This document shows, piece after piece, positions 1 through 64,000 of a stretch of 64,000 nucleotides of DNA. Below the pieces are notes generated by a model. It was not told the origin of the DNA and searched no databases. It was given only the letters and a program-made list of their open reading frames with translations. Each line of letters opens with the position of its first letter. Position 1 is the stretch's first letter. The position numbers and the translations under genes are program-made. Source of the DNA: Roseovarius arcticus (lineage in GTDB: Bacteria > Pseudomonadota > Alphaproteobacteria > Rhodobacterales > Rhodobacteraceae); NCBI RefSeq assembly GCF_006125015.1, contig NZ_SZZN01000001.1, positions 2,232,001 to 2,296,000 of the forward strand, given 5' to 3'.

Positions 1-2679
1 CGCCGTCCGTTGCAGGATGTCATGGTCGCGATCCGTGAAGGTGTCATCGTTCCCAAAGCGGGTTTTCTGCTCGAGGCGAACGCCGAACGGCACCTGAAAT
101 CCCCCGCTGAAATGTGCCGCCTGTTTGCAGACTGGCCGCACGCCATCGTCGCCACGCGTGATCTGGCGGACCGGATTGTGTTCAAATTGACCGACCTGAA
201 ATACGAATACCCGCACGAGATCATACCCGACGGCACAACGGCCCAAGCCGAACTTGAACGCCTGACATGGGCGGGGGCCGCTACGCGATACCCGGGGGGC
301 GTGCCGCGCCATGTCGTGAAAACGATCCAGAAGGAATTTAAGCTCATCACATCAAAGGATATCGCGCGTTACTTCCTGACGATCCATGACATCGTACGCT
401 TTGCCCGAGAAGAAGCCGAACCACCGATCCTGTGTCAGGGTCGCGGGTCCGCAGCCAATTCCGCCGTCTGTTTCTGCCTTGGCATCACCTCTGTCGACCC
501 TAATGAGACGAGTGTTTTGTTTGAGAGGTTCCTGAGCGAAGAACGTGAAGAGCCGCCCGATATCGACGTCGATTTTGAACACGAGCGGCGCGAAGAGGTT
601 ATCCAGTATATGTATCGCAAATACGGTCGCCACCGTGCGGGCCTCTGCGCGACCGTCATCCATTACCGTCCGAGATCGGCAATCCGCGAGGTGGGCAAGG
701 CGATGGGGCTGTCCGAAGATGTGACCTCAAAACTTGCAGGCACCATCTGGGGCAGCTTTGAAGGGCAAATGGATGATAGCCGGGCCAAAGAAGCGGGGTT
801 GGATTTATCTGATCCGTATCTCCGCCTGGTCCTGACACTTGCCAGGCAGATGATCGGGATGCCGCGCCATTTATCCCAACACGTGGGTGGTTTTATTCTG
901 ACCGAACGCCCCCTGACCCAAATTGTGCCAATTGGTAATGGCGCGATGCCAGAACGAAGTTTCATCGAATGGGACAAGGATGACATCGACGCCCTGCAAA
1001 TCTTCAAGGTCGATATTCTGGCCTTGGGGATGTTGACCTGCATCGCCAAATGCTTTGACTTGATTGATGCGCATTACGACCGACGGCTGGAACTGGCGAA
1101 TGTGCCTGTCGAGGATAGTATGCCCGACGATCAACGCCCGACCTATGATATGCTCTGTAAGGGCGACAGTCTGGGTGTGTTTCAGGTGGAAAGCCGCGCC
1201 CAAATGGCGATGCTGCCCAAACTGCGTCCGCGCAGATTCTATGACTTGGTGATAGAGGTCGCTATCGTGCGCCCCGGCCCGATTCAAGGCGATATGGTGC
1301 ATCCATATTTGCGGCGGCGTCAGGGGCATGAACAGGTGGAATATCCCCGCCCTGGCCCCCAGCATCCCCAAGACGAGCTTGAAAGTATCCTGAGCCGTAC
1401 CCTCGGTGTTCCGATTTTTCAGGAACAGGCCATGAAGATCGCAATGGATGCGGCCAAATTCACACCGGCGCAATCCAACGAATTGCGCAAAGCCATGGCC
1501 ACGTTCCGATCGCGCGGCACCATCGAAAATCTGCAGGCTGAAATGGTCGGCAATATGATAGAGCGCGGTTATGATCCGGTGTTCGCACAGCGCTGTTTCG
1601 ACCAGATTAAAGGCTTTGGCGAATACGGGTTCCCAGAAAGCCACGCCGCCAGTTTCGCCAAGCTGGTCTATGTTTCAAGCTGGATGAAATGCCATTATCC
1701 GGCGGCGTTTGCCTGTGCCCTGCTCAATTCCCAGCCGATGGGATTTTATGCGCCCGCCCAGATCGTGCGCGATGCCCGCGATCATGAGGTCGAGGTTCGC
1801 AGCGTTGATGTGAATTATTCCGATTGGAATTGCACGTTGGAACCCTGCGGCGGCGGATTTGCCCTGCGGTTGGGGCTGCGATTGGTGGATGGCTTGCAAG
1901 AAACCGCAGCACTGCGCGTGATGGAAAACCGCAGCGCGCCTTATGCAGATGTCGGCGCGCTCAAGTCCCGCGCGGCTTTGGACGTAAAGGCAATCCGCAA
2001 TCTGGCAGCGGCGGATACCATGCGCAGTATGGGGATCGACCGGCGGCAGGCACTTTGGCAATCGCAAGCCCTGAAAGACGCGCCTGCTTTGCCAATTTTC
2101 GAACACGCACAGGCAGCGGCACACGGCGAAGAGCCAAAAGTGACTTTACCCAAAATGCCCAAAGCCGAACATGTCGTTGCCGATTATCAAACCTTGCGTC
2201 TATCCCTCAAAGCGCATCCGCTGTCGTTTTATCGCACAAGTTTGCGAGCGCAGGGGTATCGCGCAACATCGGAACTGCCACAGATGCGGCACGGGCAGAT
2301 TGTGTCCCTCGCGGGACTGGTGTTGGTGCGTCAAAAACCGGGGAGCGCGAAAGGGGTCTGTTTCATCACGCTTGAGGATGAATCCGGCGTTGCGAACCTC
2401 GTGATCTGGCCCAAAATGTTCAAAGCGTATAGGGCCACAATCATGTCGGCACGCCTGATGGTTGTGCATGGGCAAGTGCAGACCGATGGGCGTGTGATCC
2501 ATGTCGTTGCCAATGATCTTCAAGACCGCAGCGACAGGCTTTCGGGTCTGTCGGATGCTGCAATGCCAGCCATTACCACACGCGGTGATCATCCGACGCA
2601 TCCGATTCCCGGTCAGGTCGGGATCAGAGGCCATCCGCGCAACGTCAGGGTCATTCCCAAATCACGGGATTTTCATTGA
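1..2679 (+). CDS. dnaE2: Error-prone DNA polymerase DnaE2, 5' end outside the window
   Basis: C-family DNA polymerase alpha subunit of the DnaE2/ImuC type, which carries out damage-tolerant, mutagenic synthesis. The reading frame is open from base 1, so the first residues and most of the N-terminal PHP domain lie upstream; about 892 residues are present. Visible are the GRGSAANSAVCF segment, the catalytic PPDIDVDFE aspartate cluster (bases about 553-580) and a C-terminal OB-fold segment around bases 2290-2430. It differs from the DnaE1 at 22.6-26.1 kb in length and in the sequence around the active site. In alphaproteobacteria it usually follows imuA and imuB in a LexA-controlled cassette; those genes would lie left of the window, so this is inference. 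It converges on ureG. Confidence 0.93.
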   Translation, partial: RRPLQDVMVAIREGVIVPKAGFLLEANAERHLKSPAEMCRLFADWPHAIVATRDLADRIVFKLTDLKYEYPHEIIPDGTTAQAELERLTWAGAATRYPGGVPRHVVKTIQKEFKLITSKDIARYFLTIHDIVRFAREEAEPPILCQGRGSAANSAVCFCLGITSVDPNETSVLFERFLSEEREEPPDIDVDFEHERREEVIQYMYRKYGRHRAGLCATVIHYRPRSAIREVGKAMGLSEDVTSKLAGTIWGSFEGQMDDSRAKEAGLDLSDPYLRLVLTLARQMIGMPRHLSQHVGGFILTERPLTQIVPIGNGAMPERSFIEWDKDDIDALQIFKVDILALGMLTCIAKCFDLIDAHYDRRLELANVPVEDSMPDDQRPTYDMLCKGDSLGVFQVESRAQMAMLPKLRPRRFYDLVIEVAIVRPGPIQGDMVHPYLRRRQGHEQVEYPRPGPQHPQDELESILSRTLGVPIFQEQAMKIAMDAAKFTPAQSNELRKAMATFRSRGTIENLQAEMVGNMIERGYDPVFAQRCFDQIKGFGEYGFPESHAASFAKLVYVSSWMKCHYPAAFACALLNSQPMGFYAPAQIVRDARDHEVEVRSVDVNYSDWNCTLEPCGGGFALRLGLRLVDGLQETAALRVMENRSAPYADVGALKSRAALDVKAIRNLAAADTMRSMGIDRRQALWQSQALKDAPALPIFEHAQAAAHGEEPKVTLPKMPKAEHVVADYQTLRLSLKAHPLSFYRTSLRAQGYRATSELPQMRHGQIVSLAGLVLVRQKPGSAKGVCFITLEDESGVANLVIWPKMFKAYRATIMSARLMVVHGQVQTDGRVIHVVANDLQDRSDRLSGLSDAAMPAITTRGDHPTHPIPGQVGIRGHPRNVRVIPKSRDFH

Positions 2680-3096
2680 AATGTCTCTCTTATAATACTG
2701 ATAGTGCTGGTTTTTAATGCAGCTGATCCAGTGACATCTGCCATTGGCAATTTGTACTTACTGTCAAATTTGTCTGCGCTACAATTCTTCGCTTTGTAGA
2801 AAAATAAAGAAACGAATACTCCGAAAGATCTGAAATAAAGGGCTAGAAATGTCGGTGTAAATCCGTAAGTCCGTTCCCTGCAGAGATGAGACCCCTACCT
2901 GTCCAATCCGGCACCACTATTCGATATTATTGGTTTCATACGGTCTCGCATGACGTCGTGATGGCGGGAGCGGTGGTCTTGATTGGCCCTGTGCGGACGG
3001 TCGCATTTATGCACCGAACGAGGGGGCCATCGGCTATAAAGGGCGGGGATAGTAGATCCGCTGCGATCCTTTTCGCCAATTGGTTTAAGTCTTACC
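2680..3096. other. Convergent intergenic region, nothing recognised
   Basis: These 417 bases separate the 3' ends of dnaE2 and ureG. They are more AT-rich than the flanking genes, especially at 2700-2850. Short frames exist (for example 2886-3107 on the plus strand) but lack a convincing ribosome-binding site or a recognisable product. I see no tRNA, strong terminator hairpin or repeat. Confidence 0.5.
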
Positions 3097-3714
3097 TTAG
3101 ACGGTGATGCCACCAATTTCTGATAGATGCGCAAGCACCTCTGCGATTCCGTTTCCAGATTTAAGTGAGCAAAACACGGTTGGCAGTGCAGGTCTCATTC
3201 TGGCGCTGTCGCGGACCATCACATCAAGCGATGCACCGACATGAGGCGCAAGATCGGTTTTGTTGATCACCAGAATATCGGACTTTGTGATCGCAGGACC
3301 GCCTTTGCGCGGTATCTCTTCGCCGGCTGCAACGTCAATTACATATAGGGTCACATCGGCCAGTTCGGGGCTGAAGGTCGCGGACAGATTGTCGCCGCCA
3401 CTTTCGATAAACACGATCTCAACATCCGGATGGCGCGAAACGATTTCCGCCACCGCAGCCAGATTGATAGATGCGTCTTCGCGGATTGCGGTATGGGGGC
3501 ACCCGCCAGTCTCTACGCCGATGATACGATCCTGAGGCAGCGCCTGCATGCGCATCAGGGCCTCTGCGTCTTCTTGCGTGTAGATGTCGTTGGTGATCAC
3601 CGCCACAGAAAGCCTGTCGCGCAAGGCTTTGCACAGGGCGGCAGTCAGCGTCGTCTTGCCCGCACCGACCGGACCACCGATACCTACCCGAAGCGGGCCG
3701 TTTCTACCTGTCAT
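3097..3714 (-). CDS. ureG: Urease accessory GTPase UreG
   Basis: SIMIBI-class GTPase that powers nickel delivery to apo-urease with UreD, UreF and UreE in the cytoplasm. The 205 residues carry a P-loop (GPVGAGKTT, near residues 14-22), the metal-binding CPH motif (residues 71-73), ESGGDN (about 103-108) and NKTD (about 150-153). Length matches the family. The ATG overlaps the ureF stop by 4 bases, so translation is probably coupled. It is the last gene of the ure operon; no clear terminator follows. Confidence 0.97.
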
Positions 3715-4346
3715 GTGCGAAATATCCTGGAATACTGGGTTTCGTGTTTCATTGACGCTATGTCGCTCATGAAGGCAGTAGAGGAGAGGTCCTCTAAAGA
3801 GCCTTTCATGGCTGTATCAGCGATGTCGATGCATATCGCCGCAAGGTCTTTGATTACAATTTGCCCATCAGTTTGGCCCAATGGTATAAGCCGCATCCCA
3901 GCCGCCACCAGATTCGATGTGAAGGCGTGCAGAAAGACCTGCAGCGTTTGATCAAGGGGCAGGCTGTGCATCCGAGCAGCGCGTCCAACGGCGACCGGAT
4001 AGGTCATCGCGGGCATGTCGACACCCCAAACATCACGCGTGGCGCGGCAGAAGGCCTCGCCTTGCAGGACCGTCTCCCTCAACCGTTCGGCGGAGGGCGC
4101 GAACGCACGGGCAAGCGCATCAACCTCGCTGGTATCCTCAGCCCCGTGCGCCGCGCAGAGGAACAAGGCGTCGGTCCTGCCTGCACCGTGCCGCAGAACG
4201 GTTTCGAGCCATGCCTTTAGCGTTTCCCGGTCCGTGACCTGCCGCGCATCAACAGCCCATTCCAATCCGTGACTATAGGCAAATGCCCCGACCGGATAAG
4301 ACGGTGAGAACCATTGGACCAGTGTAAGCAACTGGTCAGTGTGCAT
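3711..4346 (-). CDS. ureF: Urease accessory protein UreF
   Basis: All-helical UreF, which together with UreD docks UreG onto the apo-urease during nickel insertion. The start chosen gives [22 protein letters not shown], the normal N-terminus, and 211 residues. The frame stays open to 4445, and ATGs at 4358 and 4364 are also possible because no strong ribosome-binding site decides the matter. With this start it overlaps the ureE 3' end by 11 bases, and it overlaps ureG by 4. Confidence 0.93.
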
Positions 4347-4809
4347 GGTCGTGAACATGGCCATGGTCATGGGGCTGCGTGCGCCCATGACCATAGGCAC
4401 CGCCCTCGGGTCGAAAGGGTTCCACGATCTCGCGCACCTCGGCACCGATCAGTTGTAGCATATTACGGATCACATGATCTCGCTGGATCAAAAGTCGTTC
4501 GGCCTCGATCTGGCAGGGGGTGTGGCGGTTGCCCACATGCCACGCGATCCGCGCCAGATCGACGCCCGTGACCTCCAGCAGGTTTTCGTTCGCTGCAACA
4601 ACCTCGACAAGGCGACCGTCCTCCAGTTCAAAGGCATCTCCTTGATCCAGAGAGGTCGTATGCGCCAAATCAACTAGGAAGCGGGTTCCTCGCGTCGTCG
4701 TCAGCACTTTGCGCCGCAGGAAGCGGCCATCGTAGGTCAGATTGATCGTATCGAAGGCATCCGTCCACTCGGCGGCGCGGCGGATATATTGGCTTGGAAT
4801 AGGGGGCAT
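4336..4809 (-). CDS. ureE: Urease nickel chaperone UreE
   Basis: UreE stores nickel and passes it to UreG. The 157 residues include the peptide-binding and metal-binding domains (GNRHTPCQIE near two-thirds of the length) and end in a histidine-rich tail ([11 protein letters not shown]), a typical nickel-binding extension. The ATG at 4809 is preceded by GAGAG; a TTG at 4821, overlapping the ureC stop, is the alternative. The histidine-rich tail is encoded where ureE and ureF overlap. Confidence 0.95.
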   Translation of the reverse strand: MPPIPSQYIRRAAEWTDAFDTINLTYDGRFLRRKVLTTTRGTRFLVDLAHTTSLDQGDAFELEDGRLVEVVAANENLLEVTGVDLARIAWHVGNRHTPCQIEAERLLIQRDHVIRNMLQLIGAEVREIVEPFRPEGGAYGHGRTQPHDHGHVHDHAH

Positions 4810-4817
4810 GGGATCTC

Positions 4818-6554
4818 TCAAAACAAGAAGTAACGTTGGGCCATGGGCAGGACCGATGCGGGCTCGCAGGTCAACAACTCGCCGTCGGCACGGACCTCAT
4901 AGGTCTCTGGGTTCACGTCGATCTTCGGGGTGGCCGTGTTGAGCAACAGGTCCTTCTTGCCGATGTCGCGGGTGTTGCGCACGGCGATGGTTTGTTTGGC
5001 GAGCCCGAGGCTTTTACCAATCCCGTCGGCTTGGGCCGCTTGGCTGACAAAAACCACTGCCGAGTTCTCCACAGACCGCCCGAAAGCCCCGAACATCGGT
5101 CGGGAGTATACCGGCTGCGGTGTTGGGATCGACGCATTCGGGTCCCCCATCTGCGCCATGACGATGGTGCCGCCCAGCACGACCATCTCGGGTTTGACGC
5201 CAAAGAAGGCAGGGTTCCACAGCACCAGATCGGCGCGTTTGCCCTCTTCAATGCTGCCAATCTCGCGGGAGATCCCGTGCGCAATGGCAGGGTTGATCGT
5301 GTATTTCGCAATGTAACGCCGGACGCGGAAATTGTCGTTGTCGCCAGTTTCTTCGGCCAGTCGTCCGCGCTGTTTCTTCATTTTGTCGGCGGTTTGCCAT
5401 GTCCGGATTAGCACCTCGCCCACGCGGCCCATGGCCTGACTGTCCGACGCGATAATGCTGAACGCGCCCATGTCGTGCAAAATATCCTCTGCGGCGATAG
5501 TTTCGCGCCGGATACGGCTTTCCGCAAAGGCAACATCTTCGGGAATGGATTTATCAAGGTGGTGGCAGACCATCAGCATATCGAGATGCTCTTCGAGGGT
5601 GTTGACGGTGAACGGGCGCGTCGGGTTGGTGGAAGAAGGCAGAACATGCTCTTCGCCGCAAATTTTGATGATGTCGGGCGCGTGCCCGCCGCCAGCGCCT
5701 TCGGTGTGAAACGCATGGATCGTGCGGCCTTTCAGCGCCGCGACCGTGTGTTCGACAAAGCCGGATTCATTGAGCGTATCGGTGTGGATCATCACCTGTA
5801 CGTCCATCGCATCGGCCACTGACAGGCAACAGTCGATGGCTGCGGGGGTGGTGCCCCAGTCTTCGTGCAGCTTCAACGCGCAGGCCCCCGCCTTCACCTG
5901 TTCCTCAAGCGCCGCAGGCAACGAAGCGTTGCCTTTTCCTGCAAACGCGAGGTTCATCGGAAAGGCATCTGCGGCCTGAAGCATGCGCCCGATATGCCAG
6001 CCGCCGGGGGTGCAGGTCGTGGCCAATGTGCCATGGGCGGGGCCGGTCCCGCCGCCAAGCATGGTGGTCAGGCCGGAATGCAGAGCGTCCTCGATCTGCT
6101 GCGGACAAATGAAATGGATGTGGCTGTCAAATCCGCCTGCGGTGAGTATCCGTCCCTCTCCGGCGATGATCTCGGTTCCCGGACCGATGATGATGTCCAC
6201 GCTCGGTTGGGTGTCGGGGTTGCCTGCCTTGCCGATCTTGGCAATCCGCCCGTCTTTCAGGCCGACATCGGCCTTGTAGATGCCCGAATGGTCCACAATC
6301 AGCGCATTGGTAATCACAGTATCGACCGCTCCGCCTGCGCGGGTCACCTGAGACTGCCCCATGCCATCGCGGATCACTTTGCCGCCGCCAAATTTAACCT
6401 CTTCGCCGTAGCTAAGCGTATTGCGGCCCGTCCGCTCTGCGGTCAGGTCCCGCTCGACCTCGATGATGAGCTCAGTATCAGCAAGGCGGACTCTGTCGCC
6501 TGTCGTGGGGCCGAACATGGCGGCATAGTCACTGCGTTTGATGGTTGCGGGCAT
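4818..6554 (-). CDS. ureC: Urease alpha (catalytic) subunit UreC
   Basis: Catalytic subunit of the nickel urease, splitting urea into ammonia and carbamate. The 578 residues hold the metal ligands: HIH at residues 145-147, the lysine that becomes carbamylated in CALKL (K228), H257, H283 and D371. The mobile flap MVCHHLDK carries the catalytic histidine near 331-332. The ATG at 6554 shares one base with the ureB stop (TGATG), implying coupled translation. Length is close to the family norm of about 570, and no key residue is missing, so the enzyme looks active. Confidence 0.98.
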
Positions 6555-6859
6555 CAAAGATCCCCCATCACGGTCTGATTGAAGCCGAAGATCCGGCGCG
6601 CACCTGCGATCGGGATCAGTTGAACTTCTCGACGCTGGCCGGGTTCGAACCGCACGGCAGTGCCGGCCGCAATGTCGAGACGGCAGCCACGGGCCGCGTC
6701 ACGGTCAAACGCAAGTGCCGGATTGCTTTCGGCAAAATGGTAGTGGCTGCCAACTTGCACCGGACGGTCACCGGTGTTGGCCACCATCAGCGTGATCGCC
6801 TGTCGGTCAGGGTTCAGCGTCAGGGTGCCTTCGGCGGGAAACACCTCGCCCGGTATCAT
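6554..6859 (-). CDS. ureB: Urease beta subunit UreB
   Basis: Small structural subunit of the three-chain bacterial urease (UreABC trimer). The 101 residues begin [16 protein letters not shown] and include the conserved [11 protein letters not shown] segment and the FEPGQ turn. The ATG overlaps the stop of the small membrane gene upstream by 4 bases, and the stop shares a base with the ureC start. Beta and gamma subunits are separate genes here, unlike the fused form of some bacteria. Confidence 0.97.
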
Positions 6860-7044
6860 GGTCGGGACGCTGCTTTGCGGCGACGCAGGACGACAAGTAA
6901 CAGCACGCCAGCAATAGCCAAAGACGCAACAAGCCAGTTGAAATCACCTGCATGGCTATGAGCCGTTTGCTCGACATGCGCCATTGCGGGCGCGGCCATG
7001 ACGGCGGCAAAAATGGCGTAAACGAAAACCTGTGAACGGAGCAT
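6856..7044 (-). CDS. Small single-span membrane protein inside the urease operon
   Basis: A 62-residue protein I cannot assign to a named family. It starts with an apparent signal peptide (cleavage near PAMA-HVEQ), followed by a short histidine-containing stretch ([15 protein letters not shown]), one hydrophobic span and a basic RRRKAASRP tail. This gives a topology with the histidines outside and the tail in the cytoplasm. AAGGA precedes the ATG at 7044 and overlaps the ureA stop; the 3' end overlaps ureB by 4 bases. Tight coupling between ureA and ureB argues it is a real, co-translated gene. A role in nickel or urea handling is only a guess. Confidence 0.75.
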
Positions 7045-7056
7045 TGAGGGCAGTCC

Positions 7057-7359
7057 TTATCTGATAGGGTTGTGAACAGTTACGAGTTTGGTTCCGTCGG
7101 GGAATGTGGCTTCAACCTGCACTTCGGGGATCATCTCAGAGATGCCTTCCATACATTGCGCGCGCGTAATGACATGGGCACCTGCCTGCATCATGTCCGC
7201 AACGCTGCGGCCATCACGCGCACCTTCAACGACCGCATCGGTGATCAGCGCGATCGCTTCGGGGTGGTTCAGCTTCACCCCCCGCGCGAGGCGCTTGCGG
7301 GCCACTTCGGCCGCCATCGAAATCAGCAATTTGTCGCGTTCACGAGGGGTCAGTTGCAT
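7057..7359 (-). CDS. ureA: Urease gamma subunit UreA
   Basis: Smallest structural urease subunit, 100 residues, of normal length. It begins [23 protein letters not shown] and holds the conserved GVKLNHPEA and [21 protein letters not shown] segments. The start codon lies one base after the ureD stop (TGACATG), so the two are probably translationally coupled. A small membrane-protein gene separates it from ureB, which is not the plain ureABC arrangement. Confidence 0.97.
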
Positions 7360-7360
7360 G

Positions 7361-8218
7361 TCAGGTCATCCATGATCGGGGAAGCGCGTCGGCGCTTAGT
7401 TGACGCAAGATCGGCATGAGCGACCGCCGCAATTCAAAGCTGTCTGGCGCAAGTATACGCGCCACTAAAAGGTCGGCGCCGAGCAGGCTCAACCCCGCCG
7501 AGGTGGGCAAGAGTGCGCGCAGTCTGGGCACATGCGCTTCGGCATCGGGTGATACATAGACGACCGTTGCCAATGCCCCGGCCCCCGCAGCTATGTTGAC
7601 GGAGGCAAGATGCGCCGTCACATCGCCTTGCAAGGTGATAGCGTCGAGGTAGAGCGGCCGCCCCCTGCGCCGAACCTCGATGCGGTCGTTAAAGTTGATC
7701 TTGCGGAGTACCTCGCCCATTGCAGCACGGCCAAACACCAAAGGCTCGACCAGCAACAAGGACGCACCTTCGTCCAGATCGACCGACAATCGCCGCCGCA
7801 GCGCGCAGGCTTCATAGAGGATGGTCTCTTGCGGCAACCAATGGAGCGTAGCACCCCGTTTCACTATGACCCGGTTGCGAATATTGGCGACTTGGCCCGG
7901 TTGCGCGCGGTAGGCGCGTTCAGCGGCCTGCGTGGTGAGAGTAAGGAAGGCATCTTCTTCGGCGCAGGCTTTCAGGGCAAAATCATCGCCCCCTGTCACC
8001 CCGCCTGCCGTGTTGATCACGATAGCCTGCAACGCGGCGCTATCTGGCCTCGGGAACAATAGCTTCATCGCGCCGGACTGGCGCAGATCGGCGATCGCCG
8101 AGCGGTCAGCCAACCGCTTTGCCCGAACCATGACGGCACCGATGGCACGCGGTTGCGGTGCGGCGCAGGCAGCTGTGGATATGATCGCCTCGCGTGTAAT
8201 CTGTCGCGTTCCACACAT
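7361..8218 (-). CDS. ureD: Urease accessory protein UreD
   Basis: Scaffold protein of the urease maturation complex (UreDFG on apo-urease). Recognisable segments are [32 protein letters not shown] and the C-terminal beta-rich region. The ATG at 8218 gives 285 residues, near the usual length. In-frame starts at 8263 (ATG) and 8317 (GTG) would add residues that do not resemble the family, and no strong ribosome-binding site decides. First gene of the ure operon, divergent from urtA. Confidence 0.92.
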
Positions 8219-8587
8219 GGATTGGGTCTGCCCGTACCCACCACAGGCATGATGCCGTGTCATCGATAAGGAGCTTTTGCGCCGGTGTACCTCTTGCGAT
8301 GCAAAATTTTTAAGCACGAATTTGGCAAGCAGGTCAAAATTTAGGCGCAGGGCGACTAAGTTCTCTGGAGGGGCGGGATGTGCCTTGCCAGCTTCGCTGC
8401 AACGCAGAAACGTTCACCCTGCCAATCCGGCCGCTCACTGTGCCGGAAAAGGTGTGTGGTAACCGGACGAAGTGAAGCCCGACCCGGCCACCACACGGAT
8501 TGCAACAATTAAGTTGCGGGATTGACGTAGGACACTCAGCGCTGCTGCGCAAGATCGCCTACGCTCTTCCTGCGAGGAGAAACATCA
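8219..8587. promoter_or_regulatory. Divergent ure/urt control region with two dyads in the urtA leader
   Basis: About 370 bases drive the ure operon leftward and urt rightward. On the urt side, GTGTGGT at 8454-8460 pairs with ACCACAC at 8490-8496, with an inner CCGG/CCGG pairing. A second dyad pairs CGTAGG at 8526-8531 with CCTACG at 8558-8563 and brackets a GC-rich core just ahead of the urtA ribosome-binding site (GAGGAG near 8574-8579). I could not place a convincing sigma-54 or NtrC site by eye. Confidence 0.45.
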
Positions 8588-9868
8588 ATGAATACCCTTA
8601 AATCCGTACTGGCTGGTACGCTTGCCTTTTCCGGTTTGGCGGCGCCCGCATTCGCCACCGAATGCCCGATCAAAGTTGGCGTCTTGCACTCGCTGTCCGG
8701 CACAATGGCAATTTCGGAAACGACGCTGAAAGACACTATGTTAATGTTGATCGAACAGCAAAACGCCAAGGGTGGCCTGCTCGGTTGCGATCTTGAGGCA
8801 GTTGTGGTCGATCCGGCGTCGGACTGGCCGCTGTTTGCCGAGAAAGCACGCGAGCTGTTGTCAGTTCACGAAGTTGATGTGATTTTTGGCAACTGGACCT
8901 CTGTCAGCCGCAAATCCGTGCTGCCTGTGATCGAGGAGCTTAATGGCCTGCTGTTCTACCCCGTGCAATATGAGGGCGAAGAAAGCTCCAAAAACGTGTT
9001 CTACACGGGCGCGGCTCCGAACCAGCAGGCGATCCCCGCCACGGATTATTTTCTTGAAGAACTGGGGGTCGAGAAATTTGCCCTTCTGGGCACGGACTAC
9101 GTGTATCCGCGGACGACAAACAACATCCTCGAGAGCTATCTGAAGTCCAAGGGCATCGCCGAAGACGACATCTTTCTGAATTACACGCCTTTCGGCCACT
9201 CAGATTGGTCCAAGATCGTGGCCGACGTCGTGGCTCTTGGCGCAGACGGCAAGAAGGTCGGCGTGATCTCGACCATCAACGGCGACGCGAATATCGGCTT
9301 TTACAAAGAACTGGCCGCAGCAGGCATTTCGGCTGACGACATCCCGGTCATCGCCTTTTCGGTGGGCGAGGAGGAACTCTCGGGCCTTGATACTACCAAC
9401 CTCGTCGGCCACCTCGCCGCATGGAACTACTTCCAGTCTGCCGAAGCCGAAGCCAACACCAGCTTCATCAAAGCGTGGAAGGCCAAGATGGGTGAAGAGC
9501 GCGTGACCAACGATCCGATGGAGGCGCATTACATCGGCTTCAACATGTGGGTGAACGCGGCCACTGCGGCAGAATCTACAGAGGTCGATGCCGTTCGTGC
9601 CAAGATGTACGGGCAAGAGTTTCCCAACCTGACTGGCGGCACCGCCGTGATGTTGCCCAACCACCACCTCGCCAAGCCAGTGCTGATCGGGGAAATTCAG
9701 GCCGACGGGCAGTTCGATATTGTCAGCCAGACTTCCGAAGTACCTGGCGACGCATGGACCGATTTCCTGCCGGAAAGCGCGCTGCTTACCTCGGATTGGA
9801 AAGATCTGGACTGCGGGATGTACAACACAGAGACCAAGACCTGTGTCCAGACTTTGTCCAATTACTGA
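8588..9868 (+). CDS. urtA: Urea ABC transporter substrate-binding protein UrtA
   Basis: Periplasmic urea-binding protein of the branched-chain amino acid (HAAT) type. The 426 residues begin with a signal peptide (cleavage near AFA-TECP) and continue with the typical KVGVLHSLSGTMAISE N-terminus of UrtA. GAGGAG stands 8 bases ahead of the ATG. A hairpin without a T-run follows the stop, before urtB. The neighbouring urtBCDE and urease genes support urea as substrate, which then feeds the cytoplasmic urease. Confidence 0.97.
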   Translation: MNTLKSVLAGTLAFSGLAAPAFATECPIKVGVLHSLSGTMAISETTLKDTMLMLIEQQNAKGGLLGCDLEAVVVDPASDWPLFAEKARELLSVHEVDVIFGNWTSVSRKSVLPVIEELNGLLFYPVQYEGEESSKNVFYTGAAPNQQAIPATDYFLEELGVEKFALLGTDYVYPRTTNNILESYLKSKGIAEDDIFLNYTPFGHSDWSKIVADVVALGADGKKVGVISTINGDANIGFYKELAAAGISADDIPVIAFSVGEEELSGLDTTNLVGHLAAWNYFQSAEAEANTSFIKAWKAKMGEERVTNDPMEAHYIGFNMWVNAATAAESTEVDAVRAKMYGQEFPNLTGGTAVMLPNHHLAKPVLIGEIQADGQFDIVSQTSEVPGDAWTDFLPESALLTSDWKDLDCGMYNTETKTCVQTLSNY

Positions 9869-9885
9869 TCACTGACACCAAGTAG

Positions 9886-9910
9886 CGGAAGGGGCGCGTC
9901 GTCCCTTCCG
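9886..9910 (+). other. Intercistronic hairpin urtA-urtB
   Basis: CGGAAGGG (9886-9893) pairs perfectly with CCCTTCCG (9903-9910) across a 9-base loop. There is no T-run directly after it, so it is not a typical terminator. In transport operons such hairpins behind the binding-protein gene often protect the upstream mRNA and raise binding protein over permease; that role is inferred here. Confidence 0.6.
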
Positions 9911-9929
9911 ATCCTTGCGGGATTTTTAC

Positions 9930-11882
9930 ATGAAACACCTATTGATTGCGGCCCTCGCTCTGGCGATGACCTGCTCGCTTGCGCGCGCCCAAGACGCACC
10001 GATACAGGCGATCCTTCAGGCGCAATCTGCGTTGATCATCGAAAATTCGCGCAGGACCATTGCTCCGGCAATTGCCGCAGTGTCAGGCAGCGGCTTGCCT
10101 GAGGCGCAGGACGTATTGCAGGCATGGCAGGGCAAGAATCTTTGGCAGCGCACCACCGACGGGATGTTCTTTCGGGCCGAAAAGAGTGAGGGCAAGACCT
10201 ATCAGCTCTATGATTTCGACACGGGCGAAATTGCCGGGTCAGCCCCTGCCTCTGATCTGGAACAGATCAAACCAAATAGCGGCATTCGCGCTTTGATCGG
10301 GTCAGCACTGGTGCAATTTCAGTTGCAAGATGCGGATCCCAAAAGGCGCCTTGCCGCACTTACGTCGGTGCAGCGCAACCCCAGTGCGGAGGTGCTGGAA
10401 CCGCTCAGAGGGTCCATCGCAGCCGAGGACGATCCGACAATCCGTGCCATGAAGGTCAGGGCCGAGCGTTTGCTGACCATCGCCTATGATTCCGATGAGG
10501 CCGAGCGGATCAAGGCCATTTCCGAAATGTCCGGCGACCTTGGTGTTGATGTTCGGGCCACGCTCAACCCCTTGCTCGCGACCCGCAGAGCGATTTTTGC
10601 GGGCGCGCCGCCCGAGACACTCAACATTGCCGAGACGCTGGTGCCGGGAGCCTCGGTCGGGGTGATGTCGGCCTATGACATGCTGGTGGACGCCGACCTT
10701 GCCCCGCCACGGGTGACGGACGCGCAGGTGCGCAACGCACTGATAGAAAATGCCAAGGGCGGCAAGGTCGGGGGCATCCCGATCCACCAGTTGGATGATC
10801 CCGGCATACGGCGGCGCGCTTATGCCGCTCTGGCCGCTGCGGGCAGCGTGCCACCTGACCCTGATGCCGCGCAGATCGCACAGGCACTGGACGCGCACAG
10901 CATTGTCGAAGTCTATCTGGAACCCTCGCGGAAAGTGACAGATGCCGTTTCCGAGGCGCTGGAAACCATCGCGCTGACGGTTGGTGTAAACCAGACGGTC
11001 GACCTTATTCTTGACGGGCTGTCGCTCACGTCGATCTACTTTCTTGCGGCCATCGGGCTCGCCATCACCTTTGGCGTCATGGGTGTCATCAATATGGCGC
11101 ATGGCGAATTCATCATGATGGGTGCCTATACCGGTTATGTGGTGCAGCAGATCATCCCGAACCATACCGCCAGTATTCTCGTGGCAATCCCGATGGCATT
11201 TGCAGTGACCTTCGCGGCGGGTGTGGTGATGGAGCGGCTGGTAATCCGGTGGCTCTACAATCGCCCATTAGAGACCCTGCTCGCGACTTTTGGCGTCTCC
11301 ATCGCGCTTCAGCAATTAGCCAAAAACATCTTTGGGACGCAGGCACGCCCTCTGACCTCTCCGGCGTGGCTGGATGGCGCTTGGGTAATCAATGATGTGG
11401 TGGCAATCAGCTTTATCCGCATCGCAATCTTCGCGCTGGCTGCGTTTTTCCTCGGTGTTTACATATTTATCATGCGGTGCACGCGGCTGGGCTTGGAGAC
11501 CCGCGCTGTGACGCAGAACCCCCGCATGGCGTCGTCGATGGGGATCAATCTCAATAAGGTCAACATGCTGACCTTTGGCCTTGGCTCCGGAATTGCGGGA
11601 GTCGCTGGGGTTGCCATCGGGCTCTTTGCCAAGGTCACCTCCGAGCTGGGCAGCGACTATATTGTGCAGAGCTTCATGACCGTGGTTGTCGGCGGCGTCG
11701 GAAACATCTGGGGCACGCTGGCGGGGGCCGCGATGATCGGTTTCATGCAAAAGGGCATCGAATGGTTCAACCCGTCAAACACGTTGGCGGCGCAGACCTT
11801 CATGATCGTGTTCATCATTATATTCATTCAATTCCGGCCAAGGGGCATCATCGCGCTCAAAGGCCGCGCGGCCGGGGATTAA
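9930..11882 (+). CDS. urtB: Urea ABC transporter permease UrtB
   Basis: LivH-type inner-membrane permease of the urea importer, 650 residues. It has a signal peptide (MKHLLIAALALAMTCSLARA), an extension of roughly 330 residues with few hydrophobic stretches, then a permease core starting near SIYFLAAIGLAITFGVM with the MAHGEFIMMGAY signature. The long N-terminal extension is usual in proteobacterial UrtB. ATG at 9930 is preferred over a TTG at 9915 because it begins the signal peptide. It ends 4 bases before urtC. Confidence 0.96.
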   Translation: MKHLLIAALALAMTCSLARAQDAPIQAILQAQSALIIENSRRTIAPAIAAVSGSGLPEAQDVLQAWQGKNLWQRTTDGMFFRAEKSEGKTYQLYDFDTGEIAGSAPASDLEQIKPNSGIRALIGSALVQFQLQDADPKRRLAALTSVQRNPSAEVLEPLRGSIAAEDDPTIRAMKVRAERLLTIAYDSDEAERIKAISEMSGDLGVDVRATLNPLLATRRAIFAGAPPETLNIAETLVPGASVGVMSAYDMLVDADLAPPRVTDAQVRNALIENAKGGKVGGIPIHQLDDPGIRRRAYAALAAAGSVPPDPDAAQIAQALDAHSIVEVYLEPSRKVTDAVSEALETIALTVGVNQTVDLILDGLSLTSIYFLAAIGLAITFGVMGVINMAHGEFIMMGAYTGYVVQQIIPNHTASILVAIPMAFAVTFAAGVVMERLVIRWLYNRPLETLLATFGVSIALQQLAKNIFGTQARPLTSPAWLDGAWVINDVVAISFIRIAIFALAAFFLGVYIFIMRCTRLGLETRAVTQNPRMASSMGINLNKVNMLTFGLGSGIAGVAGVAIGLFAKVTSELGSDYIVQSFMTVVVGGVGNIWGTLAGAAMIGFMQKGIEWFNPSNTLAAQTFMIVFIIIFIQFRPRGIIALKGRAAGD

Positions 11883-11886
11883 CGTC

Positions 11887-13119
11887 ATGCAACACTCTGT
11901 TCACAGGCGCAGTGCCTCAACCATGATTTTCCTCGCGCTGCTGCTGGCCTTCACCATCATCGTGACGCTCTTGTCCGAAGGTATGGGGGTCGGGGTAATT
12001 TCCACCAGTTTCGTCAAGACGCTGGGGAAGACCCTCTGCCTCGCGCTGGTTGCGATCTCTATGGATCTGGTCTGGGGTTATGCGGGGATTCTGAGCCTTG
12101 GGCATTTCGCCTTTTTCGGGCTGGGCGGTTATATGATTGGCATGTGGCTGATGTACGAGCGCACCCGCGAGATCGTCGTCACCTCGCTGGCAGACGCGCC
12201 AATTCCACCAACGGCGCAAGAGGTATCAGACGCTATCGCCAATCAAATCTTTGGCGTGGTGGGAAGTGCCGAATTCCCGTTGATCTGGGCTTTTGCGGAC
12301 AGTCTGTTGGCACAGCTTATGCTGGTGGTTCTGGTGCCGGGGGTACTGGCAGGGGTATTTGGCTGGCTGGCCTTTCGCAGCCGCGTGGCGGGGGTCTATC
12401 TGTCCATCCTAACGCAGGCGATGACACTGGCGCTGTCGCTTTACCTGTTCCAGAACGACAACGGGTTGCGCGGCAATAATGGTCTTTCCGGATTGCAGAA
12501 CCTGCCGGGGCTGGCGGATGTGTCACAAGCCTTGGTGTCGGTCTGGTTTCTTTGGGGGGCAGCACTTGCGTTGGGGCTTGGCTATTTGCTGGCATTTTGG
12601 GTCGTGTCCGGCAAGTTCGGGTCGGTCTTGCGCGGCATCAGGGACGACGAGGCGCGAGTGCGCTTCCTCGGGTACCCGGTGGAGACCTACAAGCTGGTGC
12701 TTTTCACCGGTAGCGCCTGCATGGCCGGCATTGCAGGGGCGCTCTATTATCCCCAGGCTGGCATCATCAACCCAGCCGAGATGGCCCCCATCGCCTCGAT
12801 TTATCTTGCAGTCTGGGTCGCCATTGGCGGACGGGGGCGTCTTTATGGCGCGGTGATCGGGGCAGCTTTCGTGAGCCTTGTGTCGTCGTGGTTCACGGGC
12901 GGGCAGGCACCTGACGTACCGCTGGGTTTCTACACGGTCAAATGGGTGGACTGGTGGTTGGTCGTGCTCGGATTGTCCTTCGTTCTGGTCACGCTTTATG
13001 CACCCAAGGGGATCGGCGGCCTGTTCGACCTGCTGGGACGGCGCGCCTCCCCTGATCGGCACGGCGCCGATCTAGGACCCGATCAGGGCGCGTTGCGCGA
13101 GAAGGAGGCGAGTGAATGA
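11887..13119 (+). CDS. urtC: Urea ABC transporter permease UrtC
   Basis: LivM-type second permease, 410 residues, with about ten hydrophobic spans. The characteristic SLGHFAFFGLGGYMIGMWL stretch near residue 70 and the GLRGNNGLSG segment near residue 200 identify UrtC rather than a branched-chain amino acid permease. The C-terminus is polar (SPDRHGADLGPDQGA). Its stop overlaps the urtD start by 4 bases (ATGA). Confidence 0.96.
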   Translation: MQHSVHRRSASTMIFLALLLAFTIIVTLLSEGMGVGVISTSFVKTLGKTLCLALVAISMDLVWGYAGILSLGHFAFFGLGGYMIGMWLMYERTREIVVTSLADAPIPPTAQEVSDAIANQIFGVVGSAEFPLIWAFADSLLAQLMLVVLVPGVLAGVFGWLAFRSRVAGVYLSILTQAMTLALSLYLFQNDNGLRGNNGLSGLQNLPGLADVSQALVSVWFLWGAALALGLGYLLAFWVVSGKFGSVLRGIRDDEARVRFLGYPVETYKLVLFTGSACMAGIAGALYYPQAGIINPAEMAPIASIYLAVWVAIGGRGRLYGAVIGAAFVSLVSSWFTGGQAPDVPLGFYTVKWVDWWLVVLGLSFVLVTLYAPKGIGGLFDLLGRRASPDRHGADLGPDQGALREKEASE

Positions 13120-13856
13120 CCGCATTGCTTGAGGTCTCCGATGTCTCGGTCAGCTTTGACGGGTTCCGTGCCATTAACAACCTGTCGTTCCACATTGGTC
13201 CAGCAGAAATGCGGGCGATCATCGGCCCGAACGGTGCTGGAAAAACCACGTTCATGGATATCGTGACCGGCAAGACCAAGCCGGACAAGGGACGGGTCAT
13301 ATGGGGGGCACGCCGTCTGTCATTGCTGGGGCTGTCCGAGGCCCGCATCGCCAGAGAGGGTATCGGGCGCAAGTTTCAAAAGCCGACCGTCTTTGAAGAC
13401 CAGAGCGTCCAGGAAAATCTGCTCATGGCGCTGAAGAACCGGCGCGGGCCGCTGTCGGTGCTATTCTACCGCCCGCTGGATGCCCATCTGACACGGGTCG
13501 CGGCACTGGCCGAAGAAATCGGTCTGGCAGATCATCTTCAGCGCAAATCTGGCGAGTTGAGCCATGGCCAGAAGCAATGGCTGGAGATTGGTATGTTGCT
13601 TGCGCAAGAACCGAAGTTGCTCCTCGTGGATGAGCCCGCAGCTGGGATGACCCCAGCAGAGCGCGACCATACCACAACCATTTTGGTTGAAGCGGCCAAG
13701 ACACGGGCCGTCGTCGTGGTCGAACACGATATGGAGTTTGTCCGCCGCCTTCGCTGCAAGGTCACCGTTCTGCACGAGGGCTCTGTGCTGGCAGAAGGCA
13801 GTCTCGATCACGTTACGGCCAATAAGGAGGTCATCGATGTCTATCTCGGACGCTAA
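13116..13856 (+). CDS. urtD: Urea ABC transporter ATP-binding protein UrtD
   Basis: ABC ATPase of the LivG type, 246 residues. Visible are Walker A (GPNGAGKTT, near residue 41), the family-typical signature LSHGQKQWLEIGM, Walker B (LLLVDEPAAGM) and the switch histidine (VVVEHDMEF). The LSHGQKQWLEIG form of the signature is characteristic of UrtD. It overlaps urtC by 4 bases and sits 3 bases before urtE. Confidence 0.97.
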   Translation: MTALLEVSDVSVSFDGFRAINNLSFHIGPAEMRAIIGPNGAGKTTFMDIVTGKTKPDKGRVIWGARRLSLLGLSEARIAREGIGRKFQKPTVFEDQSVQENLLMALKNRRGPLSVLFYRPLDAHLTRVAALAEEIGLADHLQRKSGELSHGQKQWLEIGMLLAQEPKLLLVDEPAAGMTPAERDHTTTILVEAAKTRAVVVVEHDMEFVRRLRCKVTVLHEGSVLAEGSLDHVTANKEVIDVYLGR

Positions 13857-13859
13857 ATC

Positions 13860-14555
13860 ATGTTGAGCGTGCAGGATCTGACCCTGCATTACGGTCATTC
13901 TCAGATCCTCAACGGTATCAGTCTTGAGGCGTCACGTGGCGAAGTCACCTGTGTGATGGGCACAAATGGCGTGGGCAAGACCAGCCTGATCAAGGCGATC
14001 TGCGGGACACATGCAAGATCCGGCGGCACGGTCTCGCTTGATGGTGAGGTGCTGCCTGTTTTGCCACCACACATACTTGCCCGGCGCGGTATTGCCTGCG
14101 TGCCGCAGGGCCGTGAGATCTTCCCTTTGCTGACTGTCAAAGAGAACCTTGAGACGGGCTTTGGGTGCCTGCCCTCTGCTGACCGACGGATACCTGAAGA
14201 GATATTTGATCTTTTCCCGGTGCTGAACGAGATGAAATCACGTCGGGGGGGCGACCTGTCCGGTGGCCAACAACAACAGTTGGCCATTGCCCGCGCCTTG
14301 ATCACCCGCCCCAAGCTGTTGCTTCTGGATGAACCGACCGAGGGAATTCAACCGAACATTATTCAGCAGATTGGACGTGTAATCAGCCAGCTCCGCGAGG
14401 AAGGGCAGATGGCGATCGTGCTGGTCGAACAATACTTTGAGTTTGCGTACGAACTGGCCGATCGTTTCGTCGCTCTGCGGCGCGGAGAAGTGATCCTATC
14501 TGGCGGGAAAGGCGATTTTTCGAAAGACGATTTGCTATCGAAAGTCTCGATATAG
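13860..14555 (+). CDS. urtE: Urea ABC transporter ATP-binding protein UrtE
   Basis: LivF-type ABC ATPase, 231 residues, partner of UrtD. Walker A is GTNGVGKTS (about residues 34-42), the signature is LSGGQQQQLAIARAL and Walker B is LLLLDEPTEGIQP; the GIQP extension is typical for UrtE. Last gene of urtABCDE. About 200 bases separate it from the convergent nrdJ, and the only strong hairpin there serves nrdJ. Confidence 0.97.
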   Translation: MLSVQDLTLHYGHSQILNGISLEASRGEVTCVMGTNGVGKTSLIKAICGTHARSGGTVSLDGEVLPVLPPHILARRGIACVPQGREIFPLLTVKENLETGFGCLPSADRRIPEEIFDLFPVLNEMKSRRGGDLSGGQQQQLAIARALITRPKLLLLDEPTEGIQPNIIQQIGRVISQLREEGQMAIVLVEQYFEFAYELADRFVALRRGEVILSGGKGDFSKDDLLSKVSI

Positions 14556-14666
14556 CATCGGACGTATAGAAAGCGCTGTGACGCTATTTACCAAAAGTGC
14601 CGAAAGAACGATCAGCCATTTGCGGTAGTGGTGCCCCTTAGCGCGAGCCTTCACATCCACATCGAA

Positions 14667-14709
14667 GAAAAACAAAGAAAAATGTCGCCAAACCATGAGC
14701 TTGGCGACA
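14667..14709 (-). terminator. Intrinsic terminator of nrdJ
   Basis: TGTCGCCAA (14683-14691) and TTGGCGACA (14701-14709) form a perfect 9-bp stem with a 9-base loop. Read on the minus strand the stem is followed by a T-rich run (complement of the A-rich 14667-14682). It lies 47 bases after the nrdJ stop codon. Confidence 0.8.
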
Positions 14710-14755
14710 ATTCAAAGTTTTGATTAGCCCAGTTAAAACTGAACGCTCAAGATTG

Positions 14756-17020
14756 CTACTGACATTTAGAGTGACCGCAACTCGCGCAGGTCATGCAGCC
14801 CTCTACCATTCGCATAGAGTACTCGCCGCAGGCGGGGCACGCTGTGCCGCGGCCGCCGCCCAAGTTGACGACCTCGGCTGTTGGATCTGATTTCAGCCCC
14901 AACCCCTCGCCTGCCATGAACCCGGTGCGCACCATGTGTTGCTCTAGGATCCCGCCGATCGCGGCTAGGATTGACGGCACGTATCTGCCCTTCATCCATG
15001 CACCGCCGCGCGGGTCGAACACGGCCTTCAGCTCCTCCACGACGAACGACACGTCGCCGCCGCGCCGGAATACTGCGGAAATCATGCGTGTGAGGGCGAC
15101 GGTCCAGGCGAAATGCTCCATGTTCTTGGAGTTGATGAACACCTCGAAGGGGCGCCGGCGCCCGCCCAGAATTACGTCGTTAACCGTGATGTAGATCGCG
15201 TGATTGCTATCGGGCCATTTCAGCTTGTAGGTCATCCCTTCCAGCTCGGTCCCGCGCTCTAGCGGCTCGGACATATAGACCACCTCGGCGCCATCGTTGC
15301 TTGCGGTCTGGGGTGCAGCGTTTGATGCCTCGCTGACGCTGAGAACGCTGCCAGTCACGTCATTGGGGCGGTACGTCGTGCAGCCTTTGCAGCCGCTGTT
15401 CCACGCTTGCATATAAACGTCTTTGAACGCGTCAAAGCTGATGTCCTCGGGGCAATTGATCGTCTTGGAGATGCTGCTGTCGACCCATTTCTGCGCCGCC
15501 GCCTGCATACGGACGTGATCGGCGGGGGCCAGCGTCTGAGCGTTGACGAAGTATTCGGGCAGTTCGGCATCGCCAAAACGGTCGCGCCACATTTGCACGG
15601 CGTAATCGACGACCTCTTCTTCGGTGCGGCTGCCGTCTTTTTGCAGGACCTTACGGGTATAGCTATAGGCGAATACCGGCTCGATCCCGCTGCTGACGTT
15701 TCCAGCATAAAGGCTGATCGTGCCCGTGGGTGCGATAGAGGTCAGCAGCGCGTTGCGAATGCCATACTTACCAACCGCCCGGCGCACCTCCTCGTCCATG
15801 CCTTGCATCGTGCCGCTGGCGAGGAAGGCCTCTGCATCAAACAGCGGAAACGCCCCCTTCTCCCGGGCCAGATCGACTGACGCAAGGTAGGCCGCGCGCG
15901 CGATTGCTTTCAGCCAAGCCGCTGTCTGCGCGGCGGCAGCGTCCGAGCCATAGCGCTCACCAACCATCAACAAGGCATCGGCTAGACCGGTGACGCCCAG
16001 ACCGATCCGCCTCTTGGCCTTCGCCTCGGCCTCTTGCGCCTCCAGCGGGAATTGGCTGGTATCAACGACATTGTCCATCATACGCACGGCGACAGCGACC
16101 AGTTCTGCCAGTGCAGCCTCGTCCAGCGCAGCACCTTTGCCAAACGGATCACTCACCAGCCGGGCCAGGTTAATACTGCCCAAAAGGCACGCACCATAGG
16201 GCGGCAGAGGCTGCTCGCCGCAGGGGTTGGTCGCGGCAATCGTCTCGCAATAGGCAAGGTTATTGGCCTGATTGATCCGGTCGATAAAAATCACGCCCGG
16301 TTCGGCGTAATCATACGTGGCTTGCATGATCCTGTTCCAGAGATCGCGCGCCTGCATGGTGCGATACACCTTGCCCCCGAATTCCAGATCCCACGGGCCA
16401 TCGGCCTCGACCGCGGCCATAAAGGGATCGCTGATCAGGACGCTGAGGTTGAAATTTCGCAGGCGGACGGCATCGCTCTTGGCGGCGATGAAATCCTCAA
16501 TATCAGGGTGGTCGCAGCGCATGGTCGCCATCATCGCGCCGCGGCGCGCGCCCGCGCTCATAATAGTGCGGCACATCGCGTCCCACACATCCATGAAGCT
16601 GAGAGGGCCGCTCGCATCTGCGCCGACGCCTTTGACCACCGCGCCGCGCGGGCGGATGGTCGAGAAATCATAGCCGATGCCGCCGCCCTGCTGCATGGTC
16701 AGTGCGGCCTCGCGCAGCGCGTCGAATATGCCGCCCATGTCGTCGGGCACGGTGCCCATAACAAAGCAGTTGAACAGGGTGACCTTGCGGCCCGTCCCTG
16801 CCCCGGCCGCGATGCGCCCTGCAGGTAGGAATTTGAAATCCTCCAGCGCGCCGTAGAATCGCTCTTCCCATTCGGCCGGTTTTGCCTCGACCGAGGCCAG
16901 CGCGCGCGCGACGCGGCGCCAGCTGTCTTCGACGCTCTTGTCTCCCGCCCCGACGGCAGGGGTATACCGGTATTTCATGTTCCAAATCTGTTCGGAAATA
17001 GGGGCGGCGAAACGGCTCAT
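14756..17020 (-). CDS. nrdJ: Adenosylcobalamin-dependent (class II) ribonucleotide reductase
   Basis: Reduces ribonucleotides to deoxyribonucleotides using coenzyme B12, independent of oxygen. The start at 17020 is set by GGAG a few bases upstream and gives 754 residues; the frame is open to 17158 but the extra N-terminus looks non-coding. Motifs include NCFVMGTVPDDMG, GARRGAMMATMRCDHPDIEDF and the active-site NPCGEQPL. A C-terminal cysteine-rich tail (CPACGEYSM..CMTCASCGHSKC) would bind zinc and serve re-reduction. It is divergent from the DUF1489 gene. No full cobalamin riboswitch is visible upstream. Confidence 0.96.
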   Translation of the reverse strand: MSRFAAPISEQIWNMKYRYTPAVGAGDKSVEDSWRRVARALASVEAKPAEWEERFYGALEDFKFLPAGRIAAGAGTGRKVTLFNCFVMGTVPDDMGGIFDALREAALTMQQGGGIGYDFSTIRPRGAVVKGVGADASGPLSFMDVWDAMCRTIMSAGARRGAMMATMRCDHPDIEDFIAAKSDAVRLRNFNLSVLISDPFMAAVEADGPWDLEFGGKVYRTMQARDLWNRIMQATYDYAEPGVIFIDRINQANNLAYCETIAATNPCGEQPLPPYGACLLGSINLARLVSDPFGKGAALDEAALAELVAVAVRMMDNVVDTSQFPLEAQEAEAKAKRRIGLGVTGLADALLMVGERYGSDAAAAQTAAWLKAIARAAYLASVDLAREKGAFPLFDAEAFLASGTMQGMDEEVRRAVGKYGIRNALLTSIAPTGTISLYAGNVSSGIEPVFAYSYTRKVLQKDGSRTEEEVVDYAVQMWRDRFGDAELPEYFVNAQTLAPADHVRMQAAAQKWVDSSISKTINCPEDISFDAFKDVYMQAWNSGCKGCTTYRPNDVTGSVLSVSEASNAAPQTASNDGAEVVYMSEPLERGTELEGMTYKLKWPDSNHAIYITVNDVILGGRRRPFEVFINSKNMEHFAWTVALTRMISAVFRRGGDVSFVVEELKAVFDPRGGAWMKGRYVPSILAAIGGILEQHMVRTGFMAGEGLGLKSDPTAEVVNLGGGRGTACPACGEYSMRMVEGCMTCASCGHSKCQ

Positions 17021-17192
17021 GACGATGAACTCCGGCAGGTCTGAGGCATGGGGAATAACGCGAACACCAATGATAGGCCCGCGCCACCGCCCGGTCAACG
17101 CCGCGCGACCACCTTGGCCGCCCTGCCCCGGCGGCAGCCGCAAGAGCACACGCGCCATTGAACTCAGCGCTCAGCGGCATAAACTGTACATC

Positions 17193-17627
17193 ATGTATCC
17201 TGCCCCCCTGAACCTTATCAAACTGAGCGTCGGTACCGATAGTGTCGAGGACCTGATCGCTTGGCAGGCAACGCGCCGTGCACAAGGCGCGGACAAGCAG
17301 CCGCGGCACGTTACCCGTATGTGGCCCAAGCGCGCGGCCGAGTTGCTAGATGGCGGCTCAATCTATTGGGTCATCCAAGGCGTGCTGCAATGCCGCCAAC
17401 GCATCGTGCGGCTGGACGAAGTGATCGGGCAGGATGGCATCCGCCGCTGCGGAATCGTGCTTGAGTCGGAAATTGTCCGCACGGGAACTGTGCAGAAACG
17501 CCCATTTCAGGGGTGGCGATATCTGCCCGGCAGCGATGCACCCCCCGACCTCGCCCCCGCGCGCCGGGGTGAAGACGCCCTTCCACCAAGTCTAAGCGCC
17601 GCATTGTCTGACATTGGTGTGCTGTAA
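17193..17627 (+). CDS. DUF1489 family protein
   Basis: A 144-residue soluble protein matching the alphaproteobacterial DUF1489 family in length and segments (LIKLSVGTDSVEDLIAWQ at the start, TRMWPKRAAELLDGGSIYWVI in the middle, PFQGWRYL near the end). Function is unknown. The start at 17193 is chosen from the family N-terminus (MYPAPLNLIKLSVG); the frame extends upstream to 16938 but overlaps nrdJ there. Its promoter would share about 170 bases with nrdJ. Confidence 0.85.
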   Translation: MYPAPLNLIKLSVGTDSVEDLIAWQATRRAQGADKQPRHVTRMWPKRAAELLDGGSIYWVIQGVLQCRQRIVRLDEVIGQDGIRRCGIVLESEIVRTGTVQKRPFQGWRYLPGSDAPPDLAPARRGEDALPPSLSAALSDIGVL

Positions 17628-17926
17628 AAGTCACAGCAAGCGCGTTGCCGCCCGGCTGAATCGGAGCACAAAATCCAATTTTCGGCACGAATTCGCTTAT
17701 ATTAATGCTACCTCAAGTTGCTGAAAACCCTTTATCAATTGACCATTTCTCAAATGCCGCCGACCCGCAGAATTGCGTTGGGCCATTTGTTGCCGATTGA
17801 ATTCACCATTTCGTGAAACCAAACGTTAAATCAAACCGTTGCAACAGGGAAGCCGATCCTAAATATGGGCTTATACGACGTTGCCTTAACTCAAGGGGCA
17901 CGCCGAAACATCGAAAGGACACAAAC
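17628..17926. promoter_or_regulatory. AT-rich upstream region of the outer-membrane protein gene
   Basis: About 300 bases with no gene. The stretch 17680-17830 is clearly AT-richer than its surroundings, as expected ahead of a strongly expressed outer-membrane protein gene. I cannot fix the -35 and -10 boxes with confidence. Confidence 0.4.
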
Positions 17927-18523
17927 ATGAAATTCTTCCTCTCCGCCACAGCAGCAACCGCCCTGATGGCCGGTACAGCATTCGCAGGTAACATTGAGCC
18001 CGTCGCAATGGAGCCAGTGCTCGCGCCGGCACCTGCACCCGTCTACTCTTCACCTAACTGGACCGGCTTCTACGCTGGTGGCCAGCTGGGCTACGCAAAC
18101 ATCGACACCAACGTCTCCGGCGTTGACGGTGACGGCCTCATCGGTGGTCTCGTTGCTGGTTACGACTACGATCTGGGCAACTGGGTTGTCGGTGCTGGCT
18201 TTGACTACGACTGGACTGACGTAACGCTGAGCAACCCGCTGGGCGCGACTGCAGACGTTGACAGCATCTGGCGCGCCAAGCTGCGCGGCGGTTATAAGCT
18301 GGGCAATGGCCTGCTGTATGCAACTGCAGGCTATGCAAATGCTGACATCAGCGGTTCCGGTGATGACGACGGTTACTTCGTCGGCGGCGGTTACGAGCAC
18401 ATGGTTACACAGAACATCTCGCTCGGTGGCGAAGTTCTGTACCACGAGTTCGATAACTTCAACAGCTCGGGCACAGACGTCGAAGCAACGACTGCACAAG
18501 TTCGCGCAACATTCCGCTTCTAA
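17927..18523 (+). CDS. Small outer-membrane beta-barrel protein
   Basis: A 198-residue protein with a signal peptide (cleavage near AFA-GNIEP), a proline/alanine-rich linker (PVLAPAPAPVYSSP) and an eight-strand-type barrel domain starting at NWTGFYAGGQLGYA. The last residue is phenylalanine (ATFRF), the usual barrel-assembly signal. AAGGA lies 9 bases ahead of the ATG. Related to the Omp25/OmpA-barrel families of alphaproteobacteria; it lacks a peptidoglycan-binding OmpA domain. An own terminator follows, so it is monocistronic. Exact role unknown. Confidence 0.88.
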   Translation: MKFFLSATAATALMAGTAFAGNIEPVAMEPVLAPAPAPVYSSPNWTGFYAGGQLGYANIDTNVSGVDGDGLIGGLVAGYDYDLGNWVVGAGFDYDWTDVTLSNPLGATADVDSIWRAKLRGGYKLGNGLLYATAGYANADISGSGDDDGYFVGGGYEHMVTQNISLGGEVLYHEFDNFNSSGTDVEATTAQVRATFRF

Positions 18524-18564
18524 TTGGACAGTCGGGCCGCTTAGGCCCGGCAACCAAGCCAATG

Positions 18565-18598
18565 AAACGCGCGGCCTCAATGGGCCGCGCGTTTTTTT
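18565..18598 (+). terminator. Intrinsic terminator of the outer-membrane protein gene
   Basis: A perfect 10-bp GC stem (ACGCGCGGCC at 18567-18576 with GGCCGCGCGT at 18583-18592), extended by two A-T pairs, a 6-base loop and a run of seven T. It lies about 40 bases after the stop codon. Confidence 0.95.
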
Positions 18599-18662
18599 AT
18601 GTCAGAGGCTTCATTTAAAAGTTTGCTAGACGCCAACCCTCTAGGTCAGCCGCCGATCCGTC

Positions 18663-19358
18663 TCAATCAACGCTCAGCTTGGCCATTAGGCCAGCCAGAG
18701 TGGTACGGTCAGCATCGCTCAGATCAATACGGCGCGCCCGAAACAGCGTTGCCTGACTGCGCAGGATCACACCGTCGTCCAGCAGCTTTAGATGATTGGC
18801 GCGCAAGGTATCGCCTGTAGATGTGATGTCGGCGATCGCCTCGGCGGTCTCGTTCTTGACCGTGCCTTCGGTTGCGCCTTGGCTATCGACGAGGCGATAA
18901 TCAGCAACGCCGTGGACGCGCAGAAAATCGCGTACGAGTCTGTGATACTTGGTCGCGATCCGCAATCGGTGGCCATGCGCTGCACGAAATGCGGCTGCGA
19001 CGGCATCCAGATCGTCCAGCGTTCCCACATCGACCCAAGCGTTCGGCACCGCCAGCACCAGATCGGCGTGGCCAAATCCCAGCTCAGCCAACGGCTCGAC
19101 GCGGCCCTCCCATCCGGCCAGCGTTTCGCGCACCAGATCGGTGCCGGTTACGCCCAGATGGATGCGTCCGGCAGCCAATTCGCGGGGTATTTCCCCCGCC
19201 GACAGCAGAACCAGCTCGACGTCGCCCGCACCCTCGACGATGCCGGCATATTCGCGGTCCGATCCCGTCCGGCCCAGCGTAACACCGCGCGCGCCAAACC
19301 AATCAAACGTCTTTTCCATCAACCGCCCTTTGGACGGCACACCCAGACGTATGCTCAT
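18663..19358 (-). CDS. hisG: ATP phosphoribosyltransferase, short form
   Basis: Catalyses the first step of histidine synthesis (ATP plus PRPP). The 231 residues are the short HisG form that lacks the regulatory C-terminal domain and needs HisZ. Segments seen are GVPSKGRLMEKT at the N-terminus and HLGVTGTDLVRE near residue 70. The ATG overlaps the hisZ stop by 4 bases. Confidence 0.95.
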   Translation of the reverse strand: MSIRLGVPSKGRLMEKTFDWFGARGVTLGRTGSDREYAGIVEGAGDVELVLLSAGEIPRELAAGRIHLGVTGTDLVRETLAGWEGRVEPLAELGFGHADLVLAVPNAWVDVGTLDDLDAVAAAFRAAHGHRLRIATKYHRLVRDFLRVHGVADYRLVDSQGATEGTVKNETAEAIADITSTGDTLRANHLKLLDDGVILRSQATLFRARRIDLSDADRTTLAGLMAKLSVD

Positions 19359-20458
19359 GCGGTATCCCCTAGCAAAGCCAGCAGACCGGGGCGGATCACG
19401 CCGCCCACGGCAGGTATCTCACGCCCCGCGCCCAGCTGCCGGGTCAGCGCGTCATAGCGCCCGCCCGATGCAACAGGCGGCAGATCGGGATGCGCATCGG
19501 AGGTAAAGCCAAAGACGAACCCATCATAATACTCCATCTGCGCGCGGCCATAGCTAGCCTCAAATGGCAAAGCCGCGACATCGACGCCGCGCGCATCCAG
19601 AGCGTCCAGCCGTGCGGCAAGCTGTGCGACCGCGCCCGCAATGGCAGGCATATCTACGGCGATATCGCGCAAATGCTCCAGCGCGTGGGGGCTGGTCTCG
19701 CGCACGGCGAGGATTGCGTCGATCAGCTCCACTTCGCCTTCACTGATGGGCGGGGTGGCGGCATCGTCGCGCAGCGCTGTGATACGCGCGGCTATCTCAG
19801 CCTGACTGCGCAGGCCTATCAGCGGGCCTGCGCCTGCGATCGGGTCCGGCGTTTGCAGCAACGCCGTACGGCTCGGCGGCACGTCTGCACGGCCCGCAAA
19901 CCGTTCCATTAGTGTGCGAAATCGGCGGGGGCGCCAAATATGGCGGCGCAGCGCCGCCTTGCGCGCGTCCGTTGTGTCCAAGCCATCGACAGCCGCCATC
20001 AAAATACCGATATCGCCCGTCACTGCCTGAAGCCCCAGCGGCGCGACGATGCCCGCGATCAGCGCGAACACCTCCGCATCTGCCTCGGCGGGGGCGGCGC
20101 CGCCCATTACCTCGTAGCCAACTTGCATGTATTCGCTAGCCCGGCGCGGATCATCCTCCTGCCGGCGAAACACTTCGCCGGAATAGGTATACCGCGCGGG
20201 CTCGGCCCCGCTTTGCATATGCATTTGTACGACGGGTACGGTGAAATCGGGGCGCAGCATCTGCTCGCCCTTTAGCGGATCTGACGTGACGTAGGCGCGC
20301 GCGCGGATATCCTCGCCATATAGGTCTAGCAGCACCTCGGCAGGTTGCAGGATCGCCGTCTCGACAGGCTCCGCGCCCGCCGCCTCAAAGACGCCGCGCA
20401 CACGCGCAGCCTCTGCGCGAATGGACGCGCGCGACGGCATAGGTCCCAGCTCGGCCAT
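19355..20458 (-). CDS. hisZ: ATP phosphoribosyltransferase regulatory subunit HisZ
   Basis: HisRS paralogue without tRNA-charging activity that forms a complex with short HisG and gives it histidine feedback control. The start at 20458 ([19 protein letters not shown]) gives 367 residues and shares one base with the hisS stop (TGATG). Class-II synthetase-like segments include LRPDFTVPVVQMHM, ARYTYSGEVFRRQ and ASGGRYDALT. The order hisS-hisZ-hisG in one overlapping operon explains why short HisG and HisZ come together. Confidence 0.94.
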   Translation of the reverse strand: MAELGPMPSRASIRAEAARVRGVFEAAGAEPVETAILQPAEVLLDLYGEDIRARAYVTSDPLKGEQMLRPDFTVPVVQMHMQSGAEPARYTYSGEVFRRQEDDPRRASEYMQVGYEVMGGAAPAEADAEVFALIAGIVAPLGLQAVTGDIGILMAAVDGLDTTDARKAALRRHIWRPRRFRTLMERFAGRADVPPSRTALLQTPDPIAGAGPLIGLRSQAEIAARITALRDDAATPPISEGEVELIDAILAVRETSPHALEHLRDIAVDMPAIAGAVAQLAARLDALDARGVDVAALPFEASYGRAQMEYYDGFVFGFTSDAHPDLPPVASGGRYDALTRQLGAGREIPAVGGVIRPGLLALLGDTA

Positions 20459-22050
20459 CAGCCCGCCCCGTTCAAAATGTCGCGCACTTTGGCAACCAAC
20501 TGGCTGCGCGGCACTTCGAACTGGCTGGGGCGTTCCTTCCACTCCTCCAGCGTCGCGCCTTCGGCCATCTGCGCGCCCAGCACCAGATCCTTGATCTGGA
20601 TGACCCCCTTCGCTTGCTCGTCCGCGCCTTCGATGATGGCGACGGGGCTGCCGCGTTTGTCCGCATATTTCAGCTGGTTACCGAAATTCTTGGGGTTGCC
20701 CAGATACACTTCGGCGCGGATGCCCGCCTGCCGCAGCTCGGCGACCATCGCCTGATAATCGGCCATGCGCGCACGGTCCATCACTGTCACCACGACCGGG
20801 CCGGGAGTTGGAGCGCCCCCCTGCCCCTTGGCGCGCAGCGCAGCAAGCAAGCGGTCCACACCAATGCTGACGCCGGTGGCAGGAACGGACTGCCCGGTGA
20901 ACCGCTTGACCAGGTCATCATAGCGCCCGCCGCCCGCAACGCTGCCGAACTGCCGCTTGGCGCCCTTGTCGTCGAGGATGTCGAACGTCAGCTCGGCCTC
21001 GAACACAGGGCCGGTGTAATAACCAAGGCCGCGCACAACGCTGGGATCGATGACGATACGGTCTGGGCCGTAACCTTGTGCGCTAAGCAACGCTTCAATT
21101 TGGCGAAGTTCTTCGACACCTTCTGCGCCGACAGTTGAGCTGCCAATGATGACGCCGAGATGGTCCAACACTTCATGGTTCCAAGCCATACCGTATTTTT
21201 GTCGTGACGCTTCACGATAGTTATCCGCTACAATATTAATACCATCAAACTCTTTCGCTCTTCCTTCGAGCTTGGAAGCAACGACATCATTCGCGTTAAC
21301 GAACATCATCACCACATCCGCCTGCGCATCATCCAGACCAGCACCTTTGGTGAAATCGCCGCTGTCGTCCTTGCGCCCTTCGCCCAAAAGCGCACGCACG
21401 CCTTCGGGGCCGAGCCTGTCCAGCTTGTCGATTGCGCGCAGAACGATGCCGCGCTCGGTTTTCTTGTCCTCACCCGACAAGCGCGCGACCTCAAGCACGC
21501 CGTTCAGCACCTTGCGATTGTTGACGCGCACCACATAGTCACCGCGCGCGATCCCGACCGTCTCAAGGCAGTCGGCCAGCATTGCACACATCTCGGCATC
21601 TGCCGCCACGCTGGGTGCGCCCACCGTATCCGCATCACACTGATAAAATTGGCGAAACCGCCCCGGTCCCGGCTTCTCATTGCGCCAGACGGGCCCCATC
21701 GCGTAGCGCCGGTAAGGCGTCGGGAGGTCGTCCTTGTGCTGGGCATAAACCCGCGCCAGCGGCGCGGTCAGATCGTAGCGCAGCGCCAGCCAGTCACCGG
21801 GTTTTTCGCCCTCGTCCTCCTGCCACGCAAAGACACCCGCATTGGGCCGCTCCACGTCCGGCAGAAACTTGCCCAGCGCCTCTACCGTCTCGACCGCCGC
21901 GCTGTCCAGCGCGTCAAAGCCGTAGTGGTGATAGACCCGCGCGATCGCCTCCAGCATCGCTGCACGCTCCACTACCTCGGCGCCAAAGTAGTCGCGAAAG
22001 CCCTTGGGCGTCTGCGCCTTGGGGCGCGGGGTTTTTTTCTGCTTGGCCAT
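20458..22050 (-). CDS. hisS: Histidyl-tRNA synthetase, alphaproteobacterial divergent type
   Basis: Class-II synthetase charging tRNA-His, 530 residues, about 100 longer than the E. coli enzyme. Motif 2 reads [23 protein letters not shown] rather than the E. coli [20 protein letters not shown], and the histidine-binding motif reads [12 protein letters not shown] instead of RGLDYY. These are features of the divergent alphaproteobacterial HisRS that co-evolved with tRNA-His lacking the extra G at position -1 (established for Rhodobacterales and Caulobacterales). Motif 3 region [13 protein letters not shown] is intact. First gene of hisS-hisZ-hisG. Confidence 0.95.
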
Positions 22051-22220
22051 TATATCGCCTTTCAGACGCTGCCTCAGTTTCCCGGCGGTCTAGCCCAAGC
22101 ACCGCCCCCCGGCAAGCAGGGCGCCGCCCTTGCGGATTATTCTTGGGGATAACATCCATTGCGAAGGCGGCGCACGCGCGCCCGCTTGACCCGATGCCCG
22201 GCCCGCGCCACAAGGGCGCT

Positions 22221-22415
22221 ATGGAACGCCTCGAAGAACAGATCGCCCACCTCATCCGCACGCTTGACGACGTGTCCGACACCGTCGCGCGGCAGGACGC
22301 TGAAATTGCCGTGCTCACCCGCCGGGTCGAGATGCTGATGCGCCGCGAGGCGGAGCGTGATGAGGGCGCGGGCGGCTCTGTCGCTATGGGAAGCGAGCGG
22401 CCCCCTCACTACTAA
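22221..22415 (+). CDS. slyX: SlyX family protein
   Basis: A 64-residue coiled-coil protein: residues 1-45 have heptad-like hydrophobic spacing (LEEQIAHLIRTLDDVSDTV) and the protein ends PPHY, the hallmark C-terminus of SlyX. The biochemical function of SlyX is not established. ATG at 22221 opens the SlyX-like part of a longer open frame. It lies divergent from hisS with 170 bases between and is followed 17 bases later by a small gene on the same strand. Confidence 0.85.
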   Translation: MERLEEQIAHLIRTLDDVSDTVARQDAEIAVLTRRVEMLMRREAERDEGAGGSVAMGSERPPHY

Positions 22416-22432
22416 AGCAATGGAGCGCCACT

Positions 22433-22612
22433 TTGATAAAGTACATATATCCTGATGGCAGCCACTGTTACCGCGCGCTGCACACCACTTATGCCGTTTT
22501 CCGTGATGACACTGGCAAATTGATCGCGCGCGCCCAGAAGGCGGACGGCGCGCTCTACGAATTCGAGATAGCCAGTTTCGAATTGCTAGAGGCCGGGCGC
22601 AATTACAGCTAG
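22433..22612 (+). CDS. Small 59-residue protein of unknown function, TTG start
   Basis: Short gene with GGAG 7 bases ahead of a TTG codon at 22433. The product begins MIKYIYPDGSHCYRALHTTY and continues AVFRDDTGKLIARAQKADGA, then YEFEIASFELLEAG, ending RNYS. The composition is protein-like and soluble, without membrane span or signal peptide. I do not recognise the family. It follows slyX by 17 bases, suggesting one transcript, and its TAG ends one base before the dnaE1 stop on the other strand. Confidence 0.6.
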   Translation: MIKYIYPDGSHCYRALHTTYAVFRDDTGKLIARAQKADGALYEFEIASFELLEAGRNYS

Positions 22613-22613
22613 C

Positions 22614-25600
22614 CTAAATGTCCTGCACATCCATGACGCCGTCGAGGCTTTTGATCGCGCCCTTGATCTGCGGCGTCACCGGATAATCGCGCCCTGCTGA
22701 CAGTTCGACCTCGCCGGGCAGGCCATCGCCGATGAGGCAAAACCGGATTGGGCCGGGCCGGGACGCGCGCGCGGCATCGGCCGCGCCTTCCAGAACACGT
22801 GCGACCGATGCCATCGCGGACGGCTCATCAACAAAAATCAACAGGCCAAGGCTGCCTGCATCCGCGACCACGCCGTCTATCGGCGCGACAGAGCGCGCCA
22901 GCAGCTTTAGCTGCTCGGACTCCATCGTCGCCTCGACGGTGATGACCACCTGAGCGCCGGTTTCCAGATGTTCGCGCGATTTCTCCAGCGTTTCCGAGAA
23001 CATGACGACCTCGTAGCCACCCGTGGTATCGCTGAGTTGCACAAACGCAAAGCGATTGCCGCGCGCTGATTTCCGCTCCTGCCGGCCCGCGACGATGCCG
23101 GCCATTTTCACTACGCAAGGCGCGCGCGCGGCGTCCTGCATGACTTGGTCCAGCGTCTTGACACTCTTGCGCTTTAACGCGGCCATGTAGTCGTCCAGGG
23201 GATGGCCCGACAGATAGAACCCGACGGCTTTGAATTCCTCGTTGAGGCGCTCAGCCGGTTGCCAGTCATCGACGGGCGGCAGGCGCGGTTCGGGCAGATC
23301 CTCGCCGGCCTCGCCAAAGAGTGACACCTGCGCCGAATTCTTCTGATCGTGGATCGCGGCTGAGTAGCTCATCAGCGGCTCAAGGGCGTCGAATACGCGG
23401 CGGCGATTGCGATCAATCTCGTCAAACGCGCCGGAACGGGCCAGCATCTCCATCGGCCGCTTGCCGATGCGCTTGATATCGACGCGGCGGGCGAAGTCAT
23501 AGAGCGTGGCAAACGGCTTGTCCTCACCGCTCGCGCCTTGCGCGCCGCCAGTGCGGCCCTCGACGATCAGCTTCATCGCCTCAACACCGACGTTTTTCAG
23601 CGCGCCCAAGGCGTAGTGTAGAACGCCATTACGCACCACGAACTGTGCGTCCGAGCGGTTGACGCAAGGCGGTGCCCAATTCAGCTTCAGCCCCTTTTTC
23701 ACCTCTTCGAAATAGACCGAGAGTTTGTCGGTCAGGTGTATATCGCAGTTCATGACCCCTGCCATAAACTCGGTCGGATGGTTCGCCTTCAGCCATGCCG
23801 TTTGGTAGCTGACGACCGCATAGGCCGCCGCGTGGGATTTGTTAAATCCGTAATTCGCAAACTTATCCAGTAGGTTCCAAACCTCCAGCGCCTTGTCGTC
23901 ATCAACGCCGTTTTCCTTGGCGCCCGCGATAAACTTGGGCCGTTCCGCATCCATCGCCGCTTGAATCTTCTTGCCCATGGCGCGGCGCAGCAGGTCCGCG
24001 CCGCCAAGGCTGTAGCCCGCCATTTCCTGCGCGATCTGCATCACTTGTTCTTGATAGACGATGATGCCCTGCGTCTCGTCCAGAAGATGGTCGATGGTGG
24101 GGTGCAGCAATTCGCGCTCGGATAGCTCGTTCTTCACCTCGCAGAATTTCGGAATATTCTCCATCGGGCCGGGACGATAGAGCGCGACCAGCGCGATGAT
24201 ATCCTCGATGCAGTCCGGCTTCATCCGCTTGAGCGCGTCCATCATGCCCGAGCTTTCAACCTGAAACACCGCGACAGTCTTGGCGCGCGCATAGAGCGCG
24301 TAGGTCTTGGCATCGTCCAGCGGGATCTGTCCGATATCGTTTTCGGCGCCCGCGTGCGGCTGGTAGATCGCGCTACCATCGGCGGCGGTGTGCAGATCGC
24401 GGCCCTCGCCGTGAATCTGCGCCATTGCGTTCTGGATCACGGTCAGGGTTTTCAGGCCCAGAAAGTCGAACTTGACCAGCCCCGCCTGCTCGACCCATTT
24501 CATGTTGAATTGGGTCGCGGGCATGTCACTGCGAGGGTCTTGATACAGGGGCACCAGCGCGTCCAGCGGGCGATCGCCGATTACGACACCAGCCGCGTGG
24601 GTCGACGCGTTGCGCAGCAGCCCCTCGACCTGCATGCCGTAATTCAGCAGGCGGTCGACGACCTCTTCATTGCGGGCCTCTTCGCGCAGGCGGTCCTCTT
24701 GGATCAATGCCTGCTGAATGCTGACGGGTTTGACGCCCTCGACGGGGATCATCTTGGACAGGCGATCCACCTGCCCGTATGGCATCTGGAGGACTCGGCC
24801 GATATCGCGCACGGCAGCCTTGGACAACAGCGCGCCAAAGGTGATGATTTGGCCCACGCGGTCGCGGCCATATTTTTCCTGCACGTATTGGATCACCTCT
24901 TCTCGGCGATCCATGCAAAAGTCGATGTCAAAGTCGGGCATCGACACACGTTCGGGGTTCAGGAACCGTTCGAACAGCAGCGAATAGCGCAGCGGATCAA
25001 GGTCCGTGATTGTCAGAGCATAAGCGACGAGCGACCCCGCGCCCGACCCGCGCCCCGGACCCACCGGAATATCGCGGTCCTTGGCCCATTTGATGAAATC
25101 GGCAACGATCAGGAAATAACCCGGGAAGCCCATGCCCTCGATGATGCCCAGCTCAAACTCCAGCCGCTTTTCGTACTCTTCCACGCTGACGGCGTGGGGG
25201 ATGACGCTCAGACGCTCGACCAAACCCTCCTTGGCCTGGCGGCGCAGCTCGACCACCTCGTCATCAGCAAACTTTGGCAGGATCGGGTCGCGGCGATAGG
25301 CGCCAAAGGCGCAGCGCTTGGCGATTTCCACGGTATTTTCGATCGCTTCGGGCAAGTCGGCAAAGAGTGTCGCCATTTCCTTGGCCGTCTTGAAGTTATG
25401 TTGCGGTGTGAGGCGGCGGCGCGGTGCAGACTGATCAACGTACGTGCCCTCGGCCACGCACAACATGGCGTCATGCGCCTCGTACATCTTGGACTTGGGG
25501 AAATAGACATCGTTTGTCGCAACCAGCGGCAGATCCATCGCATAGGCCATTTCGATATGGCCGCGCTCACTGCTGCGCTCTGCCTCGGGCAGGCCGTCCT

Positions 25601-26141
25601 CGCCGGGGTGGCGCTGCAACTCGACGTAGAGGCGATCGCCATAAATCTCGGCCAGTTGCCGCATCAGCGCCTCCGCCGCGTCGCGCTGCCCAGCGCGCAA
25701 GAGCCGCCCAACCGGGCCGTCCGGCCCGCCAGTGAGGCAGATCAGGCCGCCCGAGTGTTCGGCCAGATCCATCCGCGTCACATGCGGCAGCGCGCCGTCG
25801 CCGCGCAAATAGAGGCAAGAGTTGAGCTTCATCAGATGCTCGTACCCCTGCTCATTCTGGGCCAGCAGGACAATGGGTGCGGGCGTGGCAGGACGCTCGC
25901 CCGGCGCGACATCGACATAGGCCAGATCAATCTGGCAGCCCATGATCGGCTGGACGCCCGCCTCTGCCGCCGAGACGGCAAACTCGAGGGCAGCGAACAT
26001 ATTGTTCGTATCGGTAACGGCGACGGCGGGCATCCCCGCATCGACGCACATAGCCGGAAGCTTTTTCAGCCGCACGGCCCCTTCCAGCAAAGAGTATTCG
26101 CTATGGACGCGCAGGTGGATGAATCGGCTATGGTTTTTCAT
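22614..26141 (-). CDS. dnaE: DNA polymerase III alpha subunit
   Basis: Replicative C-family polymerase, 1175 residues, the normal DnaE1 length. Order of parts: PHP domain (FIHLRVHSEYSLLEGA at the N-terminus), palm with GRGSGAGSLVAYAL and catalytic aspartates in MPDFDIDFCMDRREEV, thumb and fingers (ALYRPGPMENIPKF), then helix-hairpin-helix and OB domains (VVKMAGIVAGRQERKSARGN). The ATG at 26141 starts MKNHSRFIHLRVHSEY. It lies 48 bases after the amidohydrolase gene on the same strand. The window also encodes the mutagenic DnaE2. Confidence 0.98.
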   Translation of the reverse strand: MKNHSRFIHLRVHSEYSLLEGAVRLKKLPAMCVDAGMPAVAVTDTNNMFAALEFAVSAAEAGVQPIMGCQIDLAYVDVAPGERPATPAPIVLLAQNEQGYEHLMKLNSCLYLRGDGALPHVTRMDLAEHSGGLICLTGGPDGPVGRLLRAGQRDAAEALMRQLAEIYGDRLYVELQRHPGEDGLPEAERSSERGHIEMAYAMDLPLVATNDVYFPKSKMYEAHDAMLCVAEGTYVDQSAPRRRLTPQHNFKTAKEMATLFADLPEAIENTVEIAKRCAFGAYRRDPILPKFADDEVVELRRQAKEGLVERLSVIPHAVSVEEYEKRLEFELGIIEGMGFPGYFLIVADFIKWAKDRDIPVGPGRGSGAGSLVAYALTITDLDPLRYSLLFERFLNPERVSMPDFDIDFCMDRREEVIQYVQEKYGRDRVGQIITFGALLSKAAVRDIGRVLQMPYGQVDRLSKMIPVEGVKPVSIQQALIQEDRLREEARNEEVVDRLLNYGMQVEGLLRNASTHAAGVVIGDRPLDALVPLYQDPRSDMPATQFNMKWVEQAGLVKFDFLGLKTLTVIQNAMAQIHGEGRDLHTAADGSAIYQPHAGAENDIGQIPLDDAKTYALYARAKTVAVFQVESSGMMDALKRMKPDCIEDIIALVALYRPGPMENIPKFCEVKNELSERELLHPTIDHLLDETQGIIVYQEQVMQIAQEMAGYSLGGADLLRRAMGKKIQAAMDAERPKFIAGAKENGVDDDKALEVWNLLDKFANYGFNKSHAAAYAVVSYQTAWLKANHPTEFMAGVMNCDIHLTDKLSVYFEEVKKGLKLNWAPPCVNRSDAQFVVRNGVLHYALGALKNVGVEAMKLIVEGRTGGAQGASGEDKPFATLYDFARRVDIKRIGKRPMEMLARSGAFDEIDRNRRRVFDALEPLMSYSAAIHDQKNSAQVSLFGEAGEDLPEPRLPPVDDWQPAERLNEEFKAVGFYLSGHPLDDYMAALKRKSVKTLDQVMQDAARAPCVVKMAGIVAGRQERKSARGNRFAFVQLSDTTGGYEVVMFSETLEKSREHLETGAQVVITVEATMESEQLKLLARSVAPIDGVVADAGSLGLLIFVDEPSAMASVARVLEGAADAARASRPGPIRFCLIGDGLPGEVELSAGRDYPVTPQIKGAIKSLDGVMDVQDI

Positions 26142-26189
26142 AACCTCACTTTAGGCCAGCGGCAGGGATGCCGCCAGTGCCACCCCGCG

Positions 26190-27851
26190 TCACGCGGCAT
26201 AGGTGATGCACCCGCCGCAGATCGTGATCATTGGGCGCGCCGCATGGATGGCATTGGGCGCGCAGGCCTCCAGATCGCGGTCCATGATTACCACATCGCC
26301 CATCTGGCCCGTTGCCAACTGTCCCTTGCGGCCCTCGTTAAATTCCACCCACGCATTGCCCGACGTGTAGGAGACAAGCGTATCCATCAACGTCTGGGGC
26401 CGCACGTCCCATGGTGCACCGGGCTGCAATGGCGCGATAGCGCATTGGATATTGCGCATTGCGTCAACCGGTATGACCGGCCAATCGGTGGAAAAGATCA
26501 CCGGTGCACCCGTCTCGCGGATGCGCTGCCATGCGTAGGCGTATGGGTACTGGTCGTCGTGCAGAAGCGTGCCCTGCGGGAGAATTGGGAAGTAATCGCC
26601 CAGCGGCGAATGGCGCGGTTGAAGGGACGCGACCGCGCCCAGCTGCCGGATACGTGGCAGGTCATCGGGGTGGATCACCTCAATATGCTCGATCCGGTGG
26701 CGGGAATCGCGGCGACCGTTGGCCAGTTGCGCAGCAGCATACCCATCCAATGTTCGCCGCGTCGCCAGGTCACCGATGGAATGAACGCTGAGTTGCAGCT
26801 CCATCGCGTCCGCGCGCACGCAGGCCTCGTTAAAATGATCGGGCTCGAACACAGGCTCGCCAATCGTGCGGGTGCCGGGATAGGGGCGCGTCATCAGCGC
26901 AGTATGCGTATCGAGCACACCGTCCATGAACATTTTAACCCGGCCCGACCAGACCCGATCGCCAGTATAGAGGCGACGCATCTCCACGGCCTCCTCCAGC
27001 CGGTCGAGCGGGTCGTAATTCTTGAGGTGGAACGGCACCTGCATGCGGCATTTCAAATCGCCCGCAGCATCCAGATCGCTGAGCAACTCCAGTTGGTAGA
27101 AATTCCCGTCCATGTTGTGCATCGTTGTGATGCCATGCGACGCGGCGTGGGCCAGACCCTTCGCCAGCAGGCGGCGGTCGGCGGCGCGCTCGGCCTCGGT
27201 GGCGGGCGGCTCGGGCTCCGCTCCAGTGACGTAGCCCAGCATGTCGCGCCCGCCCGTCCGGCTAAGCGTCAGGACAGGGCCAAATGCGCCGGTTTCCTGC
27301 AACTCGCCGGTGGCAGTCTCGCCCTCCATCACGATGACGCTGCCCTCTGGCACCGGGGCGCCGTGCAGCAGGTTTGCGGCCTCAAGCGCCATCGTATTCG
27401 CCCATAGTGTGTGAATATCAGGCGATAGCAGCGCCATGGGGCGATCCGGCAGGATCGCATCCAGATCGTGGCGCGTAGGGTTGCGCCCGTCCATCAGGCC
27501 ATACGCGGTGCCAGTGCCTAAAATCATCGGCTCATCGGGATTGGCATCGGCATAAGTGCGGATGGTGCGGGCGGCGTCCGCCACCGTCTCAACCCCCTCC
27601 ATCGCCATGAATTCAAGCGCGGCGGACCCTTGGAACAAATGCACGTGGCTGTCGATCAAGCCCGGCATCACCGTGCCACCCGCCGCGTCGATCACGCGCG
27701 CATCCGGCGCGGCCAGATCGCGCATTTGCGCCGTGCTGCCAACCGCCAAAATCACACCGCCCGCCAGCGCCACAGCTTCTGCGCGAGGGTGGCTTGCATC
27801 CATCGTCAGAACTTTGCCGTTCACGATTACCAGATCCGCCATGCCTGCCAT
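26190..27851 (-). CDS. YtcJ-like metal-dependent amidohydrolase
   Basis: Amidohydrolase superfamily member, 553 residues. Visible are the N-terminal beta-sandwich (VIVNGKVLTMD), the metal-binding DSHVHLF after GTVMPGLI, the HSIGDLA and HRIEHIEVIHPDD histidine motifs and STDWPV with the catalytic aspartate. No signal peptide, so it is cytoplasmic. Start at 27851 or 27842 (MAGMADLV) is favoured over a further upstream 27920. Substrate cannot be read from sequence; YtcJ relatives hydrolyse amide, formamide or cyclic C-N bonds. It is divergent from a polyamine-type importer, suggesting a shared nitrogen compound. Confidence 0.85.
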   Translation of the reverse strand: MAGMADLVIVNGKVLTMDASHPRAEAVALAGGVILAVGSTAQMRDLAAPDARVIDAAGGTVMPGLIDSHVHLFQGSAALEFMAMEGVETVADAARTIRTYADANPDEPMILGTGTAYGLMDGRNPTRHDLDAILPDRPMALLSPDIHTLWANTMALEAANLLHGAPVPEGSVIVMEGETATGELQETGAFGPVLTLSRTGGRDMLGYVTGAEPEPPATEAERAADRRLLAKGLAHAASHGITTMHNMDGNFYQLELLSDLDAAGDLKCRMQVPFHLKNYDPLDRLEEAVEMRRLYTGDRVWSGRVKMFMDGVLDTHTALMTRPYPGTRTIGEPVFEPDHFNEACVRADAMELQLSVHSIGDLATRRTLDGYAAAQLANGRRDSRHRIEHIEVIHPDDLPRIRQLGAVASLQPRHSPLGDYFPILPQGTLLHDDQYPYAYAWQRIRETGAPVIFSTDWPVIPVDAMRNIQCAIAPLQPGAPWDVRPQTLMDTLVSYTSGNAWVEFNEGRKGQLATGQMGDVVIMDRDLEACAPNAIHAARPMITICGGCITYAA

Positions 27852-28099
27852 TACAGGTCCCTTTTCCTGTGCGGACGCGCGCCCGCGAATGATACTCTGT
27901 CCCGGTTCAATCTGGGCCATAGGCCCTGCGGGGTAAATACCCCTCGCAAAGGATCAGGCACAGGGCATCGCACCGGGCGGGGCTGCGCGCGAATAAGACG
28001 ATGGGGTCTTTACCTTTGCGGCTGCTGCGCCCTAATCTGCCCGAACACCCCCGGCAAGGAATCGCACGTGGGGCCATAAAACACAGGGGGTAACGCCGC
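27852..28099. promoter_or_regulatory. Divergent region between amidohydrolase and polyamine importer
   Basis: Contains a short dyad, AAGAC (27995-27999) with GTCTT (28006-28010), flanked by further T/A symmetry, which could be an operator. Promoters for both directions must lie here, but I cannot locate them reliably. Confidence 0.3.
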
Positions 28100-29206
28100 A
28101 TGGTACAGCAGGCACAGACAGCCGCGACGGCATACAGCGGGGCAGATAACGTGATGGTGCACGCTGAACGCGTAACCAAGACGTTTGGTCAGGGCGCGAG
28201 CAAAATCACCGCGCTTGATGCCGTGTCAGTCGACATTCGCAAGAACGAATTTTTTACACTGCTGGGCCCGTCGGGCTGCGGTAAAACGACTCTTTTGCGC
28301 CTGATCGCGGGCTTTGATCTGCCCGATGGTGGCCAGATCCTGTTGGACGGGCAGGAAATCGGCCACCTGCCGCCCTACAAGCGGCCCGTAAACACGGTAT
28401 TTCAGTCCTATGCGCTATTTCCGCATATGAGCGTGGCGCGCAACATCGGCTTTGGACTAGAGATGCAGGGCCGCCCAAAGGCCGAGATCAAGGAGGCCGT
28501 GGCCCGCATGCTGGCGCTGGTCCAGATGGAGCATTTGGCAGACCGGCGCACCGATCAGTTGTCGGGCGGGCAACAACAGCGCGTGGCACTGGCCCGCGCT
28601 CTTGCGCCGCGGCCCAAAGTGCTGCTGCTGGACGAGCCGTTGTCAGCGCTGGACCTCAAGCTACGCAAGGAAATGCAGATCGAACTGAAACGGCTTCAGG
28701 AAGAGACGGGCATCACGTTCGTCTTTGTTACGCACGACCAAGAGGAAGCGCTCACCATGTCAGACCGGATCGCGGTCATGCAGGCCGGTGCGATCCTGCA
28801 AGTGGGCGCGCCCAAGGAGATCTACAACAATCCCGCGCGCCGCTTTGTTGCGGACTTCATCGGTGATATCAATATCTTGGAGGGCGACCTTAGCGATAAT
28901 GGTGCCCACGTAATTCTGCCCGGCGGGACCAAAATCGGCGCGTTGTTATCAGCGGGCGCCGCCCGCGAGGGACGCGCCTCGGTCGCGATCCGCCCCGAAA
29001 ATATGGAGCTTACCGCGCCCGATGCCCCAGATGCGGCGCTCAAGGGGCGCGTGACCAACATCGTCTATTTCGGTGCCGGCCATAACGTGCACATCGCGCT
29101 GGATGGCGGCGGCGAAGTACTGGTGCGCCGCGCTCAGACGGATGCGCAGATCGGCGCGCAGGTAGGCATATCCGTGCCGGATGCCGTTCAGGTTCTGGTG
29201 GACTGA
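28100..29206 (+). CDS. potA: Polyamine-type ABC transporter ATP-binding protein
   Basis: ABC ATPase of the PotA/PotG class, 368 residues. Walker A is GPSGCGKTT, the signature is [15 protein letters not shown], Walker B is [11 protein letters not shown], and a C-terminal TOBE domain ([10 protein letters not shown] to the end) follows. First gene of a four-gene importer; its stop overlaps the start of the next gene by one base. The compound may be spermidine, putrescine or a related amine. Confidence 0.93.
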
Positions 29207-30168
29207 TGGCAGATCTCACCGACACCCTGCCGGAAAGCGCAACCACCGCAGACCGCCTTGCCGAGGCGCGCCGCCAGACCGAGGCGTCCGCGCGGCGTCG
29301 TCGCTGGCAGCTCTTGTCGCCCGCGCTGATTATCATTGGCATCTTTGGGCTCTTTCCGCTGACGATCACGCTGATCTATTCGTTCCTCACCCCCGGCACG
29401 TATGGCGGCGTCACGTGGAAATTTTCAACCGACGCATACGTGCAGTTTCTGTTCGACCGCGACATCTTTGACGACACGCTGCAATTTTCGGGTACCTACC
29501 TTAGTATCTATGGCCGCTCTATCGGGCTGGCATTCGGCGCGACCGTCGGTGCGCTGATTGTCGGATTTCCAACCGCCTATTTCATCGCGTCCAAGCCGCT
29601 GGAGCAACGCAATCTGTGGCTGTTTCTGATCACCCTGCCCTTTTGGGTGAACCTCTTGGTGCGCACCTATGCGATCCTGCTGATCATCCGCGACGAGGGC
29701 ATCATCAACCTCAGCTTGATGGGTATGGGCGTGACCGACAGCCCCATCGGCATGCTCTATACCGACTACGCGATTTTCGCCGGCCTGATCTATAGCTACC
29801 TGCCGTTCATGGTGCTGCCCCTTTATGCCTCGCTGGAAAAGCTGGATTTCCGGCTGGTTGAGGCGGCATATGACCTCTACGCCAGCCGGTTTCAGGTGCT
29901 GCGCCATGTCATTATCCCGATGGCCAAGCCTGGCATCGTGGCAGGCTGCATCCTCGTTTTCATCCCCGGCCTCGGCGCCTACATCACGCCCGAATTGCTG
30001 GGCGGCGGCAAAGAGCTGATGATCGGCAACCTTATCGCGCTGCAATTCAGCGGCTCGCGCAATTGGCCCTTCGGCTCGGCCGCCGCGCTGATCCTGATGG
30101 TCGTGGTGATGGCATCGCTCATCATCTACGTTCGCTATTCCGGCAAGGAGGGCAACGGTCATGGCTGA
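29206..30168 (+). CDS. potB: Polyamine-type ABC transporter permease 1
   Basis: PotB/PotH-like inner-membrane permease, 320 residues, about six spans after a charged N-terminal stretch of some 35 residues. The cytoplasmic coupling loop (EAAYDLYASRFQVLRHVIIP) is the EAA motif that contacts the ATPase. It overlaps the upstream ATPase gene by one base and the downstream permease by 8 bases. Confidence 0.92.
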   Translation: MADLTDTLPESATTADRLAEARRQTEASARRRRWQLLSPALIIIGIFGLFPLTITLIYSFLTPGTYGGVTWKFSTDAYVQFLFDRDIFDDTLQFSGTYLSIYGRSIGLAFGATVGALIVGFPTAYFIASKPLEQRNLWLFLITLPFWVNLLVRTYAILLIIRDEGIINLSLMGMGVTDSPIGMLYTDYAIFAGLIYSYLPFMVLPLYASLEKLDFRLVEAAYDLYASRFQVLRHVIIPMAKPGIVAGCILVFIPGLGAYITPELLGGGKELMIGNLIALQFSGSRNWPFGSAAALILMVVVMASLIIYVRYSGKEGNGHG

Positions 30169-31033
30169 TCACAAAAGCACCCAGACACCCGCGACCGTCG
30201 CCAGCCCCGATCCTGTTGCGCCGCCGCGCCGCCGCCGGATGAAGGATCTGCGCAAGCAGCCCGGCTTTGACACGATGGCGTGGATCTGCCTCTTTTTCCT
30301 ATACGCGCCCATCGTGATGCTGGTGGTGTATTCGTTCAACGACAACCGCTCTGTCGTGATCTGGACGGAGTTTAGCCTGCGCTGGTACGCCGCCGCGTTC
30401 GACAATGACGGCATTCGCAAGGCGACCGTCGTGTCACTACAGGTGGCCGCAGTCGCAACAGTCTTTGCCACCTCATTCGCCACGATGGCCGCACTGGCCA
30501 CAACGCGGGTGCGCCCATTCAAGGGCCAAACGCTCGCCTATGCGATCATCAATCAGCCGCTGATGGTGCCCGAAATTGTCACGGCGGTCGCCACGCTCGC
30601 GTTCTTTGGCATTATCAAGCAGATATTCAACATCAACGGCATCGGCTTTCTCATGCTGGCGCATACGGTGTTCTGCATCCCGTTTGCCTATATGCCCATC
30701 CGCGCGCGGCTGGAGGATATGAACCTGTCGCTGGAGCAAGCCGCCGCAGACCTCTACGCCACCCCCATTCAGGTGTTTCGCAAGGTTACATTCCCCCTGA
30801 TGGCACCGGGGATCGTTGCGGGTGGTATGCTGGCGTTTGTGGTATCATTGGATGACGTGATCATCACGCTACTGGTCGCTGGCCCCGGCGAGACGACGCT
30901 GCCGGTCTACATTCTTGGCCAGATCCGGCGCGGGATCACCCCTGAAATCAACGCCGTCTCGACAGTGCTCTTGGGGCTGTCGGTGGTGCTGGTCTCGATC
31001 TTCTTCCTGATCGGGAACAAAAAGCGGACGTAA
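30161..31033 (+). CDS. potC: Polyamine-type ABC transporter permease 2
   Basis: PotC/PotI-like permease, 290 residues, with a proline- and arginine-rich cytoplasmic start and about six spans. The EAA loop reads EQAAADLYATPIQVFRKVTF. A small dyad (GCGGAC at 31024-31029, GTCCGC at 31035-31040) spans its stop codon, before the binding-protein gene. Confidence 0.92.
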   Translation: MADHKSTQTPATVASPDPVAPPRRRRMKDLRKQPGFDTMAWICLFFLYAPIVMLVVYSFNDNRSVVIWTEFSLRWYAAAFDNDGIRKATVVSLQVAAVATVFATSFATMAALATTRVRPFKGQTLAYAIINQPLMVPEIVTAVATLAFFGIIKQIFNINGIGFLMLAHTVFCIPFAYMPIRARLEDMNLSLEQAAADLYATPIQVFRKVTFPLMAPGIVAGGMLAFVVSLDDVIITLLVAGPGETTLPVYILGQIRRGITPEINAVSTVLLGLSVVLVSIFFLIGNKKRT

Positions 31034-31073
31034 GGTCCGCAAACAAAACTAACCAACCGGAGGACTATCTAAC

Positions 31074-32108
31074 ATGAAAAGAACAACACAAAGTATGGCC
31101 GCGACCCTCGCCGCCGCCGTGGCCCTTGTCGGCCCCGCATGGGCCGAAGGCCAACTGAACCTGTACAACTGGGGCAACTACACCTCGCCCGAGCTGATCG
31201 ATAAGTTCGAAAAGGAATTCGACGTCGAAGTGAACATCGACGGCTATGACAGCAACGAGATCATGCTGGCGAAGGTCCGTGAAGGTAACACCGGCTACGA
31301 CATCGTCGTGCCCAGCGACTCGACCGCCGCGATCATGGTCGAGCAGGATCTGCTGGCCGAGGTCAAGCCGAACGAGATGGAAAACTTCTCGAATATGAAC
31401 CCCACATGGGTCGACGTCTATTGGGATCCGGGCCGCAACTATACCGTGCCGTGGCAGTGGGGTACCACGTCGTTCACCGTCGACAGCGAGGTCTATGACG
31501 GCGACATTGATACACTGGCGTTGATGTTTGACGCACCTGACGAGCTGAAGGGCCGCATCAACATGCTGTCCGACATGCCCGAAGTTATCAACGCCGCGCT
31601 GCGGTATCGGGGCTATGACCGCTGCAACAGCAACACCGAAGAGCTTCGGGACATTACCGAGCTGCTGATCAAGGCAAAGGCCGACTGGCGCACGATGGAT
31701 TATGCAACCATCGAAAAGCTGACATCGGGCGACGTGGACCTAAGCCAGACTTGGAACGGCGCCGCCATGCGCGCGCGCGATCAGCGCCCAACGCTGGTCT
31801 ATGCCTACCCCAAGGAAGGCTTTACCGGCTGGATGGACAACGCTGCCGTCCTGAAGGACGCGCCGAACATGGAGAACGCCAAACTCTTTATGAACTTCAT
31901 CATGCTGCCAGAGAACGCGGCGCTGATCTCAAACTTTGCCCGCTATGCCAACGGCATCACCGGGAGCGAGGAATTCATGGACGAGGACATGAAGACCGCG
32001 CACGAGATCGTCATGCCTGACACCGCACCGGCGCCTGACTTCGTCAAGCCGTGCGAGCAGGAAGTCACCGATATGTACAACCGCATCTGGACGAAGCTGA
32101 AGCAATAA
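31074..32108 (+). CDS. potD: Polyamine-type ABC transporter substrate-binding protein
   Basis: Periplasmic binding protein of the PotD/PotF family, 344 residues. Signal peptide ends near AWA-EGQLN; the mature start LNLYNWGNYTSPELIDKFEKE is typical. GGAGG precedes the ATG. The order ATPase-permease-permease-binding protein is the standard potABCD order. An intrinsic terminator follows. Ligand specificity is uncertain: the fold fits polyamines, but the hydrolases around it suggest it could be a derivative. Confidence 0.92.
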   Translation: MKRTTQSMAATLAAAVALVGPAWAEGQLNLYNWGNYTSPELIDKFEKEFDVEVNIDGYDSNEIMLAKVREGNTGYDIVVPSDSTAAIMVEQDLLAEVKPNEMENFSNMNPTWVDVYWDPGRNYTVPWQWGTTSFTVDSEVYDGDIDTLALMFDAPDELKGRINMLSDMPEVINAALRYRGYDRCNSNTEELRDITELLIKAKADWRTMDYATIEKLTSGDVDLSQTWNGAAMRARDQRPTLVYAYPKEGFTGWMDNAAVLKDAPNMENAKLFMNFIMLPENAALISNFARYANGITGSEEFMDEDMKTAHEIVMPDTAPAPDFVKPCEQEVTDMYNRIWTKLKQ

Positions 32109-32123
32109 GGCACTGACTATTCG

Positions 32124-32157
32124 GGCGGGGCGCGCAAACTTGTGCCCCGCCTTTTTT
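32124..32157 (+). terminator. Intrinsic terminator after the polyamine-type importer
   Basis: GGCGGGGC (32124-32131) pairs with GCCCCGCC (32144-32151) over a 12-base loop and is followed by six T. It stands between potD and the serine hydrolase gene, so the latter needs its own promoter or read-through. Confidence 0.88.
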
Positions 32158-32190
32158 GTGCCTGCCCCATGACCACCAAGGAATGACCTC

Positions 32191-33438
32191 ATGACGCCCC
32201 CCAAAGCCCACATCCCGAAGGCCCCGGCCGCCGCACCTGTGCGCACCGCCCGCGAGATGGGCATCATGCAGGGGCACCCGCCGGCCGCCGAGGCGATTCC
32301 CGGCCCGTCGAACTGGGACCTGCCCCCGTTCAATCGCTGGTCATTTCAAAACATGCGCAGCCTCTTCCCAACCGCCGACGTACCGCGCGGCGCAGGTCCG
32401 GTGCGTGCGCTGCCCAGTACGCATCAGGATATTCTGCCGATCGACTACAAAACGCTCGAAGGCCCTCGGCAAACTGTTCGCGATTGGCTGAACACCAGCT
32501 ACACCGACGGCTTTTTGGTGATGAGCCGTGGACAAGTCGTGCATGAAAGCTATCACAACGACATGGGCGCGCTTACGCCGCATCTGTCGCAGTCCATGGC
32601 CAAATCGGTGGTCGGAACATTGGCCGGCGTGCTGCATGGCGAGGGTAGTCTGGATCTGGACGCGCTTATGTCCGACATCGTGCCTGAAATGGCCCATTCA
32701 GGCTATGCTGGTGCGACGCTTCGCAACGTGCTCGACATGCGCTCGGGTGTACGCTTTACCGAAGATTACGGCATCCCCGGCTCTGACATGACGCATATCG
32801 ACATTGCCAGCGGCTGGCGCCCTCCGCTACCGGGCGCGCCCGTGCCGACCATCCGCGACGTCATCCTCGGCCTGCCGCAAGAGCGCCCGCACGGCGAGGC
32901 GTTCAAGTACCGTTCGATCGAGACGGACGTGATTGCATGGGCGCTGGAGCGTAGCGCAAGCCAGTCGCTGGCCAGCCTGCTATCTGATCGCATCTGGTCG
33001 CGCATCGGCGCCGAGCGGGACGCCTATTTCACGGTCGACCGTGCCGGGACCGCGCTGGCAGATGGTGGCTTTAACGCGACTTTGCGCGACTACACCCGCT
33101 TTGGCCTGATGATGCTGGAGGGCGGCGCGTGGGACGGCGTCCAGATCGTCCCCGAAGCGTGGGTGCGCGCCAGCGCCGCCGGTGATCGTTCGGCCTACGG
33201 CGAACCCTATACCGCCACATCGCCCAAAGGCGCTTATAGCCGCCAGTGGTGGATCCACGACGCGGAGCGCGGCGATTTCATGGCGCGCGGCGTCTTTGGC
33301 CAGCTGATCTATATCGACCCAAAAACCGATTTTCTGGCTGTCAAACTGTCGACATGGCCTGATTTCCTGATCCACAGCTATACCGTCGATATGCTGGCCG
33401 CAGTCACCGCAATCCGCGACGCGCTATCGCCCGCATAA
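32191..33438 (+). CDS. NylB-like serine hydrolase (class C beta-lactamase fold)
   Basis: A 415-residue member of the serine beta-lactamase/esterase VIII superfamily. The nucleophile motif S-x-x-K is in LSQSMAKSVV; a second conserved segment, FKYRSIETDVIAW, and FNATLRDYTRFGLMML match the 6-aminohexanoate-dimer hydrolase (NylB) type rather than true beta-lactamases. There is no signal peptide, so it acts in the cytoplasm. AAGGA precedes the ATG. It lies between the polyamine-type importer and a GntR regulator. An amidase or esterase acting on an imported amine conjugate is an inference. Confidence 0.85.
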   Translation: MTPPKAHIPKAPAAAPVRTAREMGIMQGHPPAAEAIPGPSNWDLPPFNRWSFQNMRSLFPTADVPRGAGPVRALPSTHQDILPIDYKTLEGPRQTVRDWLNTSYTDGFLVMSRGQVVHESYHNDMGALTPHLSQSMAKSVVGTLAGVLHGEGSLDLDALMSDIVPEMAHSGYAGATLRNVLDMRSGVRFTEDYGIPGSDMTHIDIASGWRPPLPGAPVPTIRDVILGLPQERPHGEAFKYRSIETDVIAWALERSASQSLASLLSDRIWSRIGAERDAYFTVDRAGTALADGGFNATLRDYTRFGLMMLEGGAWDGVQIVPEAWVRASAAGDRSAYGEPYTATSPKGAYSRQWWIHDAERGDFMARGVFGQLIYIDPKTDFLAVKLSTWPDFLIHSYTVDMLAAVTAIRDALSPA

Positions 33439-33649
33439 GCGCGACGCGCGGCTCAACCCTCGTGCATGTTTTGACCTAAAATAGCGCGTTTGCGTCAGGC
33501 AAATACTGATGATGCTGCGCACGGCAAAACTTTACGCGTCACGCATGATGCGTCATGGTGGCCGTGCGCCACCCCCCGTGTCCCCTGTTTCGGTTGGTTT
33601 TTTGGGTTTGGGGTCAACTTGGGCGGCAACCAGACTTGGGGACACATCA

Positions 33650-34333
33650 GTGACACAGCAGGGCCTTTCCGCAATCAACCAGTCCTACCTCGGCGATGTT
33701 GCATACGAAAAAATCGCCAATGCAATCGTCAGCGGCGGGTTTCAGCCCGGTGAAAAGCTGACCATTCGCAGCCTCGCCGATACGCTGGAGATCAGCTCGA
33801 CCCCGGTGCGCGACGCGGTCAAGCGGCTGCTGCTGGAGAACGCGTTAGAGCAACGAGGTCCACGCGACATACGAGTGCCGATAATCACTCAAAGCAAATA
33901 TCGCGAGATCGCGGACATCCGGCTGGAGTTGGAGGGGCTGGCCGCCGCCCGCGCCGCCGAGCGGCGCAGCGACAGTGATCTGGAGGCGCTGCACCAGAAC
34001 ATCGTCGATAACGAGGCCGCCATCGCGGCGGGCGACTGGCAACGCGCGATCCGTCTTAACAAACAGTTCCACTTCAGCCTTGCCGATATCGGACAAATGC
34101 CTGTGCTGCGCGGTCTGCTGGGGGGGCTGTGGCTTCAGATCGGACCGCCGATTTCATCGTTCTACAGCCTTGGCGGGCGCGATATGATCGACCACCATCA
34201 TCCCGTATATGAGGCGATCCGCCTGCAAGACGCAGTCGCGGCCCGCCTGAACATCTCGCACGACATCGCCTGCTCGGTCGAAGGGATCATCGCGCATATC
34301 GACAAGGTAGCGGATAGCGGTTTCGCGACTTGA
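33650..34333 (+). CDS. GntR family regulator, FCD subgroup
   Basis: Transcription factor of 227 residues with an N-terminal winged helix (KIANAIVSGGFQPGEKLTIR, SSTPVRDAVKRLL) and a C-terminal FCD ligand domain (LNKQFHFSLA, HHHPVYEAIRL) that usually binds a metal and a carboxylate. The GTG at 33650, preceded by GGGGA, fits the usual N-terminus; the frame stays open to 33509 but that part is unlike the family. It probably controls the hydrolase and importer genes upstream. It converges on a LysR gene. Confidence 0.88.
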   Translation: MTQQGLSAINQSYLGDVAYEKIANAIVSGGFQPGEKLTIRSLADTLEISSTPVRDAVKRLLLENALEQRGPRDIRVPIITQSKYREIADIRLELEGLAAARAAERRSDSDLEALHQNIVDNEAAIAAGDWQRAIRLNKQFHFSLADIGQMPVLRGLLGGLWLQIGPPISSFYSLGGRDMIDHHHPVYEAIRLQDAVAARLNISHDIACSVEGIIAHIDKVADSGFAT

Positions 34334-34354
34334 CCAGCGCTTGCAAACCGCTCG

Positions 34355-35287
34355 CTAGGTCATATCCGGATAGAGCGCGATTAACTCTTGAACGATGTTC
34401 ACGAACGCGGCCTCGGGCGGCGTCAAGGCGCTAGCTTCGGCATGCGCCAGATAGACGTTCGCGCCGATTGGCTCGTCCGTGATCTTGAGCGGCCAGAGCG
34501 CGCCAGCTTGAATATCGCCCTCTGCGGACATCAGCGGCAGGATGCCAATGCCCAGCCCGGCGGCGATCATACGGCGCACCTCCTCCATGTTAGTGCTAAG
34601 CCCGGCGATGTGGCTGCCCAGCCGCATACCGGACCTCAGGATTGACATTGGCTCCAGCCCCGCGCCCTCGGTCGCGCAGGCAAATGAGATGAATGGCTCG
34701 CGCTCCACATCCTCCACACTAACGGATGCACGGCCAAATAACGGATGCTCGGCGCCGCAAAACAGGTGAAATTCCTCGCGGAACAATCGGATAGCGCACA
34801 GACCGCTTGGCGGCTGTGCTAGCAGACAGATGCCGATGTTTACCCGCCCCTGCCGAACGCTCCGCACGATATTCTGGCTATTCTGGACCTCGCTCTGAAA
34901 GGTCACGGACGGATGGCGTTGATGATAGAGTCGCAGGATTTCGTCCAGCATGGGGGACGCGAGATTGCTAATGATCTGGTACCGCACCTCGCCGCTCTCT
35001 CCGACGGGCGCGCCGCGCACGGCCTGCGCAATTCGCTCGGCGCCGCGAAACATCGCGCGGCACTCGTGATAGATTTGCCCGCCCTGCTGCGTCAATGCAA
35101 AATGCCGACTATCGCGATAAACGAGCTGGCACTTCAGCTGCGCCTCCAACCGTTGTAGCGAAGCGCTGACCGATGGCTGGCTAACGCCAAGGCGGCGCGC
35201 TGCCTTGGTGATGCTTTGCTCTGCCGCGATGGCGTAAAACGTGCGCAGCAGGTTCCAGTTGGGGCCCGATTGTAGAGTGGCGTCCAT
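34355..35287 (-). CDS. LysR family transcriptional regulator
   Basis: LTTR of 310 residues: winged helix at residues about 12-70 (ITKAARRLGVSQPSVSASLQ) and a periplasmic-binding-like effector domain. ATG at 35287 follows GAGGA with good spacing; the TTG at 35305 is less likely. It is divergent from an RraA-like gene and a dipeptide-type importer, which are its likely targets. A T-N11-A palindrome lies in the shared intergenic region. The inducer is unknown. Confidence 0.92.
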   Translation of the reverse strand: MDATLQSGPNWNLLRTFYAIAAEQSITKAARRLGVSQPSVSASLQRLEAQLKCQLVYRDSRHFALTQQGGQIYHECRAMFRGAERIAQAVRGAPVGESGEVRYQIISNLASPMLDEILRLYHQRHPSVTFQSEVQNSQNIVRSVRQGRVNIGICLLAQPPSGLCAIRLFREEFHLFCGAEHPLFGRASVSVEDVEREPFISFACATEGAGLEPMSILRSGMRLGSHIAGLSTNMEEVRRMIAAGLGIGILPLMSAEGDIQAGALWPLKITDEPIGANVYLAHAEASALTPPEAAFVNIVQELIALYPDMT

Positions 35288-35332
35288 GTCATTTTGTCCT
35301 CTCAACGCCCGACTATATCAGCGGCGCGCGGC

Positions 35333-35349
35333 ATGACTATAGTTATCAT
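35333..35349. promoter_or_regulatory. Candidate LysR operator
   Basis: The 17-base element ATGACTATAGTTATCAT has ATGA/TCAT arms and contains the T-N11-A core expected of LysR sites. It stands in the 133-base divergent region between the LysR gene and the RraA-like gene. Identification is by pattern and position only. Confidence 0.45.
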
Positions 35350-35420
35350 AATCTAAGGCTATTTGACCGATGCAACGATGCAGGGTCTGCTTTAATCGCG
35401 AACACACGCCGGAGCCTGTC

Positions 35421-36026
35421 ATGACCGTATCACTCGACCTTTCGGATATCGAAACCGCGACGCTGGGCCACTTTCTTAGTGAGGGGTTCATGGCGCCGTC
35501 CATTCAGGGGCTAGTCCCTGAACGACGCATATTTGGCCCCGCGTTTACCGTGCGCATGCCAAGCGACGATGGCGCGGCGCTGGTCCAAGCGCTGGCACAG
35601 GTGCAGCCGGGTCAGGTAATCGTAATTGATCGTTGCGGCGACCTGCGCCATGCGTGCTGGGGCGCCGTCACTACCGCAGCGGCGCAGGCACGCGGCGCAG
35701 CGGGAGTTGTAATCGACGGCTTCGTCACCGACCGCTCAGCCATTCTGGCCGCTGGATTTGCCGTCTGGTGCCGCGGACGCTCGCCCATCACAACCAAGCC
35801 GCGCGGCCTGTCGGGCGACGTGAACGTGCCGATCAATTGCGGCGGCACCGCGGTCCGGCCCGGCGATATTATCCTCGCCGATGAAAGCGGCGTGGCCGTC
35901 ATGGACCCGGCCCAGGCCTCCGAGTTCTGCGCGCGTGCGCGGCAGATACAGCATGACGAGATCGCGATACTGGAACGGCTAAACGCTGGCGAAACACTAG
36001 CGCAAATAACCGGGCGCGCGAACTAA
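35421..36026 (+). CDS. RraA-like protein (dimethylmenaquinone methyltransferase-like fold)
   Basis: A 201-residue member of the RraA/HMG aldolase superfamily, which includes pyruvate aldolases and the RNase E inhibitor RraA. Seen are CGDLRHACWG, ARGAAGVVIDGFVTDRSAI and GDIILADESGV. The canonical G-x-x-R-D aldolase motif reads GFVTD here, so the pyruvate-binding arginine is replaced by threonine. GGAG precedes the ATG at 35421. It is followed by a dipeptide-type importer, so it may act on an imported organic acid or related metabolite. An aldolase activity is doubtful. Confidence 0.8.
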   Translation: MTVSLDLSDIETATLGHFLSEGFMAPSIQGLVPERRIFGPAFTVRMPSDDGAALVQALAQVQPGQVIVIDRCGDLRHACWGAVTTAAAQARGAAGVVIDGFVTDRSAILAAGFAVWCRGRSPITTKPRGLSGDVNVPINCGGTAVRPGDIILADESGVAVMDPAQASEFCARARQIQHDEIAILERLNAGETLAQITGRAN

Positions 36027-36085
36027 CGCGTCCAGAGGCGGCTAACCGCCCGATGAGAAACCACCACAAATCAACAGAGGACATC

Positions 36086-37618
36086 ATGACACATCACACC
36101 CCCAAGTATTTCCTGTCCGGCGCTGTGGCTCTTGCCGCCTCGCTGAGCTTTGCCGCCGGTACGCCCGCTATGGCGGGCAAAGAGGATAACACCCTCAACG
36201 TTGCCTTCGCCTCCGAACCTGAGCCGCTGGACACCTACAAGATCGCTGGCCGCGAGGGTCTGATTCTGGCGCGCCATATCTTTGATGGACTGCTTTACAA
36301 AAACCTCGACACCGGTGAAATCGTCCCCGCGCTGGCCGAAAGCTGGGAGTTTACCGGCCCATTGACCATGGAATTCACCCTGCGCAAGGGCGTGAAATTC
36401 CACAACGGCGCGGAGTTTACCGCAGATGACGTGGTGGAGACGCTGAATACCGTCATCACCCCCGAATACGGCACGCGCTATTCGATCTCGGTCGACTGGA
36501 TCGAGAGCGTTGAGAAGTTGGCTGATGACAAGGTCCGCATCAACATGTCCAAGCCCTTTGCCGGCGCGGTTGAAATGCTGGCAGATGCCTTGCCGATCTA
36601 TCCGCACGAGTTCTTTGCTGAGAACGGCTCCGAAGGGATGGCTGCGACCCCCATCGGAACGGGCCCCTACAAGCTGGTCTCGCAAGAGCCGGGCATCCGG
36701 TATGAGATGGAGCGCTTCGCAGATCACTACGAAGGTAGCCCCAAGAGCGGCGCAACCATCGACAAGATCATCGTGCGCACCATGCCCGAGATGAACACGC
36801 AATATGCCGAGTTGATGTCAGGCGATTTGGACTGGATCTGGCGCATCCCGCCCGATCAGGCCACGCAGCTAGAGAGCCGCGTACAAATCATCAGCGCGCC
36901 CATTATGCGCATCGGTTATGTCGGGTTCGCCCCTGAATCGCTGGGCGGCGACAGCCCGATCGCAGACAAACGCGTGCGCCAAGCGCTGATCCACGCGACA
37001 AACCGCGCGGCTATCACCGACGCCTTTGCCGGAGGCGCATCAAAGGTATTGAACACGCCCTGCAACCCGGCCCAATTTGGTTGCGAGCAGGACGTGACGG
37101 TTTACGAATATGATCCTGAAAAGGCCCGCGCCCTGCTGGCTGAGGCGGGTTATGAGGACGGGTTCGAGATGGAGATGGTGTTCGCCGCAATGCCGCGCCC
37201 CACTGCGGAGGCCATAGCCGCCGATCTGGCAAAGGTCGGCGTCACGCTGATCCTGAACGAGCAGCAATATGCGGCCGGCATCGGCCAATGGCGCGCCAAG
37301 GAGTTGCCTGCTTTCTTTTCTAACTGGGGCAGCTACGGTATCGGCGACACCGCGTTCATCCTGTCGAACTTCTTTGGCGGCGGCGACGATGATCTGGTGC
37401 AGAACCCCGAGCTGGCCGAGTGGTTGACCGTCGCCGATAGCGCATCCGACCGAGACGTGCGCGCCGAGAATTATAGCATGGCCGTCAAGAAGATCGTCGA
37501 CGAGGCATATTGGATGCCGATGTATAACTTCAACGTCAACTATGGGCTGGCAGACGATCTGAACTTTACGCCCCATCCCGACGAGTTCGCGCGCTGGTGG
37601 AACTCCAGCTGGAAGTAA
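36086..37618 (+). CDS. Family 5 ABC transporter substrate-binding protein
   Basis: DppA/OppA-type periplasmic binding protein, 510 residues. Signal peptide ends near PAMA-GKEDN; the domain start TLNVAFASEPEPLDTYK and the typical segment AESWEFTGPLTMEFTLRKG identify SBP_bac_5. AGAGG lies 7 bases before the ATG at 36086. It heads a five-gene importer operon behind the RraA-like gene. Peptides are the class default, but this family also carries nickel, glutathione, opines and other compounds. Confidence 0.93.
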   Translation: MTHHTPKYFLSGAVALAASLSFAAGTPAMAGKEDNTLNVAFASEPEPLDTYKIAGREGLILARHIFDGLLYKNLDTGEIVPALAESWEFTGPLTMEFTLRKGVKFHNGAEFTADDVVETLNTVITPEYGTRYSISVDWIESVEKLADDKVRINMSKPFAGAVEMLADALPIYPHEFFAENGSEGMAATPIGTGPYKLVSQEPGIRYEMERFADHYEGSPKSGATIDKIIVRTMPEMNTQYAELMSGDLDWIWRIPPDQATQLESRVQIISAPIMRIGYVGFAPESLGGDSPIADKRVRQALIHATNRAAITDAFAGGASKVLNTPCNPAQFGCEQDVTVYEYDPEKARALLAEAGYEDGFEMEMVFAAMPRPTAEAIAADLAKVGVTLILNEQQYAAGIGQWRAKELPAFFSNWGSYGIGDTAFILSNFFGGGDDDLVQNPELAEWLTVADSASDRDVRAENYSMAVKKIVDEAYWMPMYNFNVNYGLADDLNFTPHPDEFARWWNSSWK

Positions 37619-37641
37619 TCCGCCACGTTTGAGCAAACGGT

Positions 37642-37666
37642 CCGGGCGGCACCCCTCGCTGCCCGG
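37642..37666 (+). other. Intercistronic hairpin behind the binding-protein gene
   Basis: CCGGGC (37642-37647) pairs with GCCCGG (37661-37666); the inner GC/GC pairing extends it with one-base asymmetry. No T-run follows. It mirrors the hairpin behind urtA, again separating a binding-protein gene from its permease genes. Confidence 0.5.
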
Positions 37667-37689
37667 TCCCTAACGGACGAGGACGCATC

Positions 37690-38610
37690 ATGCTGGGTTA
37701 CATATCGAAACGGCTGCTGGTCGCGTTCTGCGTCTGCGCCACCGTGTCGGCCATCAGCTTTGCGCTGATGTTCCTATCCGGCGATCCAGCCATCGCCATC
37801 GCGGGCGCTGGCGGGCGGGCGCAGGATGCCGAAGCGGTGCGTATCGCCTACGGCTTTGACAGGCCCATCGTGACGCAATATCTGGACTGGATTGGCAGCG
37901 CCCTAACAGGCGATCTGGGGCGCAGCATCTATTTTAACGTGCCTGTTACCGAAATTATCGGCAACCGGGTTGGCGTCACGCTGCGCCTTGGGGTGCTGTC
38001 CTTTCTGCTGGCGCTGGTCGTCGCGGTTCCATTGGGCATCGCGGCTGCGCTGCGCCCAAATGGCTGGATCGACCGGCTGGCACTGGTGCTGGCAGTCACC
38101 GGGCAGGCAATTCCAAGTTTCTGGCTGGGCCTGATGGCCATCGTCGTGTTCGGCGTATGGTATGGCTGGGTGCCGATTTCTGGGGCCGAGACGTGGCAGG
38201 GCTATATCTTGCCCGTCATCGTGCTGAGCTATTACGCGATGCCCGCAATGATGCGCATCACTCGGTCGGGCATGATTGACGTGCTCGCGACCGACTACAT
38301 TCGTGCGGCCCGCGCCAAGGGGCTGCCAATGGGCACCGTCATCTTCCGCCACGCGCTCCGCAACGCGGTGCTGCCACTGGTATCGCTTGCCGCCGTGCAG
38401 CTAGGCCTGCTGCTATCCGGCTCTATCGTAATTGAGAGCGTGTTCGCCCTAAACGGACTGGGCAGGCTTGCATGGGAGTCGCTGCTCCGCAGCGATCTGC
38501 CGGTGGTGCAGGCAATCATCCTGATCCTGTCGCTGCTCTACGTTTTACTGACTACGCTGGCCGACATACTGAACGCGGTGCTTGATCCGCGCCTGAGAGG
38601 AGTGTCCTGA
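37690..38610 (+). CDS. Dipeptide-type ABC transporter permease (DppB-like)
   Basis: Inner-membrane permease, 306 residues, about six spans. The N-terminus MLGYISKRLLVAFCVCATVS and the C-terminal coupling loop (DYIRAARAKGLPMGTVIFRH) are typical of DppB/OppB. GAGGA lies 6 bases before the ATG. It ends one base before the second permease gene. Confidence 0.94.
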   Translation: MLGYISKRLLVAFCVCATVSAISFALMFLSGDPAIAIAGAGGRAQDAEAVRIAYGFDRPIVTQYLDWIGSALTGDLGRSIYFNVPVTEIIGNRVGVTLRLGVLSFLLALVVAVPLGIAAALRPNGWIDRLALVLAVTGQAIPSFWLGLMAIVVFGVWYGWVPISGAETWQGYILPVIVLSYYAMPAMMRITRSGMIDVLATDYIRAARAKGLPMGTVIFRHALRNAVLPLVSLAAVQLGLLLSGSIVIESVFALNGLGRLAWESLLRSDLPVVQAIILILSLLYVLLTTLADILNAVLDPRLRGVS

Positions 38611-38611
38611 C

Positions 38612-39484
38612 ATGACAGACGTCTCAGCTGAAACCCGGCCCGCCACTACCCTGCGCAAGTCGCTGCGCAATTCGGGCGTGATGCTCGGCGGCACGATCCT
38701 CGCCATCATCATTCTGATAGCCATTTTCGCCCCGCTTATCGCGCCGCACGATCCGGTCGCGCAGGATTTGTCGCGCCGCCTGCTGCCCCCCTTCTGGCAT
38801 GATCGCGCTGTGCCTGAACATCTGCTTGGCACCGACCAGCTTGGCCGCGATTACCTGTCGCGTATGATCTATGGCGCACGGGTGTCCCTAGGGGTCGGCC
38901 TTGGCGTCATCCTCGTGTCGGGGACGATCGGCATCACGCTGGGCCTGCTGGCGGGATATTTCGGCGGCTGGGTCGATATGGTCATCAGCTTTGCCATCAC
39001 CACGCGGCTATCGCTGCCCATTGTGCTGGTCGCTCTGGCCGCCGTGGCACTGGGCGGCGCGTCACTGACCACGCTGATCACTGTGCTGGGTCTTTTGTTG
39101 TGGGATCGCTTTGCCGTGGTATCGCGCGCGGCGGCTCAAAGCCTGCGGCATCAAGAATTCATCATGGGCCTGCGCGCCATAGGCGCCAGCCGGTTTCGCA
39201 TCCTCTTTCTCGAAATTCTACCAAACATGCAGAGCACAATACTTGTCGTTGTCACGCTAGAGGTTGCCAATGTTATTCTGTTGGAGGCCGCGCTGTCGTT
39301 CCTCGGCCTTGGCGTGCGGCCGCCCACGCCGTCGTGGGGCCTGATGATTTCGGAGGGGCGCGACAACATTCTGTTCGATCCATGGCTGATTGCGATGCCC
39401 GGCTCGGCGCTGTGCGTGCTGGTGCTAGCGGTGAACCTCTTCGGCGATGGGATGCGCGACGTGACGGGACCGGTGCGCAAATGA
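38612..39484 (+). CDS. Dipeptide-type ABC transporter permease (DppC-like)
   Basis: Second permease, 290 residues, with the DppC hallmark HLLGTDQLGRDYLSRMIYGAR in the first periplasmic loop and the coupling loop EFIMGLRAIGASRFRILFLEI. Its stop overlaps the next gene's start by 4 bases. Confidence 0.95.
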   Translation: MTDVSAETRPATTLRKSLRNSGVMLGGTILAIIILIAIFAPLIAPHDPVAQDLSRRLLPPFWHDRAVPEHLLGTDQLGRDYLSRMIYGARVSLGVGLGVILVSGTIGITLGLLAGYFGGWVDMVISFAITTRLSLPIVLVALAAVALGGASLTTLITVLGLLLWDRFAVVSRAAAQSLRHQEFIMGLRAIGASRFRILFLEILPNMQSTILVVVTLEVANVILLEAALSFLGLGVRPPTPSWGLMISEGRDNILFDPWLIAMPGSALCVLVLAVNLFGDGMRDVTGPVRK

Positions 39485-40470
39485 CCGAAGTGCTACTTGA
39501 TATCCAGAACCTGCAAGTGTCCCTGCCGACCGAGCGCGGCCTGCTGAACGCCGTGCGCGGCATCGACCTGCGAATTGAGCGCGGCCAGACACTGTGCCTT
39601 GTCGGCGAGTCGGGTTGCGGCAAATCCCTGACCGCCATGGCGATCATGGGCCTGCTACCACGCTATGCAAAGGTGAGGGCCGACACCTTTCAAATGGCGG
39701 GCCAGTATCTGACTGGCAAAGGCCATGCTAAGCTGGCGCAAATGCGCGGGCGCGAGGTTGCCATGATCTTTCAAGATCCGACCAGCTCGCTTAACCCTAC
39801 GCTGACCGTGGGCAGGCAACTGACCGAAGGCGTCATGCGATCTGAGCGGCTAAGCCGGACAGAGGCGAACAATCGCGCCACCGAAATGCTGGACCGCGTC
39901 GGCATCTCCAATCCGGCCGCGCGGCTGACGCAGTATCCGCACGCCTTTTCTGGTGGGCAGCGCCAGCGGATCATGATCGCATCGGCCCTAATGGGCCGCC
40001 CGCGCCTTCTGATCGCGGATGAGCCTACGACGGCGCTGGACGTTACCATTCAGGCGCAGATACTGGGCGTCTTGGGGCAGTTGCAGGCGGATCTGGGCCT
40101 CTCACTGATGCTGATCACACATGATCTGGGCGTAGTCGCCGCCATCGCGACGGACGTGGCCGTGATGTATGCCGGCCGCATAGCGGAACTGGCCCCGGCG
40201 CACGATCTGTTCGCTGCGCCGCTGCACCCCTACACCCAAGGGTTGCTGCGCGCGATCCCGGTCCCCGGCGTCACGCCGCGCGGTAGCGAGCTGCCCGCGA
40301 TTCCGGGCCGCGTGCCCGGCCTGATCGGGCCTATGTACGGCTGCGCATTTCGCGACCGTTGCGCGTTGGCGGGGCCGGAATGTGCCAACGATCCGGTGCC
40401 GCGCCTGATCCGCCAGCCCGGCCAGTTTGTCGAATGCTACAAGGCTTTTGAGACGGAGGCCGCGATATGA
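39481..40470 (+). CDS. Dipeptide-type ABC transporter ATP-binding protein (DppD-like)
   Basis: ABC ATPase, 329 residues. Walker A is GESGCGKSL, the signature is FSGGQRQRIMIASAL and Walker B is LLIADEPTTALD; a C-terminal cysteine-containing oligopeptide extension (GCAFRDRCALAGPECAND) is present. ATG at 39481 overlaps the dppC-like stop by 4 bases; the frame is open far upstream but that is inside the permease gene. Confidence 0.94.
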   Translation: MTEVLLDIQNLQVSLPTERGLLNAVRGIDLRIERGQTLCLVGESGCGKSLTAMAIMGLLPRYAKVRADTFQMAGQYLTGKGHAKLAQMRGREVAMIFQDPTSSLNPTLTVGRQLTEGVMRSERLSRTEANNRATEMLDRVGISNPAARLTQYPHAFSGGQRQRIMIASALMGRPRLLIADEPTTALDVTIQAQILGVLGQLQADLGLSLMLITHDLGVVAAIATDVAVMYAGRIAELAPAHDLFAAPLHPYTQGLLRAIPVPGVTPRGSELPAIPGRVPGLIGPMYGCAFRDRCALAGPECANDPVPRLIRQPGQFVECYKAFETEAAI

Positions 40471-41408
40471 CCGCGCCGATGATCCGCCTGTCTGGTATCC
40501 GCAAAACATTCAACCTGCGTCGCCGCCTCTTGGCACCGCCGGAGGAGTTGGTGGCAGTAAACGATCTGTCACTGGAGGTCGCAGAGGGCGAAACGCTGGG
40601 GCTTGTGGGCGAGTCCGGCTGCGGCAAAAGCACGGCAGTTAGCATCATGCTGGGCCTAGTGCAGCCTGATGCTGGCGCTATCGAAATCGCCGGGCAGCCC
40701 ATTAGCGACATGCCCGTGCGTGACCGCGTAAGGCTGATCCAGCCGATTTTTCAGGACCCCAACGCGTCGTTGAATCCGGTAAAACGCATCAGCGCGTTGA
40801 TTGGTCAGCCCCTGCGCCTACATGGCGGCGGCGACGTGCAGGCCGAAGTGGCTCGCATGCTCGACCTGGTTGGGCTGCCCGGCCGCATTGCCGATGCGTA
40901 TCCAGCCGAGCTGTCAGGCGGCCAACGCCAACGCGTCGCCATCGCCCGCGCCCTGATCCTAAGGCCCCGTGTGCTGATCTGCGATGAACCGACATCAGCG
41001 CTGGACGTGTCGGTGCAGGCCCAGATTATCAACCTGCTGCTGCGGCTAAAGGTCGAGCTAGGGCTGACCATGGTGTTCGTCAGTCACAACCTGGCGGTGG
41101 TCGAACATTTGGCCGACAGGGTGGCTGTGATGTATTTGGGTCAAAAGGTAGAAGAGGCAGAAACTGGCGCCCTGTTTGATCTGCCCCAACACCCCTACAC
41201 CCGCGCACTGCTGGCAGCCACGCTAGCGCCCAAACCGGGCGCGGGCCTGCCAAAGCTGGCCCTTGGCGCTGCTGCCGCAGACCCGTTCGCTATTTCGGCA
41301 GGATGCCTGTTCGCGCCGCGTTGCCCGGATGTGCAGGAAAGGTGCCGCGAGAATACCCAAGTGCTGCGCACGCTGAACGGTGCCCTCGTGCGGTGCGAAC
41401 GCGCGTAA
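40467..41408 (+). CDS. Dipeptide-type ABC transporter ATP-binding protein (DppF-like)
   Basis: Second ATPase, 313 residues. Walker A is GESGCGKST, the signature LSGGQRQRVAIARAL and Walker B ICDEPTSALD; the C-terminal extension is GCLFAPRCPDVQERC. It overlaps the upstream ATPase gene by 4 bases and ends the operon. No clear terminator is visible behind it. Confidence 0.94.
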   Translation: MTAPMIRLSGIRKTFNLRRRLLAPPEELVAVNDLSLEVAEGETLGLVGESGCGKSTAVSIMLGLVQPDAGAIEIAGQPISDMPVRDRVRLIQPIFQDPNASLNPVKRISALIGQPLRLHGGGDVQAEVARMLDLVGLPGRIADAYPAELSGGQRQRVAIARALILRPRVLICDEPTSALDVSVQAQIINLLLRLKVELGLTMVFVSHNLAVVEHLADRVAVMYLGQKVEEAETGALFDLPQHPYTRALLAATLAPKPGAGLPKLALGAAAADPFAISAGCLFAPRCPDVQERCRENTQVLRTLNGALVRCERA

Positions 41409-41686
41409 TCCGGGCCAGGTCCAGTTTGCTGTATCCGTGTGCAGGTGGTTGTACGGCGGTATATGGCTGATGAGGGTATTGCGGCAAATCAGATGTTCGC
41501 ATCCCCTGTCACGACTAAATCGCGAAGGCAGCAAAGACCCATGGACGAAGCCGCATAAAAGGCGGACACTCGTACCCAAGCCCGTCGATCAACGGTACCT
41601 TTCGCCCGAGATCGAAAAACGGCGAACGACCGCAGCCAAGCCCTGCCATTCCGGCACCGGATAGCTGCATGTTGGAAGGACATCCC

Positions 41687-41815
41687 ATGGCCAAAGGCAA
41701 AAACACCAACAAAGAGAAGAAGAAGCCAAAGCAGGAAAAGCCAAAGGTCCTTGCGACGGCGAATTCGCTAGCGGGCAAACCTGCACTGTCAATTGGCGGC
41801 AAAAAGCCGAAATAG
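41687..41815 (+). CDS. Lysine-rich 42-residue protein
   Basis: Very small basic protein, MAKGKNTNKEKKKPKQEKPK followed by VLATANSLAGKPALSIGGKK and a last PK. GGAAGGA stands 6 bases before the ATG. The strong ribosome-binding site and clean start-stop frame support a real gene. Similar lysine-rich mini-proteins occur as hypothetical proteins in Rhodobacteraceae as far as I recall. Nucleic-acid or ribosome binding would fit the charge but is a guess. The 278 bases before it hold nothing recognised. Confidence 0.6.
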   Translation: MAKGKNTNKEKKKPKQEKPKVLATANSLAGKPALSIGGKKPK

Positions 41816-41956
41816 CGTTTGACGCCTCGTCCCCGGCCCTTGGATCGGTCCAATTAGCGCCTCAAAATGCTGATTGGGCAGAGGCGTATTCTGGCTAAGG
41901 AATACGGGCGAACCCTTACCCCCCTATCGCCCCAAAATACAGCCCAGGAGGCCGCC

Positions 41957-42226
41957 ATGACCCAAGAAGAAAATGCCTCGAAGGTGCATTACATCTGCCA
42001 GACCTACATAGAAAAGAAGGCCGGGCAGCCCGGCTTGCAGATTGGCAAGCAGTTTCAATATTCCACAGCGGCAGAGGCTGAGGGGCGCGCGGAACGTGAA
42101 TCCCTTCGGGAAGATTGCGCCGGGGCAGATGCGTATATGGTGATTGAGGACCCCAACTCGGGCGAAGTCGGCGAGCCGACATTTATAGTGAGGATTGGAA
42201 GGGTACCCGATTTAGATGACATTTGA
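41957..42226 (+). CDS. Hypothetical 89-residue protein
   Basis: Soluble, acidic protein of unknown family: VHYICQTYIEKKAGQPGLQI followed by a KQFQYSTAAEAEGRAERES helix and a hydrophobic strand near the end (EPTFIVRIGRVP). AGGAG stands 6 bases before the ATG at 41957. No signal peptide or membrane span. It precedes the convergent sensor kinase gene by about 140 bases. Confidence 0.7.
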   Translation: MTQEENASKVHYICQTYIEKKAGQPGLQIGKQFQYSTAAEAEGRAERESLREDCAGADAYMVIEDPNSGEVGEPTFIVRIGRVPDLDDI

Positions 42227-42369
42227 AGTCTCTAAACTGGTCCGGCGCAATCGCGATTTCGGTACCGGACAATTGCGTATCTTAGCCCACTACCTTTGCT
42301 TATCAGCGCATTACCGACGTCAGGCGTGGGAATGTCTTCTTGGTTTCTCAATATGCCAAGGTCTGGCGC

Positions 42370-43758
42370 TCAAGCCAGTTCGGTCTTGGGGAAGATCACA
42401 CAAACCCGCAGACCCGGCGCGTTATCCGACAGACTGATCCGCGCGTGATGAAGGCGGCCGATTGCTTTGACAAGCGGCAGGCCCAGCCCGTGACCATCGG
42501 AGGTGCGGCTTTTATCGATCCGGTAGAAGCGGCGAAACACCTTTTCGGCCTCATCCTTCGGTATTCCCGGGCCATTGTCCGAAACGCTCAGTCTCGGGCC
42601 ATCCGCGCCGTTCTCAAGCGCGACATGAAACGTCGACCCCGGTGGGCAATGGCGGATCGCGTTTTCGATCAGATTCGCTAGCAATTGGCCTAGCAGGGCC
42701 GGATCGCCGCGGACCTGAACCACAGCCTCAGGCACCGAAGTGGTCAGGGTCTGCCCCTCATCCTCGGCCACCGGCTGGTAAATCTCGGACACGTCCCGGG
42801 CGATATTTCCCAAATCGACAGGAACAAAATGCTCGTGCTGGACGCCCGATTCAATCTGGGCAATCCGCAGCAATGCGTTGAACGTTTCTATCAGGTTTTC
42901 CGTCTCTCCTAGCGCTGCCTGCAAATCTTCGTCGTCGGCACGCTCCTCGCTCATCCGCTCCAGCCTTTGGCGCAGACGCTGCAAGGGGGTGCGCAAGTCA
43001 TGCGCGATGTCCGTTGCGATCTGTTTCTGGCTTTCCAGCAAGGTCTGCAACTGGTCCAGCGCAGCATTAACGGCAGCCGAGACGCGCGAGAGGTCGTCCA
43101 TGTCACCGCCCGGTTCCGGAATACGCTTGGCCAGCGCGCCACCTGACACATCCTCCAGCGTCTCCATGATGCGGCTGATACGCCGCTCGGTCCGTATACC
43201 GACGGACTGGCCAATAATCAGCCCCGCGGAAATAACCAAGATGTAACCCGCAACAAGCGCGATGCTGAGCGCCTCCATCACCTCTGCGATCACATGATCG
43301 CCCGTGCCCTGGATCAGCGTGTAGGGTCCAATGCGGTCCACCCGGATCCAGTATCCGGAAACCTCCCGGCTGGGCAATGCACCCGCATCGACGGCGGTGA
43401 CGGGCAGATAGATGCGATCGCCCGCCTGCTCAATCTCGACGTCGATCATGTCCCCAGCAAGGTGCGCGCCATCCGAGCCACGCAATTGATAGATGCGCTC
43501 ATTTTCAGCGCTGAAGTCGCTTAGGAACGCGATACGGTCGATCAAAACGCCCGATCCTTGGCCCTCATGGATATTTTGCAGCATAGCCGCATCAACCCGC
43601 ATTTGATCCGCGATCCAATCGCGCACCTCATAGTCCGTCATCCAGTAGGCCCCAAAAAACATCACGGCGGACAGGATGGCATAAAGAAATGCAAACTGAA
43701 GCGATAGCCGGACAGACGTCCGGTTCAGGCCCAAGCGGTGACGGCCGCTATCAGGCAT
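42370..43758 (-). CDS. Sensor histidine kinase
   Basis: Membrane sensor of 462 residues: span at about 19-39, periplasmic domain at about 41-163, second span at about 164-186, HAMP, then the phosphoacceptor helix with H253 (IAHDLRTPLQRL) and ATPase motifs N-box (LLANLIENAIRH) and G-box (VSDNGPGIP). The domain layout is that of QseC/PmrB-type EnvZ-class kinases. The periplasmic part carries several acidic residues, which might bind cations. ATG at 43758 overlaps the regulator gene by 8 bases. Its regulator and the eptA genes across the divergent region make it a likely envelope sensor. Confidence 0.92.
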   Translation of the reverse strand: MPDSGRHRLGLNRTSVRLSLQFAFLYAILSAVMFFGAYWMTDYEVRDWIADQMRVDAAMLQNIHEGQGSGVLIDRIAFLSDFSAENERIYQLRGSDGAHLAGDMIDVEIEQAGDRIYLPVTAVDAGALPSREVSGYWIRVDRIGPYTLIQGTGDHVIAEVMEALSIALVAGYILVISAGLIIGQSVGIRTERRISRIMETLEDVSGGALAKRIPEPGGDMDDLSRVSAAVNAALDQLQTLLESQKQIATDIAHDLRTPLQRLRQRLERMSEERADDEDLQAALGETENLIETFNALLRIAQIESGVQHEHFVPVDLGNIARDVSEIYQPVAEDEGQTLTTSVPEAVVQVRGDPALLGQLLANLIENAIRHCPPGSTFHVALENGADGPRLSVSDNGPGIPKDEAEKVFRRFYRIDKSRTSDGHGLGLPLVKAIGRLHHARISLSDNAPGLRVCVIFPKTELA

Positions 43759-44422
43759 GCAGGCTATATCCCGCACCGCGGACGGTGTGGATCAGGCTGG
43801 ACGCGAATGGTTTATCAATCTTGTTACGCAGGCGGCTGATGTGGGTCTCGACGACGTTGGTGCGCGGATCAAAATGGAAATCCCATACCGCCTCCAGCAG
43901 CATGGTGCGGGTCAGTACCTTGCCGGTATTGCGCAGCAGATAGACCAACAGACGGTATTCGCGCGGTTGAAGCGTGATCGGCTGCCCTGCCCGTTCGATA
44001 CTATGGCGCACCAGATCCAATTCCAGGTCAGCGACCTTCATCACTGTCTCCTCAGTCTGCATCGGCGGGCGGCGCATCAGCGCAGTAATTCGCGCATGCA
44101 ACTCGGAAAAGGCAAAAGGTTTAACGAGATAGTCGTCGGCGCCCGCCTCCAGCCCCTCAACGCGGTCGTTCAGGCCGCCCATTGCGCTGAGGATGATGAT
44201 TGGCGTGGGCACATCTGCGATGCGGATGGATTTAACGAGCGATAGACCGTCCAACTTGGGCAACATGCGGTCGATGACCATAACATCGAAATCATTGTCG
44301 AGCGCTTGCAGATAACCCTCTTTGCCGTCCGCCGCATGCAGTGGCACATGCCCCTGCGCGCTCAGACTAGAACAGATATAATCTGCCGTCTCGCTATCGT
44401 CCTCAACCACCAAGATCCGCAT
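43751..44422 (-). CDS. OmpR/PhoB family response regulator
   Basis: Regulator of 223 residues: receiver domain with acidic pocket (VEDDS), phosphoacceptor D51, K101, and a winged-helix output domain (ITLQPREYRLLVYLLRNTGK, VETHISRLRNKIDK). First gene of a two-gene operon with the kinase. It is divergent from a gtrA-like gene and the eptA-dgkA-psd-pssA group, a context like PmrAB with eptA in enterobacteria. No binding specificity can be read from the sequence alone. Confidence 0.94.
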   Translation of the reverse strand: MRILVVEDDSETADYICSSLSAQGHVPLHAADGKEGYLQALDNDFDVMVIDRMLPKLDGLSLVKSIRIADVPTPIIILSAMGGLNDRVEGLEAGADDYLVKPFAFSELHARITALMRRPPMQTEETVMKVADLELDLVRHSIERAGQPITLQPREYRLLVYLLRNTGKVLTRTMLLEAVWDFHFDPRTNVVETHISRLRNKIDKPFASSLIHTVRGAGYSLHA

Positions 44423-44510
44423 GATATTTCATTCCCGGCAAATGCCTGCCGCCTGTTCCTACTAGAATGTCCGCCTGTTTACGCCAGAATAATCTGATTG
44501 TTGCCAAATC

Positions 44511-44522
44511 GTATAGTGCCGA
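44511..44522 (+). promoter_or_regulatory. Repeated 12-base element, copy 1 (GTATAGTGCCGA)
   Basis: Lies 122 bases before the gtrA-like start and about 90 bases from the regulator's start. An identical copy lies 520 bases further on, before eptA. The TATAGT core could be a -10 box; upstream, CC-A-T positions also match between copies. Candidate promoter or operator of the two-component system. Confidence 0.5.
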
Positions 44523-44644
44523 TCAGGCGCGCGCCGGAGATGGGCGTGTATCAAGGGCGCCACACCGTCCCACCGGAGCAGGTAGATGATCCATCCCATC
44601 CAGCAATTCGCCGTGCTGCGTCCGCAAAGGCCGGCTGCCCGGCC

Positions 44645-45019
44645 ATGATCGCGCGGATCTTTCGGCTCTCCTTTGTTGGCGCAGCCGCGACACTGGTCCA
44701 TCTATTGATCGGCATCACCTTGATCCAGGCAGGCTGGGTGCCGGCAATCGCCAACGCGGCCGCATTTGCGCTTGCCTTCTTTGTCAGCTTTGCGGGGCAT
44801 TTCGGGTACACGTTTGCGGATGGCGAGAAATCGATCCCGGCGGCGTTGCTGCGCTTTATCGCCGTCGCCCTTGCCGGTTTTGCCGCTAATGAGGCTATTC
44901 TGACAGGGCTTTTGATACGCCACGCCCTATCCCCCTCTGCGACGCTGGCTGTCTCTACCGCGCTGGTCGCGCTCGGCAAATTTGCACTGTGCCGCCGGCG
45001 GACATCGGCACCGTCCTGA
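44645..45019 (+). CDS. GtrA-like membrane protein
   Basis: Four-span protein of 124 residues; the start IARIFRLSFVGAAATLVHLL and the loop FVSFAGHFGYTFADG are typical of the GtrA family, which helps move polyprenyl-linked sugars across the inner membrane for glycosylation of LPS or wall polymers. ATG at 44645 begins just before the first span; the frame runs upstream to 44498 without obvious coding. Its GtrB-type transferase partner is not in this window. It sits between the two copies of a repeated element, next to eptA. Confidence 0.78.
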   Translation: MIARIFRLSFVGAAATLVHLLIGITLIQAGWVPAIANAAAFALAFFVSFAGHFGYTFADGEKSIPAALLRFIAVALAGFAANEAILTGLLIRHALSPSATLAVSTALVALGKFALCRRRTSAPS

Positions 45020-45042
45020 TCGGCCGCCTAGATAACCGATTG

Positions 45043-45054
45043 GTATAGTGCCGA
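45043..45054 (+). promoter_or_regulatory. Repeated 12-base element, copy 2 (GTATAGTGCCGA)
   Basis: Lies 66 bases before the eptA start in a 100-base gap after the gtrA-like gene. Identical to the copy at 44511-44522 over 12 bases, with partial similarity just upstream. Position suits a promoter for the eptA-dgkA-psd-pssA operon. Confidence 0.5.
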
Positions 45055-45119
45055 ACACGTCCACGGGACTTTCGCCTCAGTAGAGTTGGCGAAAAATAAC
45101 CGGCGGAGGCATCGATTAC

Positions 45120-46856
45120 ATGGCACAAATCAAAGCTGGCGCCCAAGCCAATGCCGATCCAATCAAATTTACCGGTTCAAAACAGGGCTCAGCAGGCCCT
45201 TGGAGGTTGGCGAAAACCGCAATGAGGTTGTGGTCGGCTCGCCCCTCAATCTCGGGATTGTTGCTAGTCATAATCACAAATATCTGGCTGCTTGCCGCGT
45301 TTAGCACCTCGTTTTGGCAGCAAGCCTATATTCTCTTTGGCGCGCAGCCCAAATTGCTCATACTCTTTGGTATCGGCATCTGGGCGTTTACGATGATCTA
45401 TGTGCTGGTCTTTACAAACCGCTGGTTTCTAAAGCCATTTTTGATTGCCAACATTCTGATCGCAGCTGGCGCATCGTATTATCACGAGACGATGGGGATC
45501 ATCATTGATCGCGAAATGATCCAGAACATCCTGACCACTACGGCCAACGAATCCAGAGGTCTGATCACCGTCGCATATGTTAAATACATGCTGGTGTTCG
45601 CGCTTTTGCCATCCATCGTAATCCTCGCGGTACGGGTGTCGCACCCTCCATTTTTCAAATCGGCAGGGCGCCACCTCGCTCTGTTGGCTATGTGCATTTT
45701 AACGTTTGCCGGGATAACGCTGGGCAATTACCAAGTCTTCTCATTTGGGGTCAAGCAATCGGCGGGGATGCGGGAAATATTGCACCCAGAATCCACAGTT
45801 CAAAGTATCCTGAAATACGCCCAGATGACGTGGAGAGCGCGGACCATGGAGTTTCAGAAAATTGCGCTGGATGCCCACAAGGGCGGGGTGGCGAAGCGCG
45901 CCGCTCATCCGGTTCTGACTGTCCTAGTTGTCGGCGAAACTCTGCGAGACCAGAATTGGGGGCTAAGCGGGTATGGCAGGGATACCTCACCAGAACTGGC
46001 TAAGCGTGACATTTTGCCGATTGGAGGTGTTCAAAGCTGCGGCACGTCAACAAATGTGTCCATTCCCTGCATGTTTTCAAAGCTTGGGCGCGGGGAATTT
46101 ACCCATGAAAAGGCCGGCGCTGAGGAAAATCTTTTGGACGTCCTTGCCCGTGCGGGGTACGATATCGAATGGTGGGATGCGAACACCGGCGACATGGGCG
46201 TAGCCAAGCGGGTGACATATGCAAATTTCAACCAAGCGGCCGATCCCGAATTTTGCACTAACGGCGAATGTAACGATGGTATTTTGTTAAAGCAGCTCAA
46301 GAAGAGGGCCAGCGAGATCAAGAGGGACACGGTTATCGTAATGCACCAGATCGGTAACCATGGGCCCGCCTATTTTGAGCGCTACCCAGAGGAGTTCGCC
46401 AAATTCCTACCTGATTGCCGGGACGCGGATCTGGCGGAGTGCGCCCCCGAGGAGGTCGTCAATGCCTATGATAACGCAGCCGCCTACACTGACTTGCAAA
46501 TTGCCAAGACCATTGACTTTTTGAACGATTTGCCCGACCTCAGCACTTCACTTGTCTATATCTCAGATCACGGCGAGTCCCTTGGTGAGAAAGGATTGTA
46601 TTTGCACGCTGCTCCCTACTGGATCGCCCCCGAAGAGCAAAAACGCGTGCCGATGGTGGTGTGGATGTCCGAGCGATTCAAGCAAGATCTGAAACTGGAC
46701 TATGACTGTGCGCGCGCACCCGACGACGGGCCCGTGACGCAGGATAACTTTTTTCATTCGATCCTTGGAATGCTCGATATTGAAACCACCGAACGCAAAG
46801 AGGATCTGGATATTTTCGCATCGTGCAGAACAGCGGAGCAGGTCGCCCTTCGATGA
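45120..46856 (+). CDS. eptA: Lipid A phosphoethanolamine transferase
   Basis: EptA/MCR-type enzyme of 578 residues that moves phosphoethanolamine from phosphatidylethanolamine to lipid A in the periplasm, leaving diacylglycerol. Five spans lie within residues about 45-205; the soluble alkaline-phosphatase-like domain has E273 (VGETLRD), nucleophile T311 in CGTSTNVSIPCMFS and D483-H484 (YISDHGES), the expected zinc and catalytic residues. The stop overlaps dgkA by 4 bases. GGAGG lies near the ATG. Members can raise resistance to cationic peptides; whether this one does is not shown here. Confidence 0.95.
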   Translation: MAQIKAGAQANADPIKFTGSKQGSAGPWRLAKTAMRLWSARPSISGLLLVIITNIWLLAAFSTSFWQQAYILFGAQPKLLILFGIGIWAFTMIYVLVFTNRWFLKPFLIANILIAAGASYYHETMGIIIDREMIQNILTTTANESRGLITVAYVKYMLVFALLPSIVILAVRVSHPPFFKSAGRHLALLAMCILTFAGITLGNYQVFSFGVKQSAGMREILHPESTVQSILKYAQMTWRARTMEFQKIALDAHKGGVAKRAAHPVLTVLVVGETLRDQNWGLSGYGRDTSPELAKRDILPIGGVQSCGTSTNVSIPCMFSKLGRGEFTHEKAGAEENLLDVLARAGYDIEWWDANTGDMGVAKRVTYANFNQAADPEFCTNGECNDGILLKQLKKRASEIKRDTVIVMHQIGNHGPAYFERYPEEFAKFLPDCRDADLAECAPEEVVNAYDNAAAYTDLQIAKTIDFLNDLPDLSTSLVYISDHGESLGEKGLYLHAAPYWIAPEEQKRVPMVVWMSERFKQDLKLDYDCARAPDDGPVTQDNFFHSILGMLDIETTERKEDLDIFASCRTAEQVALR

Positions 46857-47254
46857 AAGACGGTGACACACAGATCCGGCCCAAGCCGGGCCGGATTACG
46901 GGTATTCGCCATGTCTTTGCCGCGGCGGGGTACTCCATTGCCGGAGTTCAGCGACTGTGGAAAGAGGCGGCATTTCGACATATTGTTCTGGCGTTTTTGT
47001 TATGTCTGGGCCTCCTTGTCGCCATCGGCGCTAGTTGGGCCCAGCTTTGCATTTTCCTGATTTTGTTCCTTGCACTTATCGCGGTCGAGGCGCTGAATAC
47101 GGCGATCGAATGTATCGTCGATCACCTTGCGCCTCACTGGCAGGAATATGCGCGCGACGCCAAGGATCTGGGATCTTTGGCGACTATGTGCGTGCTGATG
47201 GCCAATGGTCTATTCCTCGGCACCGTAGTCCTTCAACACTTTGAAATTTTCTGA
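46853..47254 (+). CDS. dgkA: Diacylglycerol kinase
   Basis: Small membrane kinase of 133 residues making phosphatidic acid from diacylglycerol. The signature [14 protein letters not shown] is intact and three spans are visible. ATG at 46853 overlaps the eptA stop (ATGA). Adjacency to eptA is biochemically sensible: EptA releases diacylglycerol, which must be recycled. Confidence 0.94.
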
Positions 47255-47264
47255 AAGCTCGTTT

Positions 47265-47957
47265 ATGGATATGATCAAGATCGTCGCCGTGCCAATGCAC
47301 AAGGAAGGCCGGAAGTTCGTGGCGATCTTTGCCGCGATCACTGTCGCGTTGGCCTTTCTTTGGCAGCCACTCTTTTGGCTGGGCTTCGGCGCTACGGTCT
47401 GGTGCTACTATTTCTTTCGCGATCCGGTGCGCGTGATCCCCCAGCAGGAGGGTTTGGTGCTGTCGCCTGCCGACGGTATCATTTCGCTGATTGAGGATGT
47501 CGTGCCGGCCGAGGATCTAGGTCTCGGGGATACGCCTGTTACACGCGTTTCAGTGTTCATGAATGTCTTTAACTGCCACGTAAACCGCGCGCCGATTGCA
47601 GGCACGGTTCGCAAGATCGCCTATCACAAGGGCCAGTTTTTGAACGCCTCTGTCGACAAGGCAAGCGAGCTGAACGAGCGTAATTCGGTCATGATCGAAA
47701 CAAGCGACGGTGCGCGCATTGGCGTTGTGCAGATCGCTGGCCTCGTTGCCAGACGTATCGTCTGTTTTGTCAAAGAGGGTGATAGCGTCCAGATTGGCCA
47801 CCGTTTCGGCTTGATCCGGTTCGGGAGCCGTCTTGATGTTTATCTGCCCCAAGGCGTCTCGCCATTGGTCGCAGTCGGACAAACAGCTGTCGGCGGCGAA
47901 ACCATTCTTGCAGATCTCGCAGCACCCGGCACCGTGCGTCCAGGAATTGCAGAATGA
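47265..47957 (+). CDS. psd: Phosphatidylserine decarboxylase, short form proenzyme
   Basis: Makes phosphatidylethanolamine from phosphatidylserine using a pyruvoyl cofactor formed by self-cleavage. The 230 residues fit the short PSD-A class; the cleavage site is the Gly-Ser of RFGSRLD near the C-terminus. Other landmarks are [10 protein letters not shown] and [15 protein letters not shown]. Hydrophobic spans at about residues 20-55 suggest membrane contact. Start at 47265 (ATG) is preferred; TTG at 47241, overlapping dgkA, is an alternative. Ends 4 bases into pssA. Confidence 0.94.
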
Positions 47958-48733
47958 CCGAAACGCAGCGAGTCAAATTGCGCCACCTCGTTCCCAGCAT
48001 TGTCACGGTGTTTGCGATTTGCGCAGGCCTGACGTCCGTCCGGATGAGCCTCGAAGGACATTTGGAAGCGAGCCTTTATTTCATTCTGGCGGCCGTTTTC
48101 CTCGACGCGGCAGACGGCAAACTGGCGCGCTTTCTGGACACCGCCAGCCCCTTTGGCGCTGAGCTGGACAGCCTTGCCGATTTCTTTAACTTCGGCATAG
48201 CGCCGGGAATACTGCTATATAACACGCTCTACATCGGCACCCAGCACGCCAGCATCGGTTGGCTTGCGACACTGGTTCTGGCTGTGTGCTGTGCGCTAAG
48301 GCTGGCCCGTTTCAATCTATCGATTCATCGTGCAGACGTGACGTTGAAAAAGGACGGATTCTTTGTAGGTGTGCCGGCGCCCGCACTTGCATGCCTCGCG
48401 CTTATGCCGGTATTTTTGTATCTTAGTGGATGGCAAAATAGCGACTTTCCCGTCGCGCGGGCCATCTACGTCATTTGCGTCGGCTTGCTGGCCGTCAGTA
48501 CAATCCCCAGCTATTCGATAAAACACGCATCCATCAAGCAGGCCCACCTGCCCTTTTTCGTTGTTGGTGCGGTGGTTCTGGTCGTCTGCCTTGTGGTCTA
48601 TCCGTGGCTGACGCTGATCCTGGCCAACTTGATCTATCTTGGCTCTTTGCCGTTTTCGTATCTATCGTTCAAGAAAATGGATCATAGTAGCGATGGCCCT
48701 GAGGGAGTGGAGCCGCCCCATTCCGTCGAGTAG
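47954..48733 (+). CDS. pssA: CDP-diacylglycerol-serine O-phosphatidyltransferase
   Basis: Type-II phosphatidylserine synthase of 259 residues. The CDP-alcohol phosphatidyltransferase motif D-G-x2-A-R-x8-G-x3-D-x3-D is complete (from DGKLAR to DSLAD). About eight spans. It overlaps psd by 4 bases, so serine lipid is made and decarboxylated by coupled genes. Last gene of eptA-dgkA-psd-pssA; it converges on the VIT gene. Confidence 0.95.
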
Positions 48734-48760
48734 TGATGCCGGAAATATCATAAGGCCCGG

Positions 48761-49462
48761 TCAGCCAACGACCGCGACGTGAAAGAGCTTGCCCACGATT
48801 GCCGTCGCCCCCATGGCCGCACCGCCCCAAAACATCACCCTGAATGCGCCCCGGACGAGGCTTGCTCCTCCGGCTTGGGCGCCAAGGGCGCCGAGGATTG
48901 CCAACAGAAATATCGTCGCGACCGAAACATAGATGCCGATCTGATCGAAAGGTGAAAAGAGGACTATGAGCAAAGGCGGGAACGCCCCGATTGAGAAGGA
49001 TACGGCAGACGCGAACGCGGCCAGCAGCGGCTTTGCGGTTGCCAGATCAGTGATCCCCAATTCCTCGCGCGCATGCGCACCGAGCGCGTCATGAGCGGTC
49101 AGTTGTTTTGCAACCTCCGTCGCCACATCCGCGCTAACGCCCCGCTCGGTAAAGGTCGCGGCCAACTCGATCAGTTCTTCACGCGGATACTCGGCCAGTT
49201 CGCGGCGCTCGACCGCAAGATCGGCCTGTTCTGTATCCGCCTGAGAGCTGACCGATACATATTCCCCAGCAGCCATCGACATCGCGCCAGCGACCAGACC
49301 GGCCGTTCCGGCCAGCAAAACTTCGGTCGCGCTGCCAGCGGCTGCAGCCACGCCGACGATCAGACTGGCCGTAGACACGATACCATCATTTGCCCCAAGA
49401 ACAGCCGCCCGCAGCCAGCCGATACGAGAGACGTTGTGATGTTCTGAATGCTGTTTGCTCAT
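48761..49462 (-). CDS. VIT family membrane transporter
   Basis: Protein of 233 residues with five spans, homologous to VIT1/CCC1 iron and manganese exporters. The start GWLRAAVLGANDGIVSTASL and MSMAAGEYVSVSSQADTE segment are hallmarks; the loop between spans 2 and 3 is acidic and suits metal binding. It probably removes excess Fe(II) or Mn(II) from the cytoplasm. A single gene, convergent with pssA. Confidence 0.88.
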   Translation of the reverse strand: MSKQHSEHHNVSRIGWLRAAVLGANDGIVSTASLIVGVAAAAGSATEVLLAGTAGLVAGAMSMAAGEYVSVSSQADTEQADLAVERRELAEYPREELIELAATFTERGVSADVATEVAKQLTAHDALGAHAREELGITDLATAKPLLAAFASAVSFSIGAFPPLLIVLFSPFDQIGIYVSVATIFLLAILGALGAQAGGASLVRGAFRVMFWGGAAMGATAIVGKLFHVAVVG

Positions 49463-49727
49463 GAAGTTTCCTCATTCTGCGCCGGGGTCGATTGTCCGCC
49501 GCCTGTCATTCCTTGCTAAATGCTGGCCCATGCCTCAGGCGGCTCGTGTAACGATAGCGCCCGCGAAACATCGCTTGCCGCAGCGGTACGTATCAAATCA
49601 GGCGACCGCAAGATGCGGTGCACTCAGGAAACGGCCAACCGTAGACCCGCTCAAGCACCTCATCAAACCAACCGGCTCTTAGGAGGCAAACAGTGCCTGT
49701 GATGATGTGAATGATCCGGATTTCAAT

Positions 49728-50825
49728 TCATCCATCCTCTAAATGCAGGATCAACCCAAAAGCCAGAAGCAACCCTGCAGCCGGCGGTGCCCATGCTGCG
49801 ATCAGAACGGGAAGTTGGCCATTCTCACCCAAAATCAGTGCAAAATTGCGCACGAAATAAAGCAAAAAGCCCGACAATATCGCGAAGAGCACCATCAGGC
49901 CGGTATGACCCGATCGTGCATGGCGCATAGTGAATGCCGCGCCGATCAGCACCATCGTGGCCAGAAACAATGGCCGGGCAAGTTCAGTTTGCAGCCAGAT
50001 CAGAGGGCGGCGCGTTGAAAATCCCGCGCGCTTGAGTTGGGCAATATGGGCGGGCATATCCCAGAATGAGATCGACGTAGGGGTGCCGAGATACGCGGCG
50101 ATACGCTCCTGCGTCAATGACGTCGGAATACGCATCACGTCGTACCTTTGGGACGCCGCCTCTGGATTTTCTGTGTCGGTAATCGACCAATCCTTGGCCT
50201 CGGACAACTGCCAAAATCCGGCGACCAGCTTTGCTACGCGCGCCTCGATCCGCTCTGACGGCGTTCCGGTGGCGTCGAACATGATGAACGTCACGTCATA
50301 AAATTCCGACCCGTCCGCATTGGCGGACGCGGCTTGGATCACCGCCTGACCGCCGCTTGTGCCCTGCCGCAGCCAGAGCCCATTCGCACTGATCGAAAAC
50401 GCGGCCTCGTCGCCGCTGCGGTACCTTGAACTGAGGATTTCATACAGATTTGAACTGCCTGTGACGATGGGGTTCAAAACCGTTACAGCAGTAACGCCGA
50501 TCAATAACGCCACCGATATAGGTGCGACGAGCACCCGCATCGCAGACCAGCCCAAAGCGCGCGTAACCACCAATTCCGACGATCGCGCGAGTCCAACAAA
50601 GAGCGCGAGGGAGGACAAGATCATCACCAGTGGCAGAAATTCGTAAAGCTCTCTGGGAGCGCTCAACAAGATAAGTTGCAGTATCTTGCGAAATCCGACG
50701 CCGCTGCCGCCGTAACGCCCCACCTCCTCCATCAAGTCGATCATCGCTAGAATGACGGCAAAGATCACAAAAACCATGAGAAACGTCATTACGAACTTAC
50801 GGGCAAAGTAGCGATACAGTCTCAT
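49728..50825 (-). CDS. lptG: LPS export permease LptG-like, without lptF partner
   Basis: LptF/LptG superfamily permease of 365 residues: three spans in the N-terminal part (TFLMVFVIFAVILAMIDLME), a periplasmic beta-jellyroll domain at about residues 130-260 and three C-terminal spans. The sequence is LptG-like. LptF and LptG normally sit side by side; here there is no lptF within the window. It may be a second copy or a relocated lptG. A 31-residue ORF overlaps its start by 4 bases. Confidence 0.88.
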   Translation of the reverse strand: MRLYRYFARKFVMTFLMVFVIFAVILAMIDLMEEVGRYGGSGVGFRKILQLILLSAPRELYEFLPLVMILSSLALFVGLARSSELVVTRALGWSAMRVLVAPISVALLIGVTAVTVLNPIVTGSSNLYEILSSRYRSGDEAAFSISANGLWLRQGTSGGQAVIQAASANADGSEFYDVTFIMFDATGTPSERIEARVAKLVAGFWQLSEAKDWSITDTENPEAASQRYDVMRIPTSLTQERIAAYLGTPTSISFWDMPAHIAQLKRAGFSTRRPLIWLQTELARPLFLATMVLIGAAFTMRHARSGHTGLMVLFAILSGFLLYFVRNFALILGENGQLPVLIAAWAPPAAGLLLAFGLILHLEDG

Positions 50826-50917
50826 GTTTCTAGCGCGCGACGAACGGCGCGCGACGTGCGCGCCCAGCGTTTGGAATGCCTTGCATCGGCACGATATGTC
50901 GGATTTATCCGCGCCAT
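50822..50917 (-). CDS. 31-residue basic ORF coupled to lptG
   Basis: MARINPTYRADARHSKRWAR followed by TSRAVRRALET, preceded by an ACGAGGT ribosome-binding site 5-6 bases before the ATG at 50917. Its TGA overlaps the lptG ATG (ATGA). Coupling and a clear ribosome-binding site argue that it is translated, perhaps as a leader that controls lptG translation. Function is unknown; it could also be a chance frame. Confidence 0.4.
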   Translation of the reverse strand: MARINPTYRADARHSKRWARTSRAVRRALET

Positions 50918-51215
50918 ACTTACCTCGTTAACTGCTAGATATGTACATGACGCGATATGACTGACCGCGCCATGGTCAGATTTATACCGTTTGGCAATGC
51001 AGCGCGCAGGGCTGACGTTCTTGAATCTATCCGCCGGGCCTAGCTCGGCTAAGCTCACATTTGTGGTCTGCGCCTCCGCTTGAAAATCGGCAGGTGATCT
51101 GTTCGGCTGGAGTTTCTGGCGGCGGGAACCACTTAATCTAGGGCTTCGCGCCCGCTCGGCTTTTTCAGCTTTGTGTCCCGCAGGAACCTGGCGTGCGCGC
51201 TAGCACCTTCCCCGC
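50918..51215. other. Intergenic region between the acyltransferase and the lptG leader
   Basis: About 300 bases that must hold the lptG promoter on the minus strand. I see no tRNA or clear terminator and no recognisable gene. Confidence 0.4.
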
Positions 51216-53129
51216 CTACTTCAGCTGAGAAAAAACCAACTGCGCGAGTTTCAGCGAGTACTTTTCCGTCACGTGGTTGCGGTCGAAAATTACTAGATTG
51301 CCGCCGCTATCAACCGAGGGGCACGTGGACTTGTTGCAATACAAATCTGTCGTTTCGATGTAATCGTCAAAGGCGCCGGCTAGCACGCGTGTTGGGGCGA
51401 CGCTTGCGACATGGCTAGAGCGTGAGATGGCTTGTGGTTTTTCGTAACCGCTGCGCAGGCGTTGCATCTCGTGCTCGGCTACATGCGCATCGAAGGTGGG
51501 GCCCTGTTCGACAAAAAGGGAAGTTATACCCGCCATTTCAAACGTCTTCATGGCCATCTCCATCTTGTGCCCGACGATGACAGCAGATGTTGGATTGCCA
51601 TCTATCAGGACATTTCTTGCGGTCATGGCTCCAACAAGATTTCCGGTTAGCAAAGCTACTTTAATTCCGGACAGCGTGGCGATTTCCTCCATGACCCTGG
51701 CTTGGGTTCCGGGGGTGCACGTCGATAACTCGGTGTTGCGCAAGCCCAAGATCGGCGGACATCCGTTGGTGATGAATGCCAACCCCGCCACGCCATTTTC
51801 GCGAGCAACCTGATCAATGCCGTACAGCAATGCGCCTGCCAGACTATCCCCCCACATCACCATGGTCGGCTCTTGGTCCGTCGCACCGAAACGGCAGATT
51901 TTCAGGCCAATCGCTTGTATATCATTCGCACATTCACGCCCGACATCTCTGTTCTCGATATAGGAAATCAACTCAGGCGAGGCATGTTCAAGCGCCCATC
52001 TGTAGGACGGTACGGCTTTATAATTTTCGTCGATTACCGTTAGAAACGTCGTCGTTGCGCCGATGACCATTAGGAAACAGACGGCCATCGAAACGCCAAG
52101 CTGTTTGAGCGTCGCGGCACGCCGAAAGGGCCGCTCAACCAGCCAATAGCTAATAGTAGCGAGCAGCAGCGAAAGCGCGATCAGCAGATATACCGCATCC
52201 TCAAAATACGCGCTGCCAAAACGATGCTTGAAAAAGGCAAAGACGGGCTGATGCCAGAGATAAGCGCTGTAGGAAACAAGGCCAATCGCCACCATCGGCT
52301 TGGCAGCCAGCAGCCGCTCTGCAAATGTCCCGGTGCGGGCAAAAAGTATGATCAGCGCCGTACCTATCGTTGCGGGTAGAGCGTAGGCGCCGGGAAAAGG
52401 CGTCGATTTGTCATATACGAATATTGGAAGAATAATCATCGCCAGACCGATGAGCGAAAGCAACTCAGTGTGAATGGTGCGGGTAAAAGTTGAATGTCCG
52501 CGCAGATAGATCGACGCAAAAACGCCGACTAACAACTCCCAGCCTCTGGCGGGTAGCAGAAAAAATGTCGCCGACGGATGGTTGTAGATACCCCATTGCG
52601 AGAGCGCAAAGCTGAAAACAAAAATCGCGATTAGGCCGATTAGAATGGCTCGTCTGCCAAACGGATTGAGCATCATCAGCAGGACTGGAAAGAAAATGTA
52701 ATACTGCTCCTCCACCGCAAGGCTCCAAGTATGAAGAAGCGGTTTAAGCTCAGCTGTTGCCTCGAAATACCCTGCCTCAAGCCAAAAGAGAAAGTTGGAG
52801 ACGAAGAGGGTGACGGCAGCCAAGCTTTCGGCAAAATCCTTGAGGTCGCGGGGCATCAACCAGAACCATGCAAACAGGATGCACACCAACATGACAAAGA
52901 ATAGCGCGGGCAGGATACGCCGGGCGCGGCGTTCGTAGAATCTCATGATTGAGAAACGTCCTGCATCCATCTCATTGAGAATTATCGTGGAGATCAGATA
53001 GCCGCTGATAACAAAGAAGACATCAACGCCGATAAAGCCGCCCGTGAACGGAGCAATGCCAGCATGAAAAAGAATGACAGGGACGACGGCCAATGTTCGA
53101 AGTCCGTCAATTTCACCCCGATATTTCAT
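51216..53129 (-). CDS. OafA-type acyltransferase with SGNH domain
   Basis: Membrane acyltransferase of 637 residues. Residues 1-360 hold about ten spans of the acyltransferase-3 domain (EIDGLRTLAVVPVILFHAG with the conserved histidine, ERRARRILPAL, HTWSLAVEEQYYIFFP); the remainder is a periplasmic SGNH-like hydrolase domain whose GDS motif is in MVMWGDSLAGALL. Such proteins O-acetylate LPS, peptidoglycan or exopolysaccharide, and the neighbouring LptG-like gene points to LPS. ATG at 53129 is preferred to a GTG at 53138. Confidence 0.9.
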   Translation of the reverse strand: MKYRGEIDGLRTLAVVPVILFHAGIAPFTGGFIGVDVFFVISGYLISTIILNEMDAGRFSIMRFYERRARRILPALFFVMLVCILFAWFWLMPRDLKDFAESLAAVTLFVSNFLFWLEAGYFEATAELKPLLHTWSLAVEEQYYIFFPVLLMMLNPFGRRAILIGLIAIFVFSFALSQWGIYNHPSATFFLLPARGWELLVGVFASIYLRGHSTFTRTIHTELLSLIGLAMIILPIFVYDKSTPFPGAYALPATIGTALIILFARTGTFAERLLAAKPMVAIGLVSYSAYLWHQPVFAFFKHRFGSAYFEDAVYLLIALSLLLATISYWLVERPFRRAATLKQLGVSMAVCFLMVIGATTTFLTVIDENYKAVPSYRWALEHASPELISYIENRDVGRECANDIQAIGLKICRFGATDQEPTMVMWGDSLAGALLYGIDQVARENGVAGLAFITNGCPPILGLRNTELSTCTPGTQARVMEEIATLSGIKVALLTGNLVGAMTARNVLIDGNPTSAVIVGHKMEMAMKTFEMAGITSLFVEQGPTFDAHVAEHEMQRLRSGYEKPQAISRSSHVASVAPTRVLAGAFDDYIETTDLYCNKSTCPSVDSGGNLVIFDRNHVTEKYSLKLAQLVFSQLK

Positions 53130-53543
53130 ATGGTCCACAGTCTCGAGGCTGGTTCACATTTGAGCGGGATGTACACAAATCGCGGCATAGGTGCGAGACA
53201 AAACCGCGGTCGAGGCCAAGTGTCTGACGTTAGCGACATTGCCCTACGGCGTGCATTTTGAACGACGCGAGGATGCGTGAGAGGCCCATCGGCCAAAGAA
53301 CGACGCCCGCTATGACCCTCGGGGTCGATAAATCGTTCCAATCCTGATCCGCCTCAACCGCAGTACGGGCTGAGGTGATCTGACGGGATGGAAGCAATGC
53401 CCCCATCAATGGCAGGACGCCGTTCGGCTCGAACACGGCCGCAGCCAGATCACCTTCAAGAAGCGACTGAACCTATGCCTGTGTTCCAAACGAGGTCATC
53501 TGGGGGCAGGCTGTTGCAGCCCTGACGCGGCGTTGGAAAATCA
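53130..53543. other. Intergenic region with a possible gene fragment on the minus strand
   Basis: No complete gene. On the minus strand, 53230-53463 reads as an 80-residue frame (starting VQSLLEGDLAAAVFEPNGVL, ending FKMHAVGQCR) with protein-like composition but no recognised family and no clear start. It could be the tail of a decayed gene. Confidence 0.25.
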
Positions 53544-54725
53544 CTACATCCGCTCGACAATCATGGCGATGCCCTGCCCGCCGCCGATGCACATGGTCGC
53601 AAGGCCGTAGCGCCCGCCAGTGCGCTTCAGCTCATACAGCAGCTTAATCAGGATAATCGCGCCCGATGCGCCGATGGGATGGCCCATTGCGATGGCTCCG
53701 CCGTTTGGGTTAACGCGAGCCGGATCAAAGCCTAGCTCCTGCGCCACGGCGCACGCCTGCGCGGCGAACGCCTCGTTGCTTTCAATCACGTCTATATCGC
53801 TGACACTTAGCCCAGCGCGCTCCAGCGCCTGCTTTGTGGCGGGAACCGGGCCCATGCCCATTATCTCGGGCGCGACACCGCCTAGCCCGTAGGCCACCAA
53901 TCGTCCTAGCGGTGCGGCGCCTTTACTGCGAGCCGTCTCCTCGTCCATCAGTATCAGCGCGGCGGCGCCATCGTTGATGCCGCTGGCATTTCCTGCTGTG
54001 ACGCTGCCATCCTTTGCAAAGGCAGGGCGCAGCGCCTCCAGCTTCTCTGCGGTGATGTCGGCGCGCACATGCTCGTCCGTGTCGAATGTCGTCTCGCTGC
54101 GGCCGTGTTTAACTGTCAGCGGCAAAATCTGATCCTTGAACCGTCCATCCGCGATGGCCTGTGCAGCGCGCTTGTGGGATTCCAATGCAAAGGCGTCCTG
54201 CGCTGAGCGGTCGATGCCATGACGCTGCGCGATGTTTTCCGCCGTCACGCCCATATGACCGTTGCCGAAGGGGTCAGTCAGCCCGCCGATCATCATATCA
54301 ATAGCGCGCGTATCGCCCATCTTCTGGCCATGGCGCGCTGAGGTCAGCAGATGGCCTGCGCGGCTCATGTTTTCGACGCCGCCAGCCAGCGTGATGTTCG
54401 CGTAGCCAAGCATGATCTGCTCGGCCGCGGTCACGACAGCTTGGAGGCCCGACCCACACAGCCGGTTCAGCGTCAGAGCGGGGGCTGTTTCAGGCACCCC
54501 AGCGCGAATGGCGACCACGCGGCTAATATACATATCCTCGGGGAGCGTGTGGACGACATTGCCCAGCACCGTCTGCTGCACTTCGCCGGGAGCTATTCCA
54601 GCGCGGGCAATAGCCTCGGAGGCGACGGCGGCGCCAAGATCGCAAGGGGAAAGTCCTGACAGAGATCCCGAAAAACTGCCAATGGCGGTGCGCACGCCTG
54701 AGGTGATGACTACAGATTTGGTCAT
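53544..54725 (-). CDS. Acetyl-CoA acetyltransferase (thiolase)
   Basis: Thiolase of 393 residues, biosynthetic length. The acylated nucleophile is C90 (NRLCGSGLQ); H349 (GHPIGASGA) and C379 (CIGGGQG) complete the active site. It condenses or cleaves acyl-CoA, in polyhydroxybutyrate, ketone-body or fatty-acid metabolism; phaB or other partner genes are not next to it, so phaA, atoB or a beta-ketothiolase cannot be separated. ATG at 54725. Confidence 0.93.
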   Translation of the reverse strand: MTKSVVITSGVRTAIGSFSGSLSGLSPCDLGAAVASEAIARAGIAPGEVQQTVLGNVVHTLPEDMYISRVVAIRAGVPETAPALTLNRLCGSGLQAVVTAAEQIMLGYANITLAGGVENMSRAGHLLTSARHGQKMGDTRAIDMMIGGLTDPFGNGHMGVTAENIAQRHGIDRSAQDAFALESHKRAAQAIADGRFKDQILPLTVKHGRSETTFDTDEHVRADITAEKLEALRPAFAKDGSVTAGNASGINDGAAALILMDEETARSKGAAPLGRLVAYGLGGVAPEIMGMGPVPATKQALERAGLSVSDIDVIESNEAFAAQACAVAQELGFDPARVNPNGGAIAMGHPIGASGAIILIKLLYELKRTGGRYGLATMCIGGGQGIAMIVERM

Positions 54726-55258
54726 TGTTTATTCCTTTGCGATAGGGCCGAATTTTGCCTGATGGGCTTTCCGGCTTCTATAGTTGAACGATAGCGGAAT
54801 ACCTTGTCCAGCCTCGCCACGGGTGTATCGGCACCATACCGCGTAGTTCGCGCGTCTATGACTAGGGTGGCGCCATAATAACCTGCGCGATAACCCCTGA
54901 AACCGCCGGGTCGGATTGCGCGGAGCTGGTCAGTGTTTTGCACGCCGCAAGACCGCTATCTTGGCTACAGGCGACATCGCTAAATGCGCTGGGTGAGTAT
55001 TGCCGGTCTTACTGACTTCATATCGACTCTGATGCTTTGCCATTGAGAATTTGGTTTAAGGCTCATCGCCATAGTTTTCAGGGACTGTGATCCCGCTACG
55101 GAAAGCTCATTAAAGGGCGCCGCCGACAATCGTCACATCAACTAGGTACGCTTGATCAACAACTGGATAAAGAACATGCTATCCAAGAATGATGGCACTA
55201 CCTTTAGGTCGTATCGGCACATCAAATTCTCGCACTCTACAAAACAGCACAGGTTCGC
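54726..55258. other. Intergenic region, no gene recognised
   Basis: 533 bases between the divergent thiolase and rhodanese genes. Short frames exist but I see no family, no ribosome-binding site and no tRNA. Promoters for both neighbours must lie here. The nearby transposase relic at 55.7 kb makes former insertions plausible. Confidence 0.4.
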
Positions 55259-55663
55259 ATGAAAAAGCTCACCACTTCCGCCGCTGACATGGTCAGCAAC
55301 GCCCGCGCACGTATCGAAGAAATCGAAACGGCCGATCTGATCAAAATGGTCGCTGATCCGAATGTTGTGATCGTCGACATCCGCGACATTCGTGAACGCC
55401 AACGCACGGGTGCGATCCCGGGATCTATTCACGCCCCGCGCGGAATGATCGAATTCTGGGTCGATCCAGACAGCCCCTATTTCAAAGACGTTTTTGGACA
55501 AGAAGGCAAAAAATACGTCTTTCACTGCGCATCGGGATGGCGGTCCTCACTGACAGTGGCGACGCTTCAGGACATGGGCTTTGAAGCCGCGCATCTCAAG
55601 GAAGGGTTTTCGACCTGGGCTGAAAAAGGTGGCCCCGTCGAAGCAATCGAAAAGAAGGCTTAG
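55259..55663 (+). CDS. Rhodanese-like domain protein
   Basis: Single-domain rhodanese of 134 residues. Active-site loop is HCASGWRSSLTV with the sulfur-carrying cysteine; VIVDIRDIRERQRTGAIPGS is the conserved N-terminal segment. No signal peptide, so it is cytoplasmic. It moves sulfane sulfur between thiosulfate or persulfides and acceptors. It lies 5' of the sox region and may belong to it, although an IS relic separates the two. Confidence 0.9.
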   Translation: MKKLTTSAADMVSNARARIEEIETADLIKMVADPNVVIVDIRDIRERQRTGAIPGSIHAPRGMIEFWVDPDSPYFKDVFGQEGKKYVFHCASGWRSSLTVATLQDMGFEAAHLKEGFSTWAEKGGPVEAIEKKA

Positions 55664-55690
55664 GTCCTGCTCGATTATGGCTGGTGCTGT

Positions 55691-55876
55691 TTAGCCAAAA
55701 ATGCGTTGGATTTTGGTCAAGCCGACCTCATTTGACAGCCCCGCCCCACCTTCGCCGCCAAATTCAACCGGCGACAGCATGCCGTTGTTCGTCTCCTTGC
55801 GGCTCCAGTTGCAAAACATCTCGGTATAGTCGAGCACATCCTGCCAGGGCTGCGCCGAGTGACGCGCGCTTTGCCC
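55691..55876 (-). pseudogene. C-terminal relic of an IS3-family transposase
   Basis: Reading from 55876 down to a TAA at 55691-55693, the minus strand gives a 61-residue frame containing DVLDYTEMFCNWSRKETNNG and then MLSPVEF, the C-terminal end of IS3-family (OrfB) transposases. The rest of the transposase and the DDE residues are absent. The tail after SPVEF (GGEGGAGLSNEVGLTKIQRI) is longer than usual. The frame begins immediately behind the yeeE stop and in the same frame as yeeE. No terminal repeats were found by eye. Confidence 0.75.
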
Positions 55877-56941
55877 TTAATCGCCGAGTCGGCCAAAACT
55901 TAGACCGGAGATAAGCTGGCGCAGGCCAAGCGCGGCCCCGGCAAAGATTGAGCAGAAGACGATAGGCGCATTGAGTGTGAGCAGCGAAAAGGCAGAGAGG
56001 CCTTGCCCGATAGTGCACCCCATCGCCAGCGCTGCGCCCAAGCCCATAAGGGCCGCGCCCAGAACCTGCCGTTTCAATTCGCGCGGATCTTCGCAAGCCT
56101 CCCAGCGAAATTGCCCTTTGATCAGGCTGCCCAAAAATGCCCCCATGAGCACGCCCGCGACAGAGCCCACGCCGAATGTCAGCCCGCCGCCGCTGGACGT
56201 CATCAGGAACAAGAGCGCCTCGCCCAGAGGTGACGCGAAATTGTGGCTATTGATTGGTGAGACGCCAAAGCCCGTATCGGCGACCCACTGGGTCCCGGCC
56301 CATCCGCTGACGATGGCGGCCCCCACCAGTGCGGCCCAGATCACGGCCCCTGGCTGACCGATAAAATCGCGCGACCAGAGCGCCCATGCGGTTATCGCTG
56401 CGCTGATCATCAGTCCCCATGCCAACACAGGAATTCCGGTAAGGGCACTTAGCGCACCGGGGTAGCTGCGGATTTCTGTCGGCATGTCCGTCAACGCCAA
56501 TCCGGCTATGCGCAACTGCGCCAGCGGACCGGAGAGGGCAACATAGGTGCTGATCCCCAACACCATCACGATCACAAACGACCGCAGGTCACCTCCACCA
56601 AACCGGGCCAGCGCACCGAATCCGCAATTGCCCGCCAGCGCCATACCGTAGCCAAAGAGCAGCCCGCCAAGGACCCCGAACGCGGGCGACCATGGCGCAA
56701 GGTGATAGATGGTCTGCGACGCGTCTAGCACCCCGACCCCGATTAAGCCGAAGCTGCCCAATCCGGCCACGCCAATGGCCAGCCCCCACATACGCAGGCG
56801 TACACTGTTGTTTTGATAAACATAATCCTCGATCGCGCCGAGCGTGCAGAACCGCCCCAGCCGCGCGGCCAACCCTAAAATAACACCACCGAAAAGGCCA
56901 AAGAGGGCCAATATAATCGTATCCGAAATTGCGCCCGTCAT
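55877..56941 (-). CDS. YeeE/YedE family thiosulfate/sulfur transporter
   Basis: Membrane protein of 354 residues with about ten spans in two pseudo-repeats. Conserved cysteine motifs are present (LGRFCTLGAIEDY near residue 30, ALAGNCGFGALARF near 105 and AMGCTIGQGLSAF near 310), as in YeeE/TsuA thiosulfate importers. It is probably co-transcribed with soxR and soxS. The TAA stop touches a transposase relic in the same frame, so the 3' end may have been reshaped. Transported species is inferred as thiosulfate or another sulfur compound. Confidence 0.88.
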   Translation of the reverse strand: MTGAISDTIILALFGLFGGVILGLAARLGRFCTLGAIEDYVYQNNSVRLRMWGLAIGVAGLGSFGLIGVGVLDASQTIYHLAPWSPAFGVLGGLLFGYGMALAGNCGFGALARFGGGDLRSFVIVMVLGISTYVALSGPLAQLRIAGLALTDMPTEIRSYPGALSALTGIPVLAWGLMISAAITAWALWSRDFIGQPGAVIWAALVGAAIVSGWAGTQWVADTGFGVSPINSHNFASPLGEALLFLMTSSGGGLTFGVGSVAGVLMGAFLGSLIKGQFRWEACEDPRELKRQVLGAALMGLGAALAMGCTIGQGLSAFSLLTLNAPIVFCSIFAGAALGLRQLISGLSFGRLGD

Positions 56942-56983
56942 GATGGGTTCCCTGCTGGGCCTCGCGCGCTGAGGGCGCGGCTA

Positions 56984-57316
56984 TCAATCTTTGCAGAACA
57001 GATCATAGACCAGATCGAGTATCTGAACGGCGCGCGGGTCTGTCAGACTATAGTAGATCGCCTTGCCTTCGCGGCGCGGGGCGACCAAACCTTCGGTGCG
57101 CAGCCGCGACAATTGCTGCGATACCGCCGCCTGCCGCGACGATAGCAGCGTTTCCAGTTCGGTCACTGATTTCTCGCCGGTGGCCAGATGGCACAGGATC
57201 ATCAGGCGGCCCTCATGGCTAATTGCCTTGAGAAATTGCGACGCATCGCACGCGTTCTGCATCATCCGATCAATCTCGGCGCTGGACATGTCGTTCGTGA
57301 TGACGGGCAATGACAT
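56984..57316 (-). CDS. soxR: ArsR-family sulfur-responsive repressor SoxR
   Basis: Winged-helix repressor of 110 residues. Two cysteines (C42 in LMILCHLATGE and C108 in DLFCKD) match in position the pair that forms a polysulfide bridge in SqrR/BigR-type sensors, so persulfide should relieve repression of sox. Recognition helix is SSRQAAVSQQLSRLRTEGLV. It lies between yeeE and soxS, as in Paracoccus where SoxR controls the sox operon. Confidence 0.93.
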   Translation of the reverse strand: MSLPVITNDMSSAEIDRMMQNACDASQFLKAISHEGRLMILCHLATGEKSVTELETLLSSRQAAVSQQLSRLRTEGLVAPRREGKAIYYSLTDPRAVQILDLVYDLFCKD

Positions 57317-57412
57317 TTTTGCTGAAAATCCGTTTTCTTCCGGCTTGAGTAACGCCTAATTATGCGTATGGCAATTCTGCCGGGCAAGCGCAGGTACGCA
57401 AGGCCTCAGCGC

Positions 57413-57766
57413 TTATTCAGCGGCAGGGACACCGTTTTCGTCCAGCAGCTTTCGCAGTACAAACCAAAAGAATTCATCGCCGGCATATCCCTCAATCCGG
57501 GCCAGCTCCTTGTCGCCCTCAACCAGCACAAAGGTGGGCGTAAAGACGGGAGGCGAGGTGAATTCAATATCGTCAGGCAGATCGCGCAAATCAACGCGGT
57601 GCAGCGGCGCGCGCGTACCCTCGTCTGTTTTAGGATAAATATCTGCAATTTCTGCATTCCACTGCGCGCACCAGTGGCAACCTTCCTGCTCGACCATGAC
57701 AAGTTCGGCCGCGATTATGGGCAGGGGAACGCATCCCAATAAGAGGGCCAGTGCCAAGCGTTTCAT
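57413..57766 (-). CDS. soxS: Periplasmic thioredoxin-like protein SoxS
   Basis: Thioredoxin-fold protein of 117 residues with a signal peptide (cleavage near IIAA-ELVM) and the redox motif CHWC around residues 30-33. In Paracoccus SoxS reactivates SoxYZ by thiol-disulfide exchange. Position next to soxR and divergent from soxV matches that cluster. Conserved cis-proline loop TPTFVLVEG is present. Confidence 0.92.
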   Translation of the reverse strand: MKRLALALLLGCVPLPIIAAELVMVEQEGCHWCAQWNAEIADIYPKTDEGTRAPLHRVDLRDLPDDIEFTSPPVFTPTFVLVEGDKELARIEGYAGDEFFWFVLRKLLDENGVPAAE

Positions 57767-57843
57767 CGGAGTTCCGATTGACGTATCAATGAGGTATAGA
57801 ATATCGTGAATATGTGGTCAGCACAAGAGCCGGAGCAGTTGCC
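57767..57843. promoter_or_regulatory. soxS-soxV divergent promoter with candidate SoxR site
   Basis: 77 bases drive soxSR-yeeE leftward and soxV rightward. ATTGACGTATCAAT (57777-57790) is a dyad with 5-base arms; behind it lies an AT-rich TATAGAATATCGTGAATATG. A TAGA...GAAT pattern recurs in the soxW-soxX gap with different spacing. In Paracoccus pantotrophus SoxR binds the soxS-soxV and soxW-soxX intergenic regions, so these two places are the expected ones; the exact site here is inferred. Confidence 0.45.
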
Positions 57844-58581
57844 ATGTTCGATGTTTCCCTGATGGGCGCGTTTCTAGGCGGTCTGATCGTTTTCTTCTCG
57901 CCCTGCATCCTGCCTATTGTGCCATTCTACCTCAGCTATATGGCCGGCGCATCTATGTCCGAAATCAGCGCAGAGGGCGCACTTGCGCCGGGCGTGCGCA
58001 GGCGCGCGTTTCTGGCATCAATCATGTTCTCGCTGGGCATTGTCACAGTGTTTGTCCTGCTGGGCGCCGCTGCCTACGGGCTAAGCCAGACGTTCCGCGG
58101 AATGCAAACCGAATTTCGGCTGTTCGCTGCGCTGGTCGTGCTGGTGATGGGCCTGCATTTTCTGGGTGTGTTTCGCATTGGCTTCCTTAACCGGGCGTTT
58201 CAGATGGACGCCGGAAATACGCAGAACATGTCAATCCTTGGCGCCTATGTCGTCGGCTTTGCCTTTGCCGCCGGGTGGACGCCTTGCGTCGGCGGCGTGC
58301 TGACCGCGGTTGTATTCACCGCCAGCACCGAGGCGACAGCCCTGCGAGGGCTCGTCCTGCTGCTGGTCTTTGGCGTGGCAATGACGGCGCCGTTTGTCAT
58401 TGCGTCCCTGTTCATTGGGCCGTTCCTGAAATTCGCGTCCAAGTTCCGCCGCCACCTGCCCAAGGTTGAAAAGGCCATGGGCCTGCTGATGATCCTCTTT
58501 GCCGCGCTTATCGCGACCGACAGCGTTAACTATATCGCGCAGTGGATGCTGGAAACCTTTCCCGCGTTCCAAAACATTTAG
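57844..58581 (+). CDS. soxV: CcdA-like thiol transporter SoxV
   Basis: Six-span inner-membrane protein of 245 residues that carries electrons from cytoplasmic thioredoxin to periplasmic SoxW. Redox cysteines are in FFSPCILPIVP (near residue 20) and GWTPCVGG (near 145). ATG at 57844 is preceded by GGAG; the frame is open to 57814 but begins badly. First gene of the plus-strand sox operon, 12 bases before soxW. Confidence 0.94.
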   Translation: MFDVSLMGAFLGGLIVFFSPCILPIVPFYLSYMAGASMSEISAEGALAPGVRRRAFLASIMFSLGIVTVFVLLGAAAYGLSQTFRGMQTEFRLFAALVVLVMGLHFLGVFRIGFLNRAFQMDAGNTQNMSILGAYVVGFAFAAGWTPCVGGVLTAVVFTASTEATALRGLVLLLVFGVAMTAPFVIASLFIGPFLKFASKFRRHLPKVEKAMGLLMILFAALIATDSVNYIAQWMLETFPAFQNI

Positions 58582-58593
58582 GGAGATTGCCCA

Positions 58594-59172
58594 ATGAAAC
58601 GCTTGCTTGCCGTATTGATCCTGACCCTCCTGCCCGCCTTTGCCGTCGCCGCCACGCTGGGTGACGACGGGCTGCACAAAGAGGACTGGATGCGCGACAC
58701 GTTCAAAGACCTAAGCGAGGATCTGGCCGAGGCCAACGCAGAGGGCAAGCGGCTGGTGATCATGGTCGAACAACGCGGCTGCATCTATTGCGACAAGATG
58801 CACAAGGAGGTCTTCTCACGCGACGACGTGGCCAGCTACATTCGCGATAACTTCTTTGTCGTGCAGGTTAATCTACATGGCGACACCGAAATGACCGACT
58901 TTGACGGCGAAACGCTGACCGAAAAGCAGGCGACCCGCAAATGGGGGCTGCTTTTCACCCCATCGATTCTATTCCTGCCAGAAGAGGTCGAGGACGGTGC
59001 GACCGCGCAATCAGCTTCGGTCGCGCTGATGCCGGGTGCGTTCGGCGCCGGGACGACGCTGGATATGTTCACTTGGGTGAATGAGAAGCGCTACGAGATT
59101 GATTCTGCAGAGGATTTTCAAAGGTATCACGCGCGCCGCATTCAAGAGCGGGCAAATGGTTCGACAGATTAA
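58594..59172 (+). CDS. soxW: Periplasmic thioredoxin SoxW
   Basis: Secreted thioredoxin-fold protein of 192 residues, signal peptide ending near AVA-ATLGDD, redox motif CIYC (about residues 62-65) and a cis-proline loop LFTPSILFLPE. SoxV reduces it, and it is part of the reductant supply to the Sox system. AGGGAG lies before the ATG. Confidence 0.93.
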   Translation: MKRLLAVLILTLLPAFAVAATLGDDGLHKEDWMRDTFKDLSEDLAEANAEGKRLVIMVEQRGCIYCDKMHKEVFSRDDVASYIRDNFFVVQVNLHGDTEMTDFDGETLTEKQATRKWGLLFTPSILFLPEEVEDGATAQSASVALMPGAFGAGTTLDMFTWVNEKRYEIDSAEDFQRYHARRIQERANGSTD

Positions 59173-59267
59173 AGACGATTCAGCTGTTTATTGGTGAACT
59201 TACCCTTGCTTGATTGCGGGTCGGTATCCTAGAGTATGCTAGATTTTGAATGTGTTTGGGAGGACGC
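59173..59267 (+). promoter_or_regulatory. soxW-soxX gap with candidate promoter and SoxR site
   Basis: 95 bases including CTAGAGTATGCTAG (CTAG arms, 59229-59242) and TAGATTTTGAATGTG, which resembles the soxS-soxV region. In Paracoccus this gap is a SoxR-bound second promoter for the structural sox genes. Boxes cannot be fixed here. Confidence 0.4.
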
Positions 59268-59741
59268 ATGGAACGCACACTTCTCGTGATATTGGCTTTT
59301 GCTGCATCGACTGGTGCCGCAACCGCAGCAGAGATAGCGCCGTCGGATGTGTCCTACGTCGACGGCAGCGTCGAGACATCGCTGACCGGCGTGGCGGGCG
59401 ACGCGGAAAGCGGGCGCACGATCGTCGGCAACAAGGGACTGGGCAACTGTGTTGCCTGCCATCAGGTTACCGATCTGTCAGATGTGCCCTTTCAAGGCGA
59501 GATAGGGCCGATGCTGGACGGCGCCGGCGACCGCTGGAGCGAGGCGGAACTGCGCGGCATCGTCGCCAACGCCAAGATGATGTTCGACGAAAGCCTGATG
59601 CCGTCCTTCTACAAGACCGAAGGCTTCATCCGGCCCGGCAAGGCCTACACAGGCAAAGCGGCCGACGATACGCTCGGCCCGCTATTGGAGGCGCAGCAGG
59701 TCGAAGATGTGGTGGCCTATCTCACCACCCTGAAAGAATAA
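59268..59741 (+). CDS. soxX: Cytochrome c SoxX
   Basis: Small subunit of SoxXA, the heterodimeric cytochrome that conjugates thiosulfate onto SoxY. Signal peptide ends near ATA-AEIAP; heme motif CVACH (C61, C64, H65) and distal ligand M111 (LMPSFYK). 157 residues. GGGAGGA stands 5-6 bases before the ATG at 59268. Confidence 0.96.
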   Translation: MERTLLVILAFAASTGAATAAEIAPSDVSYVDGSVETSLTGVAGDAESGRTIVGNKGLGNCVACHQVTDLSDVPFQGEIGPMLDGAGDRWSEAELRGIVANAKMMFDESLMPSFYKTEGFIRPGKAYTGKAADDTLGPLLEAQQVEDVVAYLTTLKE

Positions 59742-59793
59742 TGATCTGCCACAGGTTAAGAACGGCCCAGACGGGCCAAACGGAGGTTCATAC

Positions 59794-60210
59794 ATGCAAC
59801 TGACACGACGTAATGCAATTCTGATGGGGGCTGGCGCGATCCTGATGACCGGCCTGCCCCTGCGCGCCTCGGCTGCGGGCGAAGATGCAATCGCAGCCTT
59901 CACTGGCGGCGCTGAGGTCGGCGAAGGTGATATTAAGCTGACCGCACCTGAAATCGCCGAGAACGGTAACACCGTCCCGATTGAGGTATCCTCGGATAGC
60001 GCGGCTGAGATCTTGGTGCTTGCCCTTGGCAACCCGACGCCGGCAGTGGCGACGTTCAAGTTTGGTCCGCTGGCTGCATCACGCTCGGCGTCGACGCGTA
60101 TCCGCCTTGCCGGTACGCAGGACGTCGTGGCCATCGCCAAGCTGGAGGACGGCTCCTTCGTCAAAGCATCCACTACGGTTAAAGTCACAATCGGCGGCTG
60201 CGGCGGCTAA
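59794..60210 (+). CDS. soxY: Sulfur carrier protein SoxY
   Basis: Covalent carrier of the sulfur intermediates. 138 residues start with a Tat-like signal (LTRRNAILMGAG) and end in the flexible GGCGG swinging arm with the reactive cysteine at the second-last triplet. It is secreted with SoxZ as a folded heterodimer. GGAGG precedes the ATG. It is 14 bases before soxZ. Confidence 0.96.
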   Translation: MQLTRRNAILMGAGAILMTGLPLRASAAGEDAIAAFTGGAEVGEGDIKLTAPEIAENGNTVPIEVSSDSAAEILVLALGNPTPAVATFKFGPLAASRSASTRIRLAGTQDVVAIAKLEDGSFVKASTTVKVTIGGCGG

Positions 60211-60224
60211 TAGGAGTTAGAGAC

Positions 60225-60554
60225 ATGGCAGAAGGTGTAAAACCTCGCGTAAAGGTCCCCAAGACGGCATCGGCCGGCGAAGTGATCGTGATCAAGACAT
60301 TGATCAGCCACAAGATGGAGTCCGGTCAGCGCAAGGATGGTGACGGCAACGTCATTCCGCGCTCGATCATCAACCGCTTTACCTGCGATTTCAACGGCGA
60401 GAATGTCGTGGATGTCACGCTGGAACCGGCGATTTCGACCAATCCGTATCTGGAGTTCGAGGCTACCGTGCCCGCGTCGGGCGAATTCAAGTTCACATGG
60501 TACGATGACGACGGGTCGGTCTACGAAGAAATCAAGAAGATCGCCGTAGAGTGA
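60225..60554 (+). CDS. soxZ: SoxZ, partner of SoxY
   Basis: 109-residue immunoglobulin-like protein without own signal peptide, exported as a complex with SoxY. Conserved start KPRVKVPKTASAGEVIVIKTLISHKMESG and VPASGEFKFTWYDDDG near the end identify the family. GGAG precedes the ATG. Followed by soxA. Confidence 0.95.
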   Translation: MAEGVKPRVKVPKTASAGEVIVIKTLISHKMESGQRKDGDGNVIPRSIINRFTCDFNGENVVDVTLEPAISTNPYLEFEATVPASGEFKFTWYDDDGSVYEEIKKIAVE

Positions 60555-60579
60555 GCCAACTGTCTTGGGAGGGACAAGG

Positions 60580-61425
60580 ATGAAACGACTGACCGCTACC
60601 TTTACTGTCGGCCTCATGGCCGCGACACTGGCCTCGGCAGACCCGGTGGATGACACCCTTATCGTGAACGGGGAAACCGAGATCGTCACGCGCACGGCTC
60701 CGTCACCCGTCGTAGCGGACGTGCTGGATGAGGTGATCTCTGGCTGGCATTACCGGGGGACCGAAACGCGTGCCATGCAGGCCGACGATTTCGACAATCC
60801 CGGCATGATCTTCGTCGAGCAGGCCGAAGACGTCTGGAACACCGCCGAAGGGTCGGAAGGCAAGTCTTGCGCCGACTGTCATGGCGCATCCGAGGAGATG
60901 GCCGGCGTGCGCCCCGTCTATCCCAAGTGGAACGAGGAGGCAGGCGAGGTCCGCACATTGGAGATGCAGATCAACGATTGCCGCGAGACCCGCATGGGCG
61001 CGGAACCGTGGAAGTATACCAGCGGCGACATGGTCAATATGACCGCGCTGATTTCTTCGGTATCGCGCGGCATGCCTGTCGACGTGGCCATAGATGGCCC
61101 TGCTCAATCCACGTGGGAGCAAGGCAAGGAGCTGTATTATACACGCTTCGGTCAGCTTGAGCTGGCCTGCGCATCCTGCCACGAGGCCAACAATGGCAAG
61201 ATGATCCGCGCAGACCATCTGAGCCAAGGGCAGATCAACGGCTTTCCAGTTTACCGCCTTAAAAACACCAAGCTGAATGCGGCTCATTCGCGCTTCAAGG
61301 GCTGCATACGCGATACCCGCGCTGAGACCTTTGAGCCCGGCAGCCCCGAGTTCATCGCGCTTGAGCTGTATGTCGCCTCGCGCGGCAACGGACTGGGCAT
61401 TGAGGGCCCGTCAGTCCGCAACTAA
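60580..61425 (+). CDS. soxA: Diheme-type cytochrome SoxA
   Basis: Large subunit of SoxXA, 281 residues. Signal peptide ends near ASA-DPVDD. Two heme motifs: CADCH (C97, C100, H101) and CASCH (C197, C200, H201). Cysteines C134 (NDCRET) and C242 (GCIRD, the persulfide ligand near the active site) fit axial ligands. GGAGG precedes the ATG at 60580. A strong terminator lies directly after the stop. Confidence 0.95.
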   Translation: MKRLTATFTVGLMAATLASADPVDDTLIVNGETEIVTRTAPSPVVADVLDEVISGWHYRGTETRAMQADDFDNPGMIFVEQAEDVWNTAEGSEGKSCADCHGASEEMAGVRPVYPKWNEEAGEVRTLEMQINDCRETRMGAEPWKYTSGDMVNMTALISSVSRGMPVDVAIDGPAQSTWEQGKELYYTRFGQLELACASCHEANNGKMIRADHLSQGQINGFPVYRLKNTKLNAAHSRFKGCIRDTRAETFEPGSPEFIALELYVASRGNGLGIEGPSVRN

Positions 61426-61431
61426 AATCTG

Positions 61432-61464
61432 AAGGCCCCGCACGGCAACCGTGCGGGGCTTTTT
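61432..61464 (+). terminator. Intrinsic terminator between soxA and soxB
   Basis: GCCCCGCACGG (61435-61445) pairs perfectly with CCGTGCGGGGC (61449-61459), 11 bp with a 3-base loop, then five T. It begins seven bases after the soxA stop and lies 28 bases before the soxB start, within an operon that would otherwise be continuous. Confidence 0.9.
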
Positions 61465-61491
61465 CGTCTTATTATATTCAGGAATACGCAT

Positions 61492-63189
61492 ATGATATCC
61501 CGGCGTGACTTTCTTCAGACCAGCATGGCGGCCAGCGCGATCCTCGGTGCATCGGGGTTTGGGCAATGGGGACGCATCGCCGCGCAGCAGACACTGACGC
61601 AGGACCAGCTTCTGGAATTCGAAAACTTCGGAAATGTCTCGTTGATCCATATCACCGACATTCACGCCCAGCTAAAGCCGATCTATTTCCGCGAGCCGTC
61701 CGTGAACCTCGGTGTCGGCCCTAACAAGGGCAAGGTGCCCCATGTGACAGGCGCTGATTTTCGCAGGATGTACGGCATCGACGACGGCTCTTATGCCCAT
61801 TATGCGCTGTCATCAGGCGATTTCACCGCCCTAGCTGAGGGATATGGCCGCGTTGGCGGGCTGGACCGCGTCGCGACCGTTATCAATCAGATCCGCTCGG
61901 AGAGGCCCGATGCGCTGCTGCTGGACGGCGGCGACACTTGGCACGGCAGCTATACCTGCTACCAGACGCAAGGTCAGGATATGGTCGACGTGATGAACGC
62001 GCTGAGGCCGGATGCGATGACATTTCACTGGGAATTCACGCTGGGGTCCGAGCGTGTGCAGGAGATCGTCGAGGGGCTGCCGTTTGCCGCCCTTGGCCAG
62101 AACATATTCGACGCCGAATGGGACGAGCCGTCCGAGCTGTTTCCGCCCTACAAGATGTTCGAGCGCGGCGGCGTTAAGATCGCTGTCATCGGCCAAGCCT
62201 TTCCCTATATGCCGATCGCCAATCCGGGCTGGATGTTCCCTGAATACTCCTTTGGTATCCGCGACGAGAACATGCAAAAAATGGTTGATGAGGCCCGTGC
62301 CGAGGGGGCCGAACTGGTAGTCTGCCTTAGCCACAATGGCTTTGACGTCGATAAGAAGATGGCGGGCATCGTCAAGGGCATCGACGTGATCCTGTCCGGT
62401 CACACCCATGACGCCCTGCCTGAGCCTGTGCTGGTTGGCGAGACGATCATCGTCGCGTCGGGGTCTAATGGCAAATTTGTCAGCCGCGTCGATCTGGACG
62501 TTCGCGATGGACGCATGATGGGCTTTCGTCACAAGCTGATTCCGATCCTGTCGGACGTGATTGAGCCGGACAAGGAGGTCGCCGCCGTCATCGACGAGGT
62601 CCGCGCGCCATACGAGGAGGCAATGGCCGAGGTGATCGGTAAGAGCGACAGCCTGCTCTACCGTCGTGGCAATTTCAACGGCACATGGGATGATGTGATT
62701 TGCGATGCCCTACTGTCCGAGCGCGAGGCCGACATCGCCCTGAGCCCCGGTGTGCGCTGGGGCCCGTCGATCCTGCCCGGCCAGGACATCACCCGCGAAG
62801 ATATCTGGAACGTCACCTCAATGACCTACGGCGAGGCCTACCGCACTGAAATGACAGGTGAGTATCTTCATGTCGTGCTGGAGGATGTGGCCGATAACCT
62901 GTTCAACCCCGACCCTTACTACCAGCAGGGCGGCGATATGGTGCGCACAGGCGGCCTTGGATACCGCATCGACATCTCAAAACCGCAGGGCCAACGCATC
63001 AGCGAGATGACCCTGCTGAAAACCGGCGAGCGGATCGACCCGTCCAAGAGTTACCAGATCGCTGGATGGGCCTCTGTCAACGAGGGCACCGAAGGCCCGC
63101 CAATCTGGGACGTGGTCGAGGCCCACATCCGCAAGAAGGGCACGGTCAGCGCGCCCGATAACGACAGCGTAGAGGTGGTCGGGCTATGA
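61492..63189 (+). CDS. soxB: Sulfate thioesterase/thiohydrolase SoxB
   Basis: Dimanganese hydrolase of 565 residues that releases sulfate from SoxY-bound thiosulfonate. Tat signal (SRRDFLQTSMAA); metal-binding segments HITDIHAQ (D56, H58), DGGDTWHGS, LSHNGFD and SGHTHDALPE of the 5'-nucleotidase fold are present. The variant MTFHWEFT, in place of the usual GNHEF, is typical of SoxB. Confidence 0.96.
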   Translation: MISRRDFLQTSMAASAILGASGFGQWGRIAAQQTLTQDQLLEFENFGNVSLIHITDIHAQLKPIYFREPSVNLGVGPNKGKVPHVTGADFRRMYGIDDGSYAHYALSSGDFTALAEGYGRVGGLDRVATVINQIRSERPDALLLDGGDTWHGSYTCYQTQGQDMVDVMNALRPDAMTFHWEFTLGSERVQEIVEGLPFAALGQNIFDAEWDEPSELFPPYKMFERGGVKIAVIGQAFPYMPIANPGWMFPEYSFGIRDENMQKMVDEARAEGAELVVCLSHNGFDVDKKMAGIVKGIDVILSGHTHDALPEPVLVGETIIVASGSNGKFVSRVDLDVRDGRMMGFRHKLIPILSDVIEPDKEVAAVIDEVRAPYEEAMAEVIGKSDSLLYRRGNFNGTWDDVICDALLSEREADIALSPGVRWGPSILPGQDITREDIWNVTSMTYGEAYRTEMTGEYLHVVLEDVADNLFNPDPYYQQGGDMVRTGGLGYRIDISKPQGQRISEMTLLKTGERIDPSKSYQIAGWASVNEGTEGPPIWDVVEAHIRKKGTVSAPDNDSVEVVGL

Positions 63190-63218
63190 GCGATAAAAAC
63201 CCCAAGACGGAGGACGTC

Positions 63219-64000
63219 ATGTCCAAAGGACCCTCACGCCGGAATTTCCTGCGCGGCGCCGCCGCCGGAACGGCCCTGATCGCTGGCGGTGCCGCCCGCG
63301 CCGCCACAACGCCCGATCCTTTGATTACCGAAGTTCAACCTTGGGCCAGCGGCTTTGGCGATCCGGTTGACGCCACCCCCTATGGCCTGCCGATCCGGTT
63401 TGAGGATGACGTAATCCGCCGCAACGTCGAGTGGCTGACGGCAGACACAATCAGCTCGGTCAACTTCACGCCGATCCACGCGCTGGACGGAACGATCACC
63501 CCCCAAGGCTGCGCGTTTGAGCGGCATCATTCAGGCGCGATTGAGCTGAGCAAGCCAGATTACCGGCTGATGATCAACGGCCTCGTCGACCGCCCGCTGG
63601 TGTTCACCTATGCGGATTTGGAGCGTTTCCCACGCGAAAACCATGTTTACTTCTGTGAATGTGCCGCCAATACCGGCATGGAGTGGGCAGGCGCGCAGCT
63701 GAACGGCGCGCAGTTCACGCATGGCATGATCCACAACATGGAATATACCGGCGTGCCCCTGCGCACGATCTTGGAGGAGGCCGGCTTGGATGCTGCTGGC
63801 GACCTGAAGGACAAATGGGTCTTTGTCGAAGGCGCGGATGCGTCGTCAAACGGCCGCTCGATCCCGATGGAAAAGGCGCTGGACGACGTGCTGGTCGCGT
63901 TCAAAGCCAATGGTGAGGCCTTGCGCAAAGAGCATGGCTATCCGGTCCGCCTTGTCGTGCCGGGGTGGGAAGGCAACATGTGGATCAAGTGGATCCGCCG
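63219..64000 (+). CDS. soxC: Sulfane dehydrogenase molybdenum subunit SoxC, 3' end outside the window
   Basis: Molybdopterin subunit of the SoxCD sulfur dehydrogenase, which oxidises the sulfane sulfur left on SoxY. Tat signal PSRRNFLRGAAAG and the sulfite-oxidase-fold segment FCECAANTGMEW, where a cysteine coordinates molybdenum. ATG at 63219 has GGAGG 5 bases upstream; an upstream ATG at 63186 overlaps soxB by 4 bases and would add 11 residues before the Tat motif. Open to base 64000; soxD should follow. Confidence 0.93.
   Translation, partial: MSKGPSRRNFLRGAAAGTALIAGGAARAATTPDPLITEVQPWASGFGDPVDATPYGLPIRFEDDVIRRNVEWLTADTISSVNFTPIHALDGTITPQGCAFERHHSGAIELSKPDYRLMINGLVDRPLVFTYADLERFPRENHVYFCECAANTGMEWAGAQLNGAQFTHGMIHNMEYTGVPLRTILEEAGLDAAGDLKDKWVFVEGADASSNGRSIPMEKALDDVLVAFKANGEALRKEHGYPVRLVVPGWEGNMWIKWIR

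Follow-up and report, generated by a model that had tools for sequence, protein, structure and literature searches.

Gene content of the locus

The window analyzed here is a stretch of 64,000 nucleotides of Roseovarius arcticus (GCF_006125015.1, contig NZ_SZZN01000001.1, positions 2,232,001–2,296,000, forward strand), and all coordinates below are those of the window. Protein identities were assigned with Pfam and NCBIfam models and their cut-offs. According to the open reading frames and these models, four genes, eptA, dgkA, psd, and pssA, follow each other head to tail at 45120–48733. The first, eptA (45120..46856, + strand), encodes a member of the phosphoethanolamine-lipid A transferase family, both domains of which exceed their cut-offs (PF08019, 113.4 bits; PF00884, 198.7 bits). 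The protein passes the NCBIfam phosphoethanolamine-lipid A transferase domain NF028537 (520.7 vs. a cut-off of 500), does not reach the narrow-sense equivalog NF008619 (455.4 vs. 660) and stays below the cut-off of every MCR model listed. It aligns to the Neisseria EptA 5fgn (E 8.2e-102) with the GET, CGTST, and SDHGES segments matched, which comprise the catalytic threonine and the metal-binding residues. The protein belongs to the EptA/MCR superfamily, and its predicted activity is the transfer of phosphoethanolamine from phosphatidylethanolamine (PE) to lipid A.

The diacylglycerol kinase gene dgkA (46853..47254, +) is recognized by PF01219 only, with no NCBIfam match, and its product aligns to the solved DgkA 3ze3 (E 2.7e-13), including a region of 14 residues. 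The phosphatidylserine decarboxylase encoded by psd (47265..47957, +; PF02666) exceeds the equivalog cut-off of NF003677 (369.1 vs. 315). The last gene, pssA (47954..48733, +; PF01066), encodes a probable CDP-diacylglycerol-serine phosphatidyltransferase that scores 101.6 bits on the equivalog TIGR00473, the cut-off of which is 107 bits, aligns to the solved PssA 7b1k (E 3.4e-13) and contains the 26-residue CDP-alcohol motif. Four bases are shared by eptA and dgkA and again by psd and pssA, whereas the dgkA/psd junction depends on the start codon of psd, TTG 47241 giving an overlap of 14 bases and ATG 47265 a gap of 10 bases; the latter is preferred because the spacing is similar in relatives (gap of 10 in locus L011 and 11 in L017). 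The description of the four genes as contiguous and mostly overlapping, made in an earlier note on this DNA, thus stands for the order and the 4-base overlaps, but its figures for the dgkA/psd spacing were off.

Genome-wide, psd is single-copy, this pssA is the only recognized one, and this dgkA is the only intact one. The genome encodes four CDP-alcohol transferases, the others being PgsA, a phosphatidylcholine-synthase-like protein, and one more. CdsA is the sole step missing from the block, as stated in the earlier note; two CTP_transf_1 genes are present elsewhere in the genome. A second psd-pssA pair, for which the earlier note proposed to look elsewhere in the genome, does not exist, and a role of the present pair as a second, dedicated copy is ruled out by the single psd. 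Hence, the block should serve all PE needs of the cell, its entire PE supply, rather than a spare pathway, being joined to an enzyme that consumes it. The idea of a unit that refills its own donor lipid therefore keeps the coupling of the four genes but loses the notion of a dedicated supply.

Neighboring genes and a shared motif

A two-component system lies upstream of eptA and diverges from the block. It comprises a sensor histidine kinase (42370..43776, −; PF00512 and PF02518), 80% identical to the kinase found at the same place in locus L241 of a sister genome, and an OmpR-type response regulator (43751..44422, −; PF00072 and PF00486), 97% identical in L241; the start coordinate of the unit in the earlier note, 43751, takes in this regulator gene. 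The best NCBIfam model for the regulator is that of the CzcR/SilR/CopR subfamily, below cut-off, and a canonical PmrAB system is ruled out by the equivalog cut-offs (PmrA, 170.7 vs. 330; PmrB, 151.4 vs. 314). Between the regulator and eptA lies a gene for a four-helix membrane protein of the GtrA family (44645..45019, +; PF04138, 55.6 vs. a cut-off of 26.1 bits), so that the divergent two-component system and the gtrA-like gene named in the earlier note as flanking the block are both confirmed by Pfam. This gtrA is absent from L241. Its product has a predicted structure of four helices (mean pLDDT 89), for which structure comparison gave no match clearly above the background of helical bundles. 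A linkage to EptA is apparent in relatives: 5 of 15 close relatives of GtrA are encoded on contigs equal in length to those of EptA relatives, and in two proteins (P0014 and P0016) GtrA is fused to EptA. On the other side of the block, an extra lptF-like gene (49728..50825, −; LptF/LptG match, 78% identical in L241) is a probable member of the same regulon. Three LptF/LptG matches occur in this genome and three also in the sister genome G240, the extra one of which is near psd.

A motif of 25 bp is found between the response regulator and gtrA (44501..44525, +), upstream of eptA (45033..45057, +), and upstream of the extra lptF (50973..50997, −), and all three sites are kept in L241. Within the motif core, identity to L241 is 1.00, 0.94, and 0.88 at the three sites, compared to 0.71, 0.64, and 0.57 in their flanks. 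In a shuffle test of the three regions, 1 of 200 single-base shuffles was as low. A scan of 2,475,304 bases, duplicates included, recovered 6 distinct exact sites, all in this and the sister genome, and none with one to three mismatches, for a motif that was derived from these very sites in two related genomes only. Shorter forms did not stand out in the window: GTATAGTGCCGA with two mismatches had 6 hits, a number reached by 7 of 100 shuffles, a 15-base form with three mismatches had 5 hits (reached by 17 of 100), and a 16-base form gave three additional two-mismatch hits. The 25-bp motif is absent before psd itself, and a scan for a sigma-70-type promoter consensus found 0 instances, shuffles averaging 3.1. 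The presence of the same motif before the regulator and gtrA, eptA, and lptF supports a single regulon with a putative regulator binding site. Regulation of the unit, as claimed in the earlier note, is consistent with the adjacent two-component system and with this shared motif.

Recurrence and spread of the block

The conserved order that was to be sought in Rhodobacterales recurs, intact or decaying, in scattered members. Among 160 genomes of the family, 18 have both eptA and psd (one of them, G071, with an EptA fragment only); in 4 of these, eptA precedes psd by no more than 3 kb, whereas in the assemblies of the other 14 it is not within 3 kb of psd. By our own arithmetic, random placement in about 4 Mb predicts about 0.03 such genomes. 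In the same 160 genomes, EptA co-occurs with DgkA (19/20 vs. 43/140 genomes without EptA; Fisher p 3e-8) and with psd (18/20 vs. 58/140; Fisher p 5e-5). Decay is seen at several loci. A dgkA-psd-pssA cluster without adjoining eptA is present in 3 of 143 rows of the psd tree and in more loci of the genus, and remnants of dgkA before psd (L015, L205, and L241) indicate that a more complete block has lost genes. Sister genome G240 has the regulator, the motifs, and eptA, with a broken dgkA; a DgkA match is missing in three of the six EptA-bearing genomes of the genus (G240, G218, and G228, the latter 88% complete). Relatives devoid of eptA or of dgkA still keep psd-pssA, and eptA is the least constant member, which suggests that psd-pssA is retained for other reasons. 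In Planktomarina, Ascidiaceihabitans, and Aliiroseovarius loci, PAP2 adjoins a second EptA.

In the 143-row tree, a single clade of 33 rows (SH-aLRT 99), which cuts across genera, holds every one of the 15 linked psd rows, and 0 of the other 110 rows was seen linked. When 43 rows of the genus were added, six joined the same clade (39 rows, support 99). The linked EptAs, which belong to two distant types, also cluster (4 changes vs. a shuffled mean of 11.0, with 0 of 500 shuffles as low). Vertical descent of psd with the named genus was rejected by AU tests on 28 rows chosen from the 143, the groups having been defined once the tree was known: neither the window with four named Roseovarius rows (p 1.4e-78) nor three Sulfitobacter rows (p 1.3e-7) form a single clade. 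As NCBI genus names may be polyphyletic, psd states were also compared inside one genome-taxonomy genus, where all three (linked clade, other, and none) occur. A search of plasmids yielded psd relatives in 48 records (E limit 1e-30), none above 80% identity, and EptA relatives in 176, all below 60%; the one plasmid region examined, of Aliiroseovarius crassostreae, carries psd-pssA with no eptA within 5 kb. Most likely, the cassette goes back to an older block of all four genes, which has moved between genera and is now shedding eptA and dgkA piecemeal.

Comparison with known systems

The gene pairs eptA-dgkA and psd-pssA are already known. In Vibrio, a dgkA-eptA operon is under RstAB/CarRS, and dgkA is needed with eptA for colistin resistance (PMC12064563). 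That operon resembles the present block by its adjacent eptA and dgkA and its neighboring two-component system, but eptA comes first here, gtrA replaces a glycine-zipper gene between regulator and operon, and psd and pssA follow, whereas psd is unmentioned in the main text of that article. Similarly, eptA is under two-component control in the eptA(pmrC)-pmrAB operon of Enterobacteriaceae (PMC7559476), which is predicted here; however, the regulator of Roseovarius is divergent and below the PmrA and PmrB cut-offs, and genes for PE synthesis are included. Among the mcr-3-dgkA and mcr-1-pap2 arrangements (PMC7559476, PMC10285318), the former also associates a phosphoethanolamine transferase with dgkA, and the latter resembles the PAP2 beside a second EptA in the three genera named above, but the accessible portions of these articles do not mention PE synthesis genes, and the window EptA is below the MCR cut-offs. 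In Escherichia coli, CpxRA and sigma E control a psd-mscM operon, and BasRS controls dgkA (PMC8138132). PE synthesis and diacylglycerol recycling are thus likewise placed under envelope-stress control, which is predicted here, but by separate regulators, whereas dgkA and psd belong to one block in Roseovarius. In the literature searched, to which most subscription papers do not belong, we found neither a description of the four-gene block nor a report joining GtrA, a phosphoethanolamine transferase, and a flippase.

Interpretation of the locus

We regard the block as real and recurrent: it varies the familiar eptA-dgkA and two-component-eptA arrangements by adding the genes for de novo PE synthesis, and its function is predicted. 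The reading that we find reasonably probable is an envelope cassette under two-component control that links the modification of lipid A with the supply and recycling of the lipid used as donor. The divergent two-component system would sense an envelope signal, and the regulator would act on the 25-bp sites upstream of its own gene and gtrA, of eptA, and of the extra lptF. The block would be read as one transcript. In the periplasmic leaflet, EptA would take phosphoethanolamine from PE, attach it to lipid A, and leave diacylglycerol, which DgkA would convert to phosphatidic acid; CdsA, encoded elsewhere, would make CDP-diacylglycerol, from which PssA and Psd of the same block would rebuild PE, and GtrA may help the lipid to reach EptA. 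The presumed cycle is loose, since eptA or dgkA is lost in relatives that keep psd-pssA.

The same genes might also be a housekeeping psd-pssA pair with eptA-dgkA parked upstream, i.e., two old and known pairs that only travel together and are not functionally coupled. Indeed, 79 of 80 named loci have PssA next to Psd, eptA and dgkA are adjacent in 13 of the 20 EptA genomes and next to psd in only 4 of these, and psd-pssA outlasts the loss of eptA; yet the linked rows are confined to one Psd clade, genes overlap by 4 bases, and the motif stands before eptA and not before psd. We hold such parking to be rather unlikely. The earlier note had set against itself the case of a random one-off order around the only housekeeping copy: psd-pssA is the sole copy, but a random one-off is ruled out by the recurrence and the single clade of linked psd genes.

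PE could alternatively be facultative in these bacteria and made mainly on demand, as a substrate for lipid A modification. The sole psd of this genome does lie behind an apparently regulated eptA, and no psd match was obtained in 84 of the 160 family genomes and 35 of 84 genus genomes, but each of these absences comes from one HMM search and close relatives keep psd without eptA. We regard a facultative PE as improbable. Quite improbable, too, is the boldest form of coupling, with inducible PE, a synthesis slaved to lipid A modification, EptA, the sole PE pathway of the genome, DgkA, and LptF in one regulon, and GtrA flipping PE or diacylglycerol through the inner membrane to supply EptA.

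For the regulated cassette that we favor, the biological interest lies in the balance of membrane lipids. EptA-type enzymes use up a major lipid and leave diacylglycerol, a balance that the compared literature handles through dgkA. As the sole PE synthesis genes are tied here to the consumer, the supply side becomes testable in an environmental bacterium, and the motif and the GtrA-EptA fusions offer handles on a regulon and on a candidate lipid flippase, the latter role being a guess.

Gene content of the block

In the window, eptA (45120-46856), dgkA (46853-47254), psd (47265-47957) and pssA (47954-48733) lie head to tail on the plus strand, and each has a Pfam match over the cut-off. The dgkA-psd spacing in the earlier note needed correction: a TTG start of psd at 47241 gives a 14-base overlap and an ATG start at 47265 a 10-base gap. 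In NCBIfam, the cut-offs were exceeded by Psd and, with the general phosphoethanolamine-lipid A transferase model, by EptA, which stayed below that of the narrow EptA model; PssA scored 101.6 (cut-off 107) and DgkA had no match. Solved enzymes align with EptA and DgkA and, more distantly, with PssA, and a sequence search of solved structures with Psd gave no match. A VIT-family gene (48761-49462, minus strand) is convergent to pssA; L241, the locus of the sister genome G240, has no VIT match.

A second psd elsewhere in the genome (4.22 Mb, two contigs, given as 100% complete), for which the earlier note had suggested a search, was not found, PF02666 having a single match in the whole genome. 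PF01066 had four: PssA, PgsA (over its cut-off) and two others, one of them best matched by phosphatidylcholine synthase models, yet below their cut-offs, and the other unassigned. EptA_B_N matched once and DgkA twice, the second time in a short fragment of a disrupted gene adjoining a sulfatase-family gene (L007, about 1375-1581, minus strand; C1:3878075 in this genome). From these copy counts, phosphatidylethanolamine (PE) synthesis genes were found only in the block, which also has the sole intact dgkA. The genome has two genes of the CTP_transf_1 (CdsA) type, both outside the block (L172, C1:3643066; L173, C1:1395420).

Recurrence in Rhodobacterales

The earlier note had proposed to check conservation of the gene order; the four-gene block is real and recurrent. 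It is intact in Ascidiaceihabitans (L017), cut by a contig end within eptA in a Boseongicola MAG (L011), and carries an eptA in pieces, with its middle part missing, in Sulfitobacter DFL-14 (L012). Planktomarina (L022, L024) has pssA-eptA-dgkA-psd; in Lentibacter (L015) eptA is followed by a remnant of dgkA, by psd and pssA, and finally by a two-component system; dgkA-psd-pssA occurs in L018 and L023, and Aliiroseovarius (L027, L033) has a divergent eptA of another type. The named loci are the best 80 of 589 confirmed stretches; this sample favours close relatives of the window Psd, and contig ends truncate many of its flanks. Within it, eptA occurs in 8 loci and dgkA in 9. A single psd was found in 20 of the 21 genomes behind the loci listed above and neighbouring ones, that of L027 having two.

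Five of these loci also carry, near psd/pssA, a second, distant EptA with an adjoining PAP2-like protein, recognized by Pfam in L024 (1974-4218) and L027 (4618-6878) and by tblastn in L017 (about 8943-11307), L033 (4636-6872) and L022 (246-2489); the pair resembles mcr-1 with pap2.

Unbiased draws were made of 160 family and 84 genus genomes. The family draw contained psd in 76 genomes, EptA in 20 (G071 with a fragment only) and DgkA in 62; eptA and dgkA were adjacent in 13 of the 20. Of the 18 genomes that have eptA as well as psd, 4 showed eptA-dgkA-psd (G000, G024, G048, G061). Around psd, EptA was present in 4 and DgkA in 5 of 72 inspected regions, 29 of which extend only about 1.5 kb per side; left out were G090 (no tblastn match with the window Psd) and G080, G133 and G134 (only a distant Psd type). 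The genus draw had psd in 49 genomes and EptA in 6, adjoining psd in 2 (G000, G240). Since no psd match was obtained in 84/160 family and 35/84 genus genomes, PE synthesis seems patchy in the family.

Descent and erosion

A tree was built from 143 Psd rows (152 regions minus 9 duplicate rows; 8 duplicate loci omitted). All 15 linked rows fall in one 33-row clade (SH-aLRT 99) that cuts across named genera. They comprise nine eptA-dgkA-psd rows (including L011 and L012 with their incomplete eptA), three dgkA-psd, one eptA-psd and two with divergent eptA; within the available flanks, no linkage was seen in the 110 rows outside. Addition of 43 genus rows with FastTree, four identical ones being skipped, placed 6 inside and 37 outside, the clade then having 39 rows (support 99). 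Inside it the block is eroding: dgkA is a remnant or broken in L015, L205 and L241, lacks its first part in L234, is open without an eptA neighbour in L018, L023, L102, L202 and L240, and is undetectable beside psd-pssA in, e.g., L008, L010, L013 and L014.

The best reading is an old four-gene block that spread, then decayed. Alternatively, the block may have been assembled repeatedly. Linked rows of the EptA tree require 4 changes vs 11.0 in shuffles; the linked EptAs fall into two types distant from each other, and three unlinked congeneric EptAs (L217, L219, L220) place beside that of the window. L241 keeps the window's order of kinase, divergent response regulator, eptA, (broken) dgkA, psd, pssA and an extra lptF, with identities to the window of 97% (response regulator), 80% (kinase), 74% (EptA), 87% (Psd), 84% (PssA) and 78% (LptF).

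Regulatory context

The extra lptF-like gene (49728-50825, minus strand) has no lptG beside it, and G240 carries the same copy near its psd. Both genomes have three LptF/LptG matches in total, and 10/84 genus genomes have more than two. Intergenic comparison of the own genome and L241 revealed a common element at three places in each. This candidate regulatory motif, TWRCCRAWYSGTATARWNYYRAHCA, was searched in the window and 243 loci (2,475,304 bases) and gave 13 exact matches, overlaps counted, at 6 distinct sites, none before psd; 1, 2 or 3 mismatches gave no match and 4 mismatches gave 13. As the motif was fitted to its six sites, only its absence elsewhere and the core-versus-flank identity are informative. 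Response regulators near eptA in eight other loci (L011, L012, L015, L168, L176, L177, L185, L218) are only 36-39% identical to that of the window, so that eptA often has a two-component neighbour, though a different one from that in the window.

Between regulator and eptA, the window has a gtrA gene (PF04138), which is missing from L241. Among 15 close GtrA relatives at at least 66% identity (own protein excluded), five probably adjoin eptA, because their contigs equal in size those of EptA relatives (14371, 4073, 22856, 67645, 11746). An N-terminal GtrA is fused to an EptA-type transferase in P0014 and P0016, among 120 EptA relatives listed of 7481, one fusion coming from Roseovarius sp. S1116L3; with the GtrA part of P0014 as query, none of 7168 candidates proved to be a further fusion. 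Four helices make up the GtrA model (mean pLDDT 89), and in structure comparison the membrane domains of dolichyl-phosphate mannose synthases take the second, third and seventh places, not above background. A flippase role, suggested by family name and linkage, is speculative.

Lipid A modification and PE supply

Family genomes with EptA more often have DgkA (19/20 vs 43/140 without EptA, p 3e-8) and psd (18/20 vs 58/140, p 5e-5), the p values being guides only because the genomes are related. Each link of the PE cycle proposed in the earlier note is loose, though these associations are strong: only 3/6 EptA genomes of the genus have a DgkA match (G000, G196, G199), two of the 20 EptA family genomes lack psd (G126, G127), and psd without EptA is common.

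Published sources describe dgkA with eptA and two-component control in Vibrio (PMC12064563) and mcr contexts (PMC7559476, PMC10285318). In E. coli, BasRS regulates dgkA, whereas psd is under CpxRA and sigma E (PMC8138132). Among the matches listed in our literature search, no account of the eptA-dgkA-psd-pssA block was found. The block is likely a regulated unit, likely with a single transcript, and it plausibly couples lipid A modification to PE supply.
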